From Spongiibacter tropicus DSM 19543 (GTDB taxonomy: Bacteria; Pseudomonadota; Gammaproteobacteria; Pseudomonadales; Spongiibacteraceae), in contig NZ_ATUS01000004.1 in the NCBI RefSeq assembly GCF_000420325.1, forward strand, positions 62,001 through 126,000: DNA of 64,000 nucleotides, read 5' to 3'. This document shows positions 1 through 64,000 of the stretch, piece after piece. Made by a program: the position numbers and the translations under genes. Under the pieces are notes generated by a model. The model had not been told where the DNA came from and did no database searches. It saw only the letters and a program-made list of their open reading frames with translations. Each line of letters starts with the position of its first letter. Position 1 is the stretch's first letter.

Positions 1-45
1 GATTAGCATGGATAAAGCACCACGACATGTAAGGAATGCCGACGA

Positions 46-510
46 ATGAATATCAGTATAGAAATCCCGGCCTTGATGGTAATGGCCAGCTCGCTACTCA
101 AGCGTTGCATTCTCGACGCGCAGCGGGTCGAGTCAAAACGCTATTTCAGGGAACTTGAGGCGGGCAACCCCGTACTGCTGAGTGACCTGTCGATGGAGGA
201 CGACTCGGTGCTGCGAGTCAGTCTTGAGATGAATGCGTCGGAGTTTTGTGGCCAGCTGAATTACAGCGCGTTTCGAGATCAACTGACGATGCTGATCGAC
301 ACTTACAGCCGATATTTGAAAGCCGGGCAGGAACCCAAGGTGTTGAGCGACGACAGCGGTGTGCAGCATGTGATCGTTCTGCCCGCAGTCAGCGAGATTC
401 GCGGTCAGCGTAACGCTCTGGTAATGGGGTTTGACCAAAGTCGCCCCGCAAATCTGCGCCTGAAGTTGATGTTTGTAGATGCTGCACAGTTTATGGAAAA
501 GGCCAGCTAG
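46..510 (+). CDS. Conserved hypothetical protein, 154 aa
   Basis: I do not recognise a family. The ATG at 46 is preceded by AAGGA (31-35), so the start is reasonable. The product is soluble-looking, with a hydrophobic N-terminal stretch (residues 7-18) too weak for a clear signal peptide, followed by mixed alpha/beta sequence without cysteine motifs or repeats. It sits upstream of fadD in the same orientation, with a 131-base gap containing a possible promoter, so it may be a separate transcript. It could be a flagellar or PilZ-like regulatory protein, but nothing in the sequence proves this. Codon use looks like that of its neighbours, so it is probably real. Confidence 0.7.
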   Translation: MNISIEIPALMVMASSLLKRCILDAQRVESKRYFRELEAGNPVLLSDLSMEDDSVLRVSLEMNASEFCGQLNYSAFRDQLTMLIDTYSRYLKAGQEPKVLSDDSGVQHVIVLPAVSEIRGQRNALVMGFDQSRPANLRLKLMFVDAAQFMEKAS

Positions 511-517
511 TCGCGTG

Positions 518-546
518 TTGACAGTGAACACAAATACCGATAGCTT
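518..546 (+). promoter_or_regulatory. Possible sigma-70 promoter for fadD
   Basis: A perfect -35 hexamer TTGACA (518-523) is followed after 17 bases by a weak -10, TAGCTT (541-546). A TATAAC at 561-566 could be an alternative -10 but lacks a partner -35. Transcription would start roughly 90 bases before the fadD start. Confidence 0.35.
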
Positions 547-641
547 GCCGGGTTTATCGCTATAACTCGCAGTGCGCATGTCGGGATGTAATGCGCACGT
601 ACTGGTATGTGAATAACAAGAACGCTAACGAGGGGGCCACC

Positions 642-2345
642 TTGTCTGAGCAGCAACAGCAAATTGCCGAAACAATCAACGCCGCGAGAAAACGGCTGGA
701 CCTGGCGACGGATGTCGACCTCCAGCAGTTTTCCAGTCTGGTGGATATGTTTGACTACTGCGTAAGCAGCTATACGAATAACCCTGCCGTGAGCTGTCTG
801 GGGTACACCCTCAGCTACGGCGATCTGGACCGTCTGTCGGCGCAATTTGCCAGCTATCTGCAGCAGCATAGTGGCCTGCAGCCCGGCGATCGCATTGCCA
901 TTCAGATGCCCAATATCCTTCAGTATCCGGTAGTGCTGTTCGGTGCATTGCGCGCGGGGATGATCGTGGTTAACACGAACCCGCTATACAGCGAGCGCGA
1001 GCTCAAACACCAACTGAACGACTCCGGCGCGAAGGCGGTTGTCGTGCTGGCCAATATCGCAAAAACCGCTGAGGCGGTGGTGCCGGATACTGGCGTGGAA
1101 ACCGTCATTGTGACGGAAGTGGCCGATCTGCATCCGCCACTGAAGCGCACACTCATTAATGGTGTCTTGCGTCACGTGCGTAAAGAAGTGCCTGCTGTCA
1201 GCTTCCGCAAGTCTATCCCGTTGCGTAAAGCGCTGGCGCAGGGCAAATCTGGCAATTACCAAAAAGCACAGCCCAAGGCAGAAGATCTGGCGCTGCTGCA
1301 GTACACCGGCGGCACGACTGGTGTGTCGAAAGGAGCCATGATCAGTCACCTGAATTTGATGGCCAATGTGCTGCAAAGTCAGGCGAATTTCACCAGCTAC
1401 AACCTCGGCATCGGCAAAGAAACCTTTATTGCACCGCTGCCGCTGTATCACATTTACTCTTTCATGCTGGCGTTCCTGGTCATGCTTGAGGGTAACCACT
1501 CGGTATTGATTCCCAATCCTCGTGACTTGAACAGCGTTATCAAGGAAATGAAACGCTGGAAGTGGAGCGGCATGAGTGGCATCAATACGCTGTTTGTTCA
1601 GCTTTGTAAGCATCCTGAATTTGCCAGTCTGGACTTCTCTGCGCTTAAGGTGACACTGTCGGGCGGTATGGCGCTGACCCACGGGGCTGCCCACGAGTGG
1701 AAGAAAATGACCGGTGCGGAAATCTACGAGGGCTATGGTCTGACCGAGACGTCCCCGGTGGTTTCTGTAAACCCCGGCAAGGGCAATCAGGTTGGTACGA
1801 TTGGTATTCCCTTGCCCGGCACAGATATTCGTCTGGTTGATGACGACGGCAATGACGTGGGCGTGGGTGATCGTGGTGAACTCTGCGTGCGGGGTCCACA
1901 GGTCATGATGGGCTACTGGCAGCGTCCTGACGAGACCGACAAGACCATTATCGACGGCTGGCTCCACACGGGTGATGTAGCGGTGGTGCAGGAAGATGGT
2001 TTCCTGAAAATCGTCGATCGTAAGAAAGACATGATTTTGGTGTCGGGCTTCAACGTTTATCCCAACGAAATCGAAGACGTGCTCAGCGAGCATCCGAATA
2101 TTGCTGAGTGTGCAGCGATTGGTGTGCCCGACGAGAAATCTGGCGAAGTCGTTAAAATCTTTGTGGCGCCTAAGGAAGGCAGCATTGATGAAAGCGAACT
2201 GAAAGCGTTTTTGCGTGATCGTCTGACGGGCTATAAAATGCCGCGCTATATCGAAGTGCGCGACGAGCTGCCCAAGACCAATGTGGGTAAAGTGCTGCGC
2301 CGTACACTTCGCGACGAGGAACTGGCCAAGCGCGCTGCCAAATAA
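642..2345 (+). CDS. fadD: Long-chain-fatty-acid--CoA ligase
   Basis: This enzyme activates long-chain fatty acids with ATP and CoA to acyl-CoA at the inner membrane, feeding beta-oxidation. From the chosen start it has 567 residues, close to the 561 of E. coli FadD. Adenylation motifs are clear: YTGGTTGVSKG at about 221-231, YGLTETS at about 364-370, WLHTGD at about 440-445, and the acyl-CoA synthetase signature around RKKDMILVSG at about 460. I chose the TTG at 642 because GAGGGGG lies five bases upstream (630-636). An in-frame ATG at 591 would add 17 residues and lacks a good ribosome site. The next gene is hrpA, separated by a terminator, so fadD is probably transcribed alone. Confidence 0.93.
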   Translation: MSEQQQQIAETINAARKRLDLATDVDLQQFSSLVDMFDYCVSSYTNNPAVSCLGYTLSYGDLDRLSAQFASYLQQHSGLQPGDRIAIQMPNILQYPVVLFGALRAGMIVVNTNPLYSERELKHQLNDSGAKAVVVLANIAKTAEAVVPDTGVETVIVTEVADLHPPLKRTLINGVLRHVRKEVPAVSFRKSIPLRKALAQGKSGNYQKAQPKAEDLALLQYTGGTTGVSKGAMISHLNLMANVLQSQANFTSYNLGIGKETFIAPLPLYHIYSFMLAFLVMLEGNHSVLIPNPRDLNSVIKEMKRWKWSGMSGINTLFVQLCKHPEFASLDFSALKVTLSGGMALTHGAAHEWKKMTGAEIYEGYGLTETSPVVSVNPGKGNQVGTIGIPLPGTDIRLVDDDGNDVGVGDRGELCVRGPQVMMGYWQRPDETDKTIIDGWLHTGDVAVVQEDGFLKIVDRKKDMILVSGFNVYPNEIEDVLSEHPNIAECAAIGVPDEKSGEVVKIFVAPKEGSIDESELKAFLRDRLTGYKMPRYIEVRDELPKTNVGKVLRRTLRDEELAKRAAK

Positions 2346-2365
2346 CGCAGCACAATGCATTGTAA

Positions 2366-2390
2366 GGGCGCCCAGGTGGCGCCCTTTTTC
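2366..2390 (+). terminator. Rho-independent terminator of fadD
   Basis: A 7-bp perfect stem, GGGCGCC (2366-2372) with GGCGCCC (2378-2384), and a 5-base loop are followed by TTTTTC. It lies 20 bases after the fadD stop and before the hrpA ribosome site. Confidence 0.85.
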
Positions 2391-2403
2391 GTTTCAGGAA
2401 GTT

Positions 2404-5400
2404 ATGTCTGTCATTGATTGGAAAGCACTGAACACGCGCATAGCCCAAGCGTGCTATCGCCCGGACCAGTTTGCCCTGAAGCGCAAGTTGGCGCAGTTAC
2501 AGCGCCGAAAAGATGAACATATTGAGGCTCCCCTCAACGCACTGTGTGAGCGCATTGAGGCCTCTGTACAGCGCCTCAGCGAGCGTCGGGCGCGATTGCC
2601 GTCTGTCAGCTATCCTGATTTGCCGGTCAGCGAGCGGCTGGATGATATCCGTGAGGCTATTGCCAGTCATCAAGTGGTGGTGATTGCCGGAGAAACCGGT
2701 TCTGGGAAAACCACGCAGCTGCCCAAGCTTTGTCTGGAAATGGGTAGAGGCGTGAATGGCATGATTGCGCATACTCAGCCGCGCCGCCTGGCGGCACGTA
2801 CTGTGGCACAGCGTATCGCCGATGAGTTGCAAACCCCGCTGGGTGAGGCCGTGGGTTATCAGGTGCGCTTCCAGGACCAAAGCTCGGCGAACAGCTATAT
2901 CAAATTGATGACCGATGGGATTTTGCTGGCAGAGATTGCCAAGGATCGTTTCCTCAATAATTACGACACTGTCATTATCGACGAGGCCCACGAGCGCAGC
3001 CTGAACATCGACTTTCTCCTGGGGTATTTGAAAACCCTGCTGCCCAAACGTCCTGATCTCAAAGTCATCATTACGTCTGCCACGATCGACGTGGAGCGCT
3101 TTTCGGCGCATTTCGATAATGCGCCAGTGATTGAAGTATCTGGGCGCAGCTTTCCTGTGGAATACCGCTACCGGCCGCTGGAGGAGCTGACGCAGGATCA
3201 GGACTTGGGTATTGCTGTTGAGTTGGTGCTCAGGGAATTGATGGCGGAGGGTGCGCAGCGCAGCGGCGATACGCTGGTGTTTTTGAGCGGTGAGCGCGAT
3301 ATTCGCGAGGTCGCCAAACATTTGCGCCACGCGCAACTTCCCGGGGCTGAAGTGCTGCCCTTGTATGCGCGACTCAGCAATGCTGAGCAGCAGCGCATCT
3401 TTGACCTCAATGGTCGCCGCGGCTGGCGTGTGGTGTTGGCTACGAACGTTGCGGAAACCTCGCTGACAGTGCCGGGCATCCGCTATGTCATTGATGCCGG
3501 GACGGCGCGCATCAGTCGCTACAGTGTTCGCAGCAAGGTGCAGCGCCTTCCGATTGAGCCGATTTCCCAGGCCAGTGCGAACCAGCGGGCCGGGCGCTGT
3601 GGGCGGGTTGCCGAGGGGATTGCCTATCGGCTGTATAGCGAAGAGGACTTTGAGCGGCGGCCGTTGTTTACCGAGCCAGAGATTCAGCGGACAAACCTCG
3701 CGGCGGTGATTTTGCAGATGCTGCAGCTGGGTTTGGGCGATATTCGCCGGTTTCCCTTCGTGGATGCACCAGATGGGCGGCTGATTCGCGATGGTTTTGC
3801 ATCGCTGGCAGAACTGGGCGCGGTCGATGGTGAGCGCATGACGACGCTAGGGCGTGCGCTGGCTCGTTTCCCTGTCGATCCGCGTATTGCCCGCCTGATT
3901 ATGGCGGCTGCTGAGCGTCACTGCTTGCGCGAAATGTTGATTATCGCCAGCGCGCTGAGTATTCAAGACCCCCGCGATCGGCCGGCGGATAAACAACAAG
4001 CAGCGGACGAAAAACATCGCCGATTCTGGCAGGACGGGTCTGACTTCCTCGCGTATCTGGCACTGTGGGATTACGCCGAAGAACAGCGCCAGAGCTTAAC
4101 AGCCAATCAATGGCGGCGCCTGTGTCAGAAGGAGTTTTTGAGCTGGTCGCGTATGCGGGAGTGGCGCGAGGTACACTACCAGCTGGTGTTGATGTGTCGA
4201 CAGCTCACGTTGACGATGAACAAAGACGCGGCCGACTACGAAAGCCTGCACCGGGCCTTGCTGACCGGGTTTCTTGGGCAAATTGCCTTCAAAACCGAAA
4301 ACCGGGAATACCTTGGTGCGCGCAATCGTAAATTGCGGATTTTTCCCGGCTCATCACAGGCGAAAAAATCTCCCAAGTGGATAGTGGCCGCCGAGTTGGC
4401 GGAAACCTCCCAGCTGTTCGCCCGCTGTGTTGGGAAAATCGAGCCAGAGTGGGTGTTTGGCATTAACGACAGCCTGCTCAAACGCCAGTATTCAGAGCCT
4501 CACTGGCATAGTCGCAGCGGCAGGGTGATGGCGTATGAACGTACGCTGCTTTACGGCTTGGCACTGCGCGAGCGTCACCGGGTGCACTATGGGCCCATTG
4601 ACCCGGTTATCAGCCGGGAAATTCTGATTCGGCAGGGGTTGGTAGAAGGGCGCTATCGGGGCAGTGCTGAATTTTTCAAACACAATCAGGCGCTGCGCCG
4701 CGACATTCTCGATATGGAGGACAAGGCTCGTCGGCGAGACATGCTGATTTCCGACGAGGAGTTTTATGCTTTCTATGATGAGCGGCTTCCTGTAGGCATT
4801 ACGACGGGGAAGCAGCTGGAGTCTTGGCTGAAAAAATCCGCCGCGGATACCTCGCTGAGAATGTCGATGGCCCAGATGATGCGCAGCGATGCGGGTGTCG
4901 ATGGGGCGCAGTTCCCCGATCAAATTTCCTGCGGCGATTATCAATTGAAGCTGAGTTACCACTTTGCGCCCGGTCACGCCGACGACGGTGTCTCGGTCTC
5001 GGTGCCGCTGGGCCTGCTGGCGAAAGTGCCTGAGGGACGGTTTGACTGGCTGGTTCCCGGGTTGTTGCGGGATAAATGTATTGCTCTGGTCAAGGCGCTG
5101 CCCAAGGCACAGCGCAAGCAGTTGGTCCCGGTGCCAGACTATGTGGATCGCGCACTCACACGGTTGGCGCCCAGTGACGACGCTCTTTTACCGGCGCTGG
5201 CGGCACGACTCGAGCAGATCAGTGAGGCGCGTATCGATGTGGCGAGTTGGGCAATGGCGCCGGTCGATGACTTTTATCGCATGAATATTATTGTGCTCGA
5301 TGACGCCGGCAGGCGTTTGGCGGGTGGACGTGATATTCGCGCATTGAGAGAGCAATTGGCTGTCGAGGTGCAGAAGAGTATTGCAGAGGAGAGCCAGGGC

Positions 5401-6300
5401 GGCTTCGAACCGCGGCGGTATCGCGAGTGGGTGTTTGATCAGCTGCCGGTAGAGCATCAATTCCGGCAGGCCGGTGCCACGTTGACAGCGTATCCGTGCC
5501 TGCGCGACTTGGGTGACGAGGTCGAGCTGGGGCTTGCCGAAACCCTGGAAGAGGCTGAGCTGCAAAGCGAGAGGGGAGTGCTGCGCTTGTTGCTATTGCG
5601 CCTGCCGTCGCAGTGCAAGGCGGCAAGGACTACGCTGTTTCGCGATAATACGGCCCAGTTGCAGTTCGCGGCCTGCGGTGTACAGCGCAGGGACTGGATT
5701 GAAGCCGGTTTATTGCTGACAGCGCGACAGGTATTTCTGGCGGGGGACAGCGTGCTGCCGAGAACTGCCGAGCAGTTTGATGCCTGTTGGCAGGCGGGAA
5801 GGGCCGGGTTTGTTCCTCAGCTGGAGCTGACCTCGGCAATGCTTTCCGACATTTTGGCCGCCCAGGCGGATATTCGCCGGCGTCTGAAAAAACTCAACAG
5901 CCTGAGCTGGTTTCACAGTATTACGGATATTCAGCAACAGCTCGATGGCTTGTTCCCGGATGACTTTATGACGCGCGCGGCACCGGAAAATCTGGCGAAT
6001 TACCCGCGTTACCTCGCGGCCATTCAGGAACGTATCGACAAACTCGACGGGCATTATCAACGCGATCGACAATGCACCCTGACGATTGCGCCCATGCAGG
6101 ATGCGCTCAATGACGTACTGAGCGCCTCGCCAGGGCTGTGGCGCCAGTCGGCCTTATTGCGTGACTACCGCTGGATGCTTGAGGAATTTCGCGTGTCACT
6201 GTTTGCCCAGCGTTTGGGGACGTCTCAGCCGGTGTCCGAGAAGCGTTTAAAGCAACAGTGGCAGGCGGTGACTAAGGCGTTGGGCCTGCCACAGCGCTAA
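2404..6300 (+). CDS. hrpA: ATP-dependent RNA helicase HrpA
   Basis: This is a DEAH-box 3'-to-5' helicase; E. coli HrpA is reported to act in mRNA processing and rescue of stalled ribosomes. The product has 1298 residues against about 1300 in E. coli. Motif I GETGSGKTT is at 96-104, DEAH at 193-196, SAT at 225-227, and motif VI QRAGRCGR follows at about 397. The long C-terminal region is the HrpA-type extension (DUF3418). The ATG at 2404 is preferred over the in-frame ATG at 2281 because the latter lies inside fadD, while AGGAAG precedes 2404. The gene follows the fadD terminator, so it needs its own promoter, which I could not place. Confidence 0.96.
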   Translation: MSVIDWKALNTRIAQACYRPDQFALKRKLAQLQRRKDEHIEAPLNALCERIEASVQRLSERRARLPSVSYPDLPVSERLDDIREAIASHQVVVIAGETGSGKTTQLPKLCLEMGRGVNGMIAHTQPRRLAARTVAQRIADELQTPLGEAVGYQVRFQDQSSANSYIKLMTDGILLAEIAKDRFLNNYDTVIIDEAHERSLNIDFLLGYLKTLLPKRPDLKVIITSATIDVERFSAHFDNAPVIEVSGRSFPVEYRYRPLEELTQDQDLGIAVELVLRELMAEGAQRSGDTLVFLSGERDIREVAKHLRHAQLPGAEVLPLYARLSNAEQQRIFDLNGRRGWRVVLATNVAETSLTVPGIRYVIDAGTARISRYSVRSKVQRLPIEPISQASANQRAGRCGRVAEGIAYRLYSEEDFERRPLFTEPEIQRTNLAAVILQMLQLGLGDIRRFPFVDAPDGRLIRDGFASLAELGAVDGERMTTLGRALARFPVDPRIARLIMAAAERHCLREMLIIASALSIQDPRDRPADKQQAADEKHRRFWQDGSDFLAYLALWDYAEEQRQSLTANQWRRLCQKEFLSWSRMREWREVHYQLVLMCRQLTLTMNKDAADYESLHRALLTGFLGQIAFKTENREYLGARNRKLRIFPGSSQAKKSPKWIVAAELAETSQLFARCVGKIEPEWVFGINDSLLKRQYSEPHWHSRSGRVMAYERTLLYGLALRERHRVHYGPIDPVISREILIRQGLVEGRYRGSAEFFKHNQALRRDILDMEDKARRRDMLISDEEFYAFYDERLPVGITTGKQLESWLKKSAADTSLRMSMAQMMRSDAGVDGAQFPDQISCGDYQLKLSYHFAPGHADDGVSVSVPLGLLAKVPEGRFDWLVPGLLRDKCIALVKALPKAQRKQLVPVPDYVDRALTRLAPSDDALLPALAARLEQISEARIDVASWAMAPVDDFYRMNIIVLDDAGRRLAGGRDIRALREQLAVEVQKSIAEESQGGFEPRRYREWVFDQLPVEHQFRQAGATLTAYPCLRDLGDEVELGLAETLEEAELQSERGVLRLLLLRLPSQCKAARTTLFRDNTAQLQFAACGVQRRDWIEAGLLLTARQVFLAGDSVLPRTAEQFDACWQAGRAGFVPQLELTSAMLSDILAAQADIRRRLKKLNSLSWFHSITDIQQQLDGLFPDDFMTRAAPENLANYPRYLAAIQERIDKLDGHYQRDRQCTLTIAPMQDALNDVLSASPGLWRQSALLRDYRWMLEEFRVSLFAQRLGTSQPVSEKRLKQQWQAVTKALGLPQR

Positions 6301-6376
6301 GCGTTTGTGGCATGGGAGGTGTCGATGAGGTGGTGTGTTTGCGCCGGGCTTTAGGTATAGTGGCGAGGTCTGAGTC

Positions 6377-7117
6377 ATGGGAAAACATGTGAACATGTCA
6401 CTGCCTAAAAGGCTGGTACTTCTGCTGTGCTGCTGCATACCGTTATTGGGGCAGGCCGCTGAAGAGTACGGCAACGATCCCCGAGATCCCTGGGAAGGTT
6501 TCAATCGCGCTGTCTTTGAGTTCAATGACGTTGCCGATCGCTACGTGGCTGCGCCGGTTGCGCGCACCTACAAAAAAGTGACGCCAGACCTGGTCGATCA
6601 GGGTATCGAAAACGTGTTCAACAACGTCGGTGAGGTTAAAAACTTTGCCAACGACCTGTTGCAGGGTAAGCCGGGTGATGCTCTGGTTGATTTCAGCCGC
6701 TTTCTGATCAATACCACCGTCGGCGTGCTGGGAATTTTTGATGTGGCTGGGAAAATCGGACTTGAGCGACAGTCTGAGGATTTTGGTCAGACCCTGGCAC
6801 ACTGGGGGGTCGATTCTGGCCCTTATCTGGTCTTGCCCTTTCTAGGCCCTAGCACGGTTCGCGACGGTCCCTCCCGTCTGGCCGATGGCTATGTATCCCC
6901 CTTGCGTGAAGTCGAGCCCTTTACGGCTGACCTGGGGCTGATGTTGCTCGATCTGGTGCAAACCCGGGCCAAGCTCCTGGGTAGTGAAGACCTGATGAGC
7001 GGTGACCGATACACCTTCATGAAAGATGCCTACATGCAGCGGCGGGAGTTCCTGATCAACGACGGCGAGCTGCAAGACAGCTTTGGTGATGAAGACTTTG
7101 AGTCTTTTGATTTCTAA
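6377..7117 (+). CDS. mlaA: MlaA/VacJ family outer-membrane lipid transport protein
   Basis: MlaA works with outer-membrane porins and the MlaC/MlaFEDB system to move mislocalised phospholipids out of the outer leaflet. The conserved core is obvious: DPWEGFNRAVFEFND near residue 38, a DFSRFLINTTVG segment, GHWGV/GPYLVLPFLGPS-type motifs near 140-156, and an R-DGPSR stretch. Length, 246 residues, is usual. Oddly, the N-terminus (LVLLLCCC...GQA-AEEY) has no standard lipobox, because the residue before each cysteine is not Gly, Ala or Ser. It looks like a signal peptidase I substrate cleaved after GQA. Starts at 6377 and 6395 are both possible; GAGG near 6365 favours 6377. A TATAGT at 6356-6361 may be its -10. 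Confidence 0.92.
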   Translation: MGKHVNMSLPKRLVLLLCCCIPLLGQAAEEYGNDPRDPWEGFNRAVFEFNDVADRYVAAPVARTYKKVTPDLVDQGIENVFNNVGEVKNFANDLLQGKPGDALVDFSRFLINTTVGVLGIFDVAGKIGLERQSEDFGQTLAHWGVDSGPYLVLPFLGPSTVRDGPSRLADGYVSPLREVEPFTADLGLMLLDLVQTRAKLLGSEDLMSGDRYTFMKDAYMQRREFLINDGELQDSFGDEDFESFDF

Positions 7118-7191
7118 GCCAAGAGGGCGGCTGTGAATCCTACACAAGCTTGTTGCTTGCCACGCTGTGCGAGGGTGAGTAAAACAGCGAA

Positions 7192-8373
7192 ATGAGCAGA
7201 CCACTTCGCCATCGGCTGTTACTGATACAACAGGCCGATGATATTCACCAGCAGTTGCTGGGCGCCCTTGAGGCGCTGCAGGTAGAAGTGCTGTGTGTCA
7301 CCGATAACCGGCAGGCCCTGTTAGCATTTCGCGAGGAAGATATCGATATCGTGATGATTGATATCGATTTGCCCGGCGGCCGCGGTATTGACCTGTTGGA
7401 CGAGATGGCGGCGGACCCCCGTGAGCTTCCACTGATTGGCGTGTCCCGCCGTAACAGTCTTGCAGATGTTCTTGCGGCAGTTCGTCATGGCGCTACCGAC
7501 TACCTGTTGTTGCCTCCCGAAAGCCACGATGTGATCCGGCATGCGATGGAGCGCGCGGTAGAGCGCTGTGAATTGAAACGCGAGAACCTCGCGTACCGGC
7601 AAAAGCTGGAAAACGCGAACCGCGAGTTGCTGGAAAGCCTTACCCACCTTCAGCAGGACCAGCAGGCCGGTAAGCATGTTCAGCAGTTACTGCTGCCCGA
7701 TACCCCCAAAGACATCGAAAACTATCGCTTTTGCCACTTTATCCTGCCGTCGCTCTACCTGAGTGGCGACTTTGTGGATTATTTTCTGGTCGGCGAGGAT
7801 CACGCGGCCTTTTTTGTTGCCGATGTATCCGGCCACGGTGCCAGTTCTGCGTTTGTGACGGTGTTTCTGAAAAACCTGTTTGCGCGCAAGCGCAGTGATT
7901 TTCTGCACCGGGGCTCAACGGCCATTCTGTCGCCGGCAAAAATGCTGGCGATAGCCAATCGCGAGCTGCTGGAAATGGGTATCGGCAAGCACGTGACCCT
8001 GTGTGTCGGCGTGGTCGACCTGAAGTGTAACCAGCTTTGTTACTCGGTAGCGGGCCATCTGCCGGCGCCGGTGCTGAGTGTCGATGGTCATGCCACCTTC
8101 CTGCCGGATCATGACATGCCGGTAGGGCTGTTTGCAGAGGCGAGCTTCACTGATCACATGATCAGCTTCCCGCCGGGTGCCGTGCTCACGCTGTTCTCTG
8201 ATGGTATATTAGAGGTGTTGCAGCGAGACAGCCTGGCGGAAAAAGAGCAGGCCTTGCTGGACTTGCTCAGTCGTGGACAGTGCTCCTCGACCGAGTTGGC
8301 AGAGTCCTTTGGGCTGACGGAGTTGAAAGAAGCTCCCGATGATATTGCGATTTTAGTGGTTTGCAGGTTATAG
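7192..8373 (+). CDS. Response regulator with PP2C/SpoIIE-type phosphatase domain
   Basis: The product has an N-terminal receiver-like domain (about 1-125), a helical linker likely to form a coiled coil (about 125-165), and a C-terminal SpoIIE/RsbU-type serine phosphatase domain with GDFVDYF near 191, ADVSGHGASS near 209, FSDGILE and a terminal DDIAILVV. Proteins of this architecture dephosphorylate STAS anti-sigma antagonists, and a STAS gene starts five bases downstream. The receiver keeps Asp57 (IDIDLPGG) but has Gln13-Gln14 where the metal-binding acidic pair normally sits and Leu where the conserved Lys is expected (YLLLPP), so classical phosphorylation is doubtful. The arrangement after mlaA and before tal matches what I recall for PA2798 in Pseudomonas. 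Confidence 0.9.
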   Translation: MSRPLRHRLLLIQQADDIHQQLLGALEALQVEVLCVTDNRQALLAFREEDIDIVMIDIDLPGGRGIDLLDEMAADPRELPLIGVSRRNSLADVLAAVRHGATDYLLLPPESHDVIRHAMERAVERCELKRENLAYRQKLENANRELLESLTHLQQDQQAGKHVQQLLLPDTPKDIENYRFCHFILPSLYLSGDFVDYFLVGEDHAAFFVADVSGHGASSAFVTVFLKNLFARKRSDFLHRGSTAILSPAKMLAIANRELLEMGIGKHVTLCVGVVDLKCNQLCYSVAGHLPAPVLSVDGHATFLPDHDMPVGLFAEASFTDHMISFPPGAVLTLFSDGILEVLQRDSLAEKEQALLDLLSRGQCSSTELAESFGLTELKEAPDDIAILVVCRL

Positions 8374-8377
8374 GCGT

Positions 8378-8866
8378 ATGCAGCCCGGAAAAATTCTGGT
8401 GGCCGAACAGGATGGCGCCTACGTCATCAAGTTGATTGGTGATGTGCGCCTGACGCTGTGCACAACACTGGACGAGTTCTTCGATGAAATGCTCGGCAGC
8501 TGTGGCTTTGCCAGCGTGGTGGTAGATCTTGCCGATGCCAGCAATATTGACAGCACCACGCTGGGGCTGTTGGCGAAGCTGGCGATAAAAGCCAAGCAGC
8601 GTTTCGCTTACGTTCCTGTCATCCTCTCCACCAACCCTGACATCACGCGTGTTCTCGACAGCATGGGCTTCGACCGGGTGTTTCAGATCCGTGAAGAGCC
8701 ATTGCTCGATGATGAGGATTTGGGAGAACTGCCAGCCCTGCCGGACAGTGAAGACGGCGTGCGCAAGCGGGTCTTGGAAGCCCACCGTATCCTGATGGGC
8801 CTGAACGAGGGGAACCGGGCTAAATTCCGCGAGCTGGTTTCTCTTCTTGAAGGGCAGTGTTACTGA
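8378..8866 (+). CDS. STAS-domain anti-sigma factor antagonist (HsbA/PA2797-like)
   Basis: A STAS domain occupies about residues 1-105, with the phosphorylation-site region IDSTTLG at 57-63 (Ser59/Thr60) equivalent to the SpoIIAA DSSGLG loop. A C-terminal extension of about 55 residues is predicted helical. The start is four bases after the phosphatase stop, so the two are translationally linked and probably form a partner-switching pair: the PP2C enzyme dephosphorylates this protein, which then binds an anti-sigma kinase or another target. No anti-sigma kinase gene is nearby, so the partner must be encoded elsewhere. Length, 162 residues, matches HsbA-type antagonists. Confidence 0.85.
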   Translation: MQPGKILVAEQDGAYVIKLIGDVRLTLCTTLDEFFDEMLGSCGFASVVVDLADASNIDSTTLGLLAKLAIKAKQRFAYVPVILSTNPDITRVLDSMGFDRVFQIREEPLLDDEDLGELPALPDSEDGVRKRVLEAHRILMGLNEGNRAKFRELVSLLEGQCY

Positions 8867-8882
8867 GCGTTTGCAGACCGTC

Positions 8883-9347
8883 TTACTGGTTGTTTTCGCT
8901 GATATTCATGGCGTCGCACACCATTAGTTTGGCGCGGATGAATTCGCGGTGGGGCAGATAGATCAGTTCGGCAATTTTGCGAATCACATGCTCTTCGTAT
9001 TTGTCGATACGGCCGTCCTCTGCGGCGACTTCCCACAAGGCTTTGACCAGACTGAATTTCTCATCGTTGCTGCAGTTGTCGTTAATGTAGCGCGTGAAAG
9101 GGTACAGTGAGGTGGTGTCTTTGCCTTGTTCCTGAGTACGGGCCATGAAGGCTTCGATCTCGCCGCTTTCCAGGTGGAAATGGTTCACCATCAGCTCACG
9201 AATTTTCTCCAGCTCAGCGTCATCCTGCTGGTAATCAGATTTGCTGACCTCAAGCAGCAGCGAGGCCGCCGCCAGTTGCAGTGACATATTGTCGTCCTGC
9301 TTTGCCGGGTCGTCGTCGCTCAGCAGGTTTTTCAGAAACTCAAACAT
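8883..9347 (-). CDS. TerB-family (tellurite resistance-like) protein
   Basis: The 154-residue acidic, all-alpha product resembles the TerB/DjlA N-terminal domain (pfam TerB): [18 protein letters not shown] near 20-38, then [19 protein letters not shown] near 109-127, and a second helical repeat. In this family an acidic metal-binding site is usual; the true biochemical role is unknown and tellurite resistance should not be inferred. Its start overlaps the end of tal by eight bases, so it is translated from the dusA-tal transcript. It converges with the STAS gene at a gap of only 16 bases. Confidence 0.8.
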
Positions 9348-10296
9348 CGCCCCATTCCTTCAGCAGGGTTTCCAGTTTTCCCTGATCGGCGGCAAAGGCG
9401 CGGATGCCTTCAGCCAGCTTTTCTGTTGCCATCGCATCTTCGTTCATCGCCCAGCGAAACGCGGATTCGTTCAGATCCAGCTTGTCGAGGTTTGGGAAAT
9501 CCGCGTCGGCGGAGAGTCGCTGTGGCAATTCACCGCTATCTGCATCCAGTTCTTCCAGCAGTGCCGGACTGATCGTCAGCCGGTCGCAGCCTGCCAGTGC
9601 TTCAATTTCGCCGATATTCCGGAAGCTGGCACCCATGACAATGGTTTTGTAACTGTGTTGCTTGTAATAGGCATAGATAGCCGAAACTGAGCGTACGCCG
9701 GGATCCTCATCTGCGCTGGCGGGACTGTGGCCGCGTGCGACATGCCAGTCGAGAATTCGGCCGACAAAGGGTGAGATCAATGTGGCGCCAGCCTCTGCAC
9801 AGGCGGCGGCCTGGGCAAGACTGAACAGCAAAGTCAGATTGCACTCAATGCCGGCTTTTTCCAGCTCAGCGGCGGCCTGAATACCTTCCCAGGTGGAGGC
9901 GATTTTGATCAGCAGCTTGTCTCTGGACACGCCAGCCTGTTCATACAGCGCTACAATCTGGTGGGCTTCTTCTATGGTTGCACGGGTATCGAACGACAGG
10001 CGAGCGTCCACTTCGGTGGATACCTTGCCCGGCACCAGTTCGGTAATTTCGCGGCCAATGGCTACCGCTAGGCGGGTACAGGCGCGTTTCAGGGCGATGG
10101 CATGGCGCTCACTGCGCAATTCTTCAGCGACCACTTGGTCGATCAGTTCGCGATACTGGGGCAGTTGAGCGGCTTTCAGAATCAGTGAGGGGTTGGTGGT
10201 GGCGTCGCGGGGAGTGAAGCGGCGAATCGCTTCAATGTCACCGGTGTCGGCCACGACGTCGGTCATGGCGCGGAGCTGTGCTAACTTGCTTTGCAT
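9340..10296 (-). CDS. tal: Transaldolase
   Basis: Transaldolase transfers a dihydroxyacetone unit between sedoheptulose 7-phosphate and glyceraldehyde 3-phosphate in the non-oxidative pentose phosphate pathway (cytosol). The 318 residues match TalB length. The Schiff-base lysine is Lys131 in [11 protein letters not shown]; Asp17 (VVADTGD) and the TTNPSL motif at 33-38 are also present. The ATG at 10296 overlaps the 3' end of dusA by 16 bases, indicating translational coupling. The downstream terB-like gene overlaps by eight bases. Confidence 0.96.
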
Positions 10297-11357
10297 TCCT
10301 GTGAGTCCTGTTCTTTTCGTTCCAGCTGCCGTTCGGCGAGCCGTTGCGCCGCCAGTTCAGTGATGGCCAGCGCTTCTTGCAGTACTTCAATGCCTGCTTC
10401 TTTGTGGTGTGCCTGTTGACTGATATGGCGGCGGAATTGTTTACCCCCCGGCTGCCCATTAAACAGGCCCAGCATATGCCGACTGATATGGTGGAGTCGG
10501 GTTCCGCGGCCAAGTTCCCCTTCGATATAGGGGTAGAGGGATTCTACGACCTCAACGCGTGACAGGCGGCGGGGTGATTCCCCATAAATGCGGGCATCCA
10601 CCTCCAGCAGTGAATAGGGGCTGTGGTAAATACTGCGTCCCAACATACTGCCATCGACCTGTGACAATTGCGATAGCGCGTCGTCAATGCTCTCTATGCC
10701 GCCATTGATAATGACTTCCAGTGCCGGGAAATCGCGCTTCAGGCGATACACCATATTGTAATCGAGCGGCGGAATTTCACGGTTTTCTTTGGGGCTGAGG
10801 CCCTGCAGCCAAGCCTTGCGGGCGTGGACAATCACCGTGTTGCAGCCGGCGTCATGAATGCTGCCAACAAAATCGCGCAGCGGGCCGTAGCCTTCCTGGT
10901 CGTCGATGCCGATGCGGTGTTTGACGGTAATCGGCAGGGAGACGGCGTCCTGCATGGCTTTGACACAGTCGGCCACCAGTGCCGGGCGAGCCATCAGGCA
11001 GGCGCCAAAAAATCCGTTCTGGACGCGGTCCGAAGGGCAGCCGCAGTTGAGGTTAACTTCGTCGTAGCCCCACCGTTCGGCCAGCTTCACTGACGCGGCC
11101 AGTGCCGCTGGATCACTGCCACCCAGCTGCAGGGCCAAAGGGTGCTCGATGTCGCTGAAGTTGAGGTGACGTTCGGCGTCGCCGTGGAGCAGGGCACCGG
11201 TGGTGACCATTTCGGTATAGAGTACCGCGCGTCGGCTCAGTTGCCGCCAGAACACGCGACAATGTCGGTCAGACCAATCAAGCATTGGCGCAGCGCAGAA
11301 ACGCCTGTCGAGCGCAGCGTGGCTTGATGGGGAGGCGGCTAAGTCGGTGGTGCTCAT
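10281..11357 (-). CDS. dusA: tRNA-dihydrouridine(20/20a) synthase DusA
   Basis: This FMN-dependent enzyme reduces U20/U20a in the tRNA D-loop. The TIM-barrel signature [11 protein letters not shown] (20-30), the [20 protein letters not shown] block with catalytic Cys120, and a VKHRIGIDD motif place it in the DusA branch rather than DusB or DusC. Length 358, slightly longer than E. coli DusA. It heads the minus-strand unit dusA-tal-terB-like, and its start faces the divergent gltX promoter region across 262 bases. The N-terminal 18 residues are poorly conserved in the family, so a slightly later start is possible. Confidence 0.94.
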
Positions 11358-11551
11358 CGGGTCCGGTGGCTCTCAACGTTAAGGCTTGCTGTTATGGACT
11401 GCGCTCCGATTGTGGCGCGCAGTTGCCGGGGCAAGTTTATCAGGAAACCGGACAGGGCGTTCAGACCCTTGCGGAAGGCGGGCAGCTTAGAAAGGTACTC
11501 AATCTCAAGACAAATACCCAAGAGGAGATGATGTTTTACCGTGCTCCCCCG

Positions 11552-11557
11552 TATAAT
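11552..11557 (+). promoter_or_regulatory. Candidate -10 element for gltX
   Basis: A consensus TATAAT lies 63 bases before the gltX start. The -35 region 17 bases upstream is poor, so this is only a likely promoter core. The rest of the dusA-gltX gap (11358-11619) shows no other feature I can support. Confidence 0.4.
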
Positions 11558-11619
11558 GTCGCCTCGCGCTGCGGTTGTCTGCAGCCATGACGTTAAACTG
11601 ACAAGGTAAGAAGCTTTTC

Positions 11620-13116
11620 ATGACTGTCCGCACCCGCATTGCTCCATCTCCCACCGGTGATCCACACGTAGGTACGGCGTATATCGCCCTGTTTAACTAC
11701 TGTTTTGCCAAGAGTCAGGGCGGTCAGTTCCTGCTGCGGATCGAAGATACCGACCAGCAGCGCTCTACCGCAGCATCGGAGCAGGCCATTCTCGACTCTC
11801 TGCGTTGGCTTGGGCTGGATTGGGACGAGGGTCCTGATGTGGGCGGTAGCTGCGGCCCATACCGTCAAAGTGAGCGCAGTGACATTTATCGTGAGCACTG
11901 CGAGCAACTTATTGCCAAGGGGCTGGCATTTCGATGCTACCGCACTCCAGAGGAGTTGGATGCCCTGCGGGAGAGCCGTCGCGAGTCGGGGCTGCATACC
12001 GCACTGAAGCCGTCCGACCTGAAGCTGAGCGACGAAGAAGTGCAGCGCCGTGACGCGGCGGGGGCGCCCTATGTTATCCGTATGATCGTGCCTGAAGGCG
12101 AGGGGCGCTGTGAAGTTGAAGACATGCTGCGCGGTAGCATCGAACTGGACTGGGGGCAGGTTGATGCGCAAATTCTGCTGAAATCCGACGGGCTGCCCAC
12201 ATATCATCTGGCCAATGTGGTTGACGATCACCTGATGGGGATTACCCATGTATTGCGCGGCGAGGAATGGATTAACTCGGCGCCCAAGCACAAGCTGCTG
12301 TACGAATATTTCGGCTGGGAAATGCCGGTGCTTTGCCACTTGCCGCTGCTGCGCAACCCGGACAAGAGCAAGCTCAGTAAGCGCAAAAATCCAACCAGCA
12401 TTCTTTACTACCAACGCATGGGGTTCCTGCCGGAGGCGCTGCTGAATTATCTGGGGCGTATGGGTTGGAGCATGCCCGATGAACGCGAGAAATTCAGTCT
12501 GCAGACCATGATCGAGCACTTCGATATTCAGCGTGTCAGTCTCGGCGGACCGATTTTCGATGTGGAAAAGCTGCGTTGGTTGAATGGCCTCTGGCTGCGG
12601 GAAGATTTGGACGATGAGCAGCTTGTTCAGCGCTTGCAGGACTGGGCGCTGAACAAAGACATGCTGATGGCGCTGCTGCCGCATCTGAAACAGCGCATTG
12701 AGGTCTTCACGGATATTGCGCCGCTTGCGGCCTTCTTCCTGTCGGGCATGCTGCCGATCAGCAAGGACAGCTTCGCCGGCAGTGCGCTCAGCGAGGAAGA
12801 ATTGGCGGAGATGCTGCAATGCTGTTTGTGGCGCTTGGAAGCCGAGCAGGACTGGCAGCGGGATGCGCTATTCAATGATCTAAAGGCGCTCGCGACGGGG
12901 CTAGAGATCCGGATGAAGGACTTCATGCCGCCGTTGTTTATCGCGATTGCCGGCACCACTGCGTCGGTATCGGTGGTGGATTCGATGGAAATTCTGGGGC
13001 CAGATATCAGTCGTGCACGCTTGCGGCACGCTGTTGAGGTGCTGGGTGGAGTGGGCAAAAAGCGGCTGAAAAAACTTGAAAAACGCTACCAGGCGGCGCT
13101 CAGTAGCCATAGCTAA
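11620..13116 (+). CDS. gltX: Glutamyl-tRNA synthetase
   Basis: Class I aminoacyl-tRNA synthetase charging tRNA-Glu. The HIGH-equivalent is in [12 protein letters not shown] (9-20), and the KMSKS-equivalent is KLSKRK at about residue 250. The remaining length, 498, is standard for the discriminating GltX of gammaproteobacteria. AAGGTAAG around 11602 may be its ribosome site. The gene appears monocistronic; tRNA-Ala follows 117 bases downstream with its own promoter. An A-rich/T-rich segment (13160-13178) after the stop lacks a GC stem and is not a convincing terminator. Confidence 0.97.
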
Positions 13117-13190
13117 GCTGCTGTGCATAAAGGTTTTTCGGCATACGCGGCGCGGCGATTAAAAAAATGCGCTTTTTTCTCGGCGGCGTG

Positions 13191-13219
13191 TTGACAAGGT
13201 TAGGGGCGAACCTTAATAT
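13191..13219 (+). promoter_or_regulatory. Strong sigma-70 promoter of tRNA-Ala
   Basis: TTGACA (13191-13196), a 17-base spacer and TAATAT (13214-13219), followed by a GC-rich discriminator (GCGCAGCC), as is usual for growth-rate and ppGpp-controlled stable RNA promoters. Confidence 0.75.
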
Positions 13220-13233
13220 GCGCAGCCTCTTTC

Positions 13234-13309
<76 letters not shown>

Positions 13310-13312
13310 AAC

Positions 13313-13343
13313 AAAAAACCGCCTACTAGGCGGTTTTTTTTTT
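13313..13343 (+). terminator. Rho-independent terminator after tRNA-Ala
   Basis: Stem AACCGCC (13317-13323) with GGCGGTT (13329-13335), loop TACTA, then a run of T to 13343; the upstream A-run makes it potentially bidirectional. Confidence 0.9.
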
Positions 13344-13476
13344 GCCTGCGTTTTATCCTTTCTGCACGGAAGCGATTTTTTGCTGCTCAAGCCCTTGAGG
13401 CACTGCTAAACTGCCTCCATATAACAGCACTGGAATGTCGCGAAGCGATATTCAATAAGAGCGGAGTACAGAGATC

Positions 13477-13755
13477 GTGTCGACTATTTCCATCAGCCAG
13501 AGCCACGTAAAAAGCGAAGACGATGTGCGCGAGATGCTTGAGTCACTGGCTGAAAAGCTCAAGCATGAGTATGACGTCACGGCGCAGTGGCTCAGTGACC
13601 GTGAGCTGGAGCTGAAGCGCAGCGGCATAGAAGGGCGTTTAACGATGCTGAGCGGAGAGGTCAAAGTGGATCTTCGTCTGGGTATGCTAATGAGCCCGTT
13701 TAAGTCGAAAATCCGCGATGAGCTGTCCAGGGCAATGGCTGAAAAACTGGCCTGA
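13477..13755 (+). CDS. Polyhydroxyalkanoic acid system family protein (PHA_gran_rgn)
   Basis: The 92-residue product matches the small PHA_gran_rgn family: a charged N-terminal helix (VREMLESLAEKLKHEYDV), a W-x-x-D stretch, KRSGIEGRL near 46-54, and a VDLRLGMLM segment before a C-terminal amphipathic helix. Members occur beside polyhydroxyalkanoate genes and in organisms without them; their molecular role is unclear. The start is GTG with GGAG ten bases upstream. No phaC or phaP is in this window, so a link to granules is inference only. Confidence 0.8.
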   Translation: MSTISISQSHVKSEDDVREMLESLAEKLKHEYDVTAQWLSDRELELKRSGIEGRLTMLSGEVKVDLRLGMLMSPFKSKIRDELSRAMAEKLA

Positions 13756-13851
13756 GTGCGGCAATTCGTCGCATTTATCACAGCCCGGGAAATATTTTCA
13801 GATCTCGTACTCTAAGCAGCATCCATGTGTTTCGAGGAGATCGGAAAGCCA

Positions 13852-15240
13852 ATGGCGTTTGTTAAGCGATTTTACAGAGCCGTGTCCCTATATCCACTGC
13901 TACTGCTTTTAGCGGGCATGCTTGCCAGTGCGTCCAGTCACGCACTGTTACCGGCGGCGATGAGCAACGGCGACCCCATGCCCAGTCTGGCCCCTATGCT
14001 GAAAAGCGTGAACCCGGCGGTGGTGAATATCTCGACATATACCACTCGAAGTGTTCAGCAAAATCCGCTACTTAACGACCCTTTCTTTCGTCATTTCTTC
14101 AATGTTCCCGAGCAGCAGATGCGCCCTCGCCAGCGCCGTACGCAGAGCGCGGGTTCGGGCGTTATTATCGATGCGGGTGCAGGAACTGTACTCACTAACC
14201 ATCATGTCATTGATGGTGCGGACGAGATCACCGTAGCGCTTGAAGACGGCCGCAGTTTCAAAGCGGAGCTGATTGGCTCAGATCCCGATGTCGATATTGC
14301 GGTGCTGAAAATCGAGGCCAAGAACCTCAGCGAAGTCGAGCTGGCAGATTCTGACAAGTTACAGGTCGGCGACTTTGTGGTGGCGATCGGCAATCCCTTC
14401 GGTCTGGGGCAAACCGTGACAACCGGTATTGTGAGCGCCCTTGGTCGAACCGGTCTTGGGATTGAAGGCTACGAGAATTTTATTCAGACAGATGCATCCA
14501 TTAACCCCGGTAATTCTGGTGGCGCTTTGGTGAACCTGCGGGGTGAGCTGGTCGGTGTGAATACGGCCATTCTGGCGCCATCGGGCGGTAATGTGGGGAT
14601 CGGCTTCGCGATTCCTGCCAATATGGCCATGGCTAGCATTGAGCAGATTCTCACTCACGGTGAGGTGCGTCGCGGTCAGCTCGGCGTCATCATTCAGGAT
14701 CTTACCTCTGAGCTGGCCGAGGCCTTTGATATCAAACCCGGTCAGCGCGGAGCGGTGGTGGCTGAAGTGCAGGAGGATTCCGCAGCGGATAAGGCCGGCA
14801 TTAAAGCCGGGGATGTTGTTGTGGAAGTTGATGGCAAGGCCGTGCTGAGTTCCGCGCAACTCCGCAATGCGATTGGTCTGCGCCGTGTTGGTGACAAGGT
14901 GAAGCTCACATTGCTGCGCGATGGTAAGGAAAAAACCGTCAAAGCGACTCTGGAGTCGGCGAAGAAGCAGGTAGAGGCCGATCAGCGGGCGGTGCATCCA
15001 CTGCTGGACGGTGTTGGCTTGAAAAACTCGGACGACAACAAGGGTGTGGTGGTTACCGAGGTTAAGGTCGATTCGCCGGCGGTCGGTAAGCTTCAGCCTG
15101 GCGATTTACTCGTATCTGTCAACCAGCGCCGTGTTCGCAGCGTATCGGAATTGCAGGCTGCCGCCGGGACGAATGCAGACGGGATGTTATTGCGAGTGAT
15201 TCGCGGTCGCTTCGCCAGTTGGGTAGTATTGAAGAAATAG
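13852..15240 (+). CDS. Periplasmic serine protease, DegP/MucD family
   Basis: Secreted trypsin-like protease and chaperone of the HtrA family acting on misfolded envelope proteins. From the ATG at 13852 (GAGGAGA at 13834-13840) it has 462 residues: a signal peptide with basic KRFYR start and cleavage near the ALLP region (about 30), and a protease domain with His118 (TNHHVI), Asp148 (DVDIAVLK) and Ser222 (NPGNSGGA). Two PDZ domains follow (about 275-365 and 385-460). Two PDZ domains favour DegP/DegQ/MucD over the single-PDZ, membrane-anchored DegS/AlgW type. An upstream ATG at 13825 would add nine residues without a better ribosome site. No rseA/mucB genes are adjacent, so a MucD name is not secure. 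Confidence 0.93.
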   Translation: MAFVKRFYRAVSLYPLLLLLAGMLASASSHALLPAAMSNGDPMPSLAPMLKSVNPAVVNISTYTTRSVQQNPLLNDPFFRHFFNVPEQQMRPRQRRTQSAGSGVIIDAGAGTVLTNHHVIDGADEITVALEDGRSFKAELIGSDPDVDIAVLKIEAKNLSEVELADSDKLQVGDFVVAIGNPFGLGQTVTTGIVSALGRTGLGIEGYENFIQTDASINPGNSGGALVNLRGELVGVNTAILAPSGGNVGIGFAIPANMAMASIEQILTHGEVRRGQLGVIIQDLTSELAEAFDIKPGQRGAVVAEVQEDSAADKAGIKAGDVVVEVDGKAVLSSAQLRNAIGLRRVGDKVKLTLLRDGKEKTVKATLESAKKQVEADQRAVHPLLDGVGLKNSDDNKGVVVTEVKVDSPAVGKLQPGDLLVSVNQRRVRSVSELQAAAGTNADGMLLRVIRGRFASWVVLKK

Positions 15241-15285
15241 TCACAATGACTGCCGCGTTCGCGTGGCAGCCTATCGGAGGCTCGT

Positions 15286-15900
15286 ATGATGAGCGTGTAC
15301 CACCGTTATTTTCGCAGTCTGTCGCTGATCTGCGCTGCGTTGTTGCTGCAGGCCTGTGCCGGGCTGCCCGTGAGCCAGGATTACGATACCAGCTATGACT
15401 TCAGCGCGGTGACGAGTTTTGCGTGGTTGCCCCCCAAAACACCGCGCGAGGAGTTGAGCAGCAAACCGTTTGACGAACTGACACATCGCCGGTTTGTCGA
15501 GGCGATCGCTCAGAATCTGGGGCAGCGCGGTCTGCAGCAGGTGGAGCCTGAAAATGCCAGTGTGCTGATCAGCTATCACCTCAGTTCTGAAGACAAGATT
15601 AAAGTGGACAGCTTCGGTTCGTGGTACAGCCATTTTGGCTACTACCCCTGCTATCACTGCGGGTTTTACCCCGGCTTCAACTACCATCATTTCCACGACA
15701 ATGACCTTTGGGTGCGGGAATATACCGAGGACGAAGTCATTATTGATATGGTGGACCCGGTCAGCAAGCGGTTGATTTGGCGGGGGAGTGTGGCACGTAA
15801 CCAGCCAACAATGGCGACGCCGATGGAGCGAGATCTATACGTTACTGAAACGGTGAATGCCATCCTGGCGAAATTTCCGCCAGGATCTGTATCGCCTTGA
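15286..15900 (+). CDS. DUF4136 domain lipoprotein
   Basis: A lipoprotein signal is clear: basic N-terminus, hydrophobic SLICAALLL and lipobox LLQAC with the modified cysteine at about residue 24. The remainder matches the DUF4136 fold: YDTSYDFSAVTSFAWL just after the lipid anchor, and a C-terminal VDPVSKRLIWRGS strand pair. A Tyr/His/Phe-rich insertion (about 105-135, FGYYPCYHCGFYPG...HHFHDND) with two cysteines and several histidines is unusual and could bind metal. GGAGG precedes the tandem ATGATG. Function of the family is unknown. A GC-rich hairpin and ffs follow. Confidence 0.85.
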   Translation: MMSVYHRYFRSLSLICAALLLQACAGLPVSQDYDTSYDFSAVTSFAWLPPKTPREELSSKPFDELTHRRFVEAIAQNLGQRGLQQVEPENASVLISYHLSSEDKIKVDSFGSWYSHFGYYPCYHCGFYPGFNYHHFHDNDLWVREYTEDEVIIDMVDPVSKRLIWRGSVARNQPTMATPMERDLYVTETVNAILAKFPPGSVSP

Positions 15901-15904
15901 TTTA

Positions 15905-15941
15905 GGTGGGAAAGCCCTTGCAACACCGAGGCCTTTCCACC
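15905..15941 (+). other. Imperfect GC-rich inverted repeat after the DUF4136 gene
   Basis: GGTGG-G-AAAG (15905-15914) can pair with CTTT-CCACC (15933-15941) with a one-base bulge. There is no T-run after it, so it may be a weak or Rho-assisted transcript end. It overlaps a possible ffs promoter (TTGCAA 15918, CACAAT 15941). Confidence 0.35.
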
Positions 15942-15981
15942 ACAATAGCGCCCCGCGATTGGCCGCGCTGATCGCTGTTTT

Positions 15982-16097
15982 ATGGTGACCCCTCCGGTCC
16001 CCTCGCAACGATAGATAGCAAACCCCGCCAGGCCCGGAAGGGAGCAACGGTAGTTATCGACTCGTGTGCCGGGGTGTGGCTGGTTGGGTCGCCACCC
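15982..16097 (+). ncRNA. ffs: 4.5S RNA, signal recognition particle RNA
   Basis: The segment contains the conserved SRP core: the CCCGGAAGGGAGCA region with the GGAA tetraloop (16036-16039), the CGTGTGCCGGGGTGTGGCTGG-type 3' side, and complementary ends (GGTGACCC at 15984-15991 with GGGTCGCC at 16086-16093). Length of about 114 bases matches bacterial 4.5S RNA. It binds Ffh for co-translational targeting to SecYEG. Exact ends are estimated from the terminal helix. Confidence 0.92.
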
Positions 16098-16204
16098 ATC
16101 TTTCTCTATCTTCGTGATTCCCCACTGATTTTCTGCATGAGCCGTATGTTTATGTCCATGCGGGGCTGGTGTATCCTTGGCGCTTGCTTTGAAGAGAGTC
16201 CCCA

Positions 16205-18298
16205 ATGAGCTATCAGGTTCTGGCTAGAAAATGGCGCCCCAAGAGTTTCCGGGAAATGGCCGGTCAGAGTCATGTGCTCAAAGCCCTTATCAATGCGCTG
16301 GATCACGACCGTCTTCATCATGCCTACCTGTTTACCGGCACACGCGGTGTCGGTAAAACCACCATCGCACGTATTCTTGCCCGCTGTTTGAATTGTGAGC
16401 AGGGCGTGAGCTCCGAACCCTGCGGCCAGTGTCAGGCCTGCGTGGCGATCAATGAGGGGCGCTTTGTCGACTTGATAGAGGTCGATGCGGCCTCGCGCAC
16501 CAAGGTGGAAGATACCCGTGAGCTGCTGGATAACGTTCAGTACACGCCGACTCAGGGTCGCTACAAGGTGTATCTCATCGATGAGGTTCACATGCTCAGT
16601 GCCAGCAGTTTCAATGCGCTGCTGAAAACGCTCGAAGAGCCGCCGCCGCATGTCAAATTCCTGTTGGCGACGACAGACCCGCAAAAGATTCCTGCGACAA
16701 TTCTCTCTCGTTGCCTGCAGTTCAGCCTGAAAAACCTCAGTCCCGAGCGCGTGGTGGACTATCTCAAGCAGATTCTCGAAAAAGAGATGATTGCCTACGA
16801 TGACGCCGCGCTGTGGCTGCTGGGACGCGCTGCTGATGGCAGTATGCGCGATGCTCTCAGCTTGACAGATCAGGCGATTGCCTTTGGCTCTGGCAAGCTG
16901 GGCGAAGACGATGTTCGCCAGATGCTGGGCACTATTGACCACGCGGCGGTACATCGCATTGTTCGTGCGCTTTCCCAGCATGATGGTGCACAATTGCTGG
17001 CCATTGTTGCCGATCTGGCGGAATTGGGTGTTGATTTCGCCGGTGTGGCCAGCGAGCTGCTGGTGGTACTCCATCGTTTGGCGATTGCCCAGACGGTGCC
17101 GGAAGGCTTGGACAACAGTCTGGGCGATCGCCAAGCACTGCTTGAACTGGCGCAAACGCTCAGTGCCGAAGAGGTGCAGTTTTACTACCAGATGGCCCTC
17201 CAGGGGCGTCGTGATCTGGGTTTGGCGCCAGAGCTTAGGGGCGGCCTGGAAATGTTGCTGTTGCGGCTGCTGGCCTTTAAGCCCGAAGGTGTAATGGCGC
17301 CGCCAGTGCACAGACTGCCCGCGTCTACCAGTCATGAGGGAGGCGAGACGGCTCCTGAAAAAAAGCCATTAGCGGCTGACTCAGGTGGCGAGCAATCGCC
17401 GCCTGAAACAGAGGCTGTGGCAGATCTGTCTGCCAGCGAGCGTGCAAGCCGGTTACAAGCTGACGTGTCAGAGTCCGCTGAAGCGGTGTCGACGCCGACC
17501 ACCTCGGCGCCGAAGGCAGTACCGGCTCCGGAGCCCACCGTTGATACAGAGCCAGAGGTCGCGCCGACGACCGCCATGGCGAGTGGCGGGACGCAGCACT
17601 CGGCGGATGTGGGTGGTGAGGCGCCCCTGCCGGATGATTACGCCAACTGGGCGAATTATGCCGAGCAAGCCCCGGATTCACAGCCTGATTCGCGGATTGC
17701 GCCGGAGCCGCAGCTCGCACAATCGTCTGAACCGACACCTGTCACCGCGTCCCCGGCGAAGGCCGCGCTGGATGTGCTGGCCTCTCAGCATGTCCCGGAG
17801 CCAGTGCAGGATTCCGCGGCAGCAACGCCCTCAGCACAGCCCCGTGGTTCTGAACACCCGGCCGCAACTGATATCGGTGAGAAAATCTCCTTGGACGAGC
17901 TGGACGCCCGCTGTTGGCGCGAGCGCTTTGAGGCATTCCCTCTGCCCGGTATGCTGGGCAGTATTGCTGCACATTGCCAGATACATGAGCGTCTGGACTC
18001 CCGGCTGAGCTTTATCATCGGGGAGGCAAACGCCACCTTGCTGAACGACCGACAGGTCGAACGTCTTCAGGAACAACTTAGCGAGTACTTCGGCCAGCCG
18101 CTGAAAGTGACGGTAGAGCTGGGAGAGCCGCAGGAAGAGACGCCCGCGCAGTATCGCGCCAGGTTGCTGAGTGAGCAGTTAGCTGCGGCGCGGGTGGCCA
18201 TCGAGTCTGATCCATTGGTGCTGCAGATTATTGAAGAATTTGGTGCGGAGCTGGAGCCCGAGTCGCTCAGCCTGCCGGGCCAGCGTGGGAGAGAGTGA
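16205..18298 (+). CDS. dnaX: DNA polymerase III subunits tau and gamma
   Basis: Clamp-loader ATPase and replisome organiser. The AAA+ domain has Walker [10 protein letters not shown] (45-53), a zinc module with Cys64, Cys73, Cys76 and Cys79, and a DEVHMLS Walker B. Residues about 365-560 are a Pro/Ala/Glu-rich linker typical of tau; the C-terminal domain (about 570-697) should bind DnaB and the polymerase alpha subunit. The full product has 697 residues. Within the linker, codons 385-387 form an A-AAA-AAG slippery heptamer with a -1-frame TGA four codons later, predicting a 391-residue gamma form. The stop overlaps the ybaB start (TGATG). Confidence 0.96.
17336..17406 (+). promoter_or_regulatory. 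Predicted programmed -1 frameshift element in dnaX
   Basis: Elements in order: a Shine-Dalgarno-like AGGGAGG (17337-17343), the slippery heptamer A-AAA-AAG (17359-17365, in register with the dnaX codons), a -1-frame stop TGA (17377-17379), and a hairpin with 11-bp arms 17381-17391 and 17396-17406 around a GCAA loop (one U-G pair). The heptamer and layout match the E. coli dnaX signal, although the spacer to the hairpin (15 bases) is longer than in E. coli. Confidence 0.75.
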
Positions 18299-18621
18299 TG
18301 AAAGCCGACTTGAACGATTTGATGAAGAAAGCTGCCGAGATGCAGGAGAAGATGCAGAAGGCGCAAGAAGAGATGGCTAACCGTGAGGTGCTCGGTGAAT
18401 CGGGCGCCGGTTTGGTGAAAGTCACAATGACCGGGCGTCACGATGTGCGCCGGGTAGAAATTGATCCCAGTTTGCTCACCGAAGACAAGGAAATTCTCGA
18501 AGACCTGCTGGCGGCCGCCGTCAATGACGCGGTACGCAAAGTCGAGGAGAGTAGCAAGAGTGAGCTGGGCGATATGCTGTCGGGCATGGGCATGCCCGGC
18601 GGATTCAAGATGCCTTTCTGA
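18298..18621 (+). CDS. ybaB: Nucleoid-associated protein, YbaB/EbfC family
   Basis: Small dimeric DNA-binding protein encoded, as usual, between dnaX and recR. The 107 residues have the expected long N-terminal helix with [16 protein letters not shown] heptads, a central beta segment ([17 protein letters not shown]), an acidic [20 protein letters not shown] helix, and a Gly/Met-rich tail. The ATG at 18298 overlaps the dnaX stop; a GTG directly before it (18295) is in frame and would add one residue. The stop overlaps the recR start (TGATG). Confidence 0.95.
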
Positions 18622-19223
18622 TGGCCAATTTTAGCCCACTGATAGATGAGTTGATAGAGGCGCTGCGTTGTCTGCCCGGCGTCGGGCCAAAGTCTGCGCA
18701 GCGCATCAGTTTTCAGTTGCTTGAGCGCAATCGTGGCGGCGCCCAACGCCTCTCTCTGGCGCTGCAGAAAGCGGTTGACGAAGTGGGTCACTGCCGCAGC
18801 TGTCGCACATTGACGGAAGATGCTGAGTGCCGAATCTGCCGTGATCCCCGCCGTGACCAGCAGACAATCTGTGTGGTCGAGTCACCCGCGGATGTACTGG
18901 CTTTTGAACAGGGCGGTGACTATCGCGGACTGTATTTTGTGCTGATGGGACGGTTGTCGCCCATTGACGGCATCGGTCCCGAGGAGATCGGTATCGATCG
19001 CCTGGTTGAACGTGTACAGGCACTGTCGGTCAAGGAATTGATCCTGGCAACCAATCCCACCGTTGAGGGCGAGGCGACCGCTTTCTATATCGCCGAAGAA
19101 ATGCGACGTCTTGGTGTCGCCGTCAGTCGCATCGCGCACGGTGTGCCACTGGGTGGTGAGCTTGAGTACGTCGATAGCGGCACCTTGTCCCACGCTCTGA
19201 AGGGGCGTCAACGCTTTGACTGA
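18621..19223 (+). CDS. recR: Recombination mediator RecR
   Basis: RecR acts with RecO (and RecF) to load RecA on gapped DNA. The 200 residues contain the helix-hairpin-helix [11 protein letters not shown] (about 13-23), the four-cysteine zinc finger CRSC...CRIC (about 57-72) and a Toprim domain beginning [10 protein letters not shown], ending with the usual [13 protein letters not shown] motif. It is joined by one-base overlap to ybaB upstream and by eight bases to rnd downstream. Confidence 0.97.
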
Positions 19224-20322
19224 TTCAACCGTATATATCGAAAAACAGGCAGATTTGAATGCCGCGTGTGAAGCGTGGCGGCGCAGCAGTTTTGTCGTGA
19301 TGGACACCGAATTTATCCGTCGCGATACCTTTTACCCGATAGCCGGTCTGATTCAGGTGGGTGTGCAGGGACAGGTCTACCTGATTGACCCGCTGGGCAT
19401 CGACGATTGGGGGCATTTTAGAACGCTGCTGGAAGACCCCGCGGTGGTCAAAGTCCTGCATTCCTGCAGTGAAGACCTGGAAGTCTTTGATCGTCTCTGT
19501 GGTGCTATCCCATCGCCCTTGTTGGATACTCAGATCGGTGCCGGGCTGGCGGGAGTCGGTGAGGGGCTGAGCTACCAGAAGCTGGTGGCGCACTATCTGG
19601 ATATTGAGGTCGACAAGGGTGAGACTCGCTCCGACTGGCTGCAGCGCCCCTTGACTCAGAGCCAATGCCACTACGCCGCGCTCGACGTGGAATATCTTCA
19701 GCGTATCTACCCGATGCTGCGCGACCGCTTGGCCTCGCTGGGGCGTTTGGACTGGTGGCAGGAAGACAGTGAGCGAATGATTGCCCAGGCGAAAGCCCCC
19801 GCGCCGCCAGAGGAATACTACCTCCGTAATAAATCCTTGTGGAAGCTCAAAGGCCGTCAGCGCTTGGCGCTTAAGGTAGTGTGCGCCTGGCGTGAGGAAG
19901 AGGCGCGTCGGAGAGATATGCCTCGCGGACGGATTTTCAAAGATCCGGTCTGTTTTGAGCTGGCGCGCTGTCTGCCGGAGAGCCGGGGAGAACTGTCGCG
20001 AATCAAGGACCTGTCACCGGGGAGTATCCGCCGCTACGGCGACACGCTGATAGCCTTGCTGGACGAGGTTCGCGACGCACCGGAAAGCGCTATTCCAGCC
20101 GCTGGCGATCGCCCGCTGACATCAGCACAGAAAGCGGATTTGGGGCGACTGCGCCAGCGTGGCGACGATATCGCGCAGCAGCTGGCAATGCCTGCTGGCT
20201 TATTGTGTCGCCGTCGCGACCTGGAAGCGCTGGTGCGCGAAGGACGGGTGCCGGAAAGTATGGGAATATGGCGGCAGTCGCTGCTGGCGGAGCCGTTGCT
20301 GGCGGCACTGGAGGAAGAATAA
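19216..20322 (+). CDS. rnd: Ribonuclease D
   Basis: A 3'-exoribonuclease involved in tRNA 3' maturation. Exo motifs of the DEDDy type are visible: MDTEF (about 32), [10 protein letters not shown] (about 82) and YAALDVEYL (about 154). A first HRDC domain starts near 205 and a second, weaker one near 300. Length 368 against 375 in E. coli. The start is TTG at 19216, overlapping recR by eight bases, with AAGGGG about 11 bases upstream; no ATG occurs near the N-terminus. The stop shares a base with the ycgL start (TAATG). Confidence 0.95.
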
Positions 20323-20591
20323 TGCGTCGAATCTGCAGCATATATCGCAGTGCCAAGCGTGAGGGTATGTACCTCTACGTCGATAAGGCAGAGGGCTTGG
20401 AGCGGGTGCCGGAAGCCTTGATGGTGAAGTTTGGACAGGCTGAGCACGCTATGACGCTGCTTATTGATGAAGGGCGAAAGTTGGCTCGGGCCGATGCGGC
20501 GAAGGTGTTGCAGGATATCGCCGATAACGGATTTTACCTTCAGCTACCGCCGGTTGACGAGCCTGCGCTCAACCCACGGGAAGACCGTTGA
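20322..20591 (+). CDS. ycgL: YcgL domain-containing protein
   Basis: An 89-residue member of the YcgL family: CSIYRSAKREGMYLYV at 5-20, an LxxRVPEALMVKFG segment, and a C-terminal FYLQLPP motif. Its function is unknown; the fold is known but no activity is established. The true start is the ATG at 20322 with GGAGGAAG upstream, overlapping the rnd stop. The 3' end overlaps ycgN by four bases. The rnd-ycgL-ycgN order is common in gammaproteobacteria. Confidence 0.92.
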   Translation: MRRICSIYRSAKREGMYLYVDKAEGLERVPEALMVKFGQAEHAMTLLIDEGRKLARADAAKVLQDIADNGFYLQLPPVDEPALNPREDR

Positions 20592-21040
20592 TTGCCCGTC
20601 GACAGCAGCCTTTCTGGGAGTATAAAACGCTCGCAGAACTGAGCGATCAGGAGTGGGAGGCGCTGTGTGACGGTTGTGGACGCTGCTGCTTGCACAAGCT
20701 GGAGGACGAGGATAGTGGCGAGCTGGCATTTACCAATGTGGCCTGCCGTTTGCTCGATCTCAAGAGTGGCCGTTGCGGCGACTATAGCCACCGGCAGCAG
20801 CGCGTGCCGGGTTGTGTCAATCTTCGCAAAGAGCTTGCCGACGTCGCCTACAGCTTGCCGAGTAGCTGCGCCTACCGCCGTATGCATGAGGGCAGGGGGC
20901 TGGCTGAATGGCACCCGCTGCGCAGCGGCGATGAGCGCGCCATGCGAGCGTTGGGCATTTCGGTGGGTGGCCGCTGTATCAGTGAGAGCGAGGTCGCGGA
21001 AGCGGACTTCGAAAACCACATTATTCATTGGATTGATTAG
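20588..21040 (+). CDS. ycgN: YcgN family cysteine cluster protein (UPF0260)
   Basis: The 150-residue product carries the family cysteine cluster CDGCGRCCLHK near 34-44 and further conserved cysteines (VACRLLD, GRCGDY, PGCVNL, SSCAYR), suggesting metal or iron-sulphur binding. Family function is not established. It starts with TTG at 20588, overlapping the ycgL stop (TTGA), so it is read by translational coupling. The length matches E. coli YcgN, about 153. Confidence 0.92.
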   Translation: MIARRQQPFWEYKTLAELSDQEWEALCDGCGRCCLHKLEDEDSGELAFTNVACRLLDLKSGRCGDYSHRQQRVPGCVNLRKELADVAYSLPSSCAYRRMHEGRGLAEWHPLRSGDERAMRALGISVGGRCISESEVAEADFENHIIHWID

Positions 21041-21048
21041 GGAATCGT

Positions 21049-21438
21049 ATGATCGATCAAAACGACTATGCCCTGGCGTGGCAGGTCTACCTCGGTGTCG
21101 GGGTGATTGCTCTGTTGCTTTGGTTGCTGCTGTTGCGCGCCTACCGGCTGACGGGGCTCAAACTGTGGGCCTTGCTGGCGGTGGCGGCACTGGTATTGCT
21201 GCCGAGTCATCACCCTGATGTGGCTGGCCTGTGGATGCCGGCCACCATTGGCGCCTTACTGAGCCTGATGACTGGCGGTATCGAGTCGGCGATGGCGTCT
21301 TTGATTATTATCGGTGCCGGGCAGATTGCCGCACTGGTTCTGGCGATTACCTGGACGCTGATTGCGGCAAAGAAAGCGCCGTCAACTCCGACTAAGCCCA
21401 CGCCAGCGAGCAGTGAACGGGTGGAGCCGCAGCTCTAG
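21049..21438 (+). CDS. Small integral membrane protein of unknown function
   Basis: A 129-residue protein with about four predicted membrane segments (14-30, 37-53, 63-80, 86-108) and a short Pro/Thr-rich, likely cytoplasmic tail. I recognise no domain. The ATG at 21049 lies eight bases after ycgN, with GGGAATC just upstream, so it probably belongs to the same transcript. It precedes the MoxR/VWA pair by 184 bases and could be a membrane partner of either unit; this is speculation. Confidence 0.7.
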   Translation: MIDQNDYALAWQVYLGVGVIALLLWLLLLRAYRLTGLKLWALLAVAALVLLPSHHPDVAGLWMPATIGALLSLMTGGIESAMASLIIIGAGQIAALVLAITWTLIAAKKAPSTPTKPTPASSERVEPQL

Positions 21439-21584
21439 CGTTTGATTTATTGCACTGAGCTGCTTCCCGTGTTGCCGCTGCACTTGCTGTCAGCCCACGT
21501 GGCAAGTAGGCTTCGCGGTGATGTGATTTACGTGAAGAGGTTTGAAACAGGGCGTACCCGCCTTCGAATCTCATGTTGAACGAC

Positions 21585-21603
21585 GACCCGGACGCACCGG
21601 GTC
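21585..21603 (+). other. Hairpin in the leader of the MoxR gene
   Basis: A perfect 7-bp stem, GACCCGG (21585-21591) with CCGGGTC (21597-21603), and loop ACGCA end eight bases before the AGGA ribosome site of the next gene. With no T-run it is not a terminator; it may affect mRNA stability or initiation. The remainder of 21439-21622 shows no clear promoter. Confidence 0.4.
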
Positions 21604-21622
21604 AGCCGAGCAGGATACATTG

Positions 21623-22468
21623 ATGAAATTTACCGGTACGGATTCCTACGTCGCTACCGACGACCTGAGTATGGCTGTTAATGCAGCCGTGACCTTGCAG
21701 CGTCCGCTGTTGATCAAGGGGGAGCCCGGCACGGGTAAAACCCTGCTGGCCGAGCAGGTGGCATCAGCACTGGGAATGAGGCTGATTCAATGGCATATCA
21801 AATCCACCACGAAAGCCCAGCAGGGCTTGTATGAATACGACGCGGTATCACGCCTGCGGGATTCGCAGCTCGGCGATGACCGGGTTCACGATATTGCCAA
21901 CTACATTAAGCGCGGCAAACTGTGGGAAGCCTTCGATGCCGATGAGCAGGTGGTGCTGCTGATTGATGAAATCGACAAGGCAGATATCGAATTCCCCAAC
22001 GACCTGCTGGTCGAGCTGGACCGTATGGAGTTCTTTGTCTACGAAACCAGCGAAACGGTAAAAGCTAAGCATCGTCCCATCATTATCATCACCAGTAATA
22101 ATGAGAAAGAACTGCCTGACGCATTCCTGCGTCGCTGTTTCTTCCACTTTATTAACTTCCCCGACCGGGAAACCATGGAGAAAATCGTCGACGTGCATTA
22201 CCCAACGATTTCCCGTGATCTGGTGCAGGAAGCGCTGGAAGTGTTCTTTGATGTACGCAAAATTCCGGGCCTGAAGAAAAAGCCGTCCACGTCTGAGCTG
22301 ATCGATTGGTTGAAGCTGTTGATGGCCGATGATATTCCCGCAGAAATTTTCAAAAACCGCGACGCCAGCAAGGCCATTCCGCCACTCTATGGTGCGCTGC
22401 TGAAAAACGAGCAGGATGTTCATCTGCTGGAGCGCCTGGCGTTTATGCATCGCCGCGAGAACCGCTAA
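21623..22468 (+). CDS. MoxR-family AAA+ ATPase
   Basis: A 281-residue AAA+ ATPase of the MoxR type, which acts as a chaperone-like motor inserting cofactors or activating partner complexes together with a VWA protein. Walker A GEPGTGKT is at 33-40, Walker B VVLLIDEID at 110-118, sensor I IITSNNEKE and the arginine-finger region LPDAFLRRC near 173-181. The ATG at 21623 (AGGA 21612-21615) is preferred over an in-frame ATG at 21542, whose extra 27 residues are not family-like. The VWA gene starts four bases downstream. The client protein is unknown; no carbon monoxide dehydrogenase, Nor or Cbb genes are nearby. Confidence 0.92.
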   Translation: MKFTGTDSYVATDDLSMAVNAAVTLQRPLLIKGEPGTGKTLLAEQVASALGMRLIQWHIKSTTKAQQGLYEYDAVSRLRDSQLGDDRVHDIANYIKRGKLWEAFDADEQVVLLIDEIDKADIEFPNDLLVELDRMEFFVYETSETVKAKHRPIIIITSNNEKELPDAFLRRCFFHFINFPDRETMEKIVDVHYPTISRDLVQEALEVFFDVRKIPGLKKKPSTSELIDWLKLLMADDIPAEIFKNRDASKAIPPLYGALLKNEQDVHLLERLAFMHRRENR

Positions 22469-22471
22469 GCC

Positions 22472-23647
22472 ATGTTGGTGCAATTCTTCTACGGCCTGCG
22501 TAATGCGGGGGTGCCGGTCAGCATTCGAGAACTGCTGGACCTGATGGCCGGGCTGGAAGCGCGTTTGGCGTTTATGGACGTCGATGAGTTTTACCAGCTT
22601 GCCCGCGTGTGCATGGTCAAGGATGAGAAATACTACGACCGCTTCGACAAGGCCTTTGCGGCTTATTTTAACGAGCTGTCAACGCTGGACGACGTGATCG
22701 AGGCGCTGATTCCCGACGACTGGCTGCGCACTGAGTTTCTCAAGCAGTTGAGCGACGAGGAAAAAGCCAAGATCGAGTCTCTGGGCGGTCTCGATAAGTT
22801 GATCGAGGAATTCAAAAAGCGGCTGGAAGAGCAGAAGGAACGGCACGAAGGCGGCAATAAGTGGATTGGCACCGGAGGAACATCACCCTTTGGTCACGGT
22901 GGCTATAATCCCGAAGGCATCCGTATCGGCGGCGAGAGCCGCAACAAAAAGGCGGTTAAGGTTTGGGAAAAGCGCGACTTCAAAGATCTGGACGATTCGG
23001 TCGAGCTGGGCACGCGGAATATCAAAATTGCCTTGCGTCGCCTTCGCAAATTTGCCCGCAGTGGCGCGGCTGAAGAGCTGGATATCGATGACACCATTTC
23101 GTCCACTGCGCGCAACGCGGGGCTACTGGATTTAAAAATGGTGCCCGAGCGGCACAATGCGGTCAAAGTGCTGCTGTTCTTTGATGTTGGCGGTTCCATG
23201 GATCCGCATATTCGCGTTTGTGAAGAACTGTTCTCCGCCGCACGCACCGAGTTCAAGCATATGGAGTATTTTTACTTCCATAACTTCCTGTACGAATCGG
23301 TGTGGAACAATAATATTCGCCGCCACAGTGAGCGAATTCCCTTGCTGGATGTACTGCATAAATACAGCAGCGATTACAAAATCATCTTCGTAGGCGACGC
23401 TGCCATGTCTCCCTACGAAATTCTCCAGCCAGGCGGCAGTGTCGAGCATTGGAACGACGAAGCGGGCGAAGTGTGGATGCGTCGCCTGCGAGACACCTAC
23501 GACAAGGTGGTGTGGCTCAATCCGGTGCCCCCGGAAGACTGGAGCTGGACCCATTCCATTGGCCTTACCGAAGAGCTGATGGAAGGGCATATGTACCCCA
23601 TGACACTGGCGGGTCTGGAAGAGGCCATGGCTTATCTGGCCCGCTGA
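22472..23647 (+). CDS. VWA domain protein, CoxE-like partner of the MoxR ATPase
   Basis: A 391-residue protein with a helical N-terminal region (about 1-125, including an E/K-rich coiled-coil-like stretch at 95-125), a Gly-rich linker (130-158) and a C-terminal von Willebrand A domain (about 230-390). The metal-site motif is DVGGSMD at 238-244, with Gly in place of the first Ser of DxSxS, a variant I believe is usual in this CoxE-like group. Together with the preceding ATPase it forms a MoxR-VWA unit comparable in principle to RavA-ViaA or NorQ-NorD. It converges with the RNA methyltransferase gene, four bases apart, over a nested palindrome. Confidence 0.88.
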   Translation: MLVQFFYGLRNAGVPVSIRELLDLMAGLEARLAFMDVDEFYQLARVCMVKDEKYYDRFDKAFAAYFNELSTLDDVIEALIPDDWLRTEFLKQLSDEEKAKIESLGGLDKLIEEFKKRLEEQKERHEGGNKWIGTGGTSPFGHGGYNPEGIRIGGESRNKKAVKVWEKRDFKDLDDSVELGTRNIKIALRRLRKFARSGAAEELDIDDTISSTARNAGLLDLKMVPERHNAVKVLLFFDVGGSMDPHIRVCEELFSAARTEFKHMEYFYFHNFLYESVWNNNIRRHSERIPLLDVLHKYSSDYKIIFVGDAAMSPYEILQPGGSVEHWNDEAGEVWMRRLRDTYDKVVWLNPVPPEDWSWTHSIGLTEELMEGHMYPMTLAGLEEAMAYLAR

Positions 23648-23673
23648 GGCCTCAGCCGCGTGCGGCGGCTGAG
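23643..23673. repeat. Nested palindromes at the convergent gene ends
   Basis: GCTGAGGCCTCAGC (23643-23656) is a perfect 14-bp palindrome, and its right half CTCAGCCGC (23651-23659) pairs again with GCGGCTGAG (23665-23673) as a 9-bp stem. It spans the stops of both convergent genes and may end transcription in both directions, but has no T-run. Confidence 0.6.
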
Positions 23674-24452
23674 AATGCCAGCAGTGCGGCTGTCACCGCG
23701 ACATTGAGCGACTCGATGCCATTGGCCATCGGAATTTGCAGTCGGGCGTCGCTGATCTCCAGTGTCTCCCTGCTGACACCCTCGGTTTCATTCCCCAGAA
23801 CAAAGATCCGACTCTTACCCGGTGACAGCTCAAACAGTGAGTGTTGCGCGTGGGAAGACAGGCACAGCACTTCAGCGCCATCCTCTTGCAATCGTCGTAG
23901 TTCGGGCAGCAGGCGGTCGCAGTGGTAGAGCGGGCAGTTAAATACGGCACCGGCGCTGGCCTTGATGACCAGCGGTGACAGGCTGGTGCCACCCTTGCGG
24001 GGCACAATCAGGCCGTCGATGCCACTGGCCGCCACTGAGCGGATAATCATGCCGAGATTCTGCGGATTACTCACGCCATCTAAGGCGATGTAGCAGGGTG
24101 ACCCTTGCTGCAAGGTTTCGGCGGTGATTGCGGTGGTCGGATGGTAGTCTGCCAGCTCCAAATCGGCGGCAACCCCCTGGTCCTGTTTGCCATTCTTGGA
24201 GATTCTCGACAATGCCTTGCGGTCGTGCCAGGCGAGCTGGATCCCTTTCTTTTCTGCCAGTGCAAGAATTTCTGCAACAATACCGTCTTTGCGGTTGCTG
24301 TCGGCCAAGTGGAGTTTGTACACCCTGAGGCGCGGATTCTGTAGTGCCTCGAGGACGGGTTTACGTCCGTAAATAGTCAGAAGTTGCTGGAAAAACTGCT
24401 TTTTCTCAAGGTATTGCTGGCGATCGTCGCTCATTGCCTGTGGGGTGCTCAT
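23652..24452 (-). CDS. TrmH/SpoU-family RNA 2'-O-methyltransferase (RlmB-like)
   Basis: A SPOUT-class S-adenosylmethionine-dependent ribose methyltransferase. The N-terminal L30e-like substrate-binding domain (YGRKPVLEAL near 29) is followed by the knotted catalytic domain with LDGVSNPQNLGMIIRS (about 144-159), LGNETEGVS (about 219) and IPMANGIESLNVAVT near 240. This most resembles RlmB (23S rRNA Gm2251), but RlmB is usually encoded beside rnr, and the N-terminus differs, so another target rRNA or tRNA position is possible. The start overlaps the IclR gene stop by four bases (ATGA). Confidence 0.88.
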   Translation of the reverse strand: MSTPQAMSDDRQQYLEKKQFFQQLLTIYGRKPVLEALQNPRLRVYKLHLADSNRKDGIVAEILALAEKKGIQLAWHDRKALSRISKNGKQDQGVAADLELADYHPTTAITAETLQQGSPCYIALDGVSNPQNLGMIIRSVAASGIDGLIVPRKGGTSLSPLVIKASAGAVFNCPLYHCDRLLPELRRLQEDGAEVLCLSSHAQHSLFELSPGKSRIFVLGNETEGVSRETLEISDARLQIPMANGIESLNVAVTAALLAFSAAARG

Positions 24453-25363
24453 TCAGCGTGGTGGCCGGGAAAGCCCAGTGTTGCCCGGGCAGCCTCAGTA
24501 ATCCGCTCTGCGGCATGCTGCAGGCGTTGCGCAACGGCAAGTATATCCTCGGCGCTAATGGGGTTGCTAATGCTGCCCGCTGAAATAACGAGCTCTGGCT
24601 CCTCTCCGTCGCCAAATACCGGGACAGCGATATTGGCAACGTGATACCGCCGACCTTTTTCTATGCGGTCCAAGTGGTAATTGCTTTCGCAGAGCTGTTC
24701 CCGATAGCGGCGAGCATGATCTGCCACTTCCTCAAGGCTCCAGTTTTCCTTGGGCTTGGCCAGTTCCTGTTCAAAGCGCCGCTCCGCATCACTAATCAGC
24801 GTGACCTCAAAGCCCCGCGCTCGAATGCCAATCACGGAAATGCGCAGTCGCTTATCCAGCTCCTCGTCCCACTCTCCGAGATGGGCCTGTGCCGCATGCA
24901 GCCATTGGTTGAGCTTGCCGGCGGATGACCAAGCAATAAAGCAGGCGCCCAGGGGGGCAATGGCCGGTAACCTCAGTCCTTGCTGGTAAGGGAAGTGTAA
25001 TGGTTGAGGGATGCCGTAGTTGGCCAGCAAGACCAGTTGTTCTCCACTGCGCCCCAATACGCCACAGCCCAATTTCAGTTCCCGTCCGAGGGCTTCCAGT
25101 TCAGGTCTTGCGAATTCCAGTACCGGGAACTGTGCGAATGCGGCAATGCCTGCCGCCGCAATGCTTGGACCGAGGCGGTAGGCCTTGCTGCGGGGGTCCT
25201 GGGCGAGAAAACCGTATCGGGCCATGGTGCTGAGGATGGCGTGACATGTGGCTTTGTTCAGCCCCAGTATCCGCGTTAGCTCGGTGAGGCCAAAGGCTTT
25301 ACTGGGGTGGCTCATGAACAAGTCCATAATCGCCAGCACACGAGCAGTGGGTTTTGAAAACAC
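24449..25363 (-). CDS. IclR-family transcriptional regulator
   Basis: An N-terminal winged helix-turn-helix (about 1-65: RVLAIMDLF, GLTELTRILGLNKATCHAILSTM) is followed by an IclR effector domain (about 80-290) with an EELDKRLRISVIGIRARGFEVT stretch and VANIAVPVFGDGE near 230. The start is GTG at 25363 with AAGGGG nine bases upstream. IclR proteins usually regulate an adjacent catabolic operon, yet this gene is coupled to an RNA methyltransferase and faces amtB across a 386-base gap. Its target and ligand are unknown; a palindrome at 25482 is a candidate operator. Confidence 0.9.
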   Translation of the reverse strand: MFSKPTARVLAIMDLFMSHPSKAFGLTELTRILGLNKATCHAILSTMARYGFLAQDPRSKAYRLGPSIAAAGIAAFAQFPVLEFARPELEALGRELKLGCGVLGRSGEQLVLLANYGIPQPLHFPYQQGLRLPAIAPLGACFIAWSSAGKLNQWLHAAQAHLGEWDEELDKRLRISVIGIRARGFEVTLISDAERRFEQELAKPKENWSLEEVADHARRYREQLCESNYHLDRIEKGRRYHVANIAVPVFGDGEEPELVISAGSISNPISAEDILAVAQRLQHAAERITEAARATLGFPGHHAE

Positions 25364-25481
25364 GGGAAGGGGCCCTTTTGGTTAACGGATCTGTCGCTAT
25401 TTTACGGAATATTCAGGCTGAGGCACGTGCAGTTTTCGTTTGATCTTGGTGCGCTGCATTCTGCAGAGAAATAAAATGGTG

Positions 25482-25496
25482 CACAAATGATTTGTG
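25482..25496. promoter_or_regulatory. Perfect palindrome, possible operator
   Basis: CACAAAT-G-ATTTGTG is a perfect 7-1-7 inverted repeat located two bases before the proposed sigma-54 element, midway between the divergent IclR-regulator and amtB genes. Size and position suit a dimeric regulator site. Confidence 0.5.
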
Positions 25497-25497
25497 T

Positions 25498-25513
25498 TGG
25501 CCTGTAATTTGCT
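25498..25513 (+). promoter_or_regulatory. Possible sigma-54 promoter for amtB
   Basis: TGGCCT-GTAAT-TTGCT keeps the invariant GG (25499-25500) and GC (25511-25512) at the correct spacing of the -24/-12 consensus TGGCAC-N5-TTGCW. TGGTGC half-sites resembling NtrC boxes occur at 25447-25452, 25477-25482 and 25693-25698. The 386-base gap 25364-25749 is AT-rich and otherwise shows only short palindromes such as ATTGCGCAAT (25551-25560). Confidence 0.45.
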
Positions 25514-25749
25514 TTGTTTCGGTGCGGAATGATGGGTTGCGTGCGTTGTTATTGCGCAATGCTCATCCTGCTTTCATGAGTTGAATTTATAACATTATGA
25601 AAATAAAGGAAAAAGTTATCCTGTTAAGTGCGCCTTATCAGGGCCTCCGGGGAATTGGGCAAGGGGCCATTTATTCTGCGGGTGCTTTATTGTGGTGCAT
25701 GGTAATAAAAAGGTGCGATTTTACTGCACATGCGTTTTAGGAGAACCGG

Positions 25750-27051
25750 ATGAGAACACCGCTTTCACGATTTACGCCTGCTTTTGTAGCGTTTTTTTGT
25801 GCGCTGGCTGCAGGGCCGAGCCATGCCGATAGCCTGAGTGGCGCGAATACCGCATGGATTCTGACCTCGACGGCCCTGGTATTGTTTATGACGCTGCCTG
25901 GGCTGGCGCTGTTTTACGGTGGCCTGGTTCGAAGTAAGAATATTCTCAGCGTGCTGATGCAATGTTTCAGTATTACCTGTGTGGCCTCGCTGCTCTGGTT
26001 TGCCGTCGCTTATAGCATGGCCTTCAGTGATGGCAATGGCTTTGTTGGCGGGCTGAGTAAAGCGCTGTTGGCGGGTATCGGCGAGGACACTCTCAGTGGC
26101 GACATTCCCGAGACGGTGTTTGTCATGTTCCAGATGACCTTTGCGATTATTACCCCGGCGCTGATCGTCGGCGGTTTTGCGGAACGCATTCGCTTCTCCG
26201 CAGTGATGATGTTTTCGGCGCTTTGGTTGCTGGCGGTTTACGCCCCGGTTACTCACTGGGTCTGGGGTGGCGGTTGGCTGGGGCAGATGGGCTTGCTCGA
26301 TTTTGCCGGTGGCACTGTTGTCCATATTACCGCAGGTGTTGCGGCACTGGTTGCCGCTATGGTGCTTGGGCCGCGTAATGGCTTCGGCCAAATGGCCTTG
26401 CCACCGCACAATCTGACCATGACTTTCACCGGGGCTGGCATGCTGTGGGTTGGCTGGTTTGGTTTCAATGCCGGCAGTGCACTGGCCGCCAACGGGGATG
26501 CAGGCATGGCCATGCTGGTTACCCACCTCTCGGCAGCCACTGGCTGTTTGACCTGGTCGTTTATTGAATGGCTGCGCTTTGGCAAGCCCAGCGCGCTGGG
26601 CGCTGTCACCGGAATGGTGGCGGGGCTTGGCACCATCACTCCCGCGTCGGGCTATGTGGGGCCAGCAGGTGCGGTCGTGATCGGTCTTAGTGCGGGCATC
26701 GTCTGCTTCTATTGTACCCTTTGGCTCAAGCAGGTCCTGAAAATTGATGATTCGCTGGATGTATTTCCGGTACACGGTGTTGGCGGTATTCTCGGTACTT
26801 TCCTGGCTGGGATTTTTGCCAGCGCGGAGCTTGGCGTATTCAGCGGTCAGGGTCTGGCAGACGGCGTCAGCATCGCTCAGCAGTTGAAGGTGCAGTTGAT
26901 TGGCATTGGCGCCACGCTGGCCTATACGGCAATTGTCAGCTTTATCTTGTTTAAACTGGTGGACGTTGTCATCGGTTTGCGTGTCAGCGCTGACGAAGAA
27001 TCGGAAGGTCTGGACCTGACAGGCCATAACGAGGTGGGGTACGATCTTTAA
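25750..27051 (+). CDS. amtB: Ammonium transporter
   Basis: Inner-membrane ammonium channel of the Amt/MEP/Rh family, trimeric, about 11 membrane segments after a cleavable signal peptide (cleavage near SHA-DSL, residue 26). Diagnostic pieces are LPGLALFYGGLVRSKN (about 49-64), FAERIRFS near 143, the first pore His in VVHITAGVAAL and the second in FPVHGVGG. Length 433. AGGAGAA directly precedes the ATG. The usual partner glnK (PII) is absent: upstream is an IclR gene, downstream a terminator. The upstream region suggests nitrogen control. Confidence 0.95.
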   Translation: MRTPLSRFTPAFVAFFCALAAGPSHADSLSGANTAWILTSTALVLFMTLPGLALFYGGLVRSKNILSVLMQCFSITCVASLLWFAVAYSMAFSDGNGFVGGLSKALLAGIGEDTLSGDIPETVFVMFQMTFAIITPALIVGGFAERIRFSAVMMFSALWLLAVYAPVTHWVWGGGWLGQMGLLDFAGGTVVHITAGVAALVAAMVLGPRNGFGQMALPPHNLTMTFTGAGMLWVGWFGFNAGSALAANGDAGMAMLVTHLSAATGCLTWSFIEWLRFGKPSALGAVTGMVAGLGTITPASGYVGPAGAVVIGLSAGIVCFYCTLWLKQVLKIDDSLDVFPVHGVGGILGTFLAGIFASAELGVFSGQGLADGVSIAQQLKVQLIGIGATLAYTAIVSFILFKLVDVVIGLRVSADEESEGLDLTGHNEVGYDL

Positions 27052-27073
27052 GTCGTCATCTGCATCGTTGAGA

Positions 27074-27097
27074 GCCCGGCGTTTGCCGGGCTTTTTT
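27074..27097 (+). terminator. Rho-independent terminator of amtB
   Basis: Perfect stem GCCCGGC (27074-27080) with GCCGGGC (27085-27091), loop GTTT, then six T. It isolates amtB from the next gene. Confidence 0.92.
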
Positions 27098-27113
27098 GTT
27101 TCTGGAGCCCTGA

Positions 27114-27356
27114 ATGCGAGCGTTTATTCTGTATGGCACTTCTGCCTGCCACCTCTGTGAATTGGCGGAGGCGGTGCTGGCCAATGTGCTGGCTGTGCAG
27201 CCAGACTGGCAGATTGAACTGATTGATATTGCTGATCGCGACGAGTGGATTGCGCAGTACGGAACGCGAATTCCGATATTTGCCGAGGGAGAGCGTGAGC
27301 TCGACTGGCCCTTTGATGAGGCTGCCGTGCTGGCCTTTGCCGGAGATGCGTTGTGA
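27114..27356 (+). CDS. Glutaredoxin-like protein (DUF836 type)
   Basis: An 80-residue thioredoxin-fold protein with CHLCE at 12-16 (a CxxC redox pair) and the cis-proline segment TRIPIF near 51-56. It is shorter than classical glutaredoxins and belongs to the DUF836/glutaredoxin-like group; it probably exchanges disulphides, with unknown partners. TCTGGAG lies before the ATG. Its stop overlaps the GTG start of the MOSC gene (GTGA), so the two are co-translated. Confidence 0.85.
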   Translation: MRAFILYGTSACHLCELAEAVLANVLAVQPDWQIELIDIADRDEWIAQYGTRIPIFAEGERELDWPFDEAAVLAFAGDAL

Positions 27357-28144
27357 ACGTGTCCGCATTGTGGCGTTACCCAGTGAAATCGCTGACTGGA
27401 AACAGTGAGCGGACGATGACGCTGGATCGACGGGGACCGGCAGGTGATCGTCGCTGGATGCTGGTGGATGAGCGGGGGCATTTTCTGACCCAACGGCAAT
27501 TGCCGTCAATGTGTCGGCTTCACGCCGAGGAGCAGGCTGGCGGCGTGTTGCTGCGTCATCTCGACCGCGGTGAGAGCATCTGGCTTGAGAAGCCCTGCGG
27601 AGCTAAGCCCGTGCGAGTGGTGGTGTGGGAGGATAGCTGTGAGGCCTTGGATGCGGGGGAGGCCGCCGCGCAACGTCTGTCGGCATGGTTGGGGCAGCCG
27701 GTGAGACTCTGCTATCAGCCCGACGACAGTGAGCGACAGATTGACTTGACCTATGCGCGAGCGGGTGATCAGCTCAGTTTTGCCGATGGTTTTCCGTTTC
27801 TGCTGTGCACTGAAGCGAGTTTGCGGCTGTTGGAAGATGCCTATGGTGATGTCCTGGCGATGCAGCGGTTCAGGCCCAATATTGTGGTCGCCGGGACAAC
27901 CCCGTTTGCTGAGTTGACGTGGCGCCGCTTGCGTATTGGTGATGTGGACTTCGACGTGGTCAAACCCTGTACGCGCTGCGTGATTCCCAGTCTCGATCCG
28001 GGAACCGGTGAGCGGCAGCGGGCAGTGTCACTGCTATTGCGTGACCATTGTAAACACGAGGACAAGATCGTCTTTGGTCAGAACCTGATTCACCGCAGCC
28101 TTGGCGAGATTCGCTGCGGTGATCCGGTTAGTGTTCTGGCGTAA
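27353..28144 (+). CDS. MOSC domain protein (YcbX/mARC-like)
   Basis: A 263-residue protein with an N-terminal MOSC beta-barrel domain (about 1-95: LWRYPVKSLTG) and a MOSC domain (about 115-260) containing VKPCTRC near 203-209, where the first cysteine would ligate the molybdenum cofactor as in YcbX and mARC reductases. E. coli YcbX has an additional C-terminal 2Fe-2S ferredoxin domain; this one lacks it, so it needs a separate electron donor. It probably reduces N-hydroxylated compounds. GTG start coupled to the glutaredoxin-like gene, which might be its redox partner (inference). Confidence 0.85.
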   Translation: MNVSALWRYPVKSLTGNSERTMTLDRRGPAGDRRWMLVDERGHFLTQRQLPSMCRLHAEEQAGGVLLRHLDRGESIWLEKPCGAKPVRVVVWEDSCEALDAGEAAAQRLSAWLGQPVRLCYQPDDSERQIDLTYARAGDQLSFADGFPFLLCTEASLRLLEDAYGDVLAMQRFRPNIVVAGTTPFAELTWRRLRIGDVDFDVVKPCTRCVIPSLDPGTGERQRAVSLLLRDHCKHEDKIVFGQNLIHRSLGEIRCGDPVSVLA

Positions 28145-28152
28145 TCCCGGGC

Positions 28153-30096
28153 TCAGTTGAACTCGTCAACAGGACTGATACGGCGCTCGTGATTAGCCAG
28201 AATGGGCTTGGAAAGTTCCAGCTTTTCGCCGTACACCACACTGAATGCCAGCACATTCTTAATGTAGTCGCGGGTTTCGCCATAGGGCAGGTTTTCTATC
28301 CAGATGTCTGCCGGCATGTTGCCATTCTGGCGCATCAACACCCTTTCAACCCTCGAAGGACCGGCGTTGTACGCTGCGGTAGCCAAAATTCGATTTCCGC
28401 TGAAGCGCTTGAGTAGTTGACCAAGATAAAAGCCACCCATCGCGATATTGGTATCGGCGTCGAGCAGTTCGCTGCGTGAGGGTGTCGGTCGGCCCATCTG
28501 CCTGGCCAGTGTGCGTGCGGTGCCGGGCATAATTTGCATGACGCCGCGCGCACCAACGGGAGATCGCGCATCCTCGGCAAAAGCACTTTCCTGTCTGGCA
28601 ATTGCATAAATCCATTTAGGATCAATTTCTTCGCGTGCTGCGGTTTGCATGAACTGCTCGCGATAGGCCATCGGGAAACGCAGCTCCAGGTCGTCCCATT
28701 CCCCCGCGCGAATAGCCGTGACAATAGCCTGGTGAGGCCACTGCCATTCCAGGGCTAATTGCCCCGCGGCGATTTTTTCGGCGGTATTGAGGCTGCGCAT
28801 GGCGTAGTTCCATTCCAGTCTTGCCGTGTTCAGTTCACCCTGCCAGAACAGCTCTCGAGCGCGGATAACAGCGCTGTGCTGCCGGACTTCATCCAGCAGA
28901 GCGACATCCAGATTGCGGCGCTCCCCGAGCCGGTACTGCTGGTTGAGCAAATCGGCCGCCATGAAGCTGTAGTAGCCTCGCTGCGTAGCGAGGGTTCGCA
29001 GTATCTGGCTGGCATTTTCGGTCAGTCGTTGCTGTTTTTCCGTTTCGGCTCTGGCCCACCAGTATTGCCAATCCGGTTCAGCGCGTAGCTTGGCAGGCAG
29101 CAGGGCGATAAAGCGTTGAGCCGCTTCCCAGTCCCGGTCTTTCAGGGCGAGACGAATACGCCATTCGGTAAGGTAGGGATCTTCAAATGCAGGGTCATTT
29201 GCATTGATCCAGTCACGGGCGTAGTCCATGTCGCCGGCAATAATCTGCCGGGCAAACGCATCGCGAAGGGCGTAGTTTTGCTCGTTAGTAAAACCCAATT
29301 CCCGATCAAGCTGGTGCCACAGCGTATTGGCTTCTTCGAACTTGTTCTTGGCCAGGCGGCGCAGGCTCAGCAGCGCAAGGCGGCGGTTGTCATCCGTCGG
29401 CGCCATAGTAAAACCGCGTTGGTAAAGCAGGGCCGGGTTCTCTAATAGCTGGATTTCAGCGTCGCTGCCGGGAACTTTGCGCAACAGGTAAATAGCAAGG
29501 CTGTGCTGCCCGGCTTCAATGGCTAGCTGTGCGCGCTGCCAATGTTGTTGCCGGTATTCGGCGGTGGACAGGCTACTCAGCCATTGTTTTAGGGCGGGGT
29601 CGCAGGCGTCGGGGAGGGAACGGCCGGTCTGCCAGAGGGCTTCCGTTTCGGCGTTGGCGGTGCGGGTATCTCCTTGCTTGTAAAGGGCGCGCAGGTAATC
29701 GCAGCGCATAAACGACGGCGGATCCTGTCGGTAGTAGCGGACAAACTGTGCCCACTCACCGCGACGGCGGAGCTGGTAGAGCCAGGCAATACGAATGCGT
29801 TGACCAACAATCGTGTCGCGGTACTGCTGGAGGTAAACGTCGATAGTGCCGTGGGAGAGCTCGCTGATCTGTGCTTTGATCAGTTCCAGTTCCAGATAAG
29901 GGTAGAGGGCATATTGGTGCAATGCCGGGAGCAGGGCTTCTGCCTGCTCGCTGCGGCCGCGACTGATATTCTCCATGGCTTCGCGGTATAATTGCCGCTC
30001 CTTCGCCAGACTTTCAGCGTCGGCATGGGCCAGCGGCACTGCGACATAACACAGCGCAATGCTGAAGATTGTCGACAAGCAGGCGCGAATGATCAT
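28153..30096 (-). CDS. slt: Soluble lytic murein transglycosylase
   Basis: Periplasmic enzyme cleaving peptidoglycan to 1,6-anhydromuropeptides. From the ATG at 30096 there are 647 residues (645 for E. coli Slt70): a signal peptide (MIIRACLSTIFSIALC... cleaved after AHA), a superhelical ring of alpha repeats, a linker domain, and a C-terminal lysozyme-like catalytic domain with Glu503 in ARQESAF, GVMQIMPGTA and AAYNAGPSRV. An in-frame GTG at 30168 would add 24 residues ahead of the signal peptide and is rejected. The gene is divergent from uup and converges with the MOSC gene eight bases away. Confidence 0.94.
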   Translation of the reverse strand: MIIRACLSTIFSIALCYVAVPLAHADAESLAKERQLYREAMENISRGRSEQAEALLPALHQYALYPYLELELIKAQISELSHGTIDVYLQQYRDTIVGQRIRIAWLYQLRRRGEWAQFVRYYRQDPPSFMRCDYLRALYKQGDTRTANAETEALWQTGRSLPDACDPALKQWLSSLSTAEYRQQHWQRAQLAIEAGQHSLAIYLLRKVPGSDAEIQLLENPALLYQRGFTMAPTDDNRRLALLSLRRLAKNKFEEANTLWHQLDRELGFTNEQNYALRDAFARQIIAGDMDYARDWINANDPAFEDPYLTEWRIRLALKDRDWEAAQRFIALLPAKLRAEPDWQYWWARAETEKQQRLTENASQILRTLATQRGYYSFMAADLLNQQYRLGERRNLDVALLDEVRQHSAVIRARELFWQGELNTARLEWNYAMRSLNTAEKIAAGQLALEWQWPHQAIVTAIRAGEWDDLELRFPMAYREQFMQTAAREEIDPKWIYAIARQESAFAEDARSPVGARGVMQIMPGTARTLARQMGRPTPSRSELLDADTNIAMGGFYLGQLLKRFSGNRILATAAYNAGPSRVERVLMRQNGNMPADIWIENLPYGETRDYIKNVLAFSVVYGEKLELSKPILANHERRISPVDEFN

Positions 30097-30171
30097 CCTT
30101 TTAACCCTGTAGGCGTGCAAAAACGTTCGGTTGATCCGATTCTCAAGACTAATATCCACGGAATTCACTAT

Positions 30172-32073
30172 ATGCCTTTACTCCGCGGCACTCAATTGCA
30201 GCACAGCATTGGGCAGCAGATTGTGCTCGACAACGCAGAAATCCAACTCGATGCCGGTGACCGGGTCTGCCTGGTGGGACGCAACGGCAGCGGTAAATCT
30301 ACCTTGCTGCGAATGATAGATGGCAGTTTAGCGCCGGATTCGGGAGAACTCTGGCGCCAGCCGGGCATTCGCATCGCGCGGATGGAGCAAAATCTGGATT
30401 TTGCCTCGGCGGATGACAGTGTTTACGACGTGGTCGCGGACGGTCTCGCAGAAATTGGTGGCCTGCTGAAGCGCTACCACCACCTCACGCTTCAGGAAAT
30501 GGATGAGGCTGCACTTCGCGAGCTGGAGAGTCTGCAAAAGCAAATTGAGACGCTCGATGGCTGGCGTTTTCAGCAGCGTATTGAGTCCACCTTAAGCCGC
30601 TTGGAGTTGGCGCCTGAACTGGCCATTTCCTCGCTGTCGGGAGGCTGGTTGCGGCGAGTATCGCTGGCACGTGCCTTGGTTGGCGAGCCGGATATTCTGC
30701 TGTTGGACGAACCCACGAACCATCTGGATGTAGAGGGAATCCTCTGGCTGGAGCAATGTGTGAGGGGTTTTGCCGGTTGTGTTCTGTTTGTGACGCACGA
30801 CCGGGCGCTGATCGAATCGCTGGCGAATCGTATTATTGAACTGGATCGCGGAGCACTGAAAAACTATCCCGGCAGTTATCAGCGTTATCTGGAGCAGCGC
30901 GAGCACGACCTGGCGGTGGAGGCTGAGCAAAACGCGCTGTTCGATAAGCGCTTGGCTCAGGAGGAAACCTGGATTCGGCAGGGTATCAAGGCCCGCCGCA
31001 CCCGCAACGAGGGTCGAGTCCGCGCCCTGGAACAGATGCGCCGCGAGCGCGCCCAACGCCGGGAGCAGCAGGGACAGGCGAGCCTGACGGTGAATGTCGG
31101 CAACCAGACGGGAAAAATGGTTGCTGAGTTAACGGATGTCAGTTATCGGGTTGCCGACAAAACGCTGGTTAAAAACTTTAACCTGCTGATTAGTCGCGGC
31201 GACAAGCTGGCATTGATTGGGCCCAACGGCGCTGGAAAAACGACCCTGCTTCGGCTGGTCCTCGGTGAGCTGGCGCCTCAGGAGGGGAGTGTGCGTCAGG
31301 GCAGTAATCTCCAGGTGGCTTACTTTGATCAGTTGCGGGATCGGCTGGATCCGGATGCGCGTGTTGTGGATATCGTCGGCCAGGGTCGCGAATCGGTCAC
31401 GATCAATGGGCGGGATCGCCACATTATGTCTTATCTCGGCGACTTCCTGTTTTCACCGGAACGCGCCCGCAGTCATTTCGGTGTGCTGTCGGGCGGCGAA
31501 CGCGCCCGAGTGCAGCTGGCCTGCCTGTTTACTCAGCCGGCTAACGTACTGGTGATGGATGAGCCGACCAACGATCTGGATATGGAAACACTGGAGCTGC
31601 TGGAAAGCCTGCTGGTGGAGTTTTCTGGCACCGTCTTGCTGGTCAGCCACGACCGGGCCTTTGTCGACAGCGTGGCGAGCAGTTGTTTGTTGTTTGAAGG
31701 CAATGGCCAGATCAGTGAGCACATCGGCGGTTACCGGGAAGTCGCTGCTTATCAGGCCCGGCAGGCCAAACAGCAACTGGGCACTGAAAAGAGCGCGGTG
31801 TCTGAGCAGAGCAGTACTGGTCCCAGGGCAGACGCGCCGGTAAAGACCGCGCCACGCAAGAAGTTGAGTTATAAAGATCAGCGGGAGTTGGATGCCTTAC
31901 CAGAGCGTATTGAGACGCTGGAGGCGGAGTTGGAGTCGCTGGCAGAACTCAGCGCAAGTGCTGAGTTTTACCAGCAGGATGCCGACAGCATTGCCGATAC
32001 CATGGCAAAGATGACCGCTTTGCAGGAAGAGCTGGACAGCAGCATGGAGCGCTGGTTAGCGCTCTCTGAATAA
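30172..32073 (+). CDS. uup: ABC-F family ATPase Uup
   Basis: Cytosolic ABC-F protein with two ATPase domains and no membrane segments; E. coli Uup affects ribosome function and precise transposon excision. From the ATG at 30172 it has 633 residues: Walker A GRNGSGKST (36-44), signature LSGGWLRRVS and Walker B LLLDEPTNHLD; second domain GPNGAGKTT, LSGGERARVQ and VMDEPTNDLD; a charged interdomain linker; and a C-terminal coiled coil (about 570-633) that binds DNA in Uup. An in-frame ATG at 29992 lies inside slt and is rejected. Confidence 0.94.
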   Translation: MPLLRGTQLQHSIGQQIVLDNAEIQLDAGDRVCLVGRNGSGKSTLLRMIDGSLAPDSGELWRQPGIRIARMEQNLDFASADDSVYDVVADGLAEIGGLLKRYHHLTLQEMDEAALRELESLQKQIETLDGWRFQQRIESTLSRLELAPELAISSLSGGWLRRVSLARALVGEPDILLLDEPTNHLDVEGILWLEQCVRGFAGCVLFVTHDRALIESLANRIIELDRGALKNYPGSYQRYLEQREHDLAVEAEQNALFDKRLAQEETWIRQGIKARRTRNEGRVRALEQMRRERAQRREQQGQASLTVNVGNQTGKMVAELTDVSYRVADKTLVKNFNLLISRGDKLALIGPNGAGKTTLLRLVLGELAPQEGSVRQGSNLQVAYFDQLRDRLDPDARVVDIVGQGRESVTINGRDRHIMSYLGDFLFSPERARSHFGVLSGGERARVQLACLFTQPANVLVMDEPTNDLDMETLELLESLLVEFSGTVLLVSHDRAFVDSVASSCLLFEGNGQISEHIGGYREVAAYQARQAKQQLGTEKSAVSEQSSTGPRADAPVKTAPRKKLSYKDQRELDALPERIETLEAELESLAELSASAEFYQQDADSIADTMAKMTALQEELDSSMERWLALSE

Positions 32074-32077
32074 GCCG

Positions 32078-32521
32078 CTAGTCGTGCTCGCTACTGACGC
32101 GCACTGCGAGCACGTCGCATTTGGCGCCGTGTAGCACCGCATTGGCGGTGGACCCCAGCAGAAGTGCCAGTCCTTTGCGGCCGTGACTGCCGACAATAAT
32201 CAGATCGCAGTCCAGCTCTTTGCATAGGTCGTGAATCTGGGCCTCGGGACGCCCGGTAAGCAGGTGAATCTTGTCGTCGGGGATGTCAAACTGCCCGGCG
32301 TATTTTTTCAGCGTCTCTTCGGCCTGTTGTTGAAGCTCTTCCTGAATGCCGGAAAAGTCCATGGGAATATCGCCGCCATATGCCAGGCTCAATGGTTCTA
32401 CAACGTGAATCAGGTGAAGTTCGGCTTGGTGTTGCCGAGCCATTGCCGCCGCGCGCTTGACGACGGGAATGGCTTCGTCGGAAATGTCGACGGCGGTGAG
32501 AATACGCTGGTAATTGGCCAT
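32078..32521 (-). CDS. Universal stress protein, UspA family
   Basis: A 147-residue Usp domain with the ATP-binding type pattern GSHGRKGLALLLGST (about 112-126), N-terminal ILTAVDISDEA and a VVEPLS segment. Such proteins accumulate on growth arrest and stress. GGAGG precedes the start. It converges with uup, only four bases apart, without a terminator between them, so the two transcripts must overlap at their ends. Confidence 0.92.
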   Translation of the reverse strand: MANYQRILTAVDISDEAIPVVKRAAAMARQHQAELHLIHVVEPLSLAYGGDIPMDFSGIQEELQQQAEETLKKYAGQFDIPDDKIHLLTGRPEAQIHDLCKELDCDLIIVGSHGRKGLALLLGSTANAVLHGAKCDVLAVRVSSEHD

Positions 32522-32613
32522 ACAGCCTCCTTAAATCTAGCCAGTCGAAAAAAGGCTATTAACAACTATGCAGTTCGTGCTGTCCAGTGTGAGGCAGTTT
32601 TTTGAGGATAACC

Positions 32614-33090
32614 ATGTTCTGGATCATCGCTTCGCTGGTTTTGGCATTCATGCTGGCCCCAATTCTCTGGATTGTGCCCAGCCCTCGGCAGCGCCGACAA
32701 ATGCGTTTGCGCGAGCGTGCTCGGGAATTGGGCATTACCGTACAAATCGCCACATTCCCGCAAACCCGGCGCCAGCGAGTGAGAAAGGAAGAGGAATATC
32801 AGGGCTTGGCTTACTGCATGGCCTTGCCCAAGGCGCGTGCAGCAGAACGTTGGCGATTCTGGCTGGATGCAGCCGCTCGGGAGGGCGAGGAATTTACACC
32901 ACCTGCCGCCATAGCGGCTGCGATGCAGCGCGTGGCTGGTGAACTGCCGAATGATTGCCGGGTCGTGGAAGCCGGAGGGCGAATGCTGCGGGTCTGGTGG
33001 CGCGAAGCCAATGCCGAGGTAGCAACCGTTGAGGCATTGGCGGATTTGATGAACCGAATGATCGACGAGGATTTTGCCGATGAACAGTGA
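32614..33090 (+). CDS. Membrane-anchored protein of unknown function
   Basis: A 158-residue product with one N-terminal membrane segment (about 2-21, FWIIASLVLAFMLAPILWI) followed by an Arg-rich, positively charged region that should stay cytoplasmic, then a soluble domain ending in acidic residues. No family recognised. GAGGA sits five bases before the ATG at 32614; an upstream in-frame TTG at 32602 is less likely. The 3' end overlaps the DUF1653 gene by 11 bases, so the two are co-translated. Confidence 0.75.
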   Translation: MFWIIASLVLAFMLAPILWIVPSPRQRRQMRLRERARELGITVQIATFPQTRRQRVRKEEEYQGLAYCMALPKARAAERWRFWLDAAAREGEEFTPPAAIAAAMQRVAGELPNDCRVVEAGGRMLRVWWREANAEVATVEALADLMNRMIDEDFADEQ

Positions 33091-33334
33091 ATCGACGCTG
33101 GCGCCAGGCCGCTATCGCCACTATAAAGGAGGGGAGTACCGGGTTTACGGTGTGGCCCGTCACAGTGAAACTGAAGAGCAGTTGGTTGTTTACCGCCCAC
33201 TTTATGGCGATGGTGACTTGTGGGTCCGCCCATTGTCCATGTTTACGGAAGCCGTGGAAATTGCAGGCAATACGCAGCCTCGATTTGCGTTGCTGGAAGC
33301 GGAAACGGCGGACATTGGTCACAACATCTCCTGA
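33080..33334 (+). CDS. DUF1653 domain protein
   Basis: An 84-residue protein that matches the DUF1653 pattern throughout: GRYRHYKGGEYRV (about 11-23), ARHSETEEQLVVYRPLYG and LWVRPLSMF. The fold is a small beta-barrel; no biochemical function is established. The ATG at 33080 lies within the end of the preceding gene. topA starts 102 bases downstream behind its own promoter. Confidence 0.88.
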   Translation: MNSESTLAPGRYRHYKGGEYRVYGVARHSETEEQLVVYRPLYGDGDLWVRPLSMFTEAVEIAGNTQPRFALLEAETADIGHNIS

Positions 33335-33352
33335 TTGGCAGCGGGCTCGGCC

Positions 33353-33381
33353 TTGACCCATAGGGGTTGAACACTTATATA
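33353..33381 (+). promoter_or_regulatory. Sigma-70 promoter of topA
   Basis: TTGACC (33353-33358), 17 bases, TATATA (33376-33381), about 50 bases before the topA start. Confidence 0.6.
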
Positions 33382-33436
33382 TGTCGCCTCGCACGCTGGC
33401 GCGTCACACATTCGCATTTCGCAGATTAAGGGAAAC

Positions 33437-36100
33437 ATGGGCAAATCACTGGTAATTGTGGAGTCACCGGCCAAGGCCAAAACGATCAATAAGTATCTGG
33501 GATCGGATTTTGTGGTGAAATCCAGCGTTGGCCATATCCGCGATCTGCCCACCAGCGGTAGCGGCAGCAGCTCGGTTGATCCCAAGGAGCGCGCGAAAGC
33601 GGCTGCCTTGACCCGTAAAATGTCACCGGAAGAGAAAGCGCAGCATAAAAAGAAGAAGGCGCGTGAACAGCTGGTTGCACGAATGGGCGTTGATCCCGAG
33701 CATGGCTGGGAGGCGCGCTATGAAATTCTGCCCGGCAAGGAAAAGGTGGTCAGCGAACTGAAGAAATTGGCTGAAAAGGCCGACACCATCTACCTCGCGA
33801 CGGACCTTGACCGCGAAGGAGAGGCCATTGCCTGGCATTTGCGTGAAGCCATTGGTGGTGATCAGACTCGCTACAAGCGAGTGGTGTTTAACGAAATTAC
33901 CAAAAAGGCGATTCAGGACGCCTTTTCTCAGCCTACCGAACTCGATATCAACCGTGTGAACGCCCAGCAGGCGCGCCGTTTCCTCGACCGGGTGGTCGGG
34001 TATATGGTCTCGCCACTGTTGTGGGCAAAAATCGCTCGAGGGCTGAGCGCGGGACGGGTGCAATCAGTGGCCGTTCGTCTGATTGTTGAGCGCGAGAAAG
34101 AGATTCGGGCCTTTGTTCCCGAGGAATACTGGCAAATTCACACTGATAACAGCGCCGAGGCCGGCAGTCTGCGCCTGGAGGTGAAGAAGCAGGGCGATAA
34201 TGCCTTCCGTCCCGGCAATGAGCAAAGTGCCATGGCGGCGGTCGAGGCCTTGCAAAAAGCCGATTACGCGGTAACCGGGCGCGAAGATAAACCCACGCGC
34301 AGCAAACCGGGAGCTCCCTTCATTACCTCCACCTTGCAACAGGCCGCCAGTACCCGCCTGGGCTTTGGTGTGAAGAAAACCATGATGCTGGCGCAGCGGC
34401 TCTACGAAGCTGGCTACATCACTTACATGCGTACAGACTCGACAAATTTGAGCAACGATGCCGTTGCCGCTTGCCGGGACTATATCAGTGAGCATTTTTC
34501 CGATCGTTACCTGCCGGACCAACCGCAGCGCTACTCCAGTAAAGAGGGGGCTCAGGAAGCTCACGAGGCGATTCGTCCCTCAGACGTCAACGTCGAGCCC
34601 ACTCAGCTCTCGGGCATGGAGCGGGACGCAGAGCGCTTGTATACCCTGATCTGGCGGCAGTTTGTGGCTTGTCAGATGGCGCCTGCGGAATTCACCAGTA
34701 CGTCGATTATCGTTAAGGCGGGCGACTTTGAATTGCGTACCCGCGGGCGCGTCGTTCGATTTGACGGCTTTATGAAAGTGCAGCCTCCCGCGGCCAGTAA
34801 AAAGGAAGAAGATCAGGAGTTGCCCGATGTGAAGGTGGGTGACGCATTGCAGTTGGTCAAGGTTGACCCCAGCCAGCACTTCACCAAACCGGCACCGCGC
34901 TATACCGAAGCGGCCCTTGTCAAAGAGCTGGAAAAACGCGGTATAGGTCGTCCGTCAACCTATGCGGCGATTATTTCCACGATTCAGGATCGCGGTTACG
35001 TCAAGGTGGAAAACCGTCGCTTCTATGCAGAGAAGATGGGCGATATCGTCACCGACCGTCTCGTTGAAAGTTTCAGTAACCTCCTCGATTACAGTTTTAC
35101 CGCACGCATGGAAGAGTCGCTGGACAGCGTCGCTTCCGGTGATCGTAACTGGAAAGCGCTGCTGGACGACTTTTACACGGCGTTCACGGAAAGCCTGGAA
35201 AAGGCCGGAGATGACGACGGTGGCATGCGCAGCAATCAGCCTACCGAAACAGATATCTCCTGTCCGAAGTGCGGTCGCAATATGCAAATTCGTACGGCGA
35301 GTACCGGCGTGTTTCTGGGCTGCTCGGGCTATTCACTGCCGCCAAAGGAGCGTTGCAAACAGACCATCAATCTCGTTCCTGGCGAGGAATTTGTGCGCAT
35401 CGATGCGGATGACGACGAGGCGGAATCCCGCGTACTGCGCAGTATGCATCGTTGCAAGATCTGTAACACGGCAATGGAAAGCTACTTGATCGATGAGCAG
35501 CGCAAGCTGCACATCTGTGGCAACAACCCGGATTGCAGTGGCTACGAGGTCGAGCGCGGCACCTTCAAAGTGAAGGGCTATGACGGTCCGGTCATCGAGT
35601 GTGATAAATGCGGGGCCGATATGCAGCTGAAAACCGGCCGTTTCGGCAAGTATTTTGGCTGTACCAATGAGAACTGCAAGAATACCCGCAAATTGCTGCG
35701 CAATGGGGAGGCCGCGCCGCCGAAAATGGACCCTGTGTCCATGCCCGAATTGCGCTGTGAAAAAGTGGATGATCACTACGTGTTGCGCGATGGGGCGTCA
35801 GGGCTGTTCCTCGCCGCCAGCGGTTTCCCCAAGAATCGGGAGACCCGGGCGCCTCTGGTAAAAGAAATCCTCCCTCATCAGGCGGAAATTGACCCCAAAT
35901 ACAACTTCCTGTTCTCGGCGCCTGCTGAGGACGACGAAGGTCGCGATACGGTGATTCGCTACAGCCGTAAGACGAAAGAGCAGTACGTACAGTCAGAAGT
36001 TGAGGGAAAACCCAGCGGTTGGTCAGCCTTTTATGAAGGCGGGAAATGGGTGGCGAGAGTCAAAGCGAAAAAGACCAGCCGTAAGACATCAGACAAATAG
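33437..36100 (+). CDS. topA: DNA topoisomerase I
   Basis: Type IA topoisomerase relaxing negative supercoils. The Toprim domain opens with [13 protein letters not shown] (5-17) and contains [15 protein letters not shown] (about 115-129); the catalytic tyrosine is Tyr330 in ITYMRTDST. Three C-terminal four-cysteine zinc ribbons follow (about 610-660, 673-705 and 716-745), then further C-terminal repeats. Length 887 against 865 in E. coli. AAGGGAA precedes the ATG. The next small gene starts 11 bases downstream, giving a likely topA transcript that includes two unknown genes, an order also known in Pseudomonas. Confidence 0.97.
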
Positions 36101-36111
36101 GGCGGGACAGC

Positions 36112-36591
36112 ATGTCGTCAGAAACCTACCGAGGGCAATGCAACCTCCATCTGTTTCTTGCCCGACAGTATTTGAACCAACTGACCGAGGGCAGTCGGGA
36201 AGAGTGGGGAGGGCATTTCCATCGGGCTTGTCTTGAATCCTGTCTCTGGCAACTGCGGCTGGCTTACGAGAGCCATTTAGCGGATTTGCTATTCCAGCAA
36301 CCCCGGTTTCAGCAGGCGATTCCTATCGGTCGTTATTCGGCCCGCGTCCTCTCATCAGGTGAGCATCCGCCGGAAATAGCGGAACTGGCTGACAGGGAAA
36401 GCCATGACGCGCGACTCAAATGGGTATTGGAATACGCGTTTATCAATGCGCCCTCTGCGGTGCAGGCATCTTCCGGCGCACTTATTGCTTCTTCTCGCGG
36501 TGAGGATGACTCGCTGCAACGGAGCTGGGAGGCCCTGGAGTTCCTGAGTGATACCGTGAACCGGCATCGGGCGACGCTGCAGGAATACTGA
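36112..36591 (+). CDS. Conserved hypothetical protein, DUF6586-like
   Basis: A 159-residue, mostly alpha-helical soluble protein with an N-terminal helix containing HLFLARQYLNQL and a W-x-x-H-F-x-R-A-C-L-E-S-C-L-W-Q-L block near 32-48. It corresponds in place and size to the small gene after topA in Pseudomonas (PA3010, from memory). No function is known. The ATG at 36112 is 11 bases after topA, with GGGCGGGA upstream. Confidence 0.75.
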   Translation: MSSETYRGQCNLHLFLARQYLNQLTEGSREEWGGHFHRACLESCLWQLRLAYESHLADLLFQQPRFQQAIPIGRYSARVLSSGEHPPEIAELADRESHDARLKWVLEYAFINAPSAVQASSGALIASSRGEDDSLQRSWEALEFLSDTVNRHRATLQEY

Positions 36592-36669
36592 TTGGCCGGA
36601 GATAGGCTGCCTTTGTTACACTACCGGTCAACCCCGTTGTTCGGGCAAGATCGACTCAAGGGATATTCT

Positions 36670-36936
36670 GTGCTGTCTTATTTAGAACTGGTTGAATTGG
36701 CAAATGGCGATATTGTGCTGCAGCGCTCTGAGGGCGATGAGCAGCCGTTGGTGACCATTCGCTTTTCTGATGAGACCCGCAAGCAGATTCCGGGCTCATG
36801 CCTGGAGCTGGCCAGGGTTATGGTGCAGGCGGGGCTGGAAGCCGCGCAGATCATCAGCGATGACGTGGAAGATGATGTCGATGATGATGAAGACGCCATT
36901 GACGGCGTGTTGCCTCAATCTAAAACCGTGCATTGA
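36670..36936 (+). CDS. Conserved small acidic protein (PA3009-like)
   Basis: An 88-residue protein beginning MLSYLELVELANGDIVLQR, with an Asp-rich C-terminal segment (about 61-74). I choose the GTG at 36670 because AAGGGA lies seven bases upstream; an in-frame TTG at 36592 would add 26 residues without a ribosome site. No domain is recognised. It lies between the DUF6586-like gene and the convergent sulA; a terminator overlaps its stop. Confidence 0.72.
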   Translation: MLSYLELVELANGDIVLQRSEGDEQPLVTIRFSDETRKQIPGSCLELARVMVQAGLEAAQIISDDVEDDVDDDEDAIDGVLPQSKTVH

Positions 36937-36953
36937 GCACGGTTTCCTTTCTG
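36923..36953 (+). terminator. Likely terminator of the topA unit
   Basis: A perfect 9-bp stem, AAACCGTGC (36923-36931) with GCACGGTTT (36937-36945), loop ATTGA, then CCTTTCT. It overlaps the stop codon and is followed by convergent sulA, so it may work in both directions. Confidence 0.7.
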
Positions 36954-36964
36954 TATACGTTCAA

Positions 36965-37372
36965 TTAATCCTGTAAGTGGATTACCAGACATTCGGCCTG
37001 ACCTGCCTTTGCAGCTTGGGTTAGCAGTTGTCGCTCGGCAGCTCCCAGTGAGCCTTTCAGTAACACCGCGACGGTGTGGCTCTTTCCGCGCTCAAGGGCA
37101 CGAGCAGCGATATTGCAGAGGCTGCCTTCATTTACAACGACTTGCAGGATGCGCTGTCCTCGTTCAGGGCTGTTGGCGTCCAGTAGCGGTTTGACCGGCC
37201 GATCTGCAACCCAGCAAAGCCAGCGCGGATCGGTGCTCCCGCAGAGCTGGCCCAGCATGGCGGACAGCAGAGTGCGCGACAGTTGCGCCTGGCTGCTAAG
37301 GGTGATTTCCGTAATGTGCGCGTTGTCAGCCGGGTGCTGCTGATCAAAAAGAGGGCGTTGTTCAAAAGCCAT
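36965..37372 (-). CDS. sulA: Cell division inhibitor SulA
   Basis: SOS-induced protein that blocks FtsZ polymerisation. The 135 residues show the SulA/RecA-like core: ITLSSQAQLSRTLLSAMLGQL (about 22-42), RWLCWVADRP, an LQVV segment and GKSHTVAVLLKG (about 96-107). It is a little shorter than E. coli SulA (169). The gene begins two bases after the lexA stop, so it is co-transcribed with lexA and shares its SOS boxes; E. coli sulA has its own promoter instead. Confidence 0.88.
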   Translation of the reverse strand: MAFEQRPLFDQQHPADNAHITEITLSSQAQLSRTLLSAMLGQLCGSTDPRWLCWVADRPVKPLLDANSPERGQRILQVVVNEGSLCNIAARALERGKSHTVAVLLKGSLGAAERQLLTQAAKAGQAECLVIHLQD

Positions 37373-37374
37373 GT

Positions 37375-37977
37375 TCAGTTTCCTCGACGCAATACGCCTA
37401 CGCTCAGGCCTTCGATAGCAAAGTCCTGTTCACGCAGGTCAACTTCAATGGGGGCGTAGTCCGGGTTTTCCGCAATTAACAGCAAGCGGTGGTTACTTTT
37501 CTCTTTCTGCAGGCGCTTAACGGTAACTTCGTCACCGATTCTCGCGACAATAATCTGCCCGTTATGGGCAACGGGAGTGCGGTGAACGGCGAGGAGGTCG
37601 TTCTCGAAGATGCCCGCATTGATCATGCTGTCACCGCGAACACGAAGGAAATAGTCTGCAGCCGGGGTAAACAAATTTGGCGAGATGGCGCAGTGATCTT
37701 CGATGTGCTCCTCCGCGAGGATAGGGCTACCTGCTGCCACTTGACCCACAATGGGGATGCCGAGTTCTTCCGGAAGACGGATGCCACGAGAAGCGCCGGG
37801 AATGATTTCAATGGCGCCTTTTCTCGCCAGTGCCTTGAGATGTTCTTCCGCCGCATTGGGCGAGCGGAACCCCAGCTCCTTGGCAATATCTGCCCGCGTC
37901 GGAGGGTAGCCTGTGTCTTCAATATGGCTTTTGATAAGTTCGAGAACCTGAGCTTGTCTGGCAGTTAGCTTTTCCAT
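37375..37977 (-). CDS. lexA: SOS repressor LexA
   Basis: Repressor of the SOS regulon, inactivated by RecA-stimulated self-cleavage. A winged helix DNA-binding domain spans 1-70 ([25 protein letters not shown]). The cleavage site is Ala82-Gly83 (VAAGSP), with the catalytic dyad Ser117 (GDSM) and Lys154 (VTVKRL). The 200 residues match the family. Two SOS boxes lie directly upstream, so the gene is autoregulated. sulA follows in the same transcript. Confidence 0.98.
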
Positions 37978-37986
37978 AATCGCGGT

Positions 37987-38002
37987 CTGGTTATCTATAC
38001 AG
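37987..38002. promoter_or_regulatory. SOS (LexA) box 2 of lexA-sulA
   Basis: CTGGTTATCTATACAG fits CTG-N10-CAG exactly. It lies 10 bases before the lexA start codon and 19 bases from the second box, within the initial transcribed region. Confidence 0.85.
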
Positions 38003-38005
38003 TAA

Positions 38006-38021
38006 CTGTGAGTATATACAG
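38006..38021. promoter_or_regulatory. SOS (LexA) box 1 of lexA-sulA
   Basis: CTGTGAGTATATACAG fits CTG-N10-CAG with an alternating AT core. It covers the -10 hexamer of the minus-strand promoter. Confidence 0.93.
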
Positions 38022-38038
38022 TATTTTATCCAGTGCAA
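38011..38038 (-). promoter_or_regulatory. Promoter of lexA-sulA
   Basis: On the minus strand, TTGCAC (38038-38033), 16 bases, TATACT (38016-38011). The -10 is inside SOS box 1, as expected for repression by LexA. Confidence 0.55.
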
Positions 38039-38081
38039 GCGCTGCCCTGTATTTTCTGAAGCGAGGGTATGGTGTGAAGAG

Positions 38082-38109
38082 GCCCGCCCCAGTAAAGCCG
38101 TGGGCGGGC
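38082..38109 (-). terminator. GC-rich hairpin after the DUF6763-like gene
   Basis: GCCCGCCC (38082-38089) pairs with GGGCGGGC (38102-38109), with a 12-base loop, 18 bases past the stop of the minus-strand gene. The following minus-strand bases (CTCTTC) are T-poor, so termination is plausible rather than certain. Confidence 0.5.
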
Positions 38110-38126
38110 AGAGGGGGGAGAGGGTT

Positions 38127-38447
38127 TCAGTAGTCGTCAAAAAGGCCGTTGACGACGTCAGTTTCTATTTCGTGTAAGGGGTTGCAGAGTTGTTCCGGTA
38201 TTAAGCCGTCGCCCCAGTCGCGGTAGTCGTCGTCGCTGAGCTCAAAGGCATTACGCCAGTCCTCGGGTTCTTCGATACTCTGCAGGGCGAGCTGTCGCCA
38301 ACTCTCCAGATCATATTCGCAAATCTCGCCATCAATCATTTGCACTTCGATGGTGTGTTCCCGGTCGTCGATCGCAACGACTTCAAACTGCTGGTCAGTT
38401 TCAAGGTCTTTGTACCAGCTGCCAACTTGAGGAGCTATGCTCGCCAT
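38127..38447 (-). CDS. Conserved hypothetical protein, DUF6763-like
   Basis: A 106-residue acidic protein: VGSWYKDLETDQQFEVVAIDD near the N-terminus, an IEVQM-DGEI-EYDLESWRQL block (about 33-54), then an EPEDWRNAFELSDDDY segment. Small soluble proteins of this type are common in gammaproteobacteria with no assigned function. GGAGG lies nine bases before the ATG at 38447; the longer in-frame start at 38489 is not needed. It is a single-gene unit opposite mscS. Confidence 0.78.
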   Translation of the reverse strand: MASIAPQVGSWYKDLETDQQFEVVAIDDREHTIEVQMIDGEICEYDLESWRQLALQSIEEPEDWRNAFELSDDDYRDWGDGLIPEQLCNPLHEIETDVVNGLFDDY

Positions 38448-38700
38448 AACGCTTGCCTCCTTTCTTCGACTTTTGCACCAAGCTATCACTTCCCCTTGGG
38501 GTGTCCAGTCGGTATTTGCGCGTCGATAACCGTGGTTTCTCCTTAGTGAATTATTGGATGCATGGCGAAATCCAAGCGCTTTCAGAGGGATGGCTACCTA
38601 AGTTAAACTGCTTTTCCCATTTTGACCGCGCTTTTTTAGTGCAGCCAGCTATAACGGACGCGGTCATAACAAATAATCTGTCTAGCGCGGAGGAACTGCG

Positions 38701-39831
38701 GTGCTGTCTCAGGACTGGCTAAAGGGTGTGGAGTTTTCTAATTACCCATGGCTTACAGAAGTCTTTATCGTCGTCTTGATCATGCTGACGGCCAACTTAT
38801 TCGTCGGACGACTGCTCAATAAGCTGGCGGAGAAATTTGCCAGAACGCACAACCTCTGGGACGACGCCTTGTTGCTGGCGTCTCGCAAGCCACTAATTCT
38901 GATGATTTGGGTCGTTGGTGCCAGTCACGTACTGGAGATTATTGGCGAAAGTACGGATGCGGATATCTTTTCGGCGCTACAGCCCTTCCGCGCGGTAGCG
39001 GTAATGGCGATTCTTGGCTGGTTTTTGGTCAAGCTGGTTCGAGAGATAGAAACAGGGATTCTGTCGCGGGAATATGGCGACGACGATGAGCCCATCGACC
39101 AGACAACCGTCATGGCGCTCGGCAAGCTGGTGCGCAGCGCGGTGATTATCGTCGTAGTGCTGATGATTCTGCAGAACCTTGGCTACAGTATCTCCGGGGT
39201 GTTGGCCTTTGGGGGTATCGGCGGGATCGCGGTGGGCTTTGCCGCCAAGGATTTGCTGGCGAATTTCTTCGGTGGGTTGATGGTGTATCTCGATCGCCCG
39301 TTTTCTGTCGGAGACTGGATTCGGTCCCCCGACAAGAATATTGAGGGGACAGTGGAAAATATCGGCTGGCGGCAAACCCGCATACGGACCTTTGATCAGC
39401 GTCCGCTTTATGTGCCGAATGCCACCTTCACGCAGATTTCGGTTGAAAATCCCTCGCGCATGTTGAACCGCCGCATATATGAAACTATCGGTGTGCGCTA
39501 TGACGATGCGAAGCATATTCCGGCGATTATCAGCAAGGTCCGGGAAATGCTGGCCAACCACCCCGAAATTGATACCCGCAAGACACTGATCGTCAATTTC
39601 AACAGCTTTAATGCGTCTTCACTCGATTTCTTTGTGTATACCTTCACAAAGACGACGCAGTGGGTGAAATACCATGAAATTAAGCAGGACATCCTGCTGA
39701 ACATTCTCGAGATTGTTCATGAGCTGGGGGCCGATGTGGCTTACCCAACCAGTACTATCAAAATGGACCCGGTACAAATAGAGCGTGTTGCTCGCGATGG
39801 CAGCGAAGCAGGAGACATTGAGAATGCCTAA
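38701..39831 (+). CDS. Mechanosensitive ion channel, MscS family
   Basis: A 376-residue inner-membrane channel that opens under membrane tension. Membrane segments lie near 17-38, 63-82, 94-112 and 141-160, followed by the pore helix and the conserved GGIGGIAVGFAAKDLLANFFGG-type region (about 173-194), then the MscS beta domain (DRPFSVGDWI) and C-terminal domain. It is longer than E. coli MscS (286) and more like YnaI/YbdG-type members. GTG start with GAGGAA five to ten bases upstream. The 253-base gap before it holds TTGACC (38622) and TATAAC (38650), spaced too far apart to be a standard promoter. Its end overlaps the next gene by eight bases. Confidence 0.9.
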   Translation: MLSQDWLKGVEFSNYPWLTEVFIVVLIMLTANLFVGRLLNKLAEKFARTHNLWDDALLLASRKPLILMIWVVGASHVLEIIGESTDADIFSALQPFRAVAVMAILGWFLVKLVREIETGILSREYGDDDEPIDQTTVMALGKLVRSAVIIVVVLMILQNLGYSISGVLAFGGIGGIAVGFAAKDLLANFFGGLMVYLDRPFSVGDWIRSPDKNIEGTVENIGWRQTRIRTFDQRPLYVPNATFTQISVENPSRMLNRRIYETIGVRYDDAKHIPAIISKVREMLANHPEIDTRKTLIVNFNSFNASSLDFFVYTFTKTTQWVKYHEIKQDILLNILEIVHELGADVAYPTSTIKMDPVQIERVARDGSEAGDIENA

Positions 39832-40570
39832 AACGATTGCGGTGATCGGTGGAACGGGCTTGTGCGATTGGCCCGGCGCGGAGTTGTTGGGTACCCGCGA
39901 GGTGGAGACTGCCTACGGTGCCCCGAGCGCGCCGATTCATCAGATGAGATACAAGGGCGCGGAATTTCTGTTTCTGCCCCGTCACGGTGTGGGGCACTCG
40001 CTGCCGCCGCACGCGATCAACTACCGGGCCAATATTCAAGCGCTGAAAGACGCCGGTGCGGGTGAGATTATTGCAGTGAACGCAGTGGGTGGCATCAGTG
40101 AGCGCTTTGTTGCGGGGGTAATTGCCTTGCCGGAGCAGATTAATGATTACACTTGGGGGCGCGAGCACACGTTCTACGATGGCCGGGATGGCAATGTCCA
40201 ACACATCGATTTTAGTTACCCCTATTGCGAAGAGTTACGCCTGCGATTGTGTGCCGCAGCCCAGACGGCGGATATTGATGTCGAGCCCTATGGTACCTAT
40301 GCGGTAACACAGGGGCCGCGCCTGGAAACGGCGGCGGAAATTCAACGCTTGGCGCGAGACGGCAATGATATGGTGGGGATGACAGCCATGCCTGAGGCTG
40401 CGCTTGCCAGAGAGGCCGGGCTGGATTATGCCTCGGTGTGTCTGGTGGTTAATCCGGGTGCCGGATTGAGCGACACCCTGATTACGATGGAAGATATTCA
40501 GGCCGTTATCGATACCGGCATGCTGCAGGTCAAATCACTGCTGGCTCAGTGTATCCTCAGCCACGGTTGA
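39824..40570 (+). CDS. S-methyl-5'-thioinosine phosphorylase (MTAP/MtnP family)
   Basis: A 248-residue nucleoside phosphorylase of the MTAP/PNP branch: IAVIGGTGLCDWPG (5-18), FLPRHGVGHSLPPHAINYRANI (about 49-70), NAVGGI, TQGPRLETAAEI (about 165-176) and VGMTAMPEAALARE. In Pseudomonas the enzyme at this locus (PA3004, from memory) acts on methylthioinosine, salvaging purine and methylthioribose 1-phosphate from methylthioadenosine. Human-type MTAP activity cannot be excluded from sequence alone. GGAG nine bases before the ATG at 39824 fixes the start. Its 3' end overlaps the convergent csiV gene by 36 bases. Confidence 0.88.
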   Translation: MPKTIAVIGGTGLCDWPGAELLGTREVETAYGAPSAPIHQMRYKGAEFLFLPRHGVGHSLPPHAINYRANIQALKDAGAGEIIAVNAVGGISERFVAGVIALPEQINDYTWGREHTFYDGRDGNVQHIDFSYPYCEELRLRLCAAAQTADIDVEPYGTYAVTQGPRLETAAEIQRLARDGNDMVGMTAMPEAALAREAGLDYASVCLVVNPGAGLSDTLITMEDIQAVIDTGMLQVKSLLAQCILSHG

Positions 40571-41323
40571 AGTTTGGGGCTTGCTGATCATGATCAGCAG
40601 GCCAAACAGCGGGTTATCGATATAGTGAAGCTCATCGCTGCGCATGCGGCGTTCTTCACTCATCACTACGATCCGTTCTACCGGCTCGGCGCCTACCGGA
40701 ATGACCGGTTGGCTGGGCGCGTTATCTTCAATACTCATGTCTGTGCCAGGGAATTCCACCAGTGCCTCCTGCGGGGGGAGGGTGTCTTCCTGCGGGATCT
40801 CCACTTCCTCGTCAATCGGCTGATGGCGGTTGGGCCGTCTGGGCAAGTAGTAATTGCCCTGCTGGTAGCCAAAGCGCGAAAGCCAGAGTTGTGGCTCGGC
40901 ATACAGATAGCGCTCCAGCGCGATACGAACATAGCCTTCCAACTCATAGTGCTCGCCGTAGCGCTCCCCCCCTTGAATAAGAACCGCCGGTGCGCGTTTT
41001 CTGGGCTCTAAATCCTGTATCCAGCTCAGTTGGGTCAGTATGCGATAACGCGATGACAGCTTTAGAGAGCGCAGGGCCTTGGCAAACTGTGGGTGGTTGG
41101 TGCCGACACGGCTGAGGTTCGCTTCCCCTTGGTTGTTCAGCCGGACCCAGTCGTGGGGGTAGCGCAGGTGAAGATTGTCTGGCCAGACCTCGGCCTGTTG
41201 TGCGGCAGGATCGGTGTTGGCATAAACCACCAGATCGATCTGATAGCGCCCGTCGGGCTGAGCCAGCGCGCCCGCACTGAGCAGTGTGGCGAACAGGAGG
41301 GCGAAGAAGCGTTGGCGATGCAT
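40535..41323 (-). CDS. CsiV-family periplasmic protein
   Basis: A 262-residue protein with a signal peptide (MHRQRFFALLFATLLSAGALA-Q) and the CsiV-type N-terminal strand YQIDLVVYANTDP (about 27-39), a KLSSRYRILTQLSW segment and a C-terminal YIDNPLFGLLIMI strand. In Vibrio, CsiV helps activate penicillin-binding protein 1A through LpoA. A Pro/Glu-rich stretch (about 165-215) is probably disordered. The ATG at 41323 gives a clean signal peptide; a GTG at 41347 would add eight residues. It lies after mfd on the same strand (38 bases), matching Pseudomonas gene order. Confidence 0.78.
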   Translation of the reverse strand: MHRQRFFALLFATLLSAGALAQPDGRYQIDLVVYANTDPAAQQAEVWPDNLHLRYPHDWVRLNNQGEANLSRVGTNHPQFAKALRSLKLSSRYRILTQLSWIQDLEPRKRAPAVLIQGGERYGEHYELEGYVRIALERYLYAEPQLWLSRFGYQQGNYYLPRRPNRHQPIDEEVEIPQEDTLPPQEALVEFPGTDMSIEDNAPSQPVIPVGAEPVERIVVMSEERRMRSDELHYIDNPLFGLLIMISKPQTSTVAEDTLSQQ

Positions 41324-41361
41324 AGTGGGAATCTCTTTCCTTGTCACGAGAGGCGCTCGGC

Positions 41362-44300
41362 CTATGTTGTACTGGGTGCAAGCAGATCAAGCAAGCGTTC
41401 CACTGCCTCAATGCGCTGTTCTGCGGCCTCCGTCTGCTCTTTAAAGCGCAGCGCATTGGCGCCGTCGAGCTGGTAGCGTGCAGCATTTTTCTGCACCAGT
41501 TGCACAATGTTGATGGGCTCAACCTTTGTGTCGTCGGCAAACTCTATACGACCGCCCGCGCCGGATGCCTCGATTTTACTCAGGCCTATGGCGATAGCGC
41601 GCAACCGCAATTCAGCACAGCGGAACAGGTGTTTACAGGGCTCCGGCAACAGCCCGAACCGGTCGATCATTTCTACTTGCAGCTCCCGCAATTCGTCGCG
41701 GCTGTCGGCGCTGGCGACGCGCTTGTACAGCATCAGTCGCTCCTGGACATCCGGCAGATAATCATCGGGAATGAGGGCCGGAATACGCAGATTGACTTCA
41801 GTATGATCGCTCTGGTTGGACTCAAGGTCGACGGTTTTCCCGTCTTTAATGGCTTTCACCGCGCGATCCAGCATTTCCATATACAAGCTGAAACCGATGG
41901 AGTGAATCTGTCCGCTCTGGCCTTCTCCCAGCAGTTCCCCGGCGCCGCGAATTTCCATGTCGTGGGTAGCCAGTGTGAAGCCTGCGCCAAGGTCGTCTGC
42001 TTCGCTGATTGCCGTGAGGCGTTTTTCGGCGTCGCGGGTCAGTTGCTTCTGTGGTGGCGTCAGCAAATAGGCGTAGGCTTGGTGGTGGGAGCGACCGACG
42101 CGTCCCCGCAACTGGTGCAGTTGCGCCAGGCCAAATTTGTCGGCGCGCTCGATAATAATGGTGTTGGCATTCGGAACGTCGATGCCGGTTTCGATAATCG
42201 TCGAGCACAGCAGCACATTGTGCCGCTTGTGATAGAAGTCGCTCATCACCTGCTCAAGCTCGCGCTCGCGCATTTGGCCGTGGCCGATGCCAATGCGTAG
42301 ATCGGGCAGCAGCGCCTGCAGGTCACGGGCGGTTTTCTCGATGGTTTTGACTTCATTGTGCAGGTAATACACCTGACCGCCGCGTAATACCTCTCGGAGA
42401 ATGGCCTCTTTGATCAGTGCCTCATCGCGTTCGCGTACAAAGGTTTTTACCGACAGGCGCCGCGCGGGCGGCGTGGCAATGATCGAAAGGTCGCGAATGC
42501 CCGACATGGACATATTCAGTGTGCGGGGAATCGGGGTGGCCGTCAGGGTCAGCACATCGACTTCGGCACGAAGATTTTTCAATGCTTCTTTCTGGCGAAC
42601 GCCAAAGCGGTGCTCTTCGTCGATGATCACCAATCCGAGATTGGCATAGCGAATGTCGCTGCTCAGCAGTTTGTGCGTGCCGATCAGGATATCAATCTTG
42701 CCTGCCTGCAAATCCTTGATCACGGCCTGTTGCTCGGCCGCGGTGCGGAAGCGCGACAGTACTTCTATTTTGAAGGGCCAGTCTGCAAAGCGGTCTCGGA
42801 AGGATTCGTAGTGCTGTTGAGCGAGCAGGGTGGTGGGGACCAGAATTGCCACCTGGCTGCTGTTCTGTACCGCAATAAAGGCGGCGCGCACCGCGACTTC
42901 CGTTTTGCCGAAGCCCACGTCGCCACAGACTAATCGGTCCATGGGTTGTTCGGAGCGCAAGTCTCTCAGAACAGCGTCGATAGCAGCTTGCTGATCCGGT
43001 GTTTCCTCGAAAGGGAAGGCGTCGGCAAATTGCTGATAGTCGTTATCAATGTCGAAGGCTCGGCCTTTGCGCGCTTCGCGCCGGGCATAGATGTCCAGCA
43101 ATTCTGCCGCCACATCGCGAATTTTCTCTGCGGCTTTGCGTTTGCTGCGACTCCACTGGTCACTGCCCAGTTTGTGGAGCGGCGCGAGTTCGTCGTCGGC
43201 GCCGGTGTAGCGGCTGATCAACTGCAGGGCTGATACCGGTACATAGAGCTTGGCGCCGTCAGCATATTCCAGGGTCAGGAATTCATTGCTTTCATTGTCC
43301 ACATCCAGGCGCTGCAAACCCAGATATCGCCCCACGCCGTGATCGGCGTGCACAACAGGGGCGCCGATACGGAGTTCGGCGAGATTTCTAACCACCGCTT
43401 CCGCATTGCCGGTGGTTTTGCGTCGCCGGCGACTCTGCGCGACGCGTCGGCCGAAGAGCTGAGCTTCGGCAACCACGGCAAACGGTGTTGGCTGGCTGAA
43501 TGCCAGGCTGTCTTCAAGGGCGGCGGTGGTAATGGCCAGCGCTTGAGTGCCGTCGGCAAAGTCCCGCCAGCAATCGACCGTGGCGGGATGAAGATGATTG
43601 CGTTTGAGCAGGTCGATCAGGGCTTCGCGGCGGCCGGCAGATTCGGCGCAGAGCAAAATGCGATGGGTTTCCGCATAGGCGCGGAGCGCGCGTATCGGAT
43701 CGCTGGCGCGCGCGTCAACATCCAGTGGCGGCAGCGTCTCGCTGGCCAGGTTCAGCTCCGGACGACTGCTTGCCTCGTGGCTCAGGCGCAGTCGTGGATA
43801 GGTTTTTAGCGCGGCGAATAATTCCGGTACCGGAATGAATAGCTCGGCGGGGCTGAGCACGGGGCGCTGGGTGTCGCCACTGCGCTGCTCATAGCGGTGG
43901 TGAATATCTTGCCAGTAGTGCTCTGCGGCGGCTTCAATACCGTCGGCGCGCAACACGGCAATGCTCTCGGGCAGGTAGTCAAACAGGCTGCCGCACTGCT
44001 CAAAGAACAGTGGCAAGTAGTATTCGACCCCGGCGGGGGCAATGCCGCTGCTCACGTCCTGATAGACCGGACATTTTCGATGGTCCACATTGAAGCGCTC
44101 ATGCCAGCGGCGCCGGAACCCCGCAATACCGTCGTCGTCCAGCGGAAATTCGCGGCCGGGGAGCAGGTCGATGCGCGTTACCTGTTCCAGGCTGCGTTGG
44201 TTCTCGGGGTCGAAGCTGCGCAGGCTGTCGATCTCGTCGTCCAGCAGGTCGAGGCGGTAGGGCAGTGGGCTGCCCATGGGGAAGATGTCCAGCACCGCGC

Positions 44301-44796
44301 CGCGAAGGGCGTATTCGCCGTGCTGATAGACGGTGTTGACGTTGTTATAGCCGCGTTTTTCCAGGTCCCGTCGGAAATCCGCCAGGTCGAGCTGCTGCCC
44401 TCGCGTCAATTGGAGGCTGCGACCGTTGACGTAGTCGGTGGGGGCAATACGCTGCATTAAAGACGTGATGGGGGCGATGACAATGCCCTGCTGCAGCGAG
44501 CTGATCTCAGTAAGGCAGCGCAGCCGCTCAGAGATAATGTCTTCATGGGGAGAGAAATTGTCGTACGGCAGGGTTTCCCAGTCAGGCAGCAACTTGATAT
44601 CCAGACCATCCGCGTAAAACTGCAGCGCCTGCTCCAGTCGGTATGCCTCGGCGGTGCTCGACGCGATCATCAGCAGGGGCTGCTCCAGCTGCTGCGCCAA
44701 GCGGCTGGCGACCAGGGCCTGACTGCCGGGCGGAATGCCGCCGAGGTTGAGGCTTTGTTGCGGGCTGAGCTGAAGAGAGTCGGGCAGTGCTATCAC
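41362..44796 (-). CDS. mfd: Transcription-repair coupling factor Mfd
   Basis: Removes RNA polymerase stalled at DNA lesions and recruits UvrA. From the GTG at 44796 it has 1144 residues (1148 in E. coli and Pseudomonas): a UvrB-like N-terminal region (LPDWETLPYDNFSPHEDI), an RNA polymerase-interacting domain (APVVHADHGVGRYLGL), the RecG-type translocase with GDVGFGKTEVAVRAAF, DEEHRFGVRQKE and TATPIPRTLNMS, and the TRCF C-terminal domain. The N-terminus is the least certain part: no ribosome site is visible before the GTG, but longer reading frames run into gap. The gene diverges from gap and is followed by csiV. Confidence 0.95.
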   Translation of the reverse strand: MIALPDSLQLSPQQSLNLGGIPPGSQALVASRLAQQLEQPLLMIASSTAEAYRLEQALQFYADGLDIKLLPDWETLPYDNFSPHEDIISERLRCLTEISSLQQGIVIAPITSLMQRIAPTDYVNGRSLQLTRGQQLDLADFRRDLEKRGYNNVNTVYQHGEYALRGAVLDIFPMGSPLPYRLDLLDDEIDSLRSFDPENQRSLEQVTRIDLLPGREFPLDDDGIAGFRRRWHERFNVDHRKCPVYQDVSSGIAPAGVEYYLPLFFEQCGSLFDYLPESIAVLRADGIEAAAEHYWQDIHHRYEQRSGDTQRPVLSPAELFIPVPELFAALKTYPRLRLSHEASSRPELNLASETLPPLDVDARASDPIRALRAYAETHRILLCAESAGRREALIDLLKRNHLHPATVDCWRDFADGTQALAITTAALEDSLAFSQPTPFAVVAEAQLFGRRVAQSRRRRKTTGNAEAVVRNLAELRIGAPVVHADHGVGRYLGLQRLDVDNESNEFLTLEYADGAKLYVPVSALQLISRYTGADDELAPLHKLGSDQWSRSKRKAAEKIRDVAAELLDIYARREARKGRAFDIDNDYQQFADAFPFEETPDQQAAIDAVLRDLRSEQPMDRLVCGDVGFGKTEVAVRAAFIAVQNSSQVAILVPTTLLAQQHYESFRDRFADWPFKIEVLSRFRTAAEQQAVIKDLQAGKIDILIGTHKLLSSDIRYANLGLVIIDEEHRFGVRQKEALKNLRAEVDVLTLTATPIPRTLNMSMSGIRDLSIIATPPARRLSVKTFVRERDEALIKEAILREVLRGGQVYYLHNEVKTIEKTARDLQALLPDLRIGIGHGQMRERELEQVMSDFYHKRHNVLLCSTIIETGIDVPNANTIIIERADKFGLAQLHQLRGRVGRSHHQAYAYLLTPPQKQLTRDAEKRLTAISEADDLGAGFTLATHDMEIRGAGELLGEGQSGQIHSIGFSLYMEMLDRAVKAIKDGKTVDLESNQSDHTEVNLRIPALIPDDYLPDVQERLMLYKRVASADSRDELRELQVEMIDRFGLLPEPCKHLFRCAELRLRAIAIGLSKIEASGAGGRIEFADDTKVEPINIVQLVQKNAARYQLDGANALRFKEQTEAAEQRIEAVERLLDLLAPSTT

Positions 44797-44924
44797 AGGT
44801 ACAGTCGTCGGTGATGGGAAGGGCGGGCATTGTAACGTGCAGAGGCTTTTCCTCGTAACCCCGAGGATGGCGTCAAAATGCGCGTAAATCGTTCGACATT
44901 GGTAGCAGTTGGCCTTGCAGAGCC

Positions 44925-44953
44925 TTGATAAGCGCCCCTCGAATAAAGATAAT
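44925..44953 (+). promoter_or_regulatory. Strong sigma-70 promoter of gap
   Basis: TTGATA (44925-44930), 17 bases, GATAAT (44948-44953): five of six matches in each hexamer. It lies 44 bases before the GTG start and rules out the in-frame ATG at 44925. Confidence 0.75.
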
Positions 44954-44996
44954 ACGCGCTCCAATTTTCCCCCTCCGACAGCAAAGGGTACCCGCC

Positions 44997-46463
44997 GTGA
45001 CAGAGAGAAGACGAGAGCGTCCTGATGATTACTTCGCCGACTGGAAAGAGCGCGAAGCATTGGCCGAGGGGATGATTCCCCTGATCGGTAAGCTCTACCG
45101 CAACAACAACGTCAAAACCTACATCTACGGAAAGAATCTGGTCAATCTGTCAGTGCTGGATATCATGCAAGCGCACCGCTTTGTGCGTCAGGTCGAGCAA
45201 AACGAACTGTCGGAGTTTGAAACCTTTCCGGTGATTCAGGCGCTGGCTGCACTGGACCTGGGTACGGCCCATATTGATGCTGGCCGTATTGCGGTTGCCT
45301 ACGAGGCCGAAGGCAAGCCGGCTGGGAAGTCGGTTGATGAATTTGTCCGCAGTCAGGTTGCCGATCTGGTCGGTGGTGACAAAGAACTGACCCGTCCACC
45401 CCGCGATGTGGTGCTGTATGGCTTTGGCCGTATCGGTCGTTTGATGGCGCGCCTGTTGGTCGAGAAAGCCGGCGGCGGTGACAACCTGCGCCTGCGCGCG
45501 GTGGTTGTACGCCAGGGCGGTGCTGAAAATGATCTGGTCAAGCGCGCCTCGCTGCTGCGCCGCGACTCGGTTCACGGTCCTTTCAATGGCACCATTCGTG
45601 TCGATGAAGAGCGCCAGTCTTTTGTGGCCAACGGTGTGGAAGTGAAGGTGATCTACGCCAACAGCCCCGAGGAAGTGGATTACACCCAATACGGCATCAA
45701 CGATGCCATCCTGGTTGATAACACCGGCAAATGGCGCGACAGCGAAGGTCTGTCGATCCATCTGTCTCGCCCCGGCATTTCTAAAGTGATTCTGACGGCG
45801 CCCGGCAAAGGTGATATGAAGAATATCGTTGCCGGCGTCAATAATGAGCAGATTCTCGACAGCGATACCATTATTTCTGCCGCCAGCTGTACCACTAACG
45901 CCATCGCGCCGCCGCTGAAAGTGCTGGACGACCGTTTTGGTATTGAGAGTGGTCACGTTGAGACGGTTCACTCGTACACCAATGACCAGAACCTGATCGA
46001 CAACTACCACAAGGGCAACCGTCGTGGTCGCAGTGCACCGCTGAACATGGTTATCTCTGAAACCGGTGCGGCCAAAGCGGTAGGTAAAGTGTTGCCACAA
46101 ATGCTGGGCAAATTGAGCGGCAATGCGATCCGAGTGCCGACGCCCAACGTTTCGCTGGCCATTCTGTCGCTCAATCTGAAAACCGCAACAACGGTTGAAG
46201 AGCTGAATGAGCATATGCGTCAGGCGGCGCTGCACTCTCCGCTGCGCAAGCAAATTGACTACTCGAACTCGCCGGAAGTGGTTTCCAGTGATTTCGTCGG
46301 CTCGCGTCACGCCTGTGTGTTTGACAGTGAAGCCACTATTGTTAATGGCACTCACGCCATCCTCTACTGCTGGTACGACAACGAGTTCGGTTACAGCTGT
46401 CAGGTACACCGGATCCTCGAGCAGATGGCCGGGGTCAAGTACGCGGTGTACCCCGCCGAATAA
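44997..46463 (+). CDS. Long-form glyceraldehyde-3-phosphate dehydrogenase
   Basis: Interconverts glyceraldehyde 3-phosphate and 1,3-bisphosphoglycerate. The 488 residues include a family-specific N-terminal extension of about 135 residues (IPLIGKLYRNNNV at 27-39) before the Rossmann domain (YGFGRIGR, 141-148) and the catalytic domain with Cys298 (SAASCTTNA) and the TVHSYTNDQ histidine. At the end of the second beta strand, where NAD-specific enzymes have Asn-Asp, this protein has Val171-Arg172, which would suit NADP; this is inference. The start is GTG, downstream of a strong promoter. It corresponds to PA3001 in Pseudomonas, beside mfd. Confidence 0.92.
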   Translation: MTERRRERPDDYFADWKEREALAEGMIPLIGKLYRNNNVKTYIYGKNLVNLSVLDIMQAHRFVRQVEQNELSEFETFPVIQALAALDLGTAHIDAGRIAVAYEAEGKPAGKSVDEFVRSQVADLVGGDKELTRPPRDVVLYGFGRIGRLMARLLVEKAGGGDNLRLRAVVVRQGGAENDLVKRASLLRRDSVHGPFNGTIRVDEERQSFVANGVEVKVIYANSPEEVDYTQYGINDAILVDNTGKWRDSEGLSIHLSRPGISKVILTAPGKGDMKNIVAGVNNEQILDSDTIISAASCTTNAIAPPLKVLDDRFGIESGHVETVHSYTNDQNLIDNYHKGNRRGRSAPLNMVISETGAAKAVGKVLPQMLGKLSGNAIRVPTPNVSLAILSLNLKTATTVEELNEHMRQAALHSPLRKQIDYSNSPEVVSSDFVGSRHACVFDSEATIVNGTHAILYCWYDNEFGYSCQVHRILEQMAGVKYAVYPAE

Positions 46464-46471
46464 GTCGCGCC

Positions 46472-46506
46472 AACGGCCAGTTTCGCATTGCGTTGCTGGC
46501 CGTTTT
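46472..46506 (+). terminator. Rho-independent terminator of gap
   Basis: A 9-bp perfect stem, AACGGCCAG (46472-46480) with CTGGCCGTT (46496-46504), ending in TTTT. Confidence 0.85.
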
Positions 46507-46516
46507 GCATAGAGGA

Positions 46517-46533
46517 CTGGCCGCATCGGCCAG
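46517..46533 (+). repeat. Second hairpin sharing a 13-base repeat with the gap terminator
   Basis: CTGGCCG-CAT-CGGCCAG forms a 7-bp stem. Its right arm plus TTTCGC repeats CGGCCAGTTTCGC, present at 46474-46486 and 46527-46539. It may be a duplicated terminator arm. Confidence 0.55.
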
Positions 46534-46540
46534 TTTCGCC

Positions 46541-46568
46541 GTGACAGCCGATAGCCGGAGTCTATATA
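46541..46568 (+). promoter_or_regulatory. Possible promoter of the nqr operon
   Basis: GTGACA (46541-46546), 16 bases, TATATA (46563-46568), about 115 bases before nqrA. Confidence 0.45.
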
Positions 46569-46600
46569 CTTGCGGCAATTTTTTTAGTGGGTGGCGCTGA

Positions 46601-48025
<1,425 letters not shown>

Positions 48026-48028
48026 ATC

Positions 48029-49225
48029 ATGGGTCTGCGATCACTGTTAGACAATCTTGAGCCGCATTTCGAAAAAGGCGGCCGCTTTGAAAAGTGGTAT
48101 GCGCTGTATGAAGCAGTAGACACCATTTTTTATTCACCGGGTTCTGTGACCAAAACCACGGCACACGTTCGCGATGGCGTTGATCTCAAGCGCATCATGA
48201 TCACCGTGTGGTTCTGTGCCTTCCCAGCGATGTTCTTCGGTATGTGGAACATCGGCTTTCAGGCCAATACCATCATGGCTGAGGCCGGACTTGCCGCCGG
48301 TGAGGGCTGGCGTCACGTTATGATCGGCATGTTTGCCGGATACGATCCCAGCAGTCTTTGGGATAACTTCTGGCATGGCTTCTGGTTCTTTATCCCCGTT
48401 TACGCCGTAACCTTTGTGGTCGGCGGCTTCTGGGAAGTGCTGTTCGCCATGAAGCGCGGGCACGAAGTGAACGAGGGCTTCTTCGTTACCTCCATTCTGT
48501 TCGCCCTGATTTGCCCGCCATCGATTCCCTTGTGGCAAGTGGCGCTGGGTATCAGTTTCGGCGTTGTTGTGGGTAAAGAAGTCTTTGGCGGTACGGGCAA
48601 AAACTTCCTCAACCCCGCGCTGACTGGACGTGCGTTCCTGTTCTTCGCTTACCCTGCACAACTGTCGGGTGATGCGGTGTGGACCGCAGTAGATGGCTAC
48701 ACCGGCGCCACAGCGCTGTCGGTCGCGGCTAGCGAAGGCATGGCCGCACTGCAGCAAAACCTGACCTGGTTCGACGCTTTCACCGGCAATATGCATGGCT
48801 CCATGGGTGAAGTTTCTACTATCGCTATTTTGATCGGTGGTGCGGTGCTGCTGTGGACCGGCATTGCCTCCTGGCGCATTGTGCTGGGTGTGTTCAGTGG
48901 CATGGTTGCTTTGTCGCTGCTGTTCAACTCCGTTGGCGGTGAAAACCCCATGATGGCGATGCCCTGGTACTGGCACTTTGTGCTGGGCGGCTTTGCTTTC
49001 GGGATGATCTTTATGGCGACTGATCCTGTGTCAGCAGCTATGACGAACACCGGCAAATTTATATTTGGTCTGTTGATTGGTGCCATGGTGGTACTGATTC
49101 GCGTGGTTAACCCGGCCTTCCCAGAGGGCATGATGCTGGCGATTCTGTTCGGCAACTTGTTCGCGCCCCTGATTGACCACTTCGTGGTTCAGGCAAATAT
49201 CAAACGGAGGTTGGCACGTGGCTAA
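48029..49225 (+). CDS. nqrB: Na+-translocating NADH:quinone reductase subunit B
   Basis: Membrane subunit carrying covalently bound FMN, riboflavin and the sodium path. The 398 residues contain about ten membrane segments and the flavin attachment motif DGYTGAT, with the modified Thr at about 228. The N-terminus [17 protein letters not shown] is typical. GGAGGGG precedes the ATG. ApbE, encoded downstream, would attach FMN. Confidence 0.97.
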
Positions 49226-49985
49226 TAACGACAGTATTCAAAAAACGCTGCTGGTCGCGGTAACACTCTGTATTGTCTGCGCACTGGTAGTTTCTTCGGC
49301 AGCGGTGCTGCTCAAGCCGGCTCAGGTTGCCAACAAAGCGCTGGATCGCAAAGCGAATATTCTTGCAGCAGCGGGAATGTTGAGTGCCGACGAAAGTGTA
49401 GAGAAGCAATTTGAGAAGGTAACGACTCGCATTGTGAATCTGCAAACAGGCAAATTCAGCGATCAATACAGCCCGGACGGCTTTGAGCAGTCTCAGATTG
49501 CCAAAGATCCGGCGACTTCCATCGCTCTGGGCGAAGACGACACCGCCAAGATCAAGCGTCGCGAGAATTTCGCGGTGGTGTATATGGTCGAGCATGACGG
49601 TGAGCTGGATAAGATCATTCTGCCGGTTCGCGGTGCAGGTCTGTGGTCGACACTCTACGGTTTCCTGGCTTTGGAAAACGACCTGAATACCGTAGCGGGT
49701 CTCGGCTTTTACGAGCATGGCGAAACCCCCGGACTGGGTGGCGAAGTCGACAATCCCAAATGGAAAGCACTTTGGCCCGGTAAGGAAGTTTACGACGACG
49801 GCCAAGTCGCCATTGAGCTGATCAAGGGCAGTGTTGATGCATCGACGCGCAATGCTGAAAACAAAGTGGATGGCTTGAGCGGTGCAACACTGACCAGCCG
49901 CGGCGTGAGTAACCTGGTTCAATTCTGGATGGGCGACAATGGCTACAAGCTCTTCCTGAAAAATCTGCGTGCAGGGGAGGCCTAA
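49218..49985 (+). CDS. nqrC: Na+-translocating NADH:quinone reductase subunit C
   Basis: Subunit with one N-terminal membrane helix (about 8-32) and a periplasmic FMN-binding domain. The FMN-linked threonine is Thr224 in GLSGATLTS. From the GTG at 49218 (CGGAGG at 49205-49210) there are 255 residues, close to Vibrio NqrC (257). It overlaps the nqrB stop by eight bases. Confidence 0.96.
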
Positions 49986-49988
49986 GTT

Positions 49989-50654
49989 ATGGCGACGTTA
50001 AAAGAGGCATTGACCTCACCGGTATTTAAGAACAACCCGATTGCATTGCAGATTCTGGGGATTTGTAGTGCGCTTGCGGTGACCTCCAGCATGAAGGTCA
50101 CTGTGGTCATGTGTATTTCGGTAATTCTGGTAACCGCGTTTTCCAGTTTTGCGGTCTCGCTGATCCGTAACCACATTCCCGGTGCGATCCGGATCATCGT
50201 GCAGATGGTCATTATCGCTTCGCTGGTTATCGTGGTTGATCAGGTGCTGAAAGCCTACGCGTTTGCGATCAGCAAGCAGCTGTCGGTGTTTGTCGGCCTG
50301 ATTATCACCAACTGTATTGTCATGGGGCGCGCCGAGGGCTTCGCGATGAAGAACCCGCCAGTGGCGAGCTTTATCGACGGCATCGGCAACGGCCTCGGCT
50401 ACAGTGTGGTCCTCCTGTCTGTGGCGTTCTTCCGTGAACTGTTCGGTTCCGGCAAGCTGTTCGGCATCGAAATTCTGCCGCTGGTTACCGATGGTGGCTG
50501 GTACGTGCCCAACGGCCTGCTGTTGTTGCCGCCGAGCGCGTTCTTCCTGATTGGTTTCTTCATCTGGGTTCTGCGCAGCGTGAAGACCGAGCAGGTCGAG
50601 AAGGAAGAATTCAAAATCGCCAAAAATACCCGCAGTGTTAAGGAGGCCTTCTGA
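49989..50654 (+). CDS. nqrD: Na+-translocating NADH:quinone reductase subunit D
   Basis: Integral membrane subunit of 221 residues with six predicted helices, related to NqrE and RnfA/E. Conserved cysteines in LGICSALAV (Cys26) and ITNCIVMGR (about 113) would ligate the membrane iron centre shared with NqrE. The stop shares one base with the nqrE start. Confidence 0.96.
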
Positions 50655-51262
50655 TGGAGCACTATATCAGCCTGTTCGTCAGGTCGGTCTTTATCGAGAA
50701 TATGGCCTTGGCCTTCTTCCTCGGTATGTGTACGTTCCTGGCGATCTCTAAAAAGATTCAAGCCGCTATTGGTCTGGGTATCGCGGTTATCGTGGTACTG
50801 GCGCTGACCGTGCCGGTCAACAACCTGATCTACAACTACCTGCTGCGCGACGGCGCGCTGGCCTGGGCGGGATATCCGGATGTGGATCTCAGCTTCCTCG
50901 GGCTGCTGAGTTACATCGGCGTTATCGCGGCGATCGTACAGATCATGGAAATGTTCCTCGACAAGTTCGTGCCCGCGCTTTACAGCGCCTTGGGCGTGTT
51001 CTTGCCGCTGATCACCGTAAACTGCGCCATCATGGGTGGTTCGCTGTTTATGGTTGAGCGTGACTACAACCTTGCCGAGTCCGTGGTATACGGCGCCGGG
51101 GCAGGTACCGGCTGGGCGCTGGCGATCACTGCACTGGCAGGTATCCGCGAGAAGCTGAAGTACAGCGACGTGCCGGAAGGTCTGCGTGGTCTGGGCATTA
51201 CCTTTATTACCGTCGGTCTGATGTCGCTGGGCTTCATGTCCTTCGGCGGCATCGATCTGTAA
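50654..51262 (+). CDS. nqrE: Na+-translocating NADH:quinone reductase subunit E
   Basis: Integral membrane subunit of 202 residues with six helices in inverted topology to NqrD. Cys26 (LGMCTFLA) and Cys124 (TVNCAIMGG) complete the iron site. AAGGAGG lies just upstream of the ATG, which overlaps nqrD by one base. Confidence 0.97.
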
Positions 51263-51289
51263 CCGAGACAAATAACTGGAGGCGTTTTA

Positions 51290-52513
51290 ATGAATACAGT
51301 GGTTGTTCTCGGTGTGACAATGTTTACCGCGATCGTACTGTCGCTGGTAGCTGTCATCCTGATTGCCCGCTCTCGTCTGGTGAGTAGCGGCAATGTCACG
51401 ATCGAGATAAATGGCGAAAAAACCATCAGCGTCCCCGCTGGTGACAAACTGCTGGGCACCCTGGCCAATCAGGGCATCTTCCTGGCATCAGCCTGTGGTG
51501 GTGGCGGTAGCTGCGCCCAGTGCAAGTGTATCGTTACCGATGGCGGCGGCTCGATGCTGGCGACAGAAGAAGCGCATTTCTCGCCCCGTGAAGCCCGCGA
51601 AGGCTGGCGTCTGTCCTGTCAGACACCGGTTAAGCAGGACATGGTGATCGAGGTTCCTGAGGATGTATTTGGTGTTAAGCAGTGGGAGTGTACGGTTCAA
51701 TCCAACCCCAATGTGGCAACGTTCATCAAGGAGCTGACGCTGAAACTGCCGGAAGGCGAGAATGTCGATTTCCGCGCGGGTGGTTACGTGCAGCTGGAGT
51801 GTCCTCCGCATCACGTTAAGTACTCTGACTTTGATATTCCGGAAGAATACCGCGGCGACTGGGAGCGCTTTGGTTTCTTTAACGTTGAGTCCAAAGTCAA
51901 TGAGACGGTGATCCGTGCTTACTCCATGGCCAACTATCCGGAAGAGAAGGGCATTGTGAAGTTCAATATTCGTGCTGCGACACCGCCGCCGAATAATCTG
52001 TCACTGCCTGCCGGTCAGATGTCATCCTGGGTCTTCAATCTGAAGCCCGGTGACAAAGTGAAGGTCTATGGCCCCTTCGGTGAGTTCTTCGCGAAAGAAA
52101 CTGAAGCGGAGATGGTTTTCATCGGTGGTGGTGCGGGTATGGCGCCTATGCGCTCGCACATCTTTGACCAGCTCAAGCGTCTTAACTCTACGCGCAAAAT
52201 CTCGTTCTGGTACGGTGCGCGCTCATTGCGCGAAGCGTTCTACCAGGATGAGTACGACCAACTGGCGGCAGAGAATGACAATTTTGAATGGCATCTCGCC
52301 CTGTCTGACCCGCAGCCGGAAGACAACTGGACGGGCATGACCGGCTTTATCCACAATGTGTTGTATGAAAATTACCTCAAGGACCATCCGGCCCCCGAGG
52401 ATTGTGAGTACTACATGTGTGGGCCGCCGATGATGAACGCTGCGGTTATCAAAATGCTGGAAGACTTGGGTGTTGAACCGGAGAATATTCTGCTTGATGA
52501 TTTCGGTGGCTGA
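51290..52513 (+). CDS. nqrF: Na+-translocating NADH:quinone reductase subunit F
   Basis: Electron entry subunit. A membrane helix (about 4-26) is followed by a 2Fe-2S ferredoxin domain with Cys69, Cys75, Cys78 and Cys110, an FAD-binding domain ([11 protein letters not shown]) and an NADH-binding domain ([12 protein letters not shown], and the terminal [10 protein letters not shown]). The 407 residues match Vibrio NqrF. CTGGAGG precedes the start. apbE begins inside its last codons. Confidence 0.97.
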
Positions 52514-53546
52514 TTTACGCCGCTCAACAGAAAAAGCAGCCCTGGTGCTGCTTTTTCTGTTTCTGTTTCTGGCGGCCTGCAGTGGTGCTCCCGAAGAGGT
52601 GATCCGCATCAGCGGAAGCACTATGGGCACGACTTACCATGTTACGTTGCGCAATCCGGGTGAGCTGCGGGCTGAGGAATTAAAGCGCCAACTGGACTAC
52701 CAGCTGGTGCATTTCAACCAACTGGCTTCAACGTATATCGACGATTCTGAGCTGAATCAGCTTAACCGGGCGCCGGTTGGCGAATGGCAGACGCTCAGTG
52801 AGCCCCTCTACAATATTTTCAGCATGTCTCTGGAAGTGAGTTGGCTGACGGGTGGGGCCTTCGATATCACGGTGGCACCATTGGTTGATTTATGGGGATT
52901 TGGGCCAGAAAAGCACGATGGTCGGCCAAGTGATGACGCTATCGCGACGGCCATGCAAGATATCGGCTACGACCGTATCGAACTCGATATGCTGGAGCCG
53001 AAACTGCGTAAGAAAGCGGCGCTGCACATGGATTTATCCGCCATTGCCAAAGGCTATGGGGTGGATGCCGCGGCGATCTGGTTGGAATCACTGGGGGTGA
53101 CTGACTACCTCGTGGAAATCGGCGGAGAGATGCGGGTTGCCGGCAGCAGCCCTCGCGGCGATGCCTGGCGAATCGGGGTCGAGAACCCCGGCGGCGGTGC
53201 ACCGACGCTTGCCATTGAACTGGGCGATACGGCAGTGGCGACCTCCGGGGATTACCGCAACTATTTTGAGGAGGATGGTGTCCGCTATTCCCATACCATC
53301 GATCCGCGCACGGGACGTCCCATCAGCCACAGTCTTGCATCGGTGACGGTGCTGGACCCATCTTGTGCCTTTGCGGATGCCATGGCGACTGCCTTTTCAG
53401 TGATGGGCACTAAGCGTACACTGGAACTGGCCGAAGCCCAGAATATGCCGGTTTACCTGATTGAGAAAACGGAAGAGGGTTTTGTCAGTCGCTATAGCAG
53501 CGCTTTCAAGCCTTATCTGTCTGAGCATTTACAGGAAGAAAATTAG
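52497..53546 (+). CDS. apbE: FAD:protein FMN transferase ApbE
   Basis: Lipoprotein-anchored flavin transferase that links FMN to threonines of NqrB and NqrC. From the ATG at 52497 it has 349 residues: hydrophobic [10 protein letters not shown] and lipobox LAACSG near 26-30, the N-terminal [11 protein letters not shown] strand (about 40-50), [15 protein letters not shown] (about 179-193) and a C-terminal metal-site region [11 protein letters not shown]. The start lies within nqrF (17-base overlap), so expression is coupled to nqr. A GTG at 52506 is an alternative. Confidence 0.95.
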
Positions 53547-53548
53547 TC

Positions 53549-53782
53549 ATGGCTACTATATTTGCCGCCATCATTGTCATGATGCTGATTGTTGCCGCGA
53601 TGGCCGTTGGCGTGATCTTTGGCCGCAAGCCCATCGCCGGTTCCTGCGGTGGCGTGGGGGCGGCGCTGGCCGATCCCGATTACGTCTGTGATCTCTGTGG
53701 CAATGATCCCAACAAGTGCCGCGAAGAATCTGATAAAGCGGCGTCCTCGGCCCGTCAGGGACAGTTCTACGACGCCAGCTAA
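53549..53782 (+). CDS. nqrM: Na+-NQR maturation protein NqrM
   Basis: A 77-residue membrane-anchored protein needed to assemble the NqrD/E iron centre. One helix (about 5-24) is followed by the family cysteines Cys33 (GSCGG), Cys47, Cys50 (CDLC) and Cys57, a likely metal-delivery site. The start is two bases after apbE. Together with apbE it makes this a complete Nqr assembly unit. Confidence 0.95.
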   Translation: MATIFAAIIVMMLIVAAMAVGVIFGRKPIAGSCGGVGAALADPDYVCDLCGNDPNKCREESDKAASSARQGQFYDAS

Positions 53783-53817
53783 TCTGGCGTCTTCGTACAG
53801 GGCCTTCCTATACCTTC

Positions 53818-55065
53818 ATGGCTGCCTCTCTGCCACTGTTTATCGGTCTTCGCTATTTTCGCCGCGCGGCGGGTGATGATCGCTTCCTGTCTCTGATGTC
53901 CTGGTTTTCCCTGCTGGGAATGCTGATCGGCGTGGTGTCGCTGATCGTCGTTACTGCCGTCATGAACGGTTTCGAGCACGAGCTGCAAAAGCGTGTTCTG
54001 TCCGTGTTGCCCCACGCCTATATTGAAGGTCCCGAGCAGAAGCTGGAGGATTGGTCGCAATGGCGCGGACAAATTCTGGGGCAGGAGGGGCTGCAGGCCG
54101 CTGCGCCCTACGTCGGGGGCAAGGCGATGCTCTCCAGCGGTGGGCGTATTCAGGGCGCAGCCTTGTACGGCATAGACCCAGCGCTGGAGAAGGGTGTCTC
54201 TGCCGTCTCAGAGAACATGCTGGCTGGACGTTATTTAGGGGAAGAGGGCGGTCATTACGAGATTGTTCTCGGCGATATTTTGGCGCGTCAACTGGGCCTG
54301 AATATCGGTGATTCATTGCAAGTGATTCTTCCCAAGGTCACTGTGACGCCATTTGGTCTGTTTCCCCGAGAGCGCGCCTTTACTGTAGTCGGGGTATTCT
54401 CGGTGGGGGCGCAACTGGATGGCACCACGGCGTTTATTCACCTGGCCGACGCCCAGAAGCTCTACCAGCTTGGCGATGCCGTTCAGGGCCTCAGGCTGCA
54501 GTTTGACGATATGCTGCGCTCCGCGCAGGGCGCGGCGACACTGCTTGAGCGTTTTCCTGAGGGCAGTCAGGCCATTGACTGGAGCGTCAGTCAGGGCAGC
54601 CTGTTTCAGGCCGTGAAGATGGAAAAGCTGATGGTGCGTCTGCTGTTGATGTTTATCGTGGTGATCGCGGCATTCAATATCGTCTCTATTCTGAGTATGG
54701 CCGTCTCCTCCCGTCGGGGCGCCATAGCGGTACTGCGGACTATGGGCGCGACACCGGGTACGATCATGGCCATTTTTGTGATCTACGGCCTCGCTACAGG
54801 CCTGAGCGGCGTACTGGGAGGGCTGCTGATCGGCCTGCCGCTGGCGCTGTATGTGGGCGATGTGGTGGCTTGGTTTGAACAGTTGTCGGGCCTGTACGTG
54901 TTTGACCCCCAGGTCTATTTCATCAGCCGTATCCCCTCACTGCTTCGCCTGAGTGACGTCCTGTGGGTCTGCGGTTTTGGGATTGGCCTGAGTCTGCTGG
55001 CAACCCTGTATCCTGGACGACAGGCCGCCCGCGTTCAGCCCGCGGAAGCCCTGCGCTATGAGTAA
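53818..55065 (+). CDS. lolC: Lipoprotein-releasing ABC transporter permease LolC
   Basis: Inner-membrane permease of LolCDE, which extracts outer-membrane lipoproteins and passes them to LolA. The 415 residues show the LolC/E pattern: one N-terminal helix (LFIGLRYFR, SLLGMLIGVVSLIVVTAVMNGFE), a large periplasmic domain (about 55-265) and three C-terminal helices, with SSRRGAIAVLRTMGATPG before the third. Assignment as LolC rather than LolE rests mainly on gene order C-D-E. The gap to nqrM is 35 bases without a terminator, so read-through is possible. Confidence 0.92.
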   Translation: MAASLPLFIGLRYFRRAAGDDRFLSLMSWFSLLGMLIGVVSLIVVTAVMNGFEHELQKRVLSVLPHAYIEGPEQKLEDWSQWRGQILGQEGLQAAAPYVGGKAMLSSGGRIQGAALYGIDPALEKGVSAVSENMLAGRYLGEEGGHYEIVLGDILARQLGLNIGDSLQVILPKVTVTPFGLFPRERAFTVVGVFSVGAQLDGTTAFIHLADAQKLYQLGDAVQGLRLQFDDMLRSAQGAATLLERFPEGSQAIDWSVSQGSLFQAVKMEKLMVRLLLMFIVVIAAFNIVSILSMAVSSRRGAIAVLRTMGATPGTIMAIFVIYGLATGLSGVLGGLLIGLPLALYVGDVVAWFEQLSGLYVFDPQVYFISRIPSLLRLSDVLWVCGFGIGLSLLATLYPGRQAARVQPAEALRYE

Positions 55066-55073
55066 GCCTATCT

Positions 55074-55784
55074 ATGACTGAGCCATCAATATCCGCTGCC
55101 GCAGACTGCGTTCTGCAGTGTGAGGCGCTGAGTAAATCCTATCCCCAAGCCAACGGTCGGCTCGATATTCTGAACGGCGTTGAGCTGGCTGTGGCGCGGG
55201 GAGAAACTCTCGCGATTGTCGGTCCCTCCGGCGCCGGTAAGACGACATTGCTGCATATGCTGGGGGGCTTGGATCTGCCCAGTAGCGGTTGCGTACGGGT
55301 GAACGGGCAGGATATTTCCGCGTTGGATGACCGCGCTCGCAGCCGTCTGCGCAACGCGGAGCTGGGCTTTGTTTACCAGTTCCACCACCTGCTGGCGGAG
55401 TTTACTGCCGTAGAAAATGCCGCGATGCCGTTATTGATCGCGGGCCAGGCCCGGCGGGAAGCGCTGAGCGCAGCTGCGGCGCTTCTCGAGCGTGTTGGGC
55501 TCGGCGAGCGTCTGGATCACCGGCCCTCGGCCTTGTCCGGCGGAGAGCGACAACGGGTGGCCATTGCCCGGGCGCTGGTTAATCAGCCGGCCTGTGTCCT
55601 GCTGGATGAGCCGACCGGCAATCTGGATGCGGATACTGCGGAGTCGGTACACGCCTTGCTGGCAGAGCTGAATCGTGAATATCAGACCAGTCTGCTGGTG
55701 GTCACCCATGATATGCAGCTTGCCCAGCGCATGGATCGCATTTATCGCTTGCAGGCAGGGCAGTTACACGAGCAGGTGGCCTGA
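55074..55784 (+). CDS. lolD: Lipoprotein-releasing ABC transporter ATPase LolD
   Basis: ATPase of LolCDE, 236 residues. Walker A GPSGAGKTT (about 46-54), Q-loop FVYQFHHLLAEFTAVEN with the LolD-specific FHHLL, signature LSGGERQR (about 152) and Walker B VLLDEPTGNLD. The stop shares a base with lolE. Confidence 0.97.
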   Translation: MTEPSISAAADCVLQCEALSKSYPQANGRLDILNGVELAVARGETLAIVGPSGAGKTTLLHMLGGLDLPSSGCVRVNGQDISALDDRARSRLRNAELGFVYQFHHLLAEFTAVENAAMPLLIAGQARREALSAAAALLERVGLGERLDHRPSALSGGERQRVAIARALVNQPACVLLDEPTGNLDADTAESVHALLAELNREYQTSLLVVTHDMQLAQRMDRIYRLQAGQLHEQVA

Positions 55785-56992
55785 TGTCTGCCGTCGCCCG
55801 ATTTATTGGCCTGCGTTACAGCCTCGGTGGTGGCGGTAGCCAGCTGATGTCGTTTCTGTCGCGCTTGTCGATGGCGGGACTGGTGCTTGGTATTGCCATG
55901 TTGGTGACGGTGCTCTCGGTAATGAACGGCTTCGACCGGGAAATGCGCGAGCGCATTCTGGCGCTGGTGCCCCACATCAGCCTGGCGCCTTGGGTGACGG
56001 AGAGCGGCGATTGGGAGAGTCTGCGTCAGGATGTGCTCAGCCATGATGTTGTAAGAGCCGCGGCGCCCTACGTACAAGGCAATGCGCTGCTGGTGAAAAG
56101 CAGCCGTGCCGAGCCGGTACAATTTTTTGGAATTGATCCTGCTGAAGAGCGCCGGGTCTCCCGACTTGGCGACTATGCCAAACTGGATGTCATGCAGGGC
56201 CAGCAACTGGTCCTCGGGTCGGGTGTTGCCAAGCGCTTGGACGTGCAGGCCGGTGACTCGCTCAGTCTCGCTTTGCCCCAGTCGGGGCAGCGGGGCGTGC
56301 GCTTTTTCCGTTTTGCGGTGGCGGATGTGCTGCACAGTGGCACGGAGCTGGACGAACAACTGGTCCTCATGCCGCTGAGTGAGGCGCGCGAGCTGCTGCC
56401 AGATCAGGGGATTGCGCTGCGTCTGGCCTTGCACGATGTCTTTGCCGCGCCACGGGTGGCTTGGGAATTATCCATGTTGCACGGTCGCGATTACCACATC
56501 AGCAACTGGAGTCAGCAGTTCGGCAACATGTATCACGCTATTCAGATGTCGCGCAAACTGGTGGTGATTATGTTGTTGGCGGTTGTTGCGGTAGCGGTGT
56601 TTAACATCGTCTCCACCCTGGTGCTGGTGGTCAATGACAAACGTGGCGATATCGCCATCCTGCGCAGTCAGGGCGCCAGCCGGGGAGATATTCTCGGCAG
56701 CTTCATGGTATACGGCGCGGTGATTGGCCTGATCGGCGCTCTGTTGGGCGCCGCTATGGGGGTACTGCTGTCGCTGGGTATTACCGATATCGTGGCGGGA
56801 ATCGAGCAGGTTTTTAATCTTCAATTACTGCGTTCGGATGTGTATCCCATCAGCTATTTGCCCAGTGATATTCGCTGGCGCGACGTGCTGATGGTGGCGG
56901 GGATTGCGTTTGCGATGAGCGTGATCGCGAGTCTTTATCCGGCCTGGCGAGCGTCTAGGTTGGCCCCGGCGGCGGTACTCCGACAGCAGTAG
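55784..56992 (+). CDS. lolE: Lipoprotein-releasing ABC transporter permease LolE
   Basis: Second permease of LolCDE, 402 residues, with the same topology as LolC: FIGLRYS and LVLGIAMLVTVLSVMNGFD at the N-terminus, a periplasmic domain, and NDKRGDIAILRSQGASRG before the last helices. Paralogous to lolC in this window. It overlaps lolD by one base. A short hairpin with a T-run covers its stop. Confidence 0.93.
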   Translation: MSAVARFIGLRYSLGGGGSQLMSFLSRLSMAGLVLGIAMLVTVLSVMNGFDREMRERILALVPHISLAPWVTESGDWESLRQDVLSHDVVRAAAPYVQGNALLVKSSRAEPVQFFGIDPAEERRVSRLGDYAKLDVMQGQQLVLGSGVAKRLDVQAGDSLSLALPQSGQRGVRFFRFAVADVLHSGTELDEQLVLMPLSEARELLPDQGIALRLALHDVFAAPRVAWELSMLHGRDYHISNWSQQFGNMYHAIQMSRKLVVIMLLAVVAVAVFNIVSTLVLVVNDKRGDIAILRSQGASRGDILGSFMVYGAVIGLIGALLGAAMGVLLSLGITDIVAGIEQVFNLQLLRSDVYPISYLPSDIRWRDVLMVAGIAFAMSVIASLYPAWRASRLAPAAVLRQQ

Positions 56993-57009
56993 CGCTTGGC
57001 TACGGTTTT
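56989..57009 (+). terminator. Weak terminator after lolE
   Basis: GTAGC (56989-56993) pairs with GCTAC (56999-57003), followed by GG and six T. The stem has only five base pairs. Confidence 0.45.
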
Positions 57010-57566
57010 TTGTCAGGGGAAGAGGATTTGGTGGCCGCTTGCTGATCGCGCTGAGCGCGCAGCAACTGGCGGCGACGCCAGCGGCGAGCGACATTGACGC
57101 GCCAGAGAATATGGATGGACGCCGCGCCTGCCAGCCCCAGAAACAGGCCGGTCAGCAGACAGCCCAGCAGGAACGGGCGCCACAGCAATACCAGTTCTTC
57201 CTGAATCCAGGCCCACGACAGTTCAAACGCGAAAGCCTTACTGGGAACATCCAGAATCGCTGCGCCGACTTTATAGCTAAAATAGAAAAATGCCGGCATC
57301 GTCACCGGGTTGGTGATCCATACCAACATCACAGAAAGCGGTAGATTGGCGCGTAGTAAAATCGCGGTGAGCGCAGCGAGCAGCATCTGTGTGGGAATCG
57401 GCACGAACGCGGTAAACAGGCCAATAAAAAAAGCCAGCGTGACGGACCGACGGTTAAGATGCCAGAGGTTGGGGTCGTGGAGCAGGCTTCCGAATACCCT
57501 CACCGAGGGATGCTCGCGCATATGTTCGGGAGCTGGCAGCCAACGCTTGAAGAATTTACGAGCCAT
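57000..57566 (-). CDS. DUF2062 domain membrane protein
   Basis: A 188-residue protein with a basic N-terminus, WHLNRRSVTLAFFIGLFTAFVPIPTQM (the core DUF2062 motif, about 45-71), and about three membrane segments, ending in an Arg/Lys-rich tail. Function is unknown; members occur next to lolCDE and comEC in Pseudomonas. The ATG at 57566 (GTGGGG upstream) is chosen over a longer frame starting at 57668 that would overlap comEC. It converges with lolE. Confidence 0.85.
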   Translation of the reverse strand: MARKFFKRWLPAPEHMREHPSVRVFGSLLHDPNLWHLNRRSVTLAFFIGLFTAFVPIPTQMLLAALTAILLRANLPLSVMLVWITNPVTMPAFFYFSYKVGAAILDVPSKAFAFELSWAWIQEELVLLWRPFLLGCLLTGLFLGLAGAASIHILWRVNVARRWRRRQLLRAQRDQQAATKSSSPDKKP

Positions 57567-57666
57567 CGGCCCCACTTTAAGTTGAAAAGGTTGCAATGAA
57601 CAGCGCCCAGCCCCGAGAGACCGGATGGCGGCGCTATTATGCCCGTAAGTAATGAGGTACTCCAGC

Positions 57667-60003
57667 ATGTTGTCATGGATGATGACTGCGGTGGCAGGCT
57701 TGGCGTGGCTGCCGATGATGCCGTTCCTGCCCCCTTGGCCCGTATTATCAGCCGGGGCGCTGGCGTCATCGCTCGTAGCATTTTTCTGCCGCTCCTCCGG
57801 CCGACGTTCCGCACTCGGTCTGTTCGCGCTGTTCCTGCTGTGTTCCGCCTGGAGCAGTGCGTACTGTCAGTCGCGTCTTGACCAGTGGTTTCCTGCATCG
57901 CTTGCCGGTGAGGAAGTGGTGTTAGCCGGACGCGTGATTGGGCCGCTGGAAAAGCGCGGCGGCGAAGCACGTCCCTACTGGCGTTTCGATTTTCAACTGT
58001 TGCCGGGGCAGTGTGCGCAGCACTATTGTCCTCCCGGTCGGCCGCGGTTCCGCCTCAACCTCTATCAAACGCCGGTGCTCGAACCCGGCGGTCTTTGGCG
58101 GCTGCGCCTCAAACTCCGGCCGCCAAGTGGAACCCGGTCGCCGGGCGCGTTTGACTATGCGCGTTGGCTGATGGCCAACGGCTACTCCGGTACAGGCTAT
58201 GTGCGCGAAGTACTGCGCCCCGTTTCCGGCTCAGCGGGGATAGCGGGGCATTACAATCACGGGCGGTCGTCAATGCTGGATGGTGCGGCAGATGACCTTT
58301 CCCGGTACCGCCATCATGCCGTGATGCGCGCACTGCTGTTTGCTGACCGCAGAGCGATGGACAATGAGCATTGGCGCGTGTTCGCCGCGACGGGAACCAG
58401 CCACCTGATGGCGATATCGGGCATGCATATCGGCATTGTTTTAGCCTGGGGTATGTTACTGGGACGCTGCGTGTCGGCCATGGGGCATGGGGGTAGGCGT
58501 GGGCTGCAGCTCATTGCGGCAACCGGTTTCCTGGCAGCGCTGTTATACGCCGCGATGGCGGGCTTCAGCCTGCCGACTCAGCGGGCGCTGATTATGGCCG
58601 GCGTGCTATGCCTGACGCTGGCGTTGGCGCGGCAGCAGTCGTCCTGGTCAGCCCTTTGCCTGGCACTGCTGTTAATCTTGTTAGTGGACCCTCTATCGGT
58701 TCACAGCGCGGGCTTATATCTTTCATTCGGCGCGGTTGCCATTCTGCTTAGCGTGGCGCAGGACCGCCGTTGGCAGGGGCATCCCTGGCGACTGGCGCTT
58801 GTCGCCCAGCTTAGTCTGATCATTGCCTTGGCGCCTGTCCTCACAGCATGGGGCTTTGGTCTCAGTGCCGTTGCACTGCCGGTGAATTTGCTGGCGATCC
58901 CCCTGTTGGCATTGGTCATAATGCCCCTGCTGTTTGCGGCGCTGCTGCTGTCGCCATTCCCCGAGATTTCCCACGCGGTGTTCGGGCTGGCCGATGCGGT
59001 ACTCGAACTGCTGATGAGCGGATTGGCGTGGTCAGCAGAGCTGTCGCCGCTATGGTGGCCTCAGGGTGGGGGGCTTGCCGTGTTACTGGGCTTGGCCGCG
59101 GCGGGTTTGATGTTGCTGCCTCCGGGGCTGCCGGGTCGTGTTCTTTGCCTGCCGCTATTAGTGCTTCTGTTGTTCTTCCCGTCTGCACGTCCAGCATTAG
59201 GCAGCGCCTTGATCACGGTATTGGATGTTGGGCAGGGGTTGTCGGTACTGATTGAGACGGCAGAGCACCGCCTGCTCTACGACGTTGGCCCCGACTTCGA
59301 TAGCGGCTATAACAGCGCTGACGCGGTGGTATTGCCCTATCTCAGGAAGCGGGGTGTCGGCGCGTTGGATCGGCTCGTACTCAGTCATGGCGATCGCGAT
59401 CACTCTGGCTCCGCAGATGCACTGTTAGAAGTCGTGCCGGTAAATGAGCTTCTGTCGGGAGAGGTGGAACGCCACCGTCGGTTTGCGGCCCGCGACTGTC
59501 ACGCCGAGACGCCTTGGCATTGGGATGGAGTGTCCTTTGCCTTTCTCCCGACCGGGGCGACGGTTTCGGATAATCCGAACAACCGCTCATGTGTGTTGAC
59601 ACTGTCCATTGATGGTCGACAAGTGGTGATTCCGGGGGATATCGAATCGCTGGTGGAGTCTAGGCTGTTGGCGTCAGGCGCATTGCAAGGTGAAGTATCG
59701 CTGCTGCTGGCTGCGCATCACGGTAGCCGCAGTTCCTCCTCACTAGCGTGGGTCAAAACGCTCAATCCTGAACACGTTGTGTTTACGGCCTCTCGTTTCA
59801 ATCGCTATGCGCATCCTCACCACGCCGTCGTGCAGCGTTACGCCCGGCAGGGGAGTCAGTGCTGGCAGACTGGGATGACCGGGAGCCTCCAGTTCATATT
59901 GAGCGGAGAAGGGGTTTCGATGATTGATCCTCCGGCAAAGCGTTTCTTCTGGCAGCATTCTCCAATTGAAATGTGCGCTGGGGAGGATTCCCCGTCGCGG
60001 TGA
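57667..60003 (+). CDS. comEC: DNA internalization protein ComEC/Rec2
   Basis: Inner-membrane channel for single-stranded DNA uptake in natural transformation. The 778 residues include an N-terminal OB-like DUF4131 domain (about 60-200), the multi-helix competence domain with GTSHLMAISGMHIGIV (about 242-257), and a C-terminal metallo-beta-lactamase domain with LDVGQGLSVL, LSHGDRDHSG and AAHHGSRSSSS motifs. GAGG nine bases before the ATG at 57667 favours it over an ATG at 57652. The conserved catalytic-type residues suggest a functional protein, but natural competence would also need a transformation pilus, not seen here. Confidence 0.93.
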   Translation: MLSWMMTAVAGLAWLPMMPFLPPWPVLSAGALASSLVAFFCRSSGRRSALGLFALFLLCSAWSSAYCQSRLDQWFPASLAGEEVVLAGRVIGPLEKRGGEARPYWRFDFQLLPGQCAQHYCPPGRPRFRLNLYQTPVLEPGGLWRLRLKLRPPSGTRSPGAFDYARWLMANGYSGTGYVREVLRPVSGSAGIAGHYNHGRSSMLDGAADDLSRYRHHAVMRALLFADRRAMDNEHWRVFAATGTSHLMAISGMHIGIVLAWGMLLGRCVSAMGHGGRRGLQLIAATGFLAALLYAAMAGFSLPTQRALIMAGVLCLTLALARQQSSWSALCLALLLILLVDPLSVHSAGLYLSFGAVAILLSVAQDRRWQGHPWRLALVAQLSLIIALAPVLTAWGFGLSAVALPVNLLAIPLLALVIMPLLFAALLLSPFPEISHAVFGLADAVLELLMSGLAWSAELSPLWWPQGGGLAVLLGLAAAGLMLLPPGLPGRVLCLPLLVLLLFFPSARPALGSALITVLDVGQGLSVLIETAEHRLLYDVGPDFDSGYNSADAVVLPYLRKRGVGALDRLVLSHGDRDHSGSADALLEVVPVNELLSGEVERHRRFAARDCHAETPWHWDGVSFAFLPTGATVSDNPNNRSCVLTLSIDGRQVVIPGDIESLVESRLLASGALQGEVSLLLAAHHGSRSSSSLAWVKTLNPEHVVFTASRFNRYAHPHHAVVQRYARQGSQCWQTGMTGSLQFILSGEGVSMIDPPAKRFFWQHSPIEMCAGEDSPSR

Positions 60004-60026
60004 CTTTTTCGGGCCTCGCATCGCTG

Positions 60027-60032
60027 TATAAT
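60027..60032 (+). promoter_or_regulatory. Candidate -10 element before exbB
   Basis: A perfect TATAAT sits 29 bases before the exbB start chosen here; the -35 region is poor. Confidence 0.35.
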
Positions 60033-60060
60033 GCAGCCACTGAAACCGTGGGATTGTGCT

Positions 60061-60693
60061 GTGCTTGAACTAGTGAAAGCGGGTGGCTGGCTGATGCTGC
60101 CCATTATCCTCTCGTCCATTTTGGCGCTGGCCATCTGTGTTGAGCGCTATCTGGCGTTGAATCCTGACAAAATCGCGCCGCGTAATCTGCTCAATCAAGT
60201 TTGGGGCTGGATGCAAAACAAGCAGCTCGACAATGAAAAGCTGCGCCAGTTGCGCACCGCTTCGCCGCTGGGTGAGATCATTGCCGCGGGGCTGGGTAAT
60301 GCCAAGTACGGTCGCGAGATCATGAAAGAAAGTATCGAGGACGCGGCTTCCCACGTGATTCACGGTATGGAACGCTATCTCACTGCTTTGGGGACCATTG
60401 CCGCCGTTACGCCCTTGCTGGGCCTGCTGGGCACGGTGATGGGGATGATTCGCGTGTTCAGTGAAATCATGGTGCAGGGTACCGGCAATGCGGCGGTGTT
60501 GGCCGGCGGCATATCAGAGGCGCTGATTACGACGGCCTCGGGCCTTTGTGTGGCGATCCCGGCTATGGTCATGCACCGTTATTTTCAGCGTCGCATCGAT
60601 GCCATCGTCGTGACCATGGAGCAGGACACCATCAAGCTGATCAACGCGGTGCACGGCGATGTTCAGTTCAAAGATGCAGGTAAAACTGCGTGA
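60061..60693 (+). CDS. exbB: ExbB/TolQ-family proton channel protein
   Basis: Inner-membrane stator component, 210 residues with three helices (about 9-27, 110-130 and 155-175), including GTIAAVTPLLGLLGTVMGMI (about 119-138), the MotA/TolQ/ExbB core. Paired with exbD, it uses proton motive force to drive a TonB-like partner. The start is GTG at 60061; the in-frame ATG at 60031 overlaps a TATAAT and is disfavoured, though not excluded. The neighbours are lipopolysaccharide genes rather than tonB or tolA, so its partner is unknown. Confidence 0.9.
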   Translation: MLELVKAGGWLMLPIILSSILALAICVERYLALNPDKIAPRNLLNQVWGWMQNKQLDNEKLRQLRTASPLGEIIAAGLGNAKYGREIMKESIEDAASHVIHGMERYLTALGTIAAVTPLLGLLGTVMGMIRVFSEIMVQGTGNAAVLAGGISEALITTASGLCVAIPAMVMHRYFQRRIDAIVVTMEQDTIKLINAVHGDVQFKDAGKTA

Positions 60694-61112
60694 AGTTCCG
60701 GCGTCAGCGTATTGATGATGGCGGCATCAACCTCACGCCGCTGATCGACGTCGTCTTTTTGTTGCTGATTTTCTTCATGGTGTCGACCACCTTCACCAAG
60801 GAAAGTCGCTTGCAGCTGGAGTTGCCGACGGCGGATGGCAATCCTGCCATTGAACAGCCTGAATCGCTGGAAATCGTTATCGACGCTAAGGGACAGTACC
60901 AGATCAACGACAGACGTCTTGGCAAGGCCTCGATGAGGGATCTGATGCAGGCGATGCAGGGACTGATAGGCAGTGATACGATGCGCCCGGTAGTGATTAC
61001 CGCGGATGCCAATACGCCCCACCAGGCGGTAGTGAGCGCAATGGATGCCGCTGGCCGACTTGGTCTGGTTCATCTCAGCATTACCACACAGGACGCTGAC
61101 ACCGCTGAGTAG
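60690..61112 (+). CDS. exbD: ExbD/TolR-family protein
   Basis: A 140-residue protein with a short cytoplasmic N-terminus, one membrane helix containing the essential aspartate (LTPLIDVVFLLLIFFM, about 16-31) and a periplasmic domain. It starts with GTG overlapping exbB by four bases (GTGA). It completes the ExbB-ExbD proton channel. Confidence 0.94.
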   Translation: MKFRRQRIDDGGINLTPLIDVVFLLLIFFMVSTTFTKESRLQLELPTADGNPAIEQPESLEIVIDAKGQYQINDRRLGKASMRDLMQAMQGLIGSDTMRPVVITADANTPHQAVVSAMDAAGRLGLVHLSITTQDADTAE

Positions 61113-61135
61113 TCGTACTCGTTGCGGTATTTATT

Positions 61136-62947
61136 ATGAATAAAAATCCTTCAGATTTAGCTATTTACACGCGGCTTTTAAAGTACGTTATACCTTTCTG
61201 GCCGCTGTTTGTACTCAGTGTATTGGGCTTCTCCTTCTACTCCGGCGTGCAGGTTATGCTGGCGGATATGATGCAGTTGATCGTCGATTATATTGGCGAC
61301 AACGTTCAGCCCGGGGAAGGCGGGGTCACTGCCAAAATCATGTGGGCGCTGGGCGGTGATGATTTCCATCTCGGCTCTGCGCGCACCTGGATTGTGGTCG
61401 CACTGGTGTTGTTAGGTGTTGGTCGCGGTCTCGGTTTTTTTGCCGGTAACTACTTTATTGCCGGAATCTCCCACCGCCTGGTTCATGTGCTGCGCCTGGA
61501 ACTGTACAAAAAAATGCAGTTCGTCCCCAGCAGCTACTTTGACCGCAATTCTACCGGGGTGATGGTGTCGAAAATCACCTTCAATGTAGAGCAGGTGACC
61601 GGCGCGGCCGTCAATGCGCTGAAGGTGGTGCTGCGGGAAGGCACGTTTGCTGTCGGTCTGTTGCTGTATCTGCTGTATATGAATTGGCAGTTGACCATGG
61701 TGTTTCTGCTGGCGCTGCCGATGATTGGCGTCACCGTCTGGTGGGTGGGTAAACGCTTTCGCAAGATCAGCCGCAAAATCCAAAATGCGATGGGCGAGGT
61801 GAACCAGGTTACCAACGACAGCATTAATGCCTATCGGGAGATTCGCCTTTACGGCGGTGCTGATCAGGAGCTGAGTCGCTTCCGCGATGCCAGCGCGAAG
61901 AACCGCGATCAGAACATCAAAATGGCTTTCTATAACGCCATCAGCCCCAGTGTTATCCAGTTCCCTGTGGTTTTAGCCACGGGACTGCTTATCTGGATTG
62001 CACTCGGCCTGACCGGCGAAATGACACCGGGCTCCTTTGTGGCGTATCTGTCAGCGGCGCTGTTTCTGCCCAAGCCGATTCGTCAGCTGGCGGAGGTTAG
62101 CAGTGTGATCCAGAAGGGGCTGGCGGCAGCACAGGATATTTTTGAGTTCCTCGATGCTGAGCAGGAGAAAGATCAGGGCAGTTATCGCTGCGAACGGGTT
62201 CGCGGAGAAATCGATATTCGCCGCCTCAATTTCTCCTACGGCCCCGGCCTGCCAAATGTTCTGACCGACATCAATCTGCATGCGGAGCCGGGTACCTCGC
62301 TGGCACTGGTGGGGCTGTCTGGCTCCGGCAAGTCGACACTGGTCAGCCTTATCTCCCGTTTCTATCAGCACGAAGACGGCGAGCTGCTGCTGGATGGCGT
62401 GGATATCCGCGACTACGCGCTGGATAATCTCCGCGACAATATCGCACTGGTCACCCAGCAGGTGACCTTGTTTAACGATACGGTCTACAACAATATTGCC
62501 TACGGCAGCATGTCGACAGCAAGTCGTGAAGATGTGCTGGCGGCCGTTGAAGCGGCCCACGCGTCCGACTTTATCAATGCGCTGCCGCAGGGCATTGATA
62601 CGGTGATTGGCGAAGACGGCGTCATGCTGTCGGGTGGCCAGCGCCAGCGTCTGGCGATCGCGCGTGCCTTCCTGAAAAATGCACCGCTGCTGATTCTTGA
62701 TGAGGCTACCTCGGCGCTGGATAACCGTGCAGAAGCCCATATTCAGAAGGCAATGGAAGAGGTGATGAAAGGGCGGACAACGATCGTAATCGCTCACCGC
62801 CTGAGTACGATTGAAAGTGCCGATCAGATCGTGGTGATGGAAGAGGGCCGCATATACGAGCAGGGCAGCCACAGCGAACTGATGGCGCTGGGCCAGCGCT
62901 ACGCCCAGCTCTATAACAAAAACTTCGAGGAAGCCGGTGAATCTTGA
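61136..62947 (+). CDS. msbA: Lipid A export ABC transporter MsbA
   Basis: Homodimeric flippase moving lipid A-core across the inner membrane. The 603 residues comprise a six-helix membrane domain (about 1-330) and an ATPase domain with GLSGSGKST (about 394), LSGGQRQRLAIARAFLK (about 499) and LLILDEATSALDN. Its neighbours exbBD, lpxK and kdsB support the lipid A assignment. It overlaps lpxK by 11 bases. Confidence 0.95.
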   Translation: MNKNPSDLAIYTRLLKYVIPFWPLFVLSVLGFSFYSGVQVMLADMMQLIVDYIGDNVQPGEGGVTAKIMWALGGDDFHLGSARTWIVVALVLLGVGRGLGFFAGNYFIAGISHRLVHVLRLELYKKMQFVPSSYFDRNSTGVMVSKITFNVEQVTGAAVNALKVVLREGTFAVGLLLYLLYMNWQLTMVFLLALPMIGVTVWWVGKRFRKISRKIQNAMGEVNQVTNDSINAYREIRLYGGADQELSRFRDASAKNRDQNIKMAFYNAISPSVIQFPVVLATGLLIWIALGLTGEMTPGSFVAYLSAALFLPKPIRQLAEVSSVIQKGLAAAQDIFEFLDAEQEKDQGSYRCERVRGEIDIRRLNFSYGPGLPNVLTDINLHAEPGTSLALVGLSGSGKSTLVSLISRFYQHEDGELLLDGVDIRDYALDNLRDNIALVTQQVTLFNDTVYNNIAYGSMSTASREDVLAAVEAAHASDFINALPQGIDTVIGEDGVMLSGGQRQRLAIARAFLKNAPLLILDEATSALDNRAEAHIQKAMEEVMKGRTTIVIAHRLSTIESADQIVVMEEGRIYEQGSHSELMALGQRYAQLYNKNFEEAGES

Positions 62948-63935
62948 GCAGCAGCTCAATGCCCGATGGTACGGACGTCCCGGCATTCTGTGGTTGATGT
63001 TGCCGCTGGAGGGATTGTTCCGAGCTGTTGCTGCGCTGAGACGTCGACTGATTGAGCCACAGCGGCTGCCCGTGCCGGTCATCGTTGTGGGCAACCTCGC
63101 CGTGGGTGGCAGCGGAAAAACACCGATGGTGCTGGCATTGGTCGAACACCTTCGCCAGCGGGGCTATCGTCCCGGTGTGGTCAGCCGCGGTTATGGCGGT
63201 AAAGCAGCAAGTTATCCCCTGTTTGTCTGTGCAGATACCTCACCGCGTGATGCCGGCGACGAACCCTGTTTGATTGCACGCCGCAGCGGCGTACCCGTGG
63301 CGGTGGCTCCCGACCGTCCGGCGGCGGCGGAACTACTAATCGCGCAAGCCGGCTGCGATATTTTAATCAGCGACGACGGCTTGCAGCACTACCGCCTGGC
63401 CAGAGACATCGAAATTGTGTTGGTCGATGCGGCAAGAGGCTTCGGCAATGGGCATTGTTTGCCGGTTGGTCCGTTGCGCGAGCCGCGAAGCCGCTTGCAA
63501 GCGGTGTCGCTGTGCGTCAGCAATGGTGAGATTGCCGCAGACCTGCCCGAAGTGAGCCATAGCATGCAACTGAGCGGGCAGGTGCTGGTCAATTTGAACG
63601 ACGGGCAGCGTTGCGGCGTCGCAGAGTGGGCGGGCAGTCAACGCATTCATGCGGTCGCGGGTATCGGTCATCCGCCACGGTTTTTTGCCAGCCTGCGAGC
63701 GCTGGGCTTTGAACCTATTGAGCACGCCTTTGGCGACCACCATGCGTTTCAGCCGGACGATTTGCAGTTCGGCGATGACTTGCCGGTCGTCATGACGGAG
63801 AAAGACGCCGTGAAGTGCGCGGCATTCTGTCCCGATAACAGTTGGATGCTGCCGGTGGATGCGCAGCTTTCCGACGACTTTTTTGCCACATTGGATATCG
63901 AGCTTGAGAGCTTGCCTCACAAGCCCCGGTCCTGA
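62937..63935 (+). CDS. lpxK: Tetraacyldisaccharide 4'-kinase LpxK
   Basis: Phosphorylates the 4' position of lipid A disaccharide at the inner membrane. The 332 residues carry the P-loop VVGNLAVGGSGKTP (about 49-62), SRGYGGK (about 83-89), a DDGLQHYRL motif (about 146-154) and a late VMTEKDAVKC segment. The GTG at 62937 lies within the end of msbA, so the two are translationally coupled. Confidence 0.95.
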   Translation: MNLEQQLNARWYGRPGILWLMLPLEGLFRAVAALRRRLIEPQRLPVPVIVVGNLAVGGSGKTPMVLALVEHLRQRGYRPGVVSRGYGGKAASYPLFVCADTSPRDAGDEPCLIARRSGVPVAVAPDRPAAAELLIAQAGCDILISDDGLQHYRLARDIEIVLVDAARGFGNGHCLPVGPLREPRSRLQAVSLCVSNGEIAADLPEVSHSMQLSGQVLVNLNDGQRCGVAEWAGSQRIHAVAGIGHPPRFFASLRALGFEPIEHAFGDHHAFQPDDLQFGDDLPVVMTEKDAVKCAAFCPDNSWMLPVDAQLSDDFFATLDIELESLPHKPRS

Positions 63936-63955
63936 AATTCTGATTGAGGTTGTTC

Positions 63956-64000
63956 ATGTCATACACGGTGATTATTCCCGCACGCTATGCGTCCAGTCGC
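63956..64000 (+). CDS. kdsB: 3-deoxy-manno-octulosonate cytidylyltransferase, 5' end only
   Basis: The first 15 codons read MSYTVIIPARYASSR, the nucleotide-binding N-terminus of KdsB, which activates Kdo as CMP-Kdo for lipopolysaccharide. The gene runs off the window. It starts 20 bases after lpxK; the small Trm112-like gene often found between them is absent. Confidence 0.85.
   Translation, partial: MSYTVIIPARYASSR

Follow-up and report, generated by a model that had tools for sequence, protein, structure and literature searches.

In Escherichia coli K-12, dnaX carries a proven -1 frameshift signal, the mechanism and efficiency of which are described in the dnaX portions of PMC6787027 and PMC5009743. 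An in-register A_AAA_AAG heptamer is accompanied there by a Shine-Dalgarno (SD)-like element upstream, a stem-loop downstream and a nearby TGA in the -1 frame, and a single tRNA-Lys is reported in the corresponding part of PMC6787027. Thermus thermophilus also makes tau and gamma from one dnaX gene, by slippage of RNA polymerase on a run of nine A (A9), as set out in sections of PMC5009743 and PMC1088944. A reversed two-ORF dnaX, in which tau is the product of the shift, has already been described in the relevant passages of PMC3711429 and PMC5009743, and in Caulobacter gamma arises by proteolysis (PMC5009743).

Here we analysed the dnaX gene in a stretch of 64,000 nucleotides from Spongiibacter tropicus DSM 19543 (hereafter the window), for which an initial annotation had proposed a frameshift signal from the sequence of this one gene. 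We conclude with high confidence that the window dnaX carries a programmed -1 ribosomal frameshift signal of the E. coli type. It shares with E. coli K-12 dnaX the in-register heptamer, the upstream SD-like element, the downstream stem-loop, a near -1 TGA and a single tRNA-Lys(UUU). It differs from the E. coli gene in its dimensions: the SD-like element lies 15 nt upstream (9 in E. coli if measured alike, 10 by literal counting of bases), four codons rather than one lead to the stop, the core stem lies 15 nt downstream (10 nt with its extension) rather than the approximately 5 nt of the E. coli fold, and gamma would be 391 aa with a run of seven A (A7), against 431 aa and six A (A6). Unlike the Thermus gene with its A9, the window gene combines A7 with putative ribosomal stimulators, and no A-run of nine or so, or longer, is present at its site. 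The shift in the reversed genes is of the same kind, but in the window the shift would yield gamma, tau being read in the zero frame; the reversed layout is not present, as the 697-aa zero-frame ORF contains domain V. A literature search for Spongiibacter and frameshifting, judged by titles and the starts of abstracts, returned nothing on dnaX. With these results, dnaX frameshifting, which is proven in E. coli, extends to a marine clade in which there is evidence of selection at the level of nucleotides.

Anatomy of the site and predicted products of dnaX

Direct reading of the sequence confirmed the coordinates that the initial annotation had given for the heptamer, the SD-like AGGGAGG, the -1 TGA and the stem (Table 1). 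Codons 385–387 are GAA AAA AAG, with A (17359), AAA (17360–17362) and AAG (17363–17365) in register, and the run of A is seven long (17358–17364). After a slip, the -1 frame would read GCC ATT AGC GGC TGA, or Ala-Ile-Ser-Gly-stop, and 387 + 4 residues give the 391-residue gamma with the Ala-Ile-Ser-Gly tail that had been claimed. The heptamer is placed in the linker after domain III: the Pfam clamp-loader domains of the window DnaX extend to residue 358, and the slip codons, 386–387, fall between them and domain V. Gamma, as the product of the -1 slip, is thus predicted to comprise clamp-loader domains I–III without tau domain V. Applied to E. coli K-12 dnaX, the same script recovers the known site, with its 431-aa gamma and one codon to the -1 stop. 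Directly 3' of the window dnaX are two ORFs (18295–19223) that, by eye, resemble what we take to be YbaB and RecR genes, which are frequent followers of dnaX.

Table 1. Features of the dnaX locus, in window coordinates.
Feature	Position	Strand	Basis
dnaX, full-length tau, 697 aa, zero frame	16205..18298	+	ORF, start codon ATG at 16205 by direct reading; TIGR02397 (dnaX N-terminal family), 448 bits; Pfam clamp-loader domains and tau domain V
Predicted gamma coding region, 391 aa	16205..17379	+	zero frame to 17365, -1 frame 17365–17376, then TGA; predicted slip
DnaX domain III (residues 234–358), retained in gamma	16904..17278	+	PF12169
Putative Shine-Dalgarno-like stimulator AGGGAGG, 15 nt before the heptamer	17337..17343	+	direct reading; anti-SD peak in relatives; null test
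Slippery heptamer A_AAA_AAG, in register, codons 386–387 AAA AAG	17359..17365	+	
Extended stem-loop enclosing the core stem and interrupted by internal loops, -33.3 kcal/mol	17366..17420	+	folding
TGA stop, -1 frame	17377..17379	+	four codons past the site
11-bp stem with GCAA loop, likely downstream stimulator	17381..17406	+	direct reading; folding
Tau domain V (residues 570–687), missing from gamma	17912..18265	+	PF12170

On a single sequence, the argument from chance is weak. AAAAAAG occurs nine times in the 64-kb window, with 6.85 expected, and the heptamer by itself is no more than chance would give. From the codon usage of the window dnaX alone, GAA-AAA-AAG would be expected for about 9% of Glu-Lys-Lys; a -1 stop within four codons appeared in 15% of 5000 synonymous recodings, and 6.1% of 3000 such recodings fold as well as the window site. 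The initial annotation had held that A7G together with a strong hairpin would be uncommon by chance, an argument that is weaker on one gene than stated; it is conservation of the signal in relatives that excludes chance.

Conservation of the slip site in the genus, family and order

To the window dnaX we added the genes of 17 other genomes placed in the same genus, giving a genus set of 18. The site sequences of Spongiibacter marinus (L038), S. thalassae (L035) and Neomelitea salexigens (L036) equal those of L008, L023 and L009, respectively, and these three repeats were not counted; L139 repeats L121, L042 and L069 have no dnaX frame, and L037, L039, L040 and L041 stand outside all counts.

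All 18 genus genes carry A_AAA_AAG in register, followed by a -1 stop two to eight codons on (four or fewer in 15 of them). A break in the A-run or loss of the -1 stop in relatives, which the initial annotation had named as refuting the signal, was seen in none of the 18. The heptamer is likewise in register in both further genes found in the family. The slip site is the sole Lys-Lys in the genus genes, and the codon before it, which specifies Val, Glu, Ala or Thr (GTA 11, GAA 3, GCA 3, ACA 1), ends in A in every case, compared with an A-ending share of 19–40% for these amino acids elsewhere in the linker. The run itself is A6 in 15/18 genes and A7 in 3/18. The distance to the stop adds no more than modest evidence, because a -1 stop is reached within four codons at 32% of the other linker positions of these genes (median 8).

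The same nucleotide preference extends beyond the genus. The 86 tree genes outside it contain 73 Lys-Lys codon pairs when overlapping pairs are included; 48 of these are AAA-AAG, and the base before is A in every one of the 48. A majority of the non-genus A6–A7 genes with a zero-frame tau (20/33) stop after one codon, in the fashion of E. coli. On a dnaX tree of 104 rows, the backbone of which is poorly resolved and several rows of which are long, an A6–A7 site is present in every one of the 20 rows of the family (support 100/99) and of the 30 rows that make up a larger clade of weak support (83/74), and the site labels are clustered, with 21 changes against 44.9 in shuffles.

For the order we used 84 genes, a non-random sample of the best-scoring rows listed, spread over families and including L141, the second dnaX of genome G140. 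The heptamer is in register in 46 of the 84, and occurrences of A6G in the remaining two frames number 2 and 1. Within codons 350–500, 31/84 genes have no A6 run at all and the site is missing from 38/84, a figure that includes L066, L140 and L161, which are cut or hold N in that stretch and were scored as without the site. The absence of the site from 38 of 84 genes indicates that making gamma by the frameshift route is not universal. In the class sample, the site is found in 8/28 genes, two of the 28 being cut there. Sites past codon 500 were uncounted, and L058 was thus scored as without the site; it has an in-register A_AAA_AAG near codon 534, far further downstream than usual, with a -1 stop one codon on.

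A positioned Shine-Dalgarno-like element precedes the heptamer

Averaged over the 18 genus genes, anti-SD pairing is strongest, at -9.6 kcal/mol, approximately 20 nt upstream of the heptamer. A second, weaker hump (-4.1) is seen near +24, and the other values from -60 to +59 are mostly weaker than -2. By one alignment measure, the SD-to-heptamer spacing is 13 nt in 17/18 genus genes, 15 in the window and 9 in E. coli, and in L008 and L009 a variant measure picks an SD match at 10 instead. As the window spacing exceeds both the genus and the E. coli value, frameshifting efficiency may differ. A strong SD score, for which we set a cut-off of 6.8 (E. coli dnaX, at 6.3, scores under it), was obtained for 18/18 genus genes, compared with 2.6% of other linker positions. 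The element is more tightly conserved in the dnaX genes of the genus than one sequence could reveal, and tightly placed at 13 nt, a longer spacing than that of E. coli. The anti-SD pattern GGATCACCTCCTTA is present in 3 of the 18 genus genomes; a 16S gene was looked for in the assembly of the window genome and not found.

By eye, many relatives (for example L010, L017 and L148) seemed to have a hairpin upstream of the site with the SD in its loop, a candidate that we rejected. This hairpin closes in 26 of 30 clade genes, against 21.1 expected from synonymous recodings that keep the SD unchanged (mean z -0.35). Across the genus, folding in general at -40..-2 has a z of about -0.4, and the enclosing pair set of the window is weak (z 0.92). 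The null test attributes the upstream palindromes to GC-rich Ala codons. Palindromes with the SD in the loop, just 5' of the site, were noted in L010, L016–L018, L021 and L148.

Downstream structure is enriched but variable

The core stem in the window pairs 17381–17391 with 17396–17406 in 11 pairs, one of them G-U. It is extended through CUG/CAG (17376–17378 with 17409–17411), with weaker pairs on to 17366/17420. The initial annotation had remarked that a 15-base spacer to the hairpin is long; this is correct for the core stem, and the concern is softened by the extended stem, which leaves 10 nt. The fold of 17366–17425 reaches -33.3 kcal/mol (z -6.2 versus dinucleotide shuffles), and among 681 50-nt stretches of the gene four fold lower than that of the site, three of which overlap the same hairpin.

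Across relatives we scored folding excess, defined as z below -1.65. At +7..57 it was present in 6/18 genus genes and in 16/36 A6–A7 genes of the family and order, compared with 0/18 and 1/36, respectively, at +60..110. The excess of structure in the nearer stretch over the farther one is significant in the genus (p 3e-3; 8e-3 without the window) and in the 36 other A6–A7 genes (p 6e-6). The stems vary in sequence and place among genes, that of the window being the strongest of the genus by z. The nearest relatives, L008 and L009, have no folding excess in the same place (z 0.1 and -0.4), and conservation of the stem, which the initial annotation had proposed to check in close relatives, was not found. 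The known stem-loop of E. coli also shows no excess on this test (z -0.16); because that stem-loop is proven, the z test has low power, and failure to score does not show that a stem-loop is absent. The 11-bp stem is not a conserved element, and downstream structure is enriched after A6–A7 sites, variable in place and undetected in many relatives.

Long A-runs and reversed genes in the same order

In 18 of the 104 tree rows, all of the window's order, the same stretch of the gene holds a run of 8–11 A (A8+). Among the 12 A8+ genes tested, whose runs end in an in-register A6G, none has a strong SD, compared with 24/36 A6–A7 genes (p 4e-6), and folding excess is present in 3/12 (median z 0.0), compared with 16/36 (p 0.03). 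By analogy with the Thermus case, the A8–A11 genes of the order are probably transcriptional-slippage genes, and their lack of an SD and lesser folding support a ribosomal reading of the A7 in the window. Runs of ten A occur at the site in L142–L145, L135, L054, L154–L157, L099 and L100; all of these but L135 were tested, and none has a strong SD.

One other genus of the order has reversed dnaX genes in all three of its genomes examined (L047, L048 and L055, from G082, G043 and G140). In these genes, which form one clade on the dnaX tree, A_AAA_AAG is followed after one codon by a zero-frame stop, and the -1 frame stays open for 244–294 residues, with a Pfam match to tau domain V in each. If tau is needed in this genus, A_AAA_AAG must work there, and the same -1 shift is required. 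Of the two genomes of the sister genus, one (L121) follows the E. coli arrangement, and in the other (L140) a stretch of N makes the site unreadable. Beside the reversed L055, G140 carries a second, ordinary dnaX without the site (L141), perhaps a contaminant or a second copy.

We lean towards the view, on balance a probable one, that in a single gammaproteobacterial order dnaX has moved among at least three modes of producing tau and gamma: an A6–A7 frameshift with SD and stem, probable polymerase slippage on A8–A11 without an SD, and the reversed layout. If this is true, the order could be used as a natural experiment on recoding mechanisms that replace each other. The related genes, be they ribosomal, probable slippage, reversed or without any such route, form a comparison set for asking why the clamp-loader gene keeps finding new ways to gamma.

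In the class sample, the 380-codon frame of the dnaX gene L074 closes just a few bases past an A9G run, and tau domain V lies in the -1 frame. It is another reversed gene, with a run of slippage length.

Proposed mechanism and alternative explanations

Beside the anatomy, conservation, nucleotide-position constraint, domain boundaries and single tRNA-Lys established here, we infer the slip, its efficiency, the action of the SD and stem in this gene and the role of gamma by homology with E. coli. A ribosome arriving at A_AAA_AAG would have the internal SD base-paired to its 16S rRNA on the upstream side, with the stem-loop downstream delaying translocation. tRNA-Lys(UUU), which would decode both Lys codons, could then move its pairing back by one base, from AAG to AAA. 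A fraction of the ribosomes would add Ala-Ile-Ser-Gly and end at the TGA at 17377, yielding a gamma of 391 aa with the ATPase, lid and domain III, and the remaining ribosomes would yield the 697-aa tau, which also carries domain V.

Gamma could instead be translated from mRNAs of altered length if RNA polymerase slipped on the A-run, as it does on the A9 of Thermus dnaX. The window run is seven A long and runs of 8–11 A are found in the same order, both of which favour slippage; the genus runs are A6–A7, however, shorter than the length of nine for which the pertinent part of PMC1088944 describes slippage avoidance as usual, and the SD and downstream structure, which would be useless to slippage, nevertheless go with A6–A7 sites. 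We consider slippage at this site very improbable. Nor do we give much credence to the absence of any recoding, whereby Lys-Lys would be kept for protein reasons, for instance near a processing site as in Caulobacter, and only tau would be translated. Conservation of Lys-Lys at one place soon after domain III is what such a constraint would produce, but a protein site needs neither the observed codon choice, nor the wobble A of a preceding codon that varies, nor a positioned SD, nor a near -1 stop, and the three reversed genomes cannot make domain V from dnaX without a -1 shift; this explanation, too, is highly unlikely.

Programmed ribosomal frameshifting being the preferred reading, the slip could be real and the stem incidental, with SD and heptamer sufficient in the genus and the strong stem of the window a chance occurrence or a recent gain. 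The lack of folding excess in the sister species (L008 and L009) and the 6.1% of synonymous recodings that fold equally well are consistent with this possibility, whereas the enrichment of folding just past the site, and not further on, across genus and order speaks against it, and the real stem-loop of E. coli is itself without z excess. We regard an incidental stem as possible though rather unlikely.

tRNA-Lys complement

Among 37 tRNA-model matches in the window genome, ARAGORN names one tRNA-Lys, with anticodon UUU, and no tRNA-Lys CUU; the weakest match gave no ARAGORN gene and, as no 16S gene was found in the assembly, some tRNA genes may be missing from it too.

A remark in PMC5009743 prompted the idea that A8+ genes might be paired with a second tRNA-Lys(CUU). 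By pattern detection only, a UUU match was present in 15/18 A8+ genomes and a CUU match in 0/18; G137, G232 and G153 gave no tRNA-Lys pattern match, although G232 does yield a UUU match when one mismatch is allowed. The A8+ change seems not to be explained by a second tRNA-Lys. Two CUU-type pattern matches, candidates by pattern only, occur in G068 and G019, both of which are A6–A7 genomes.
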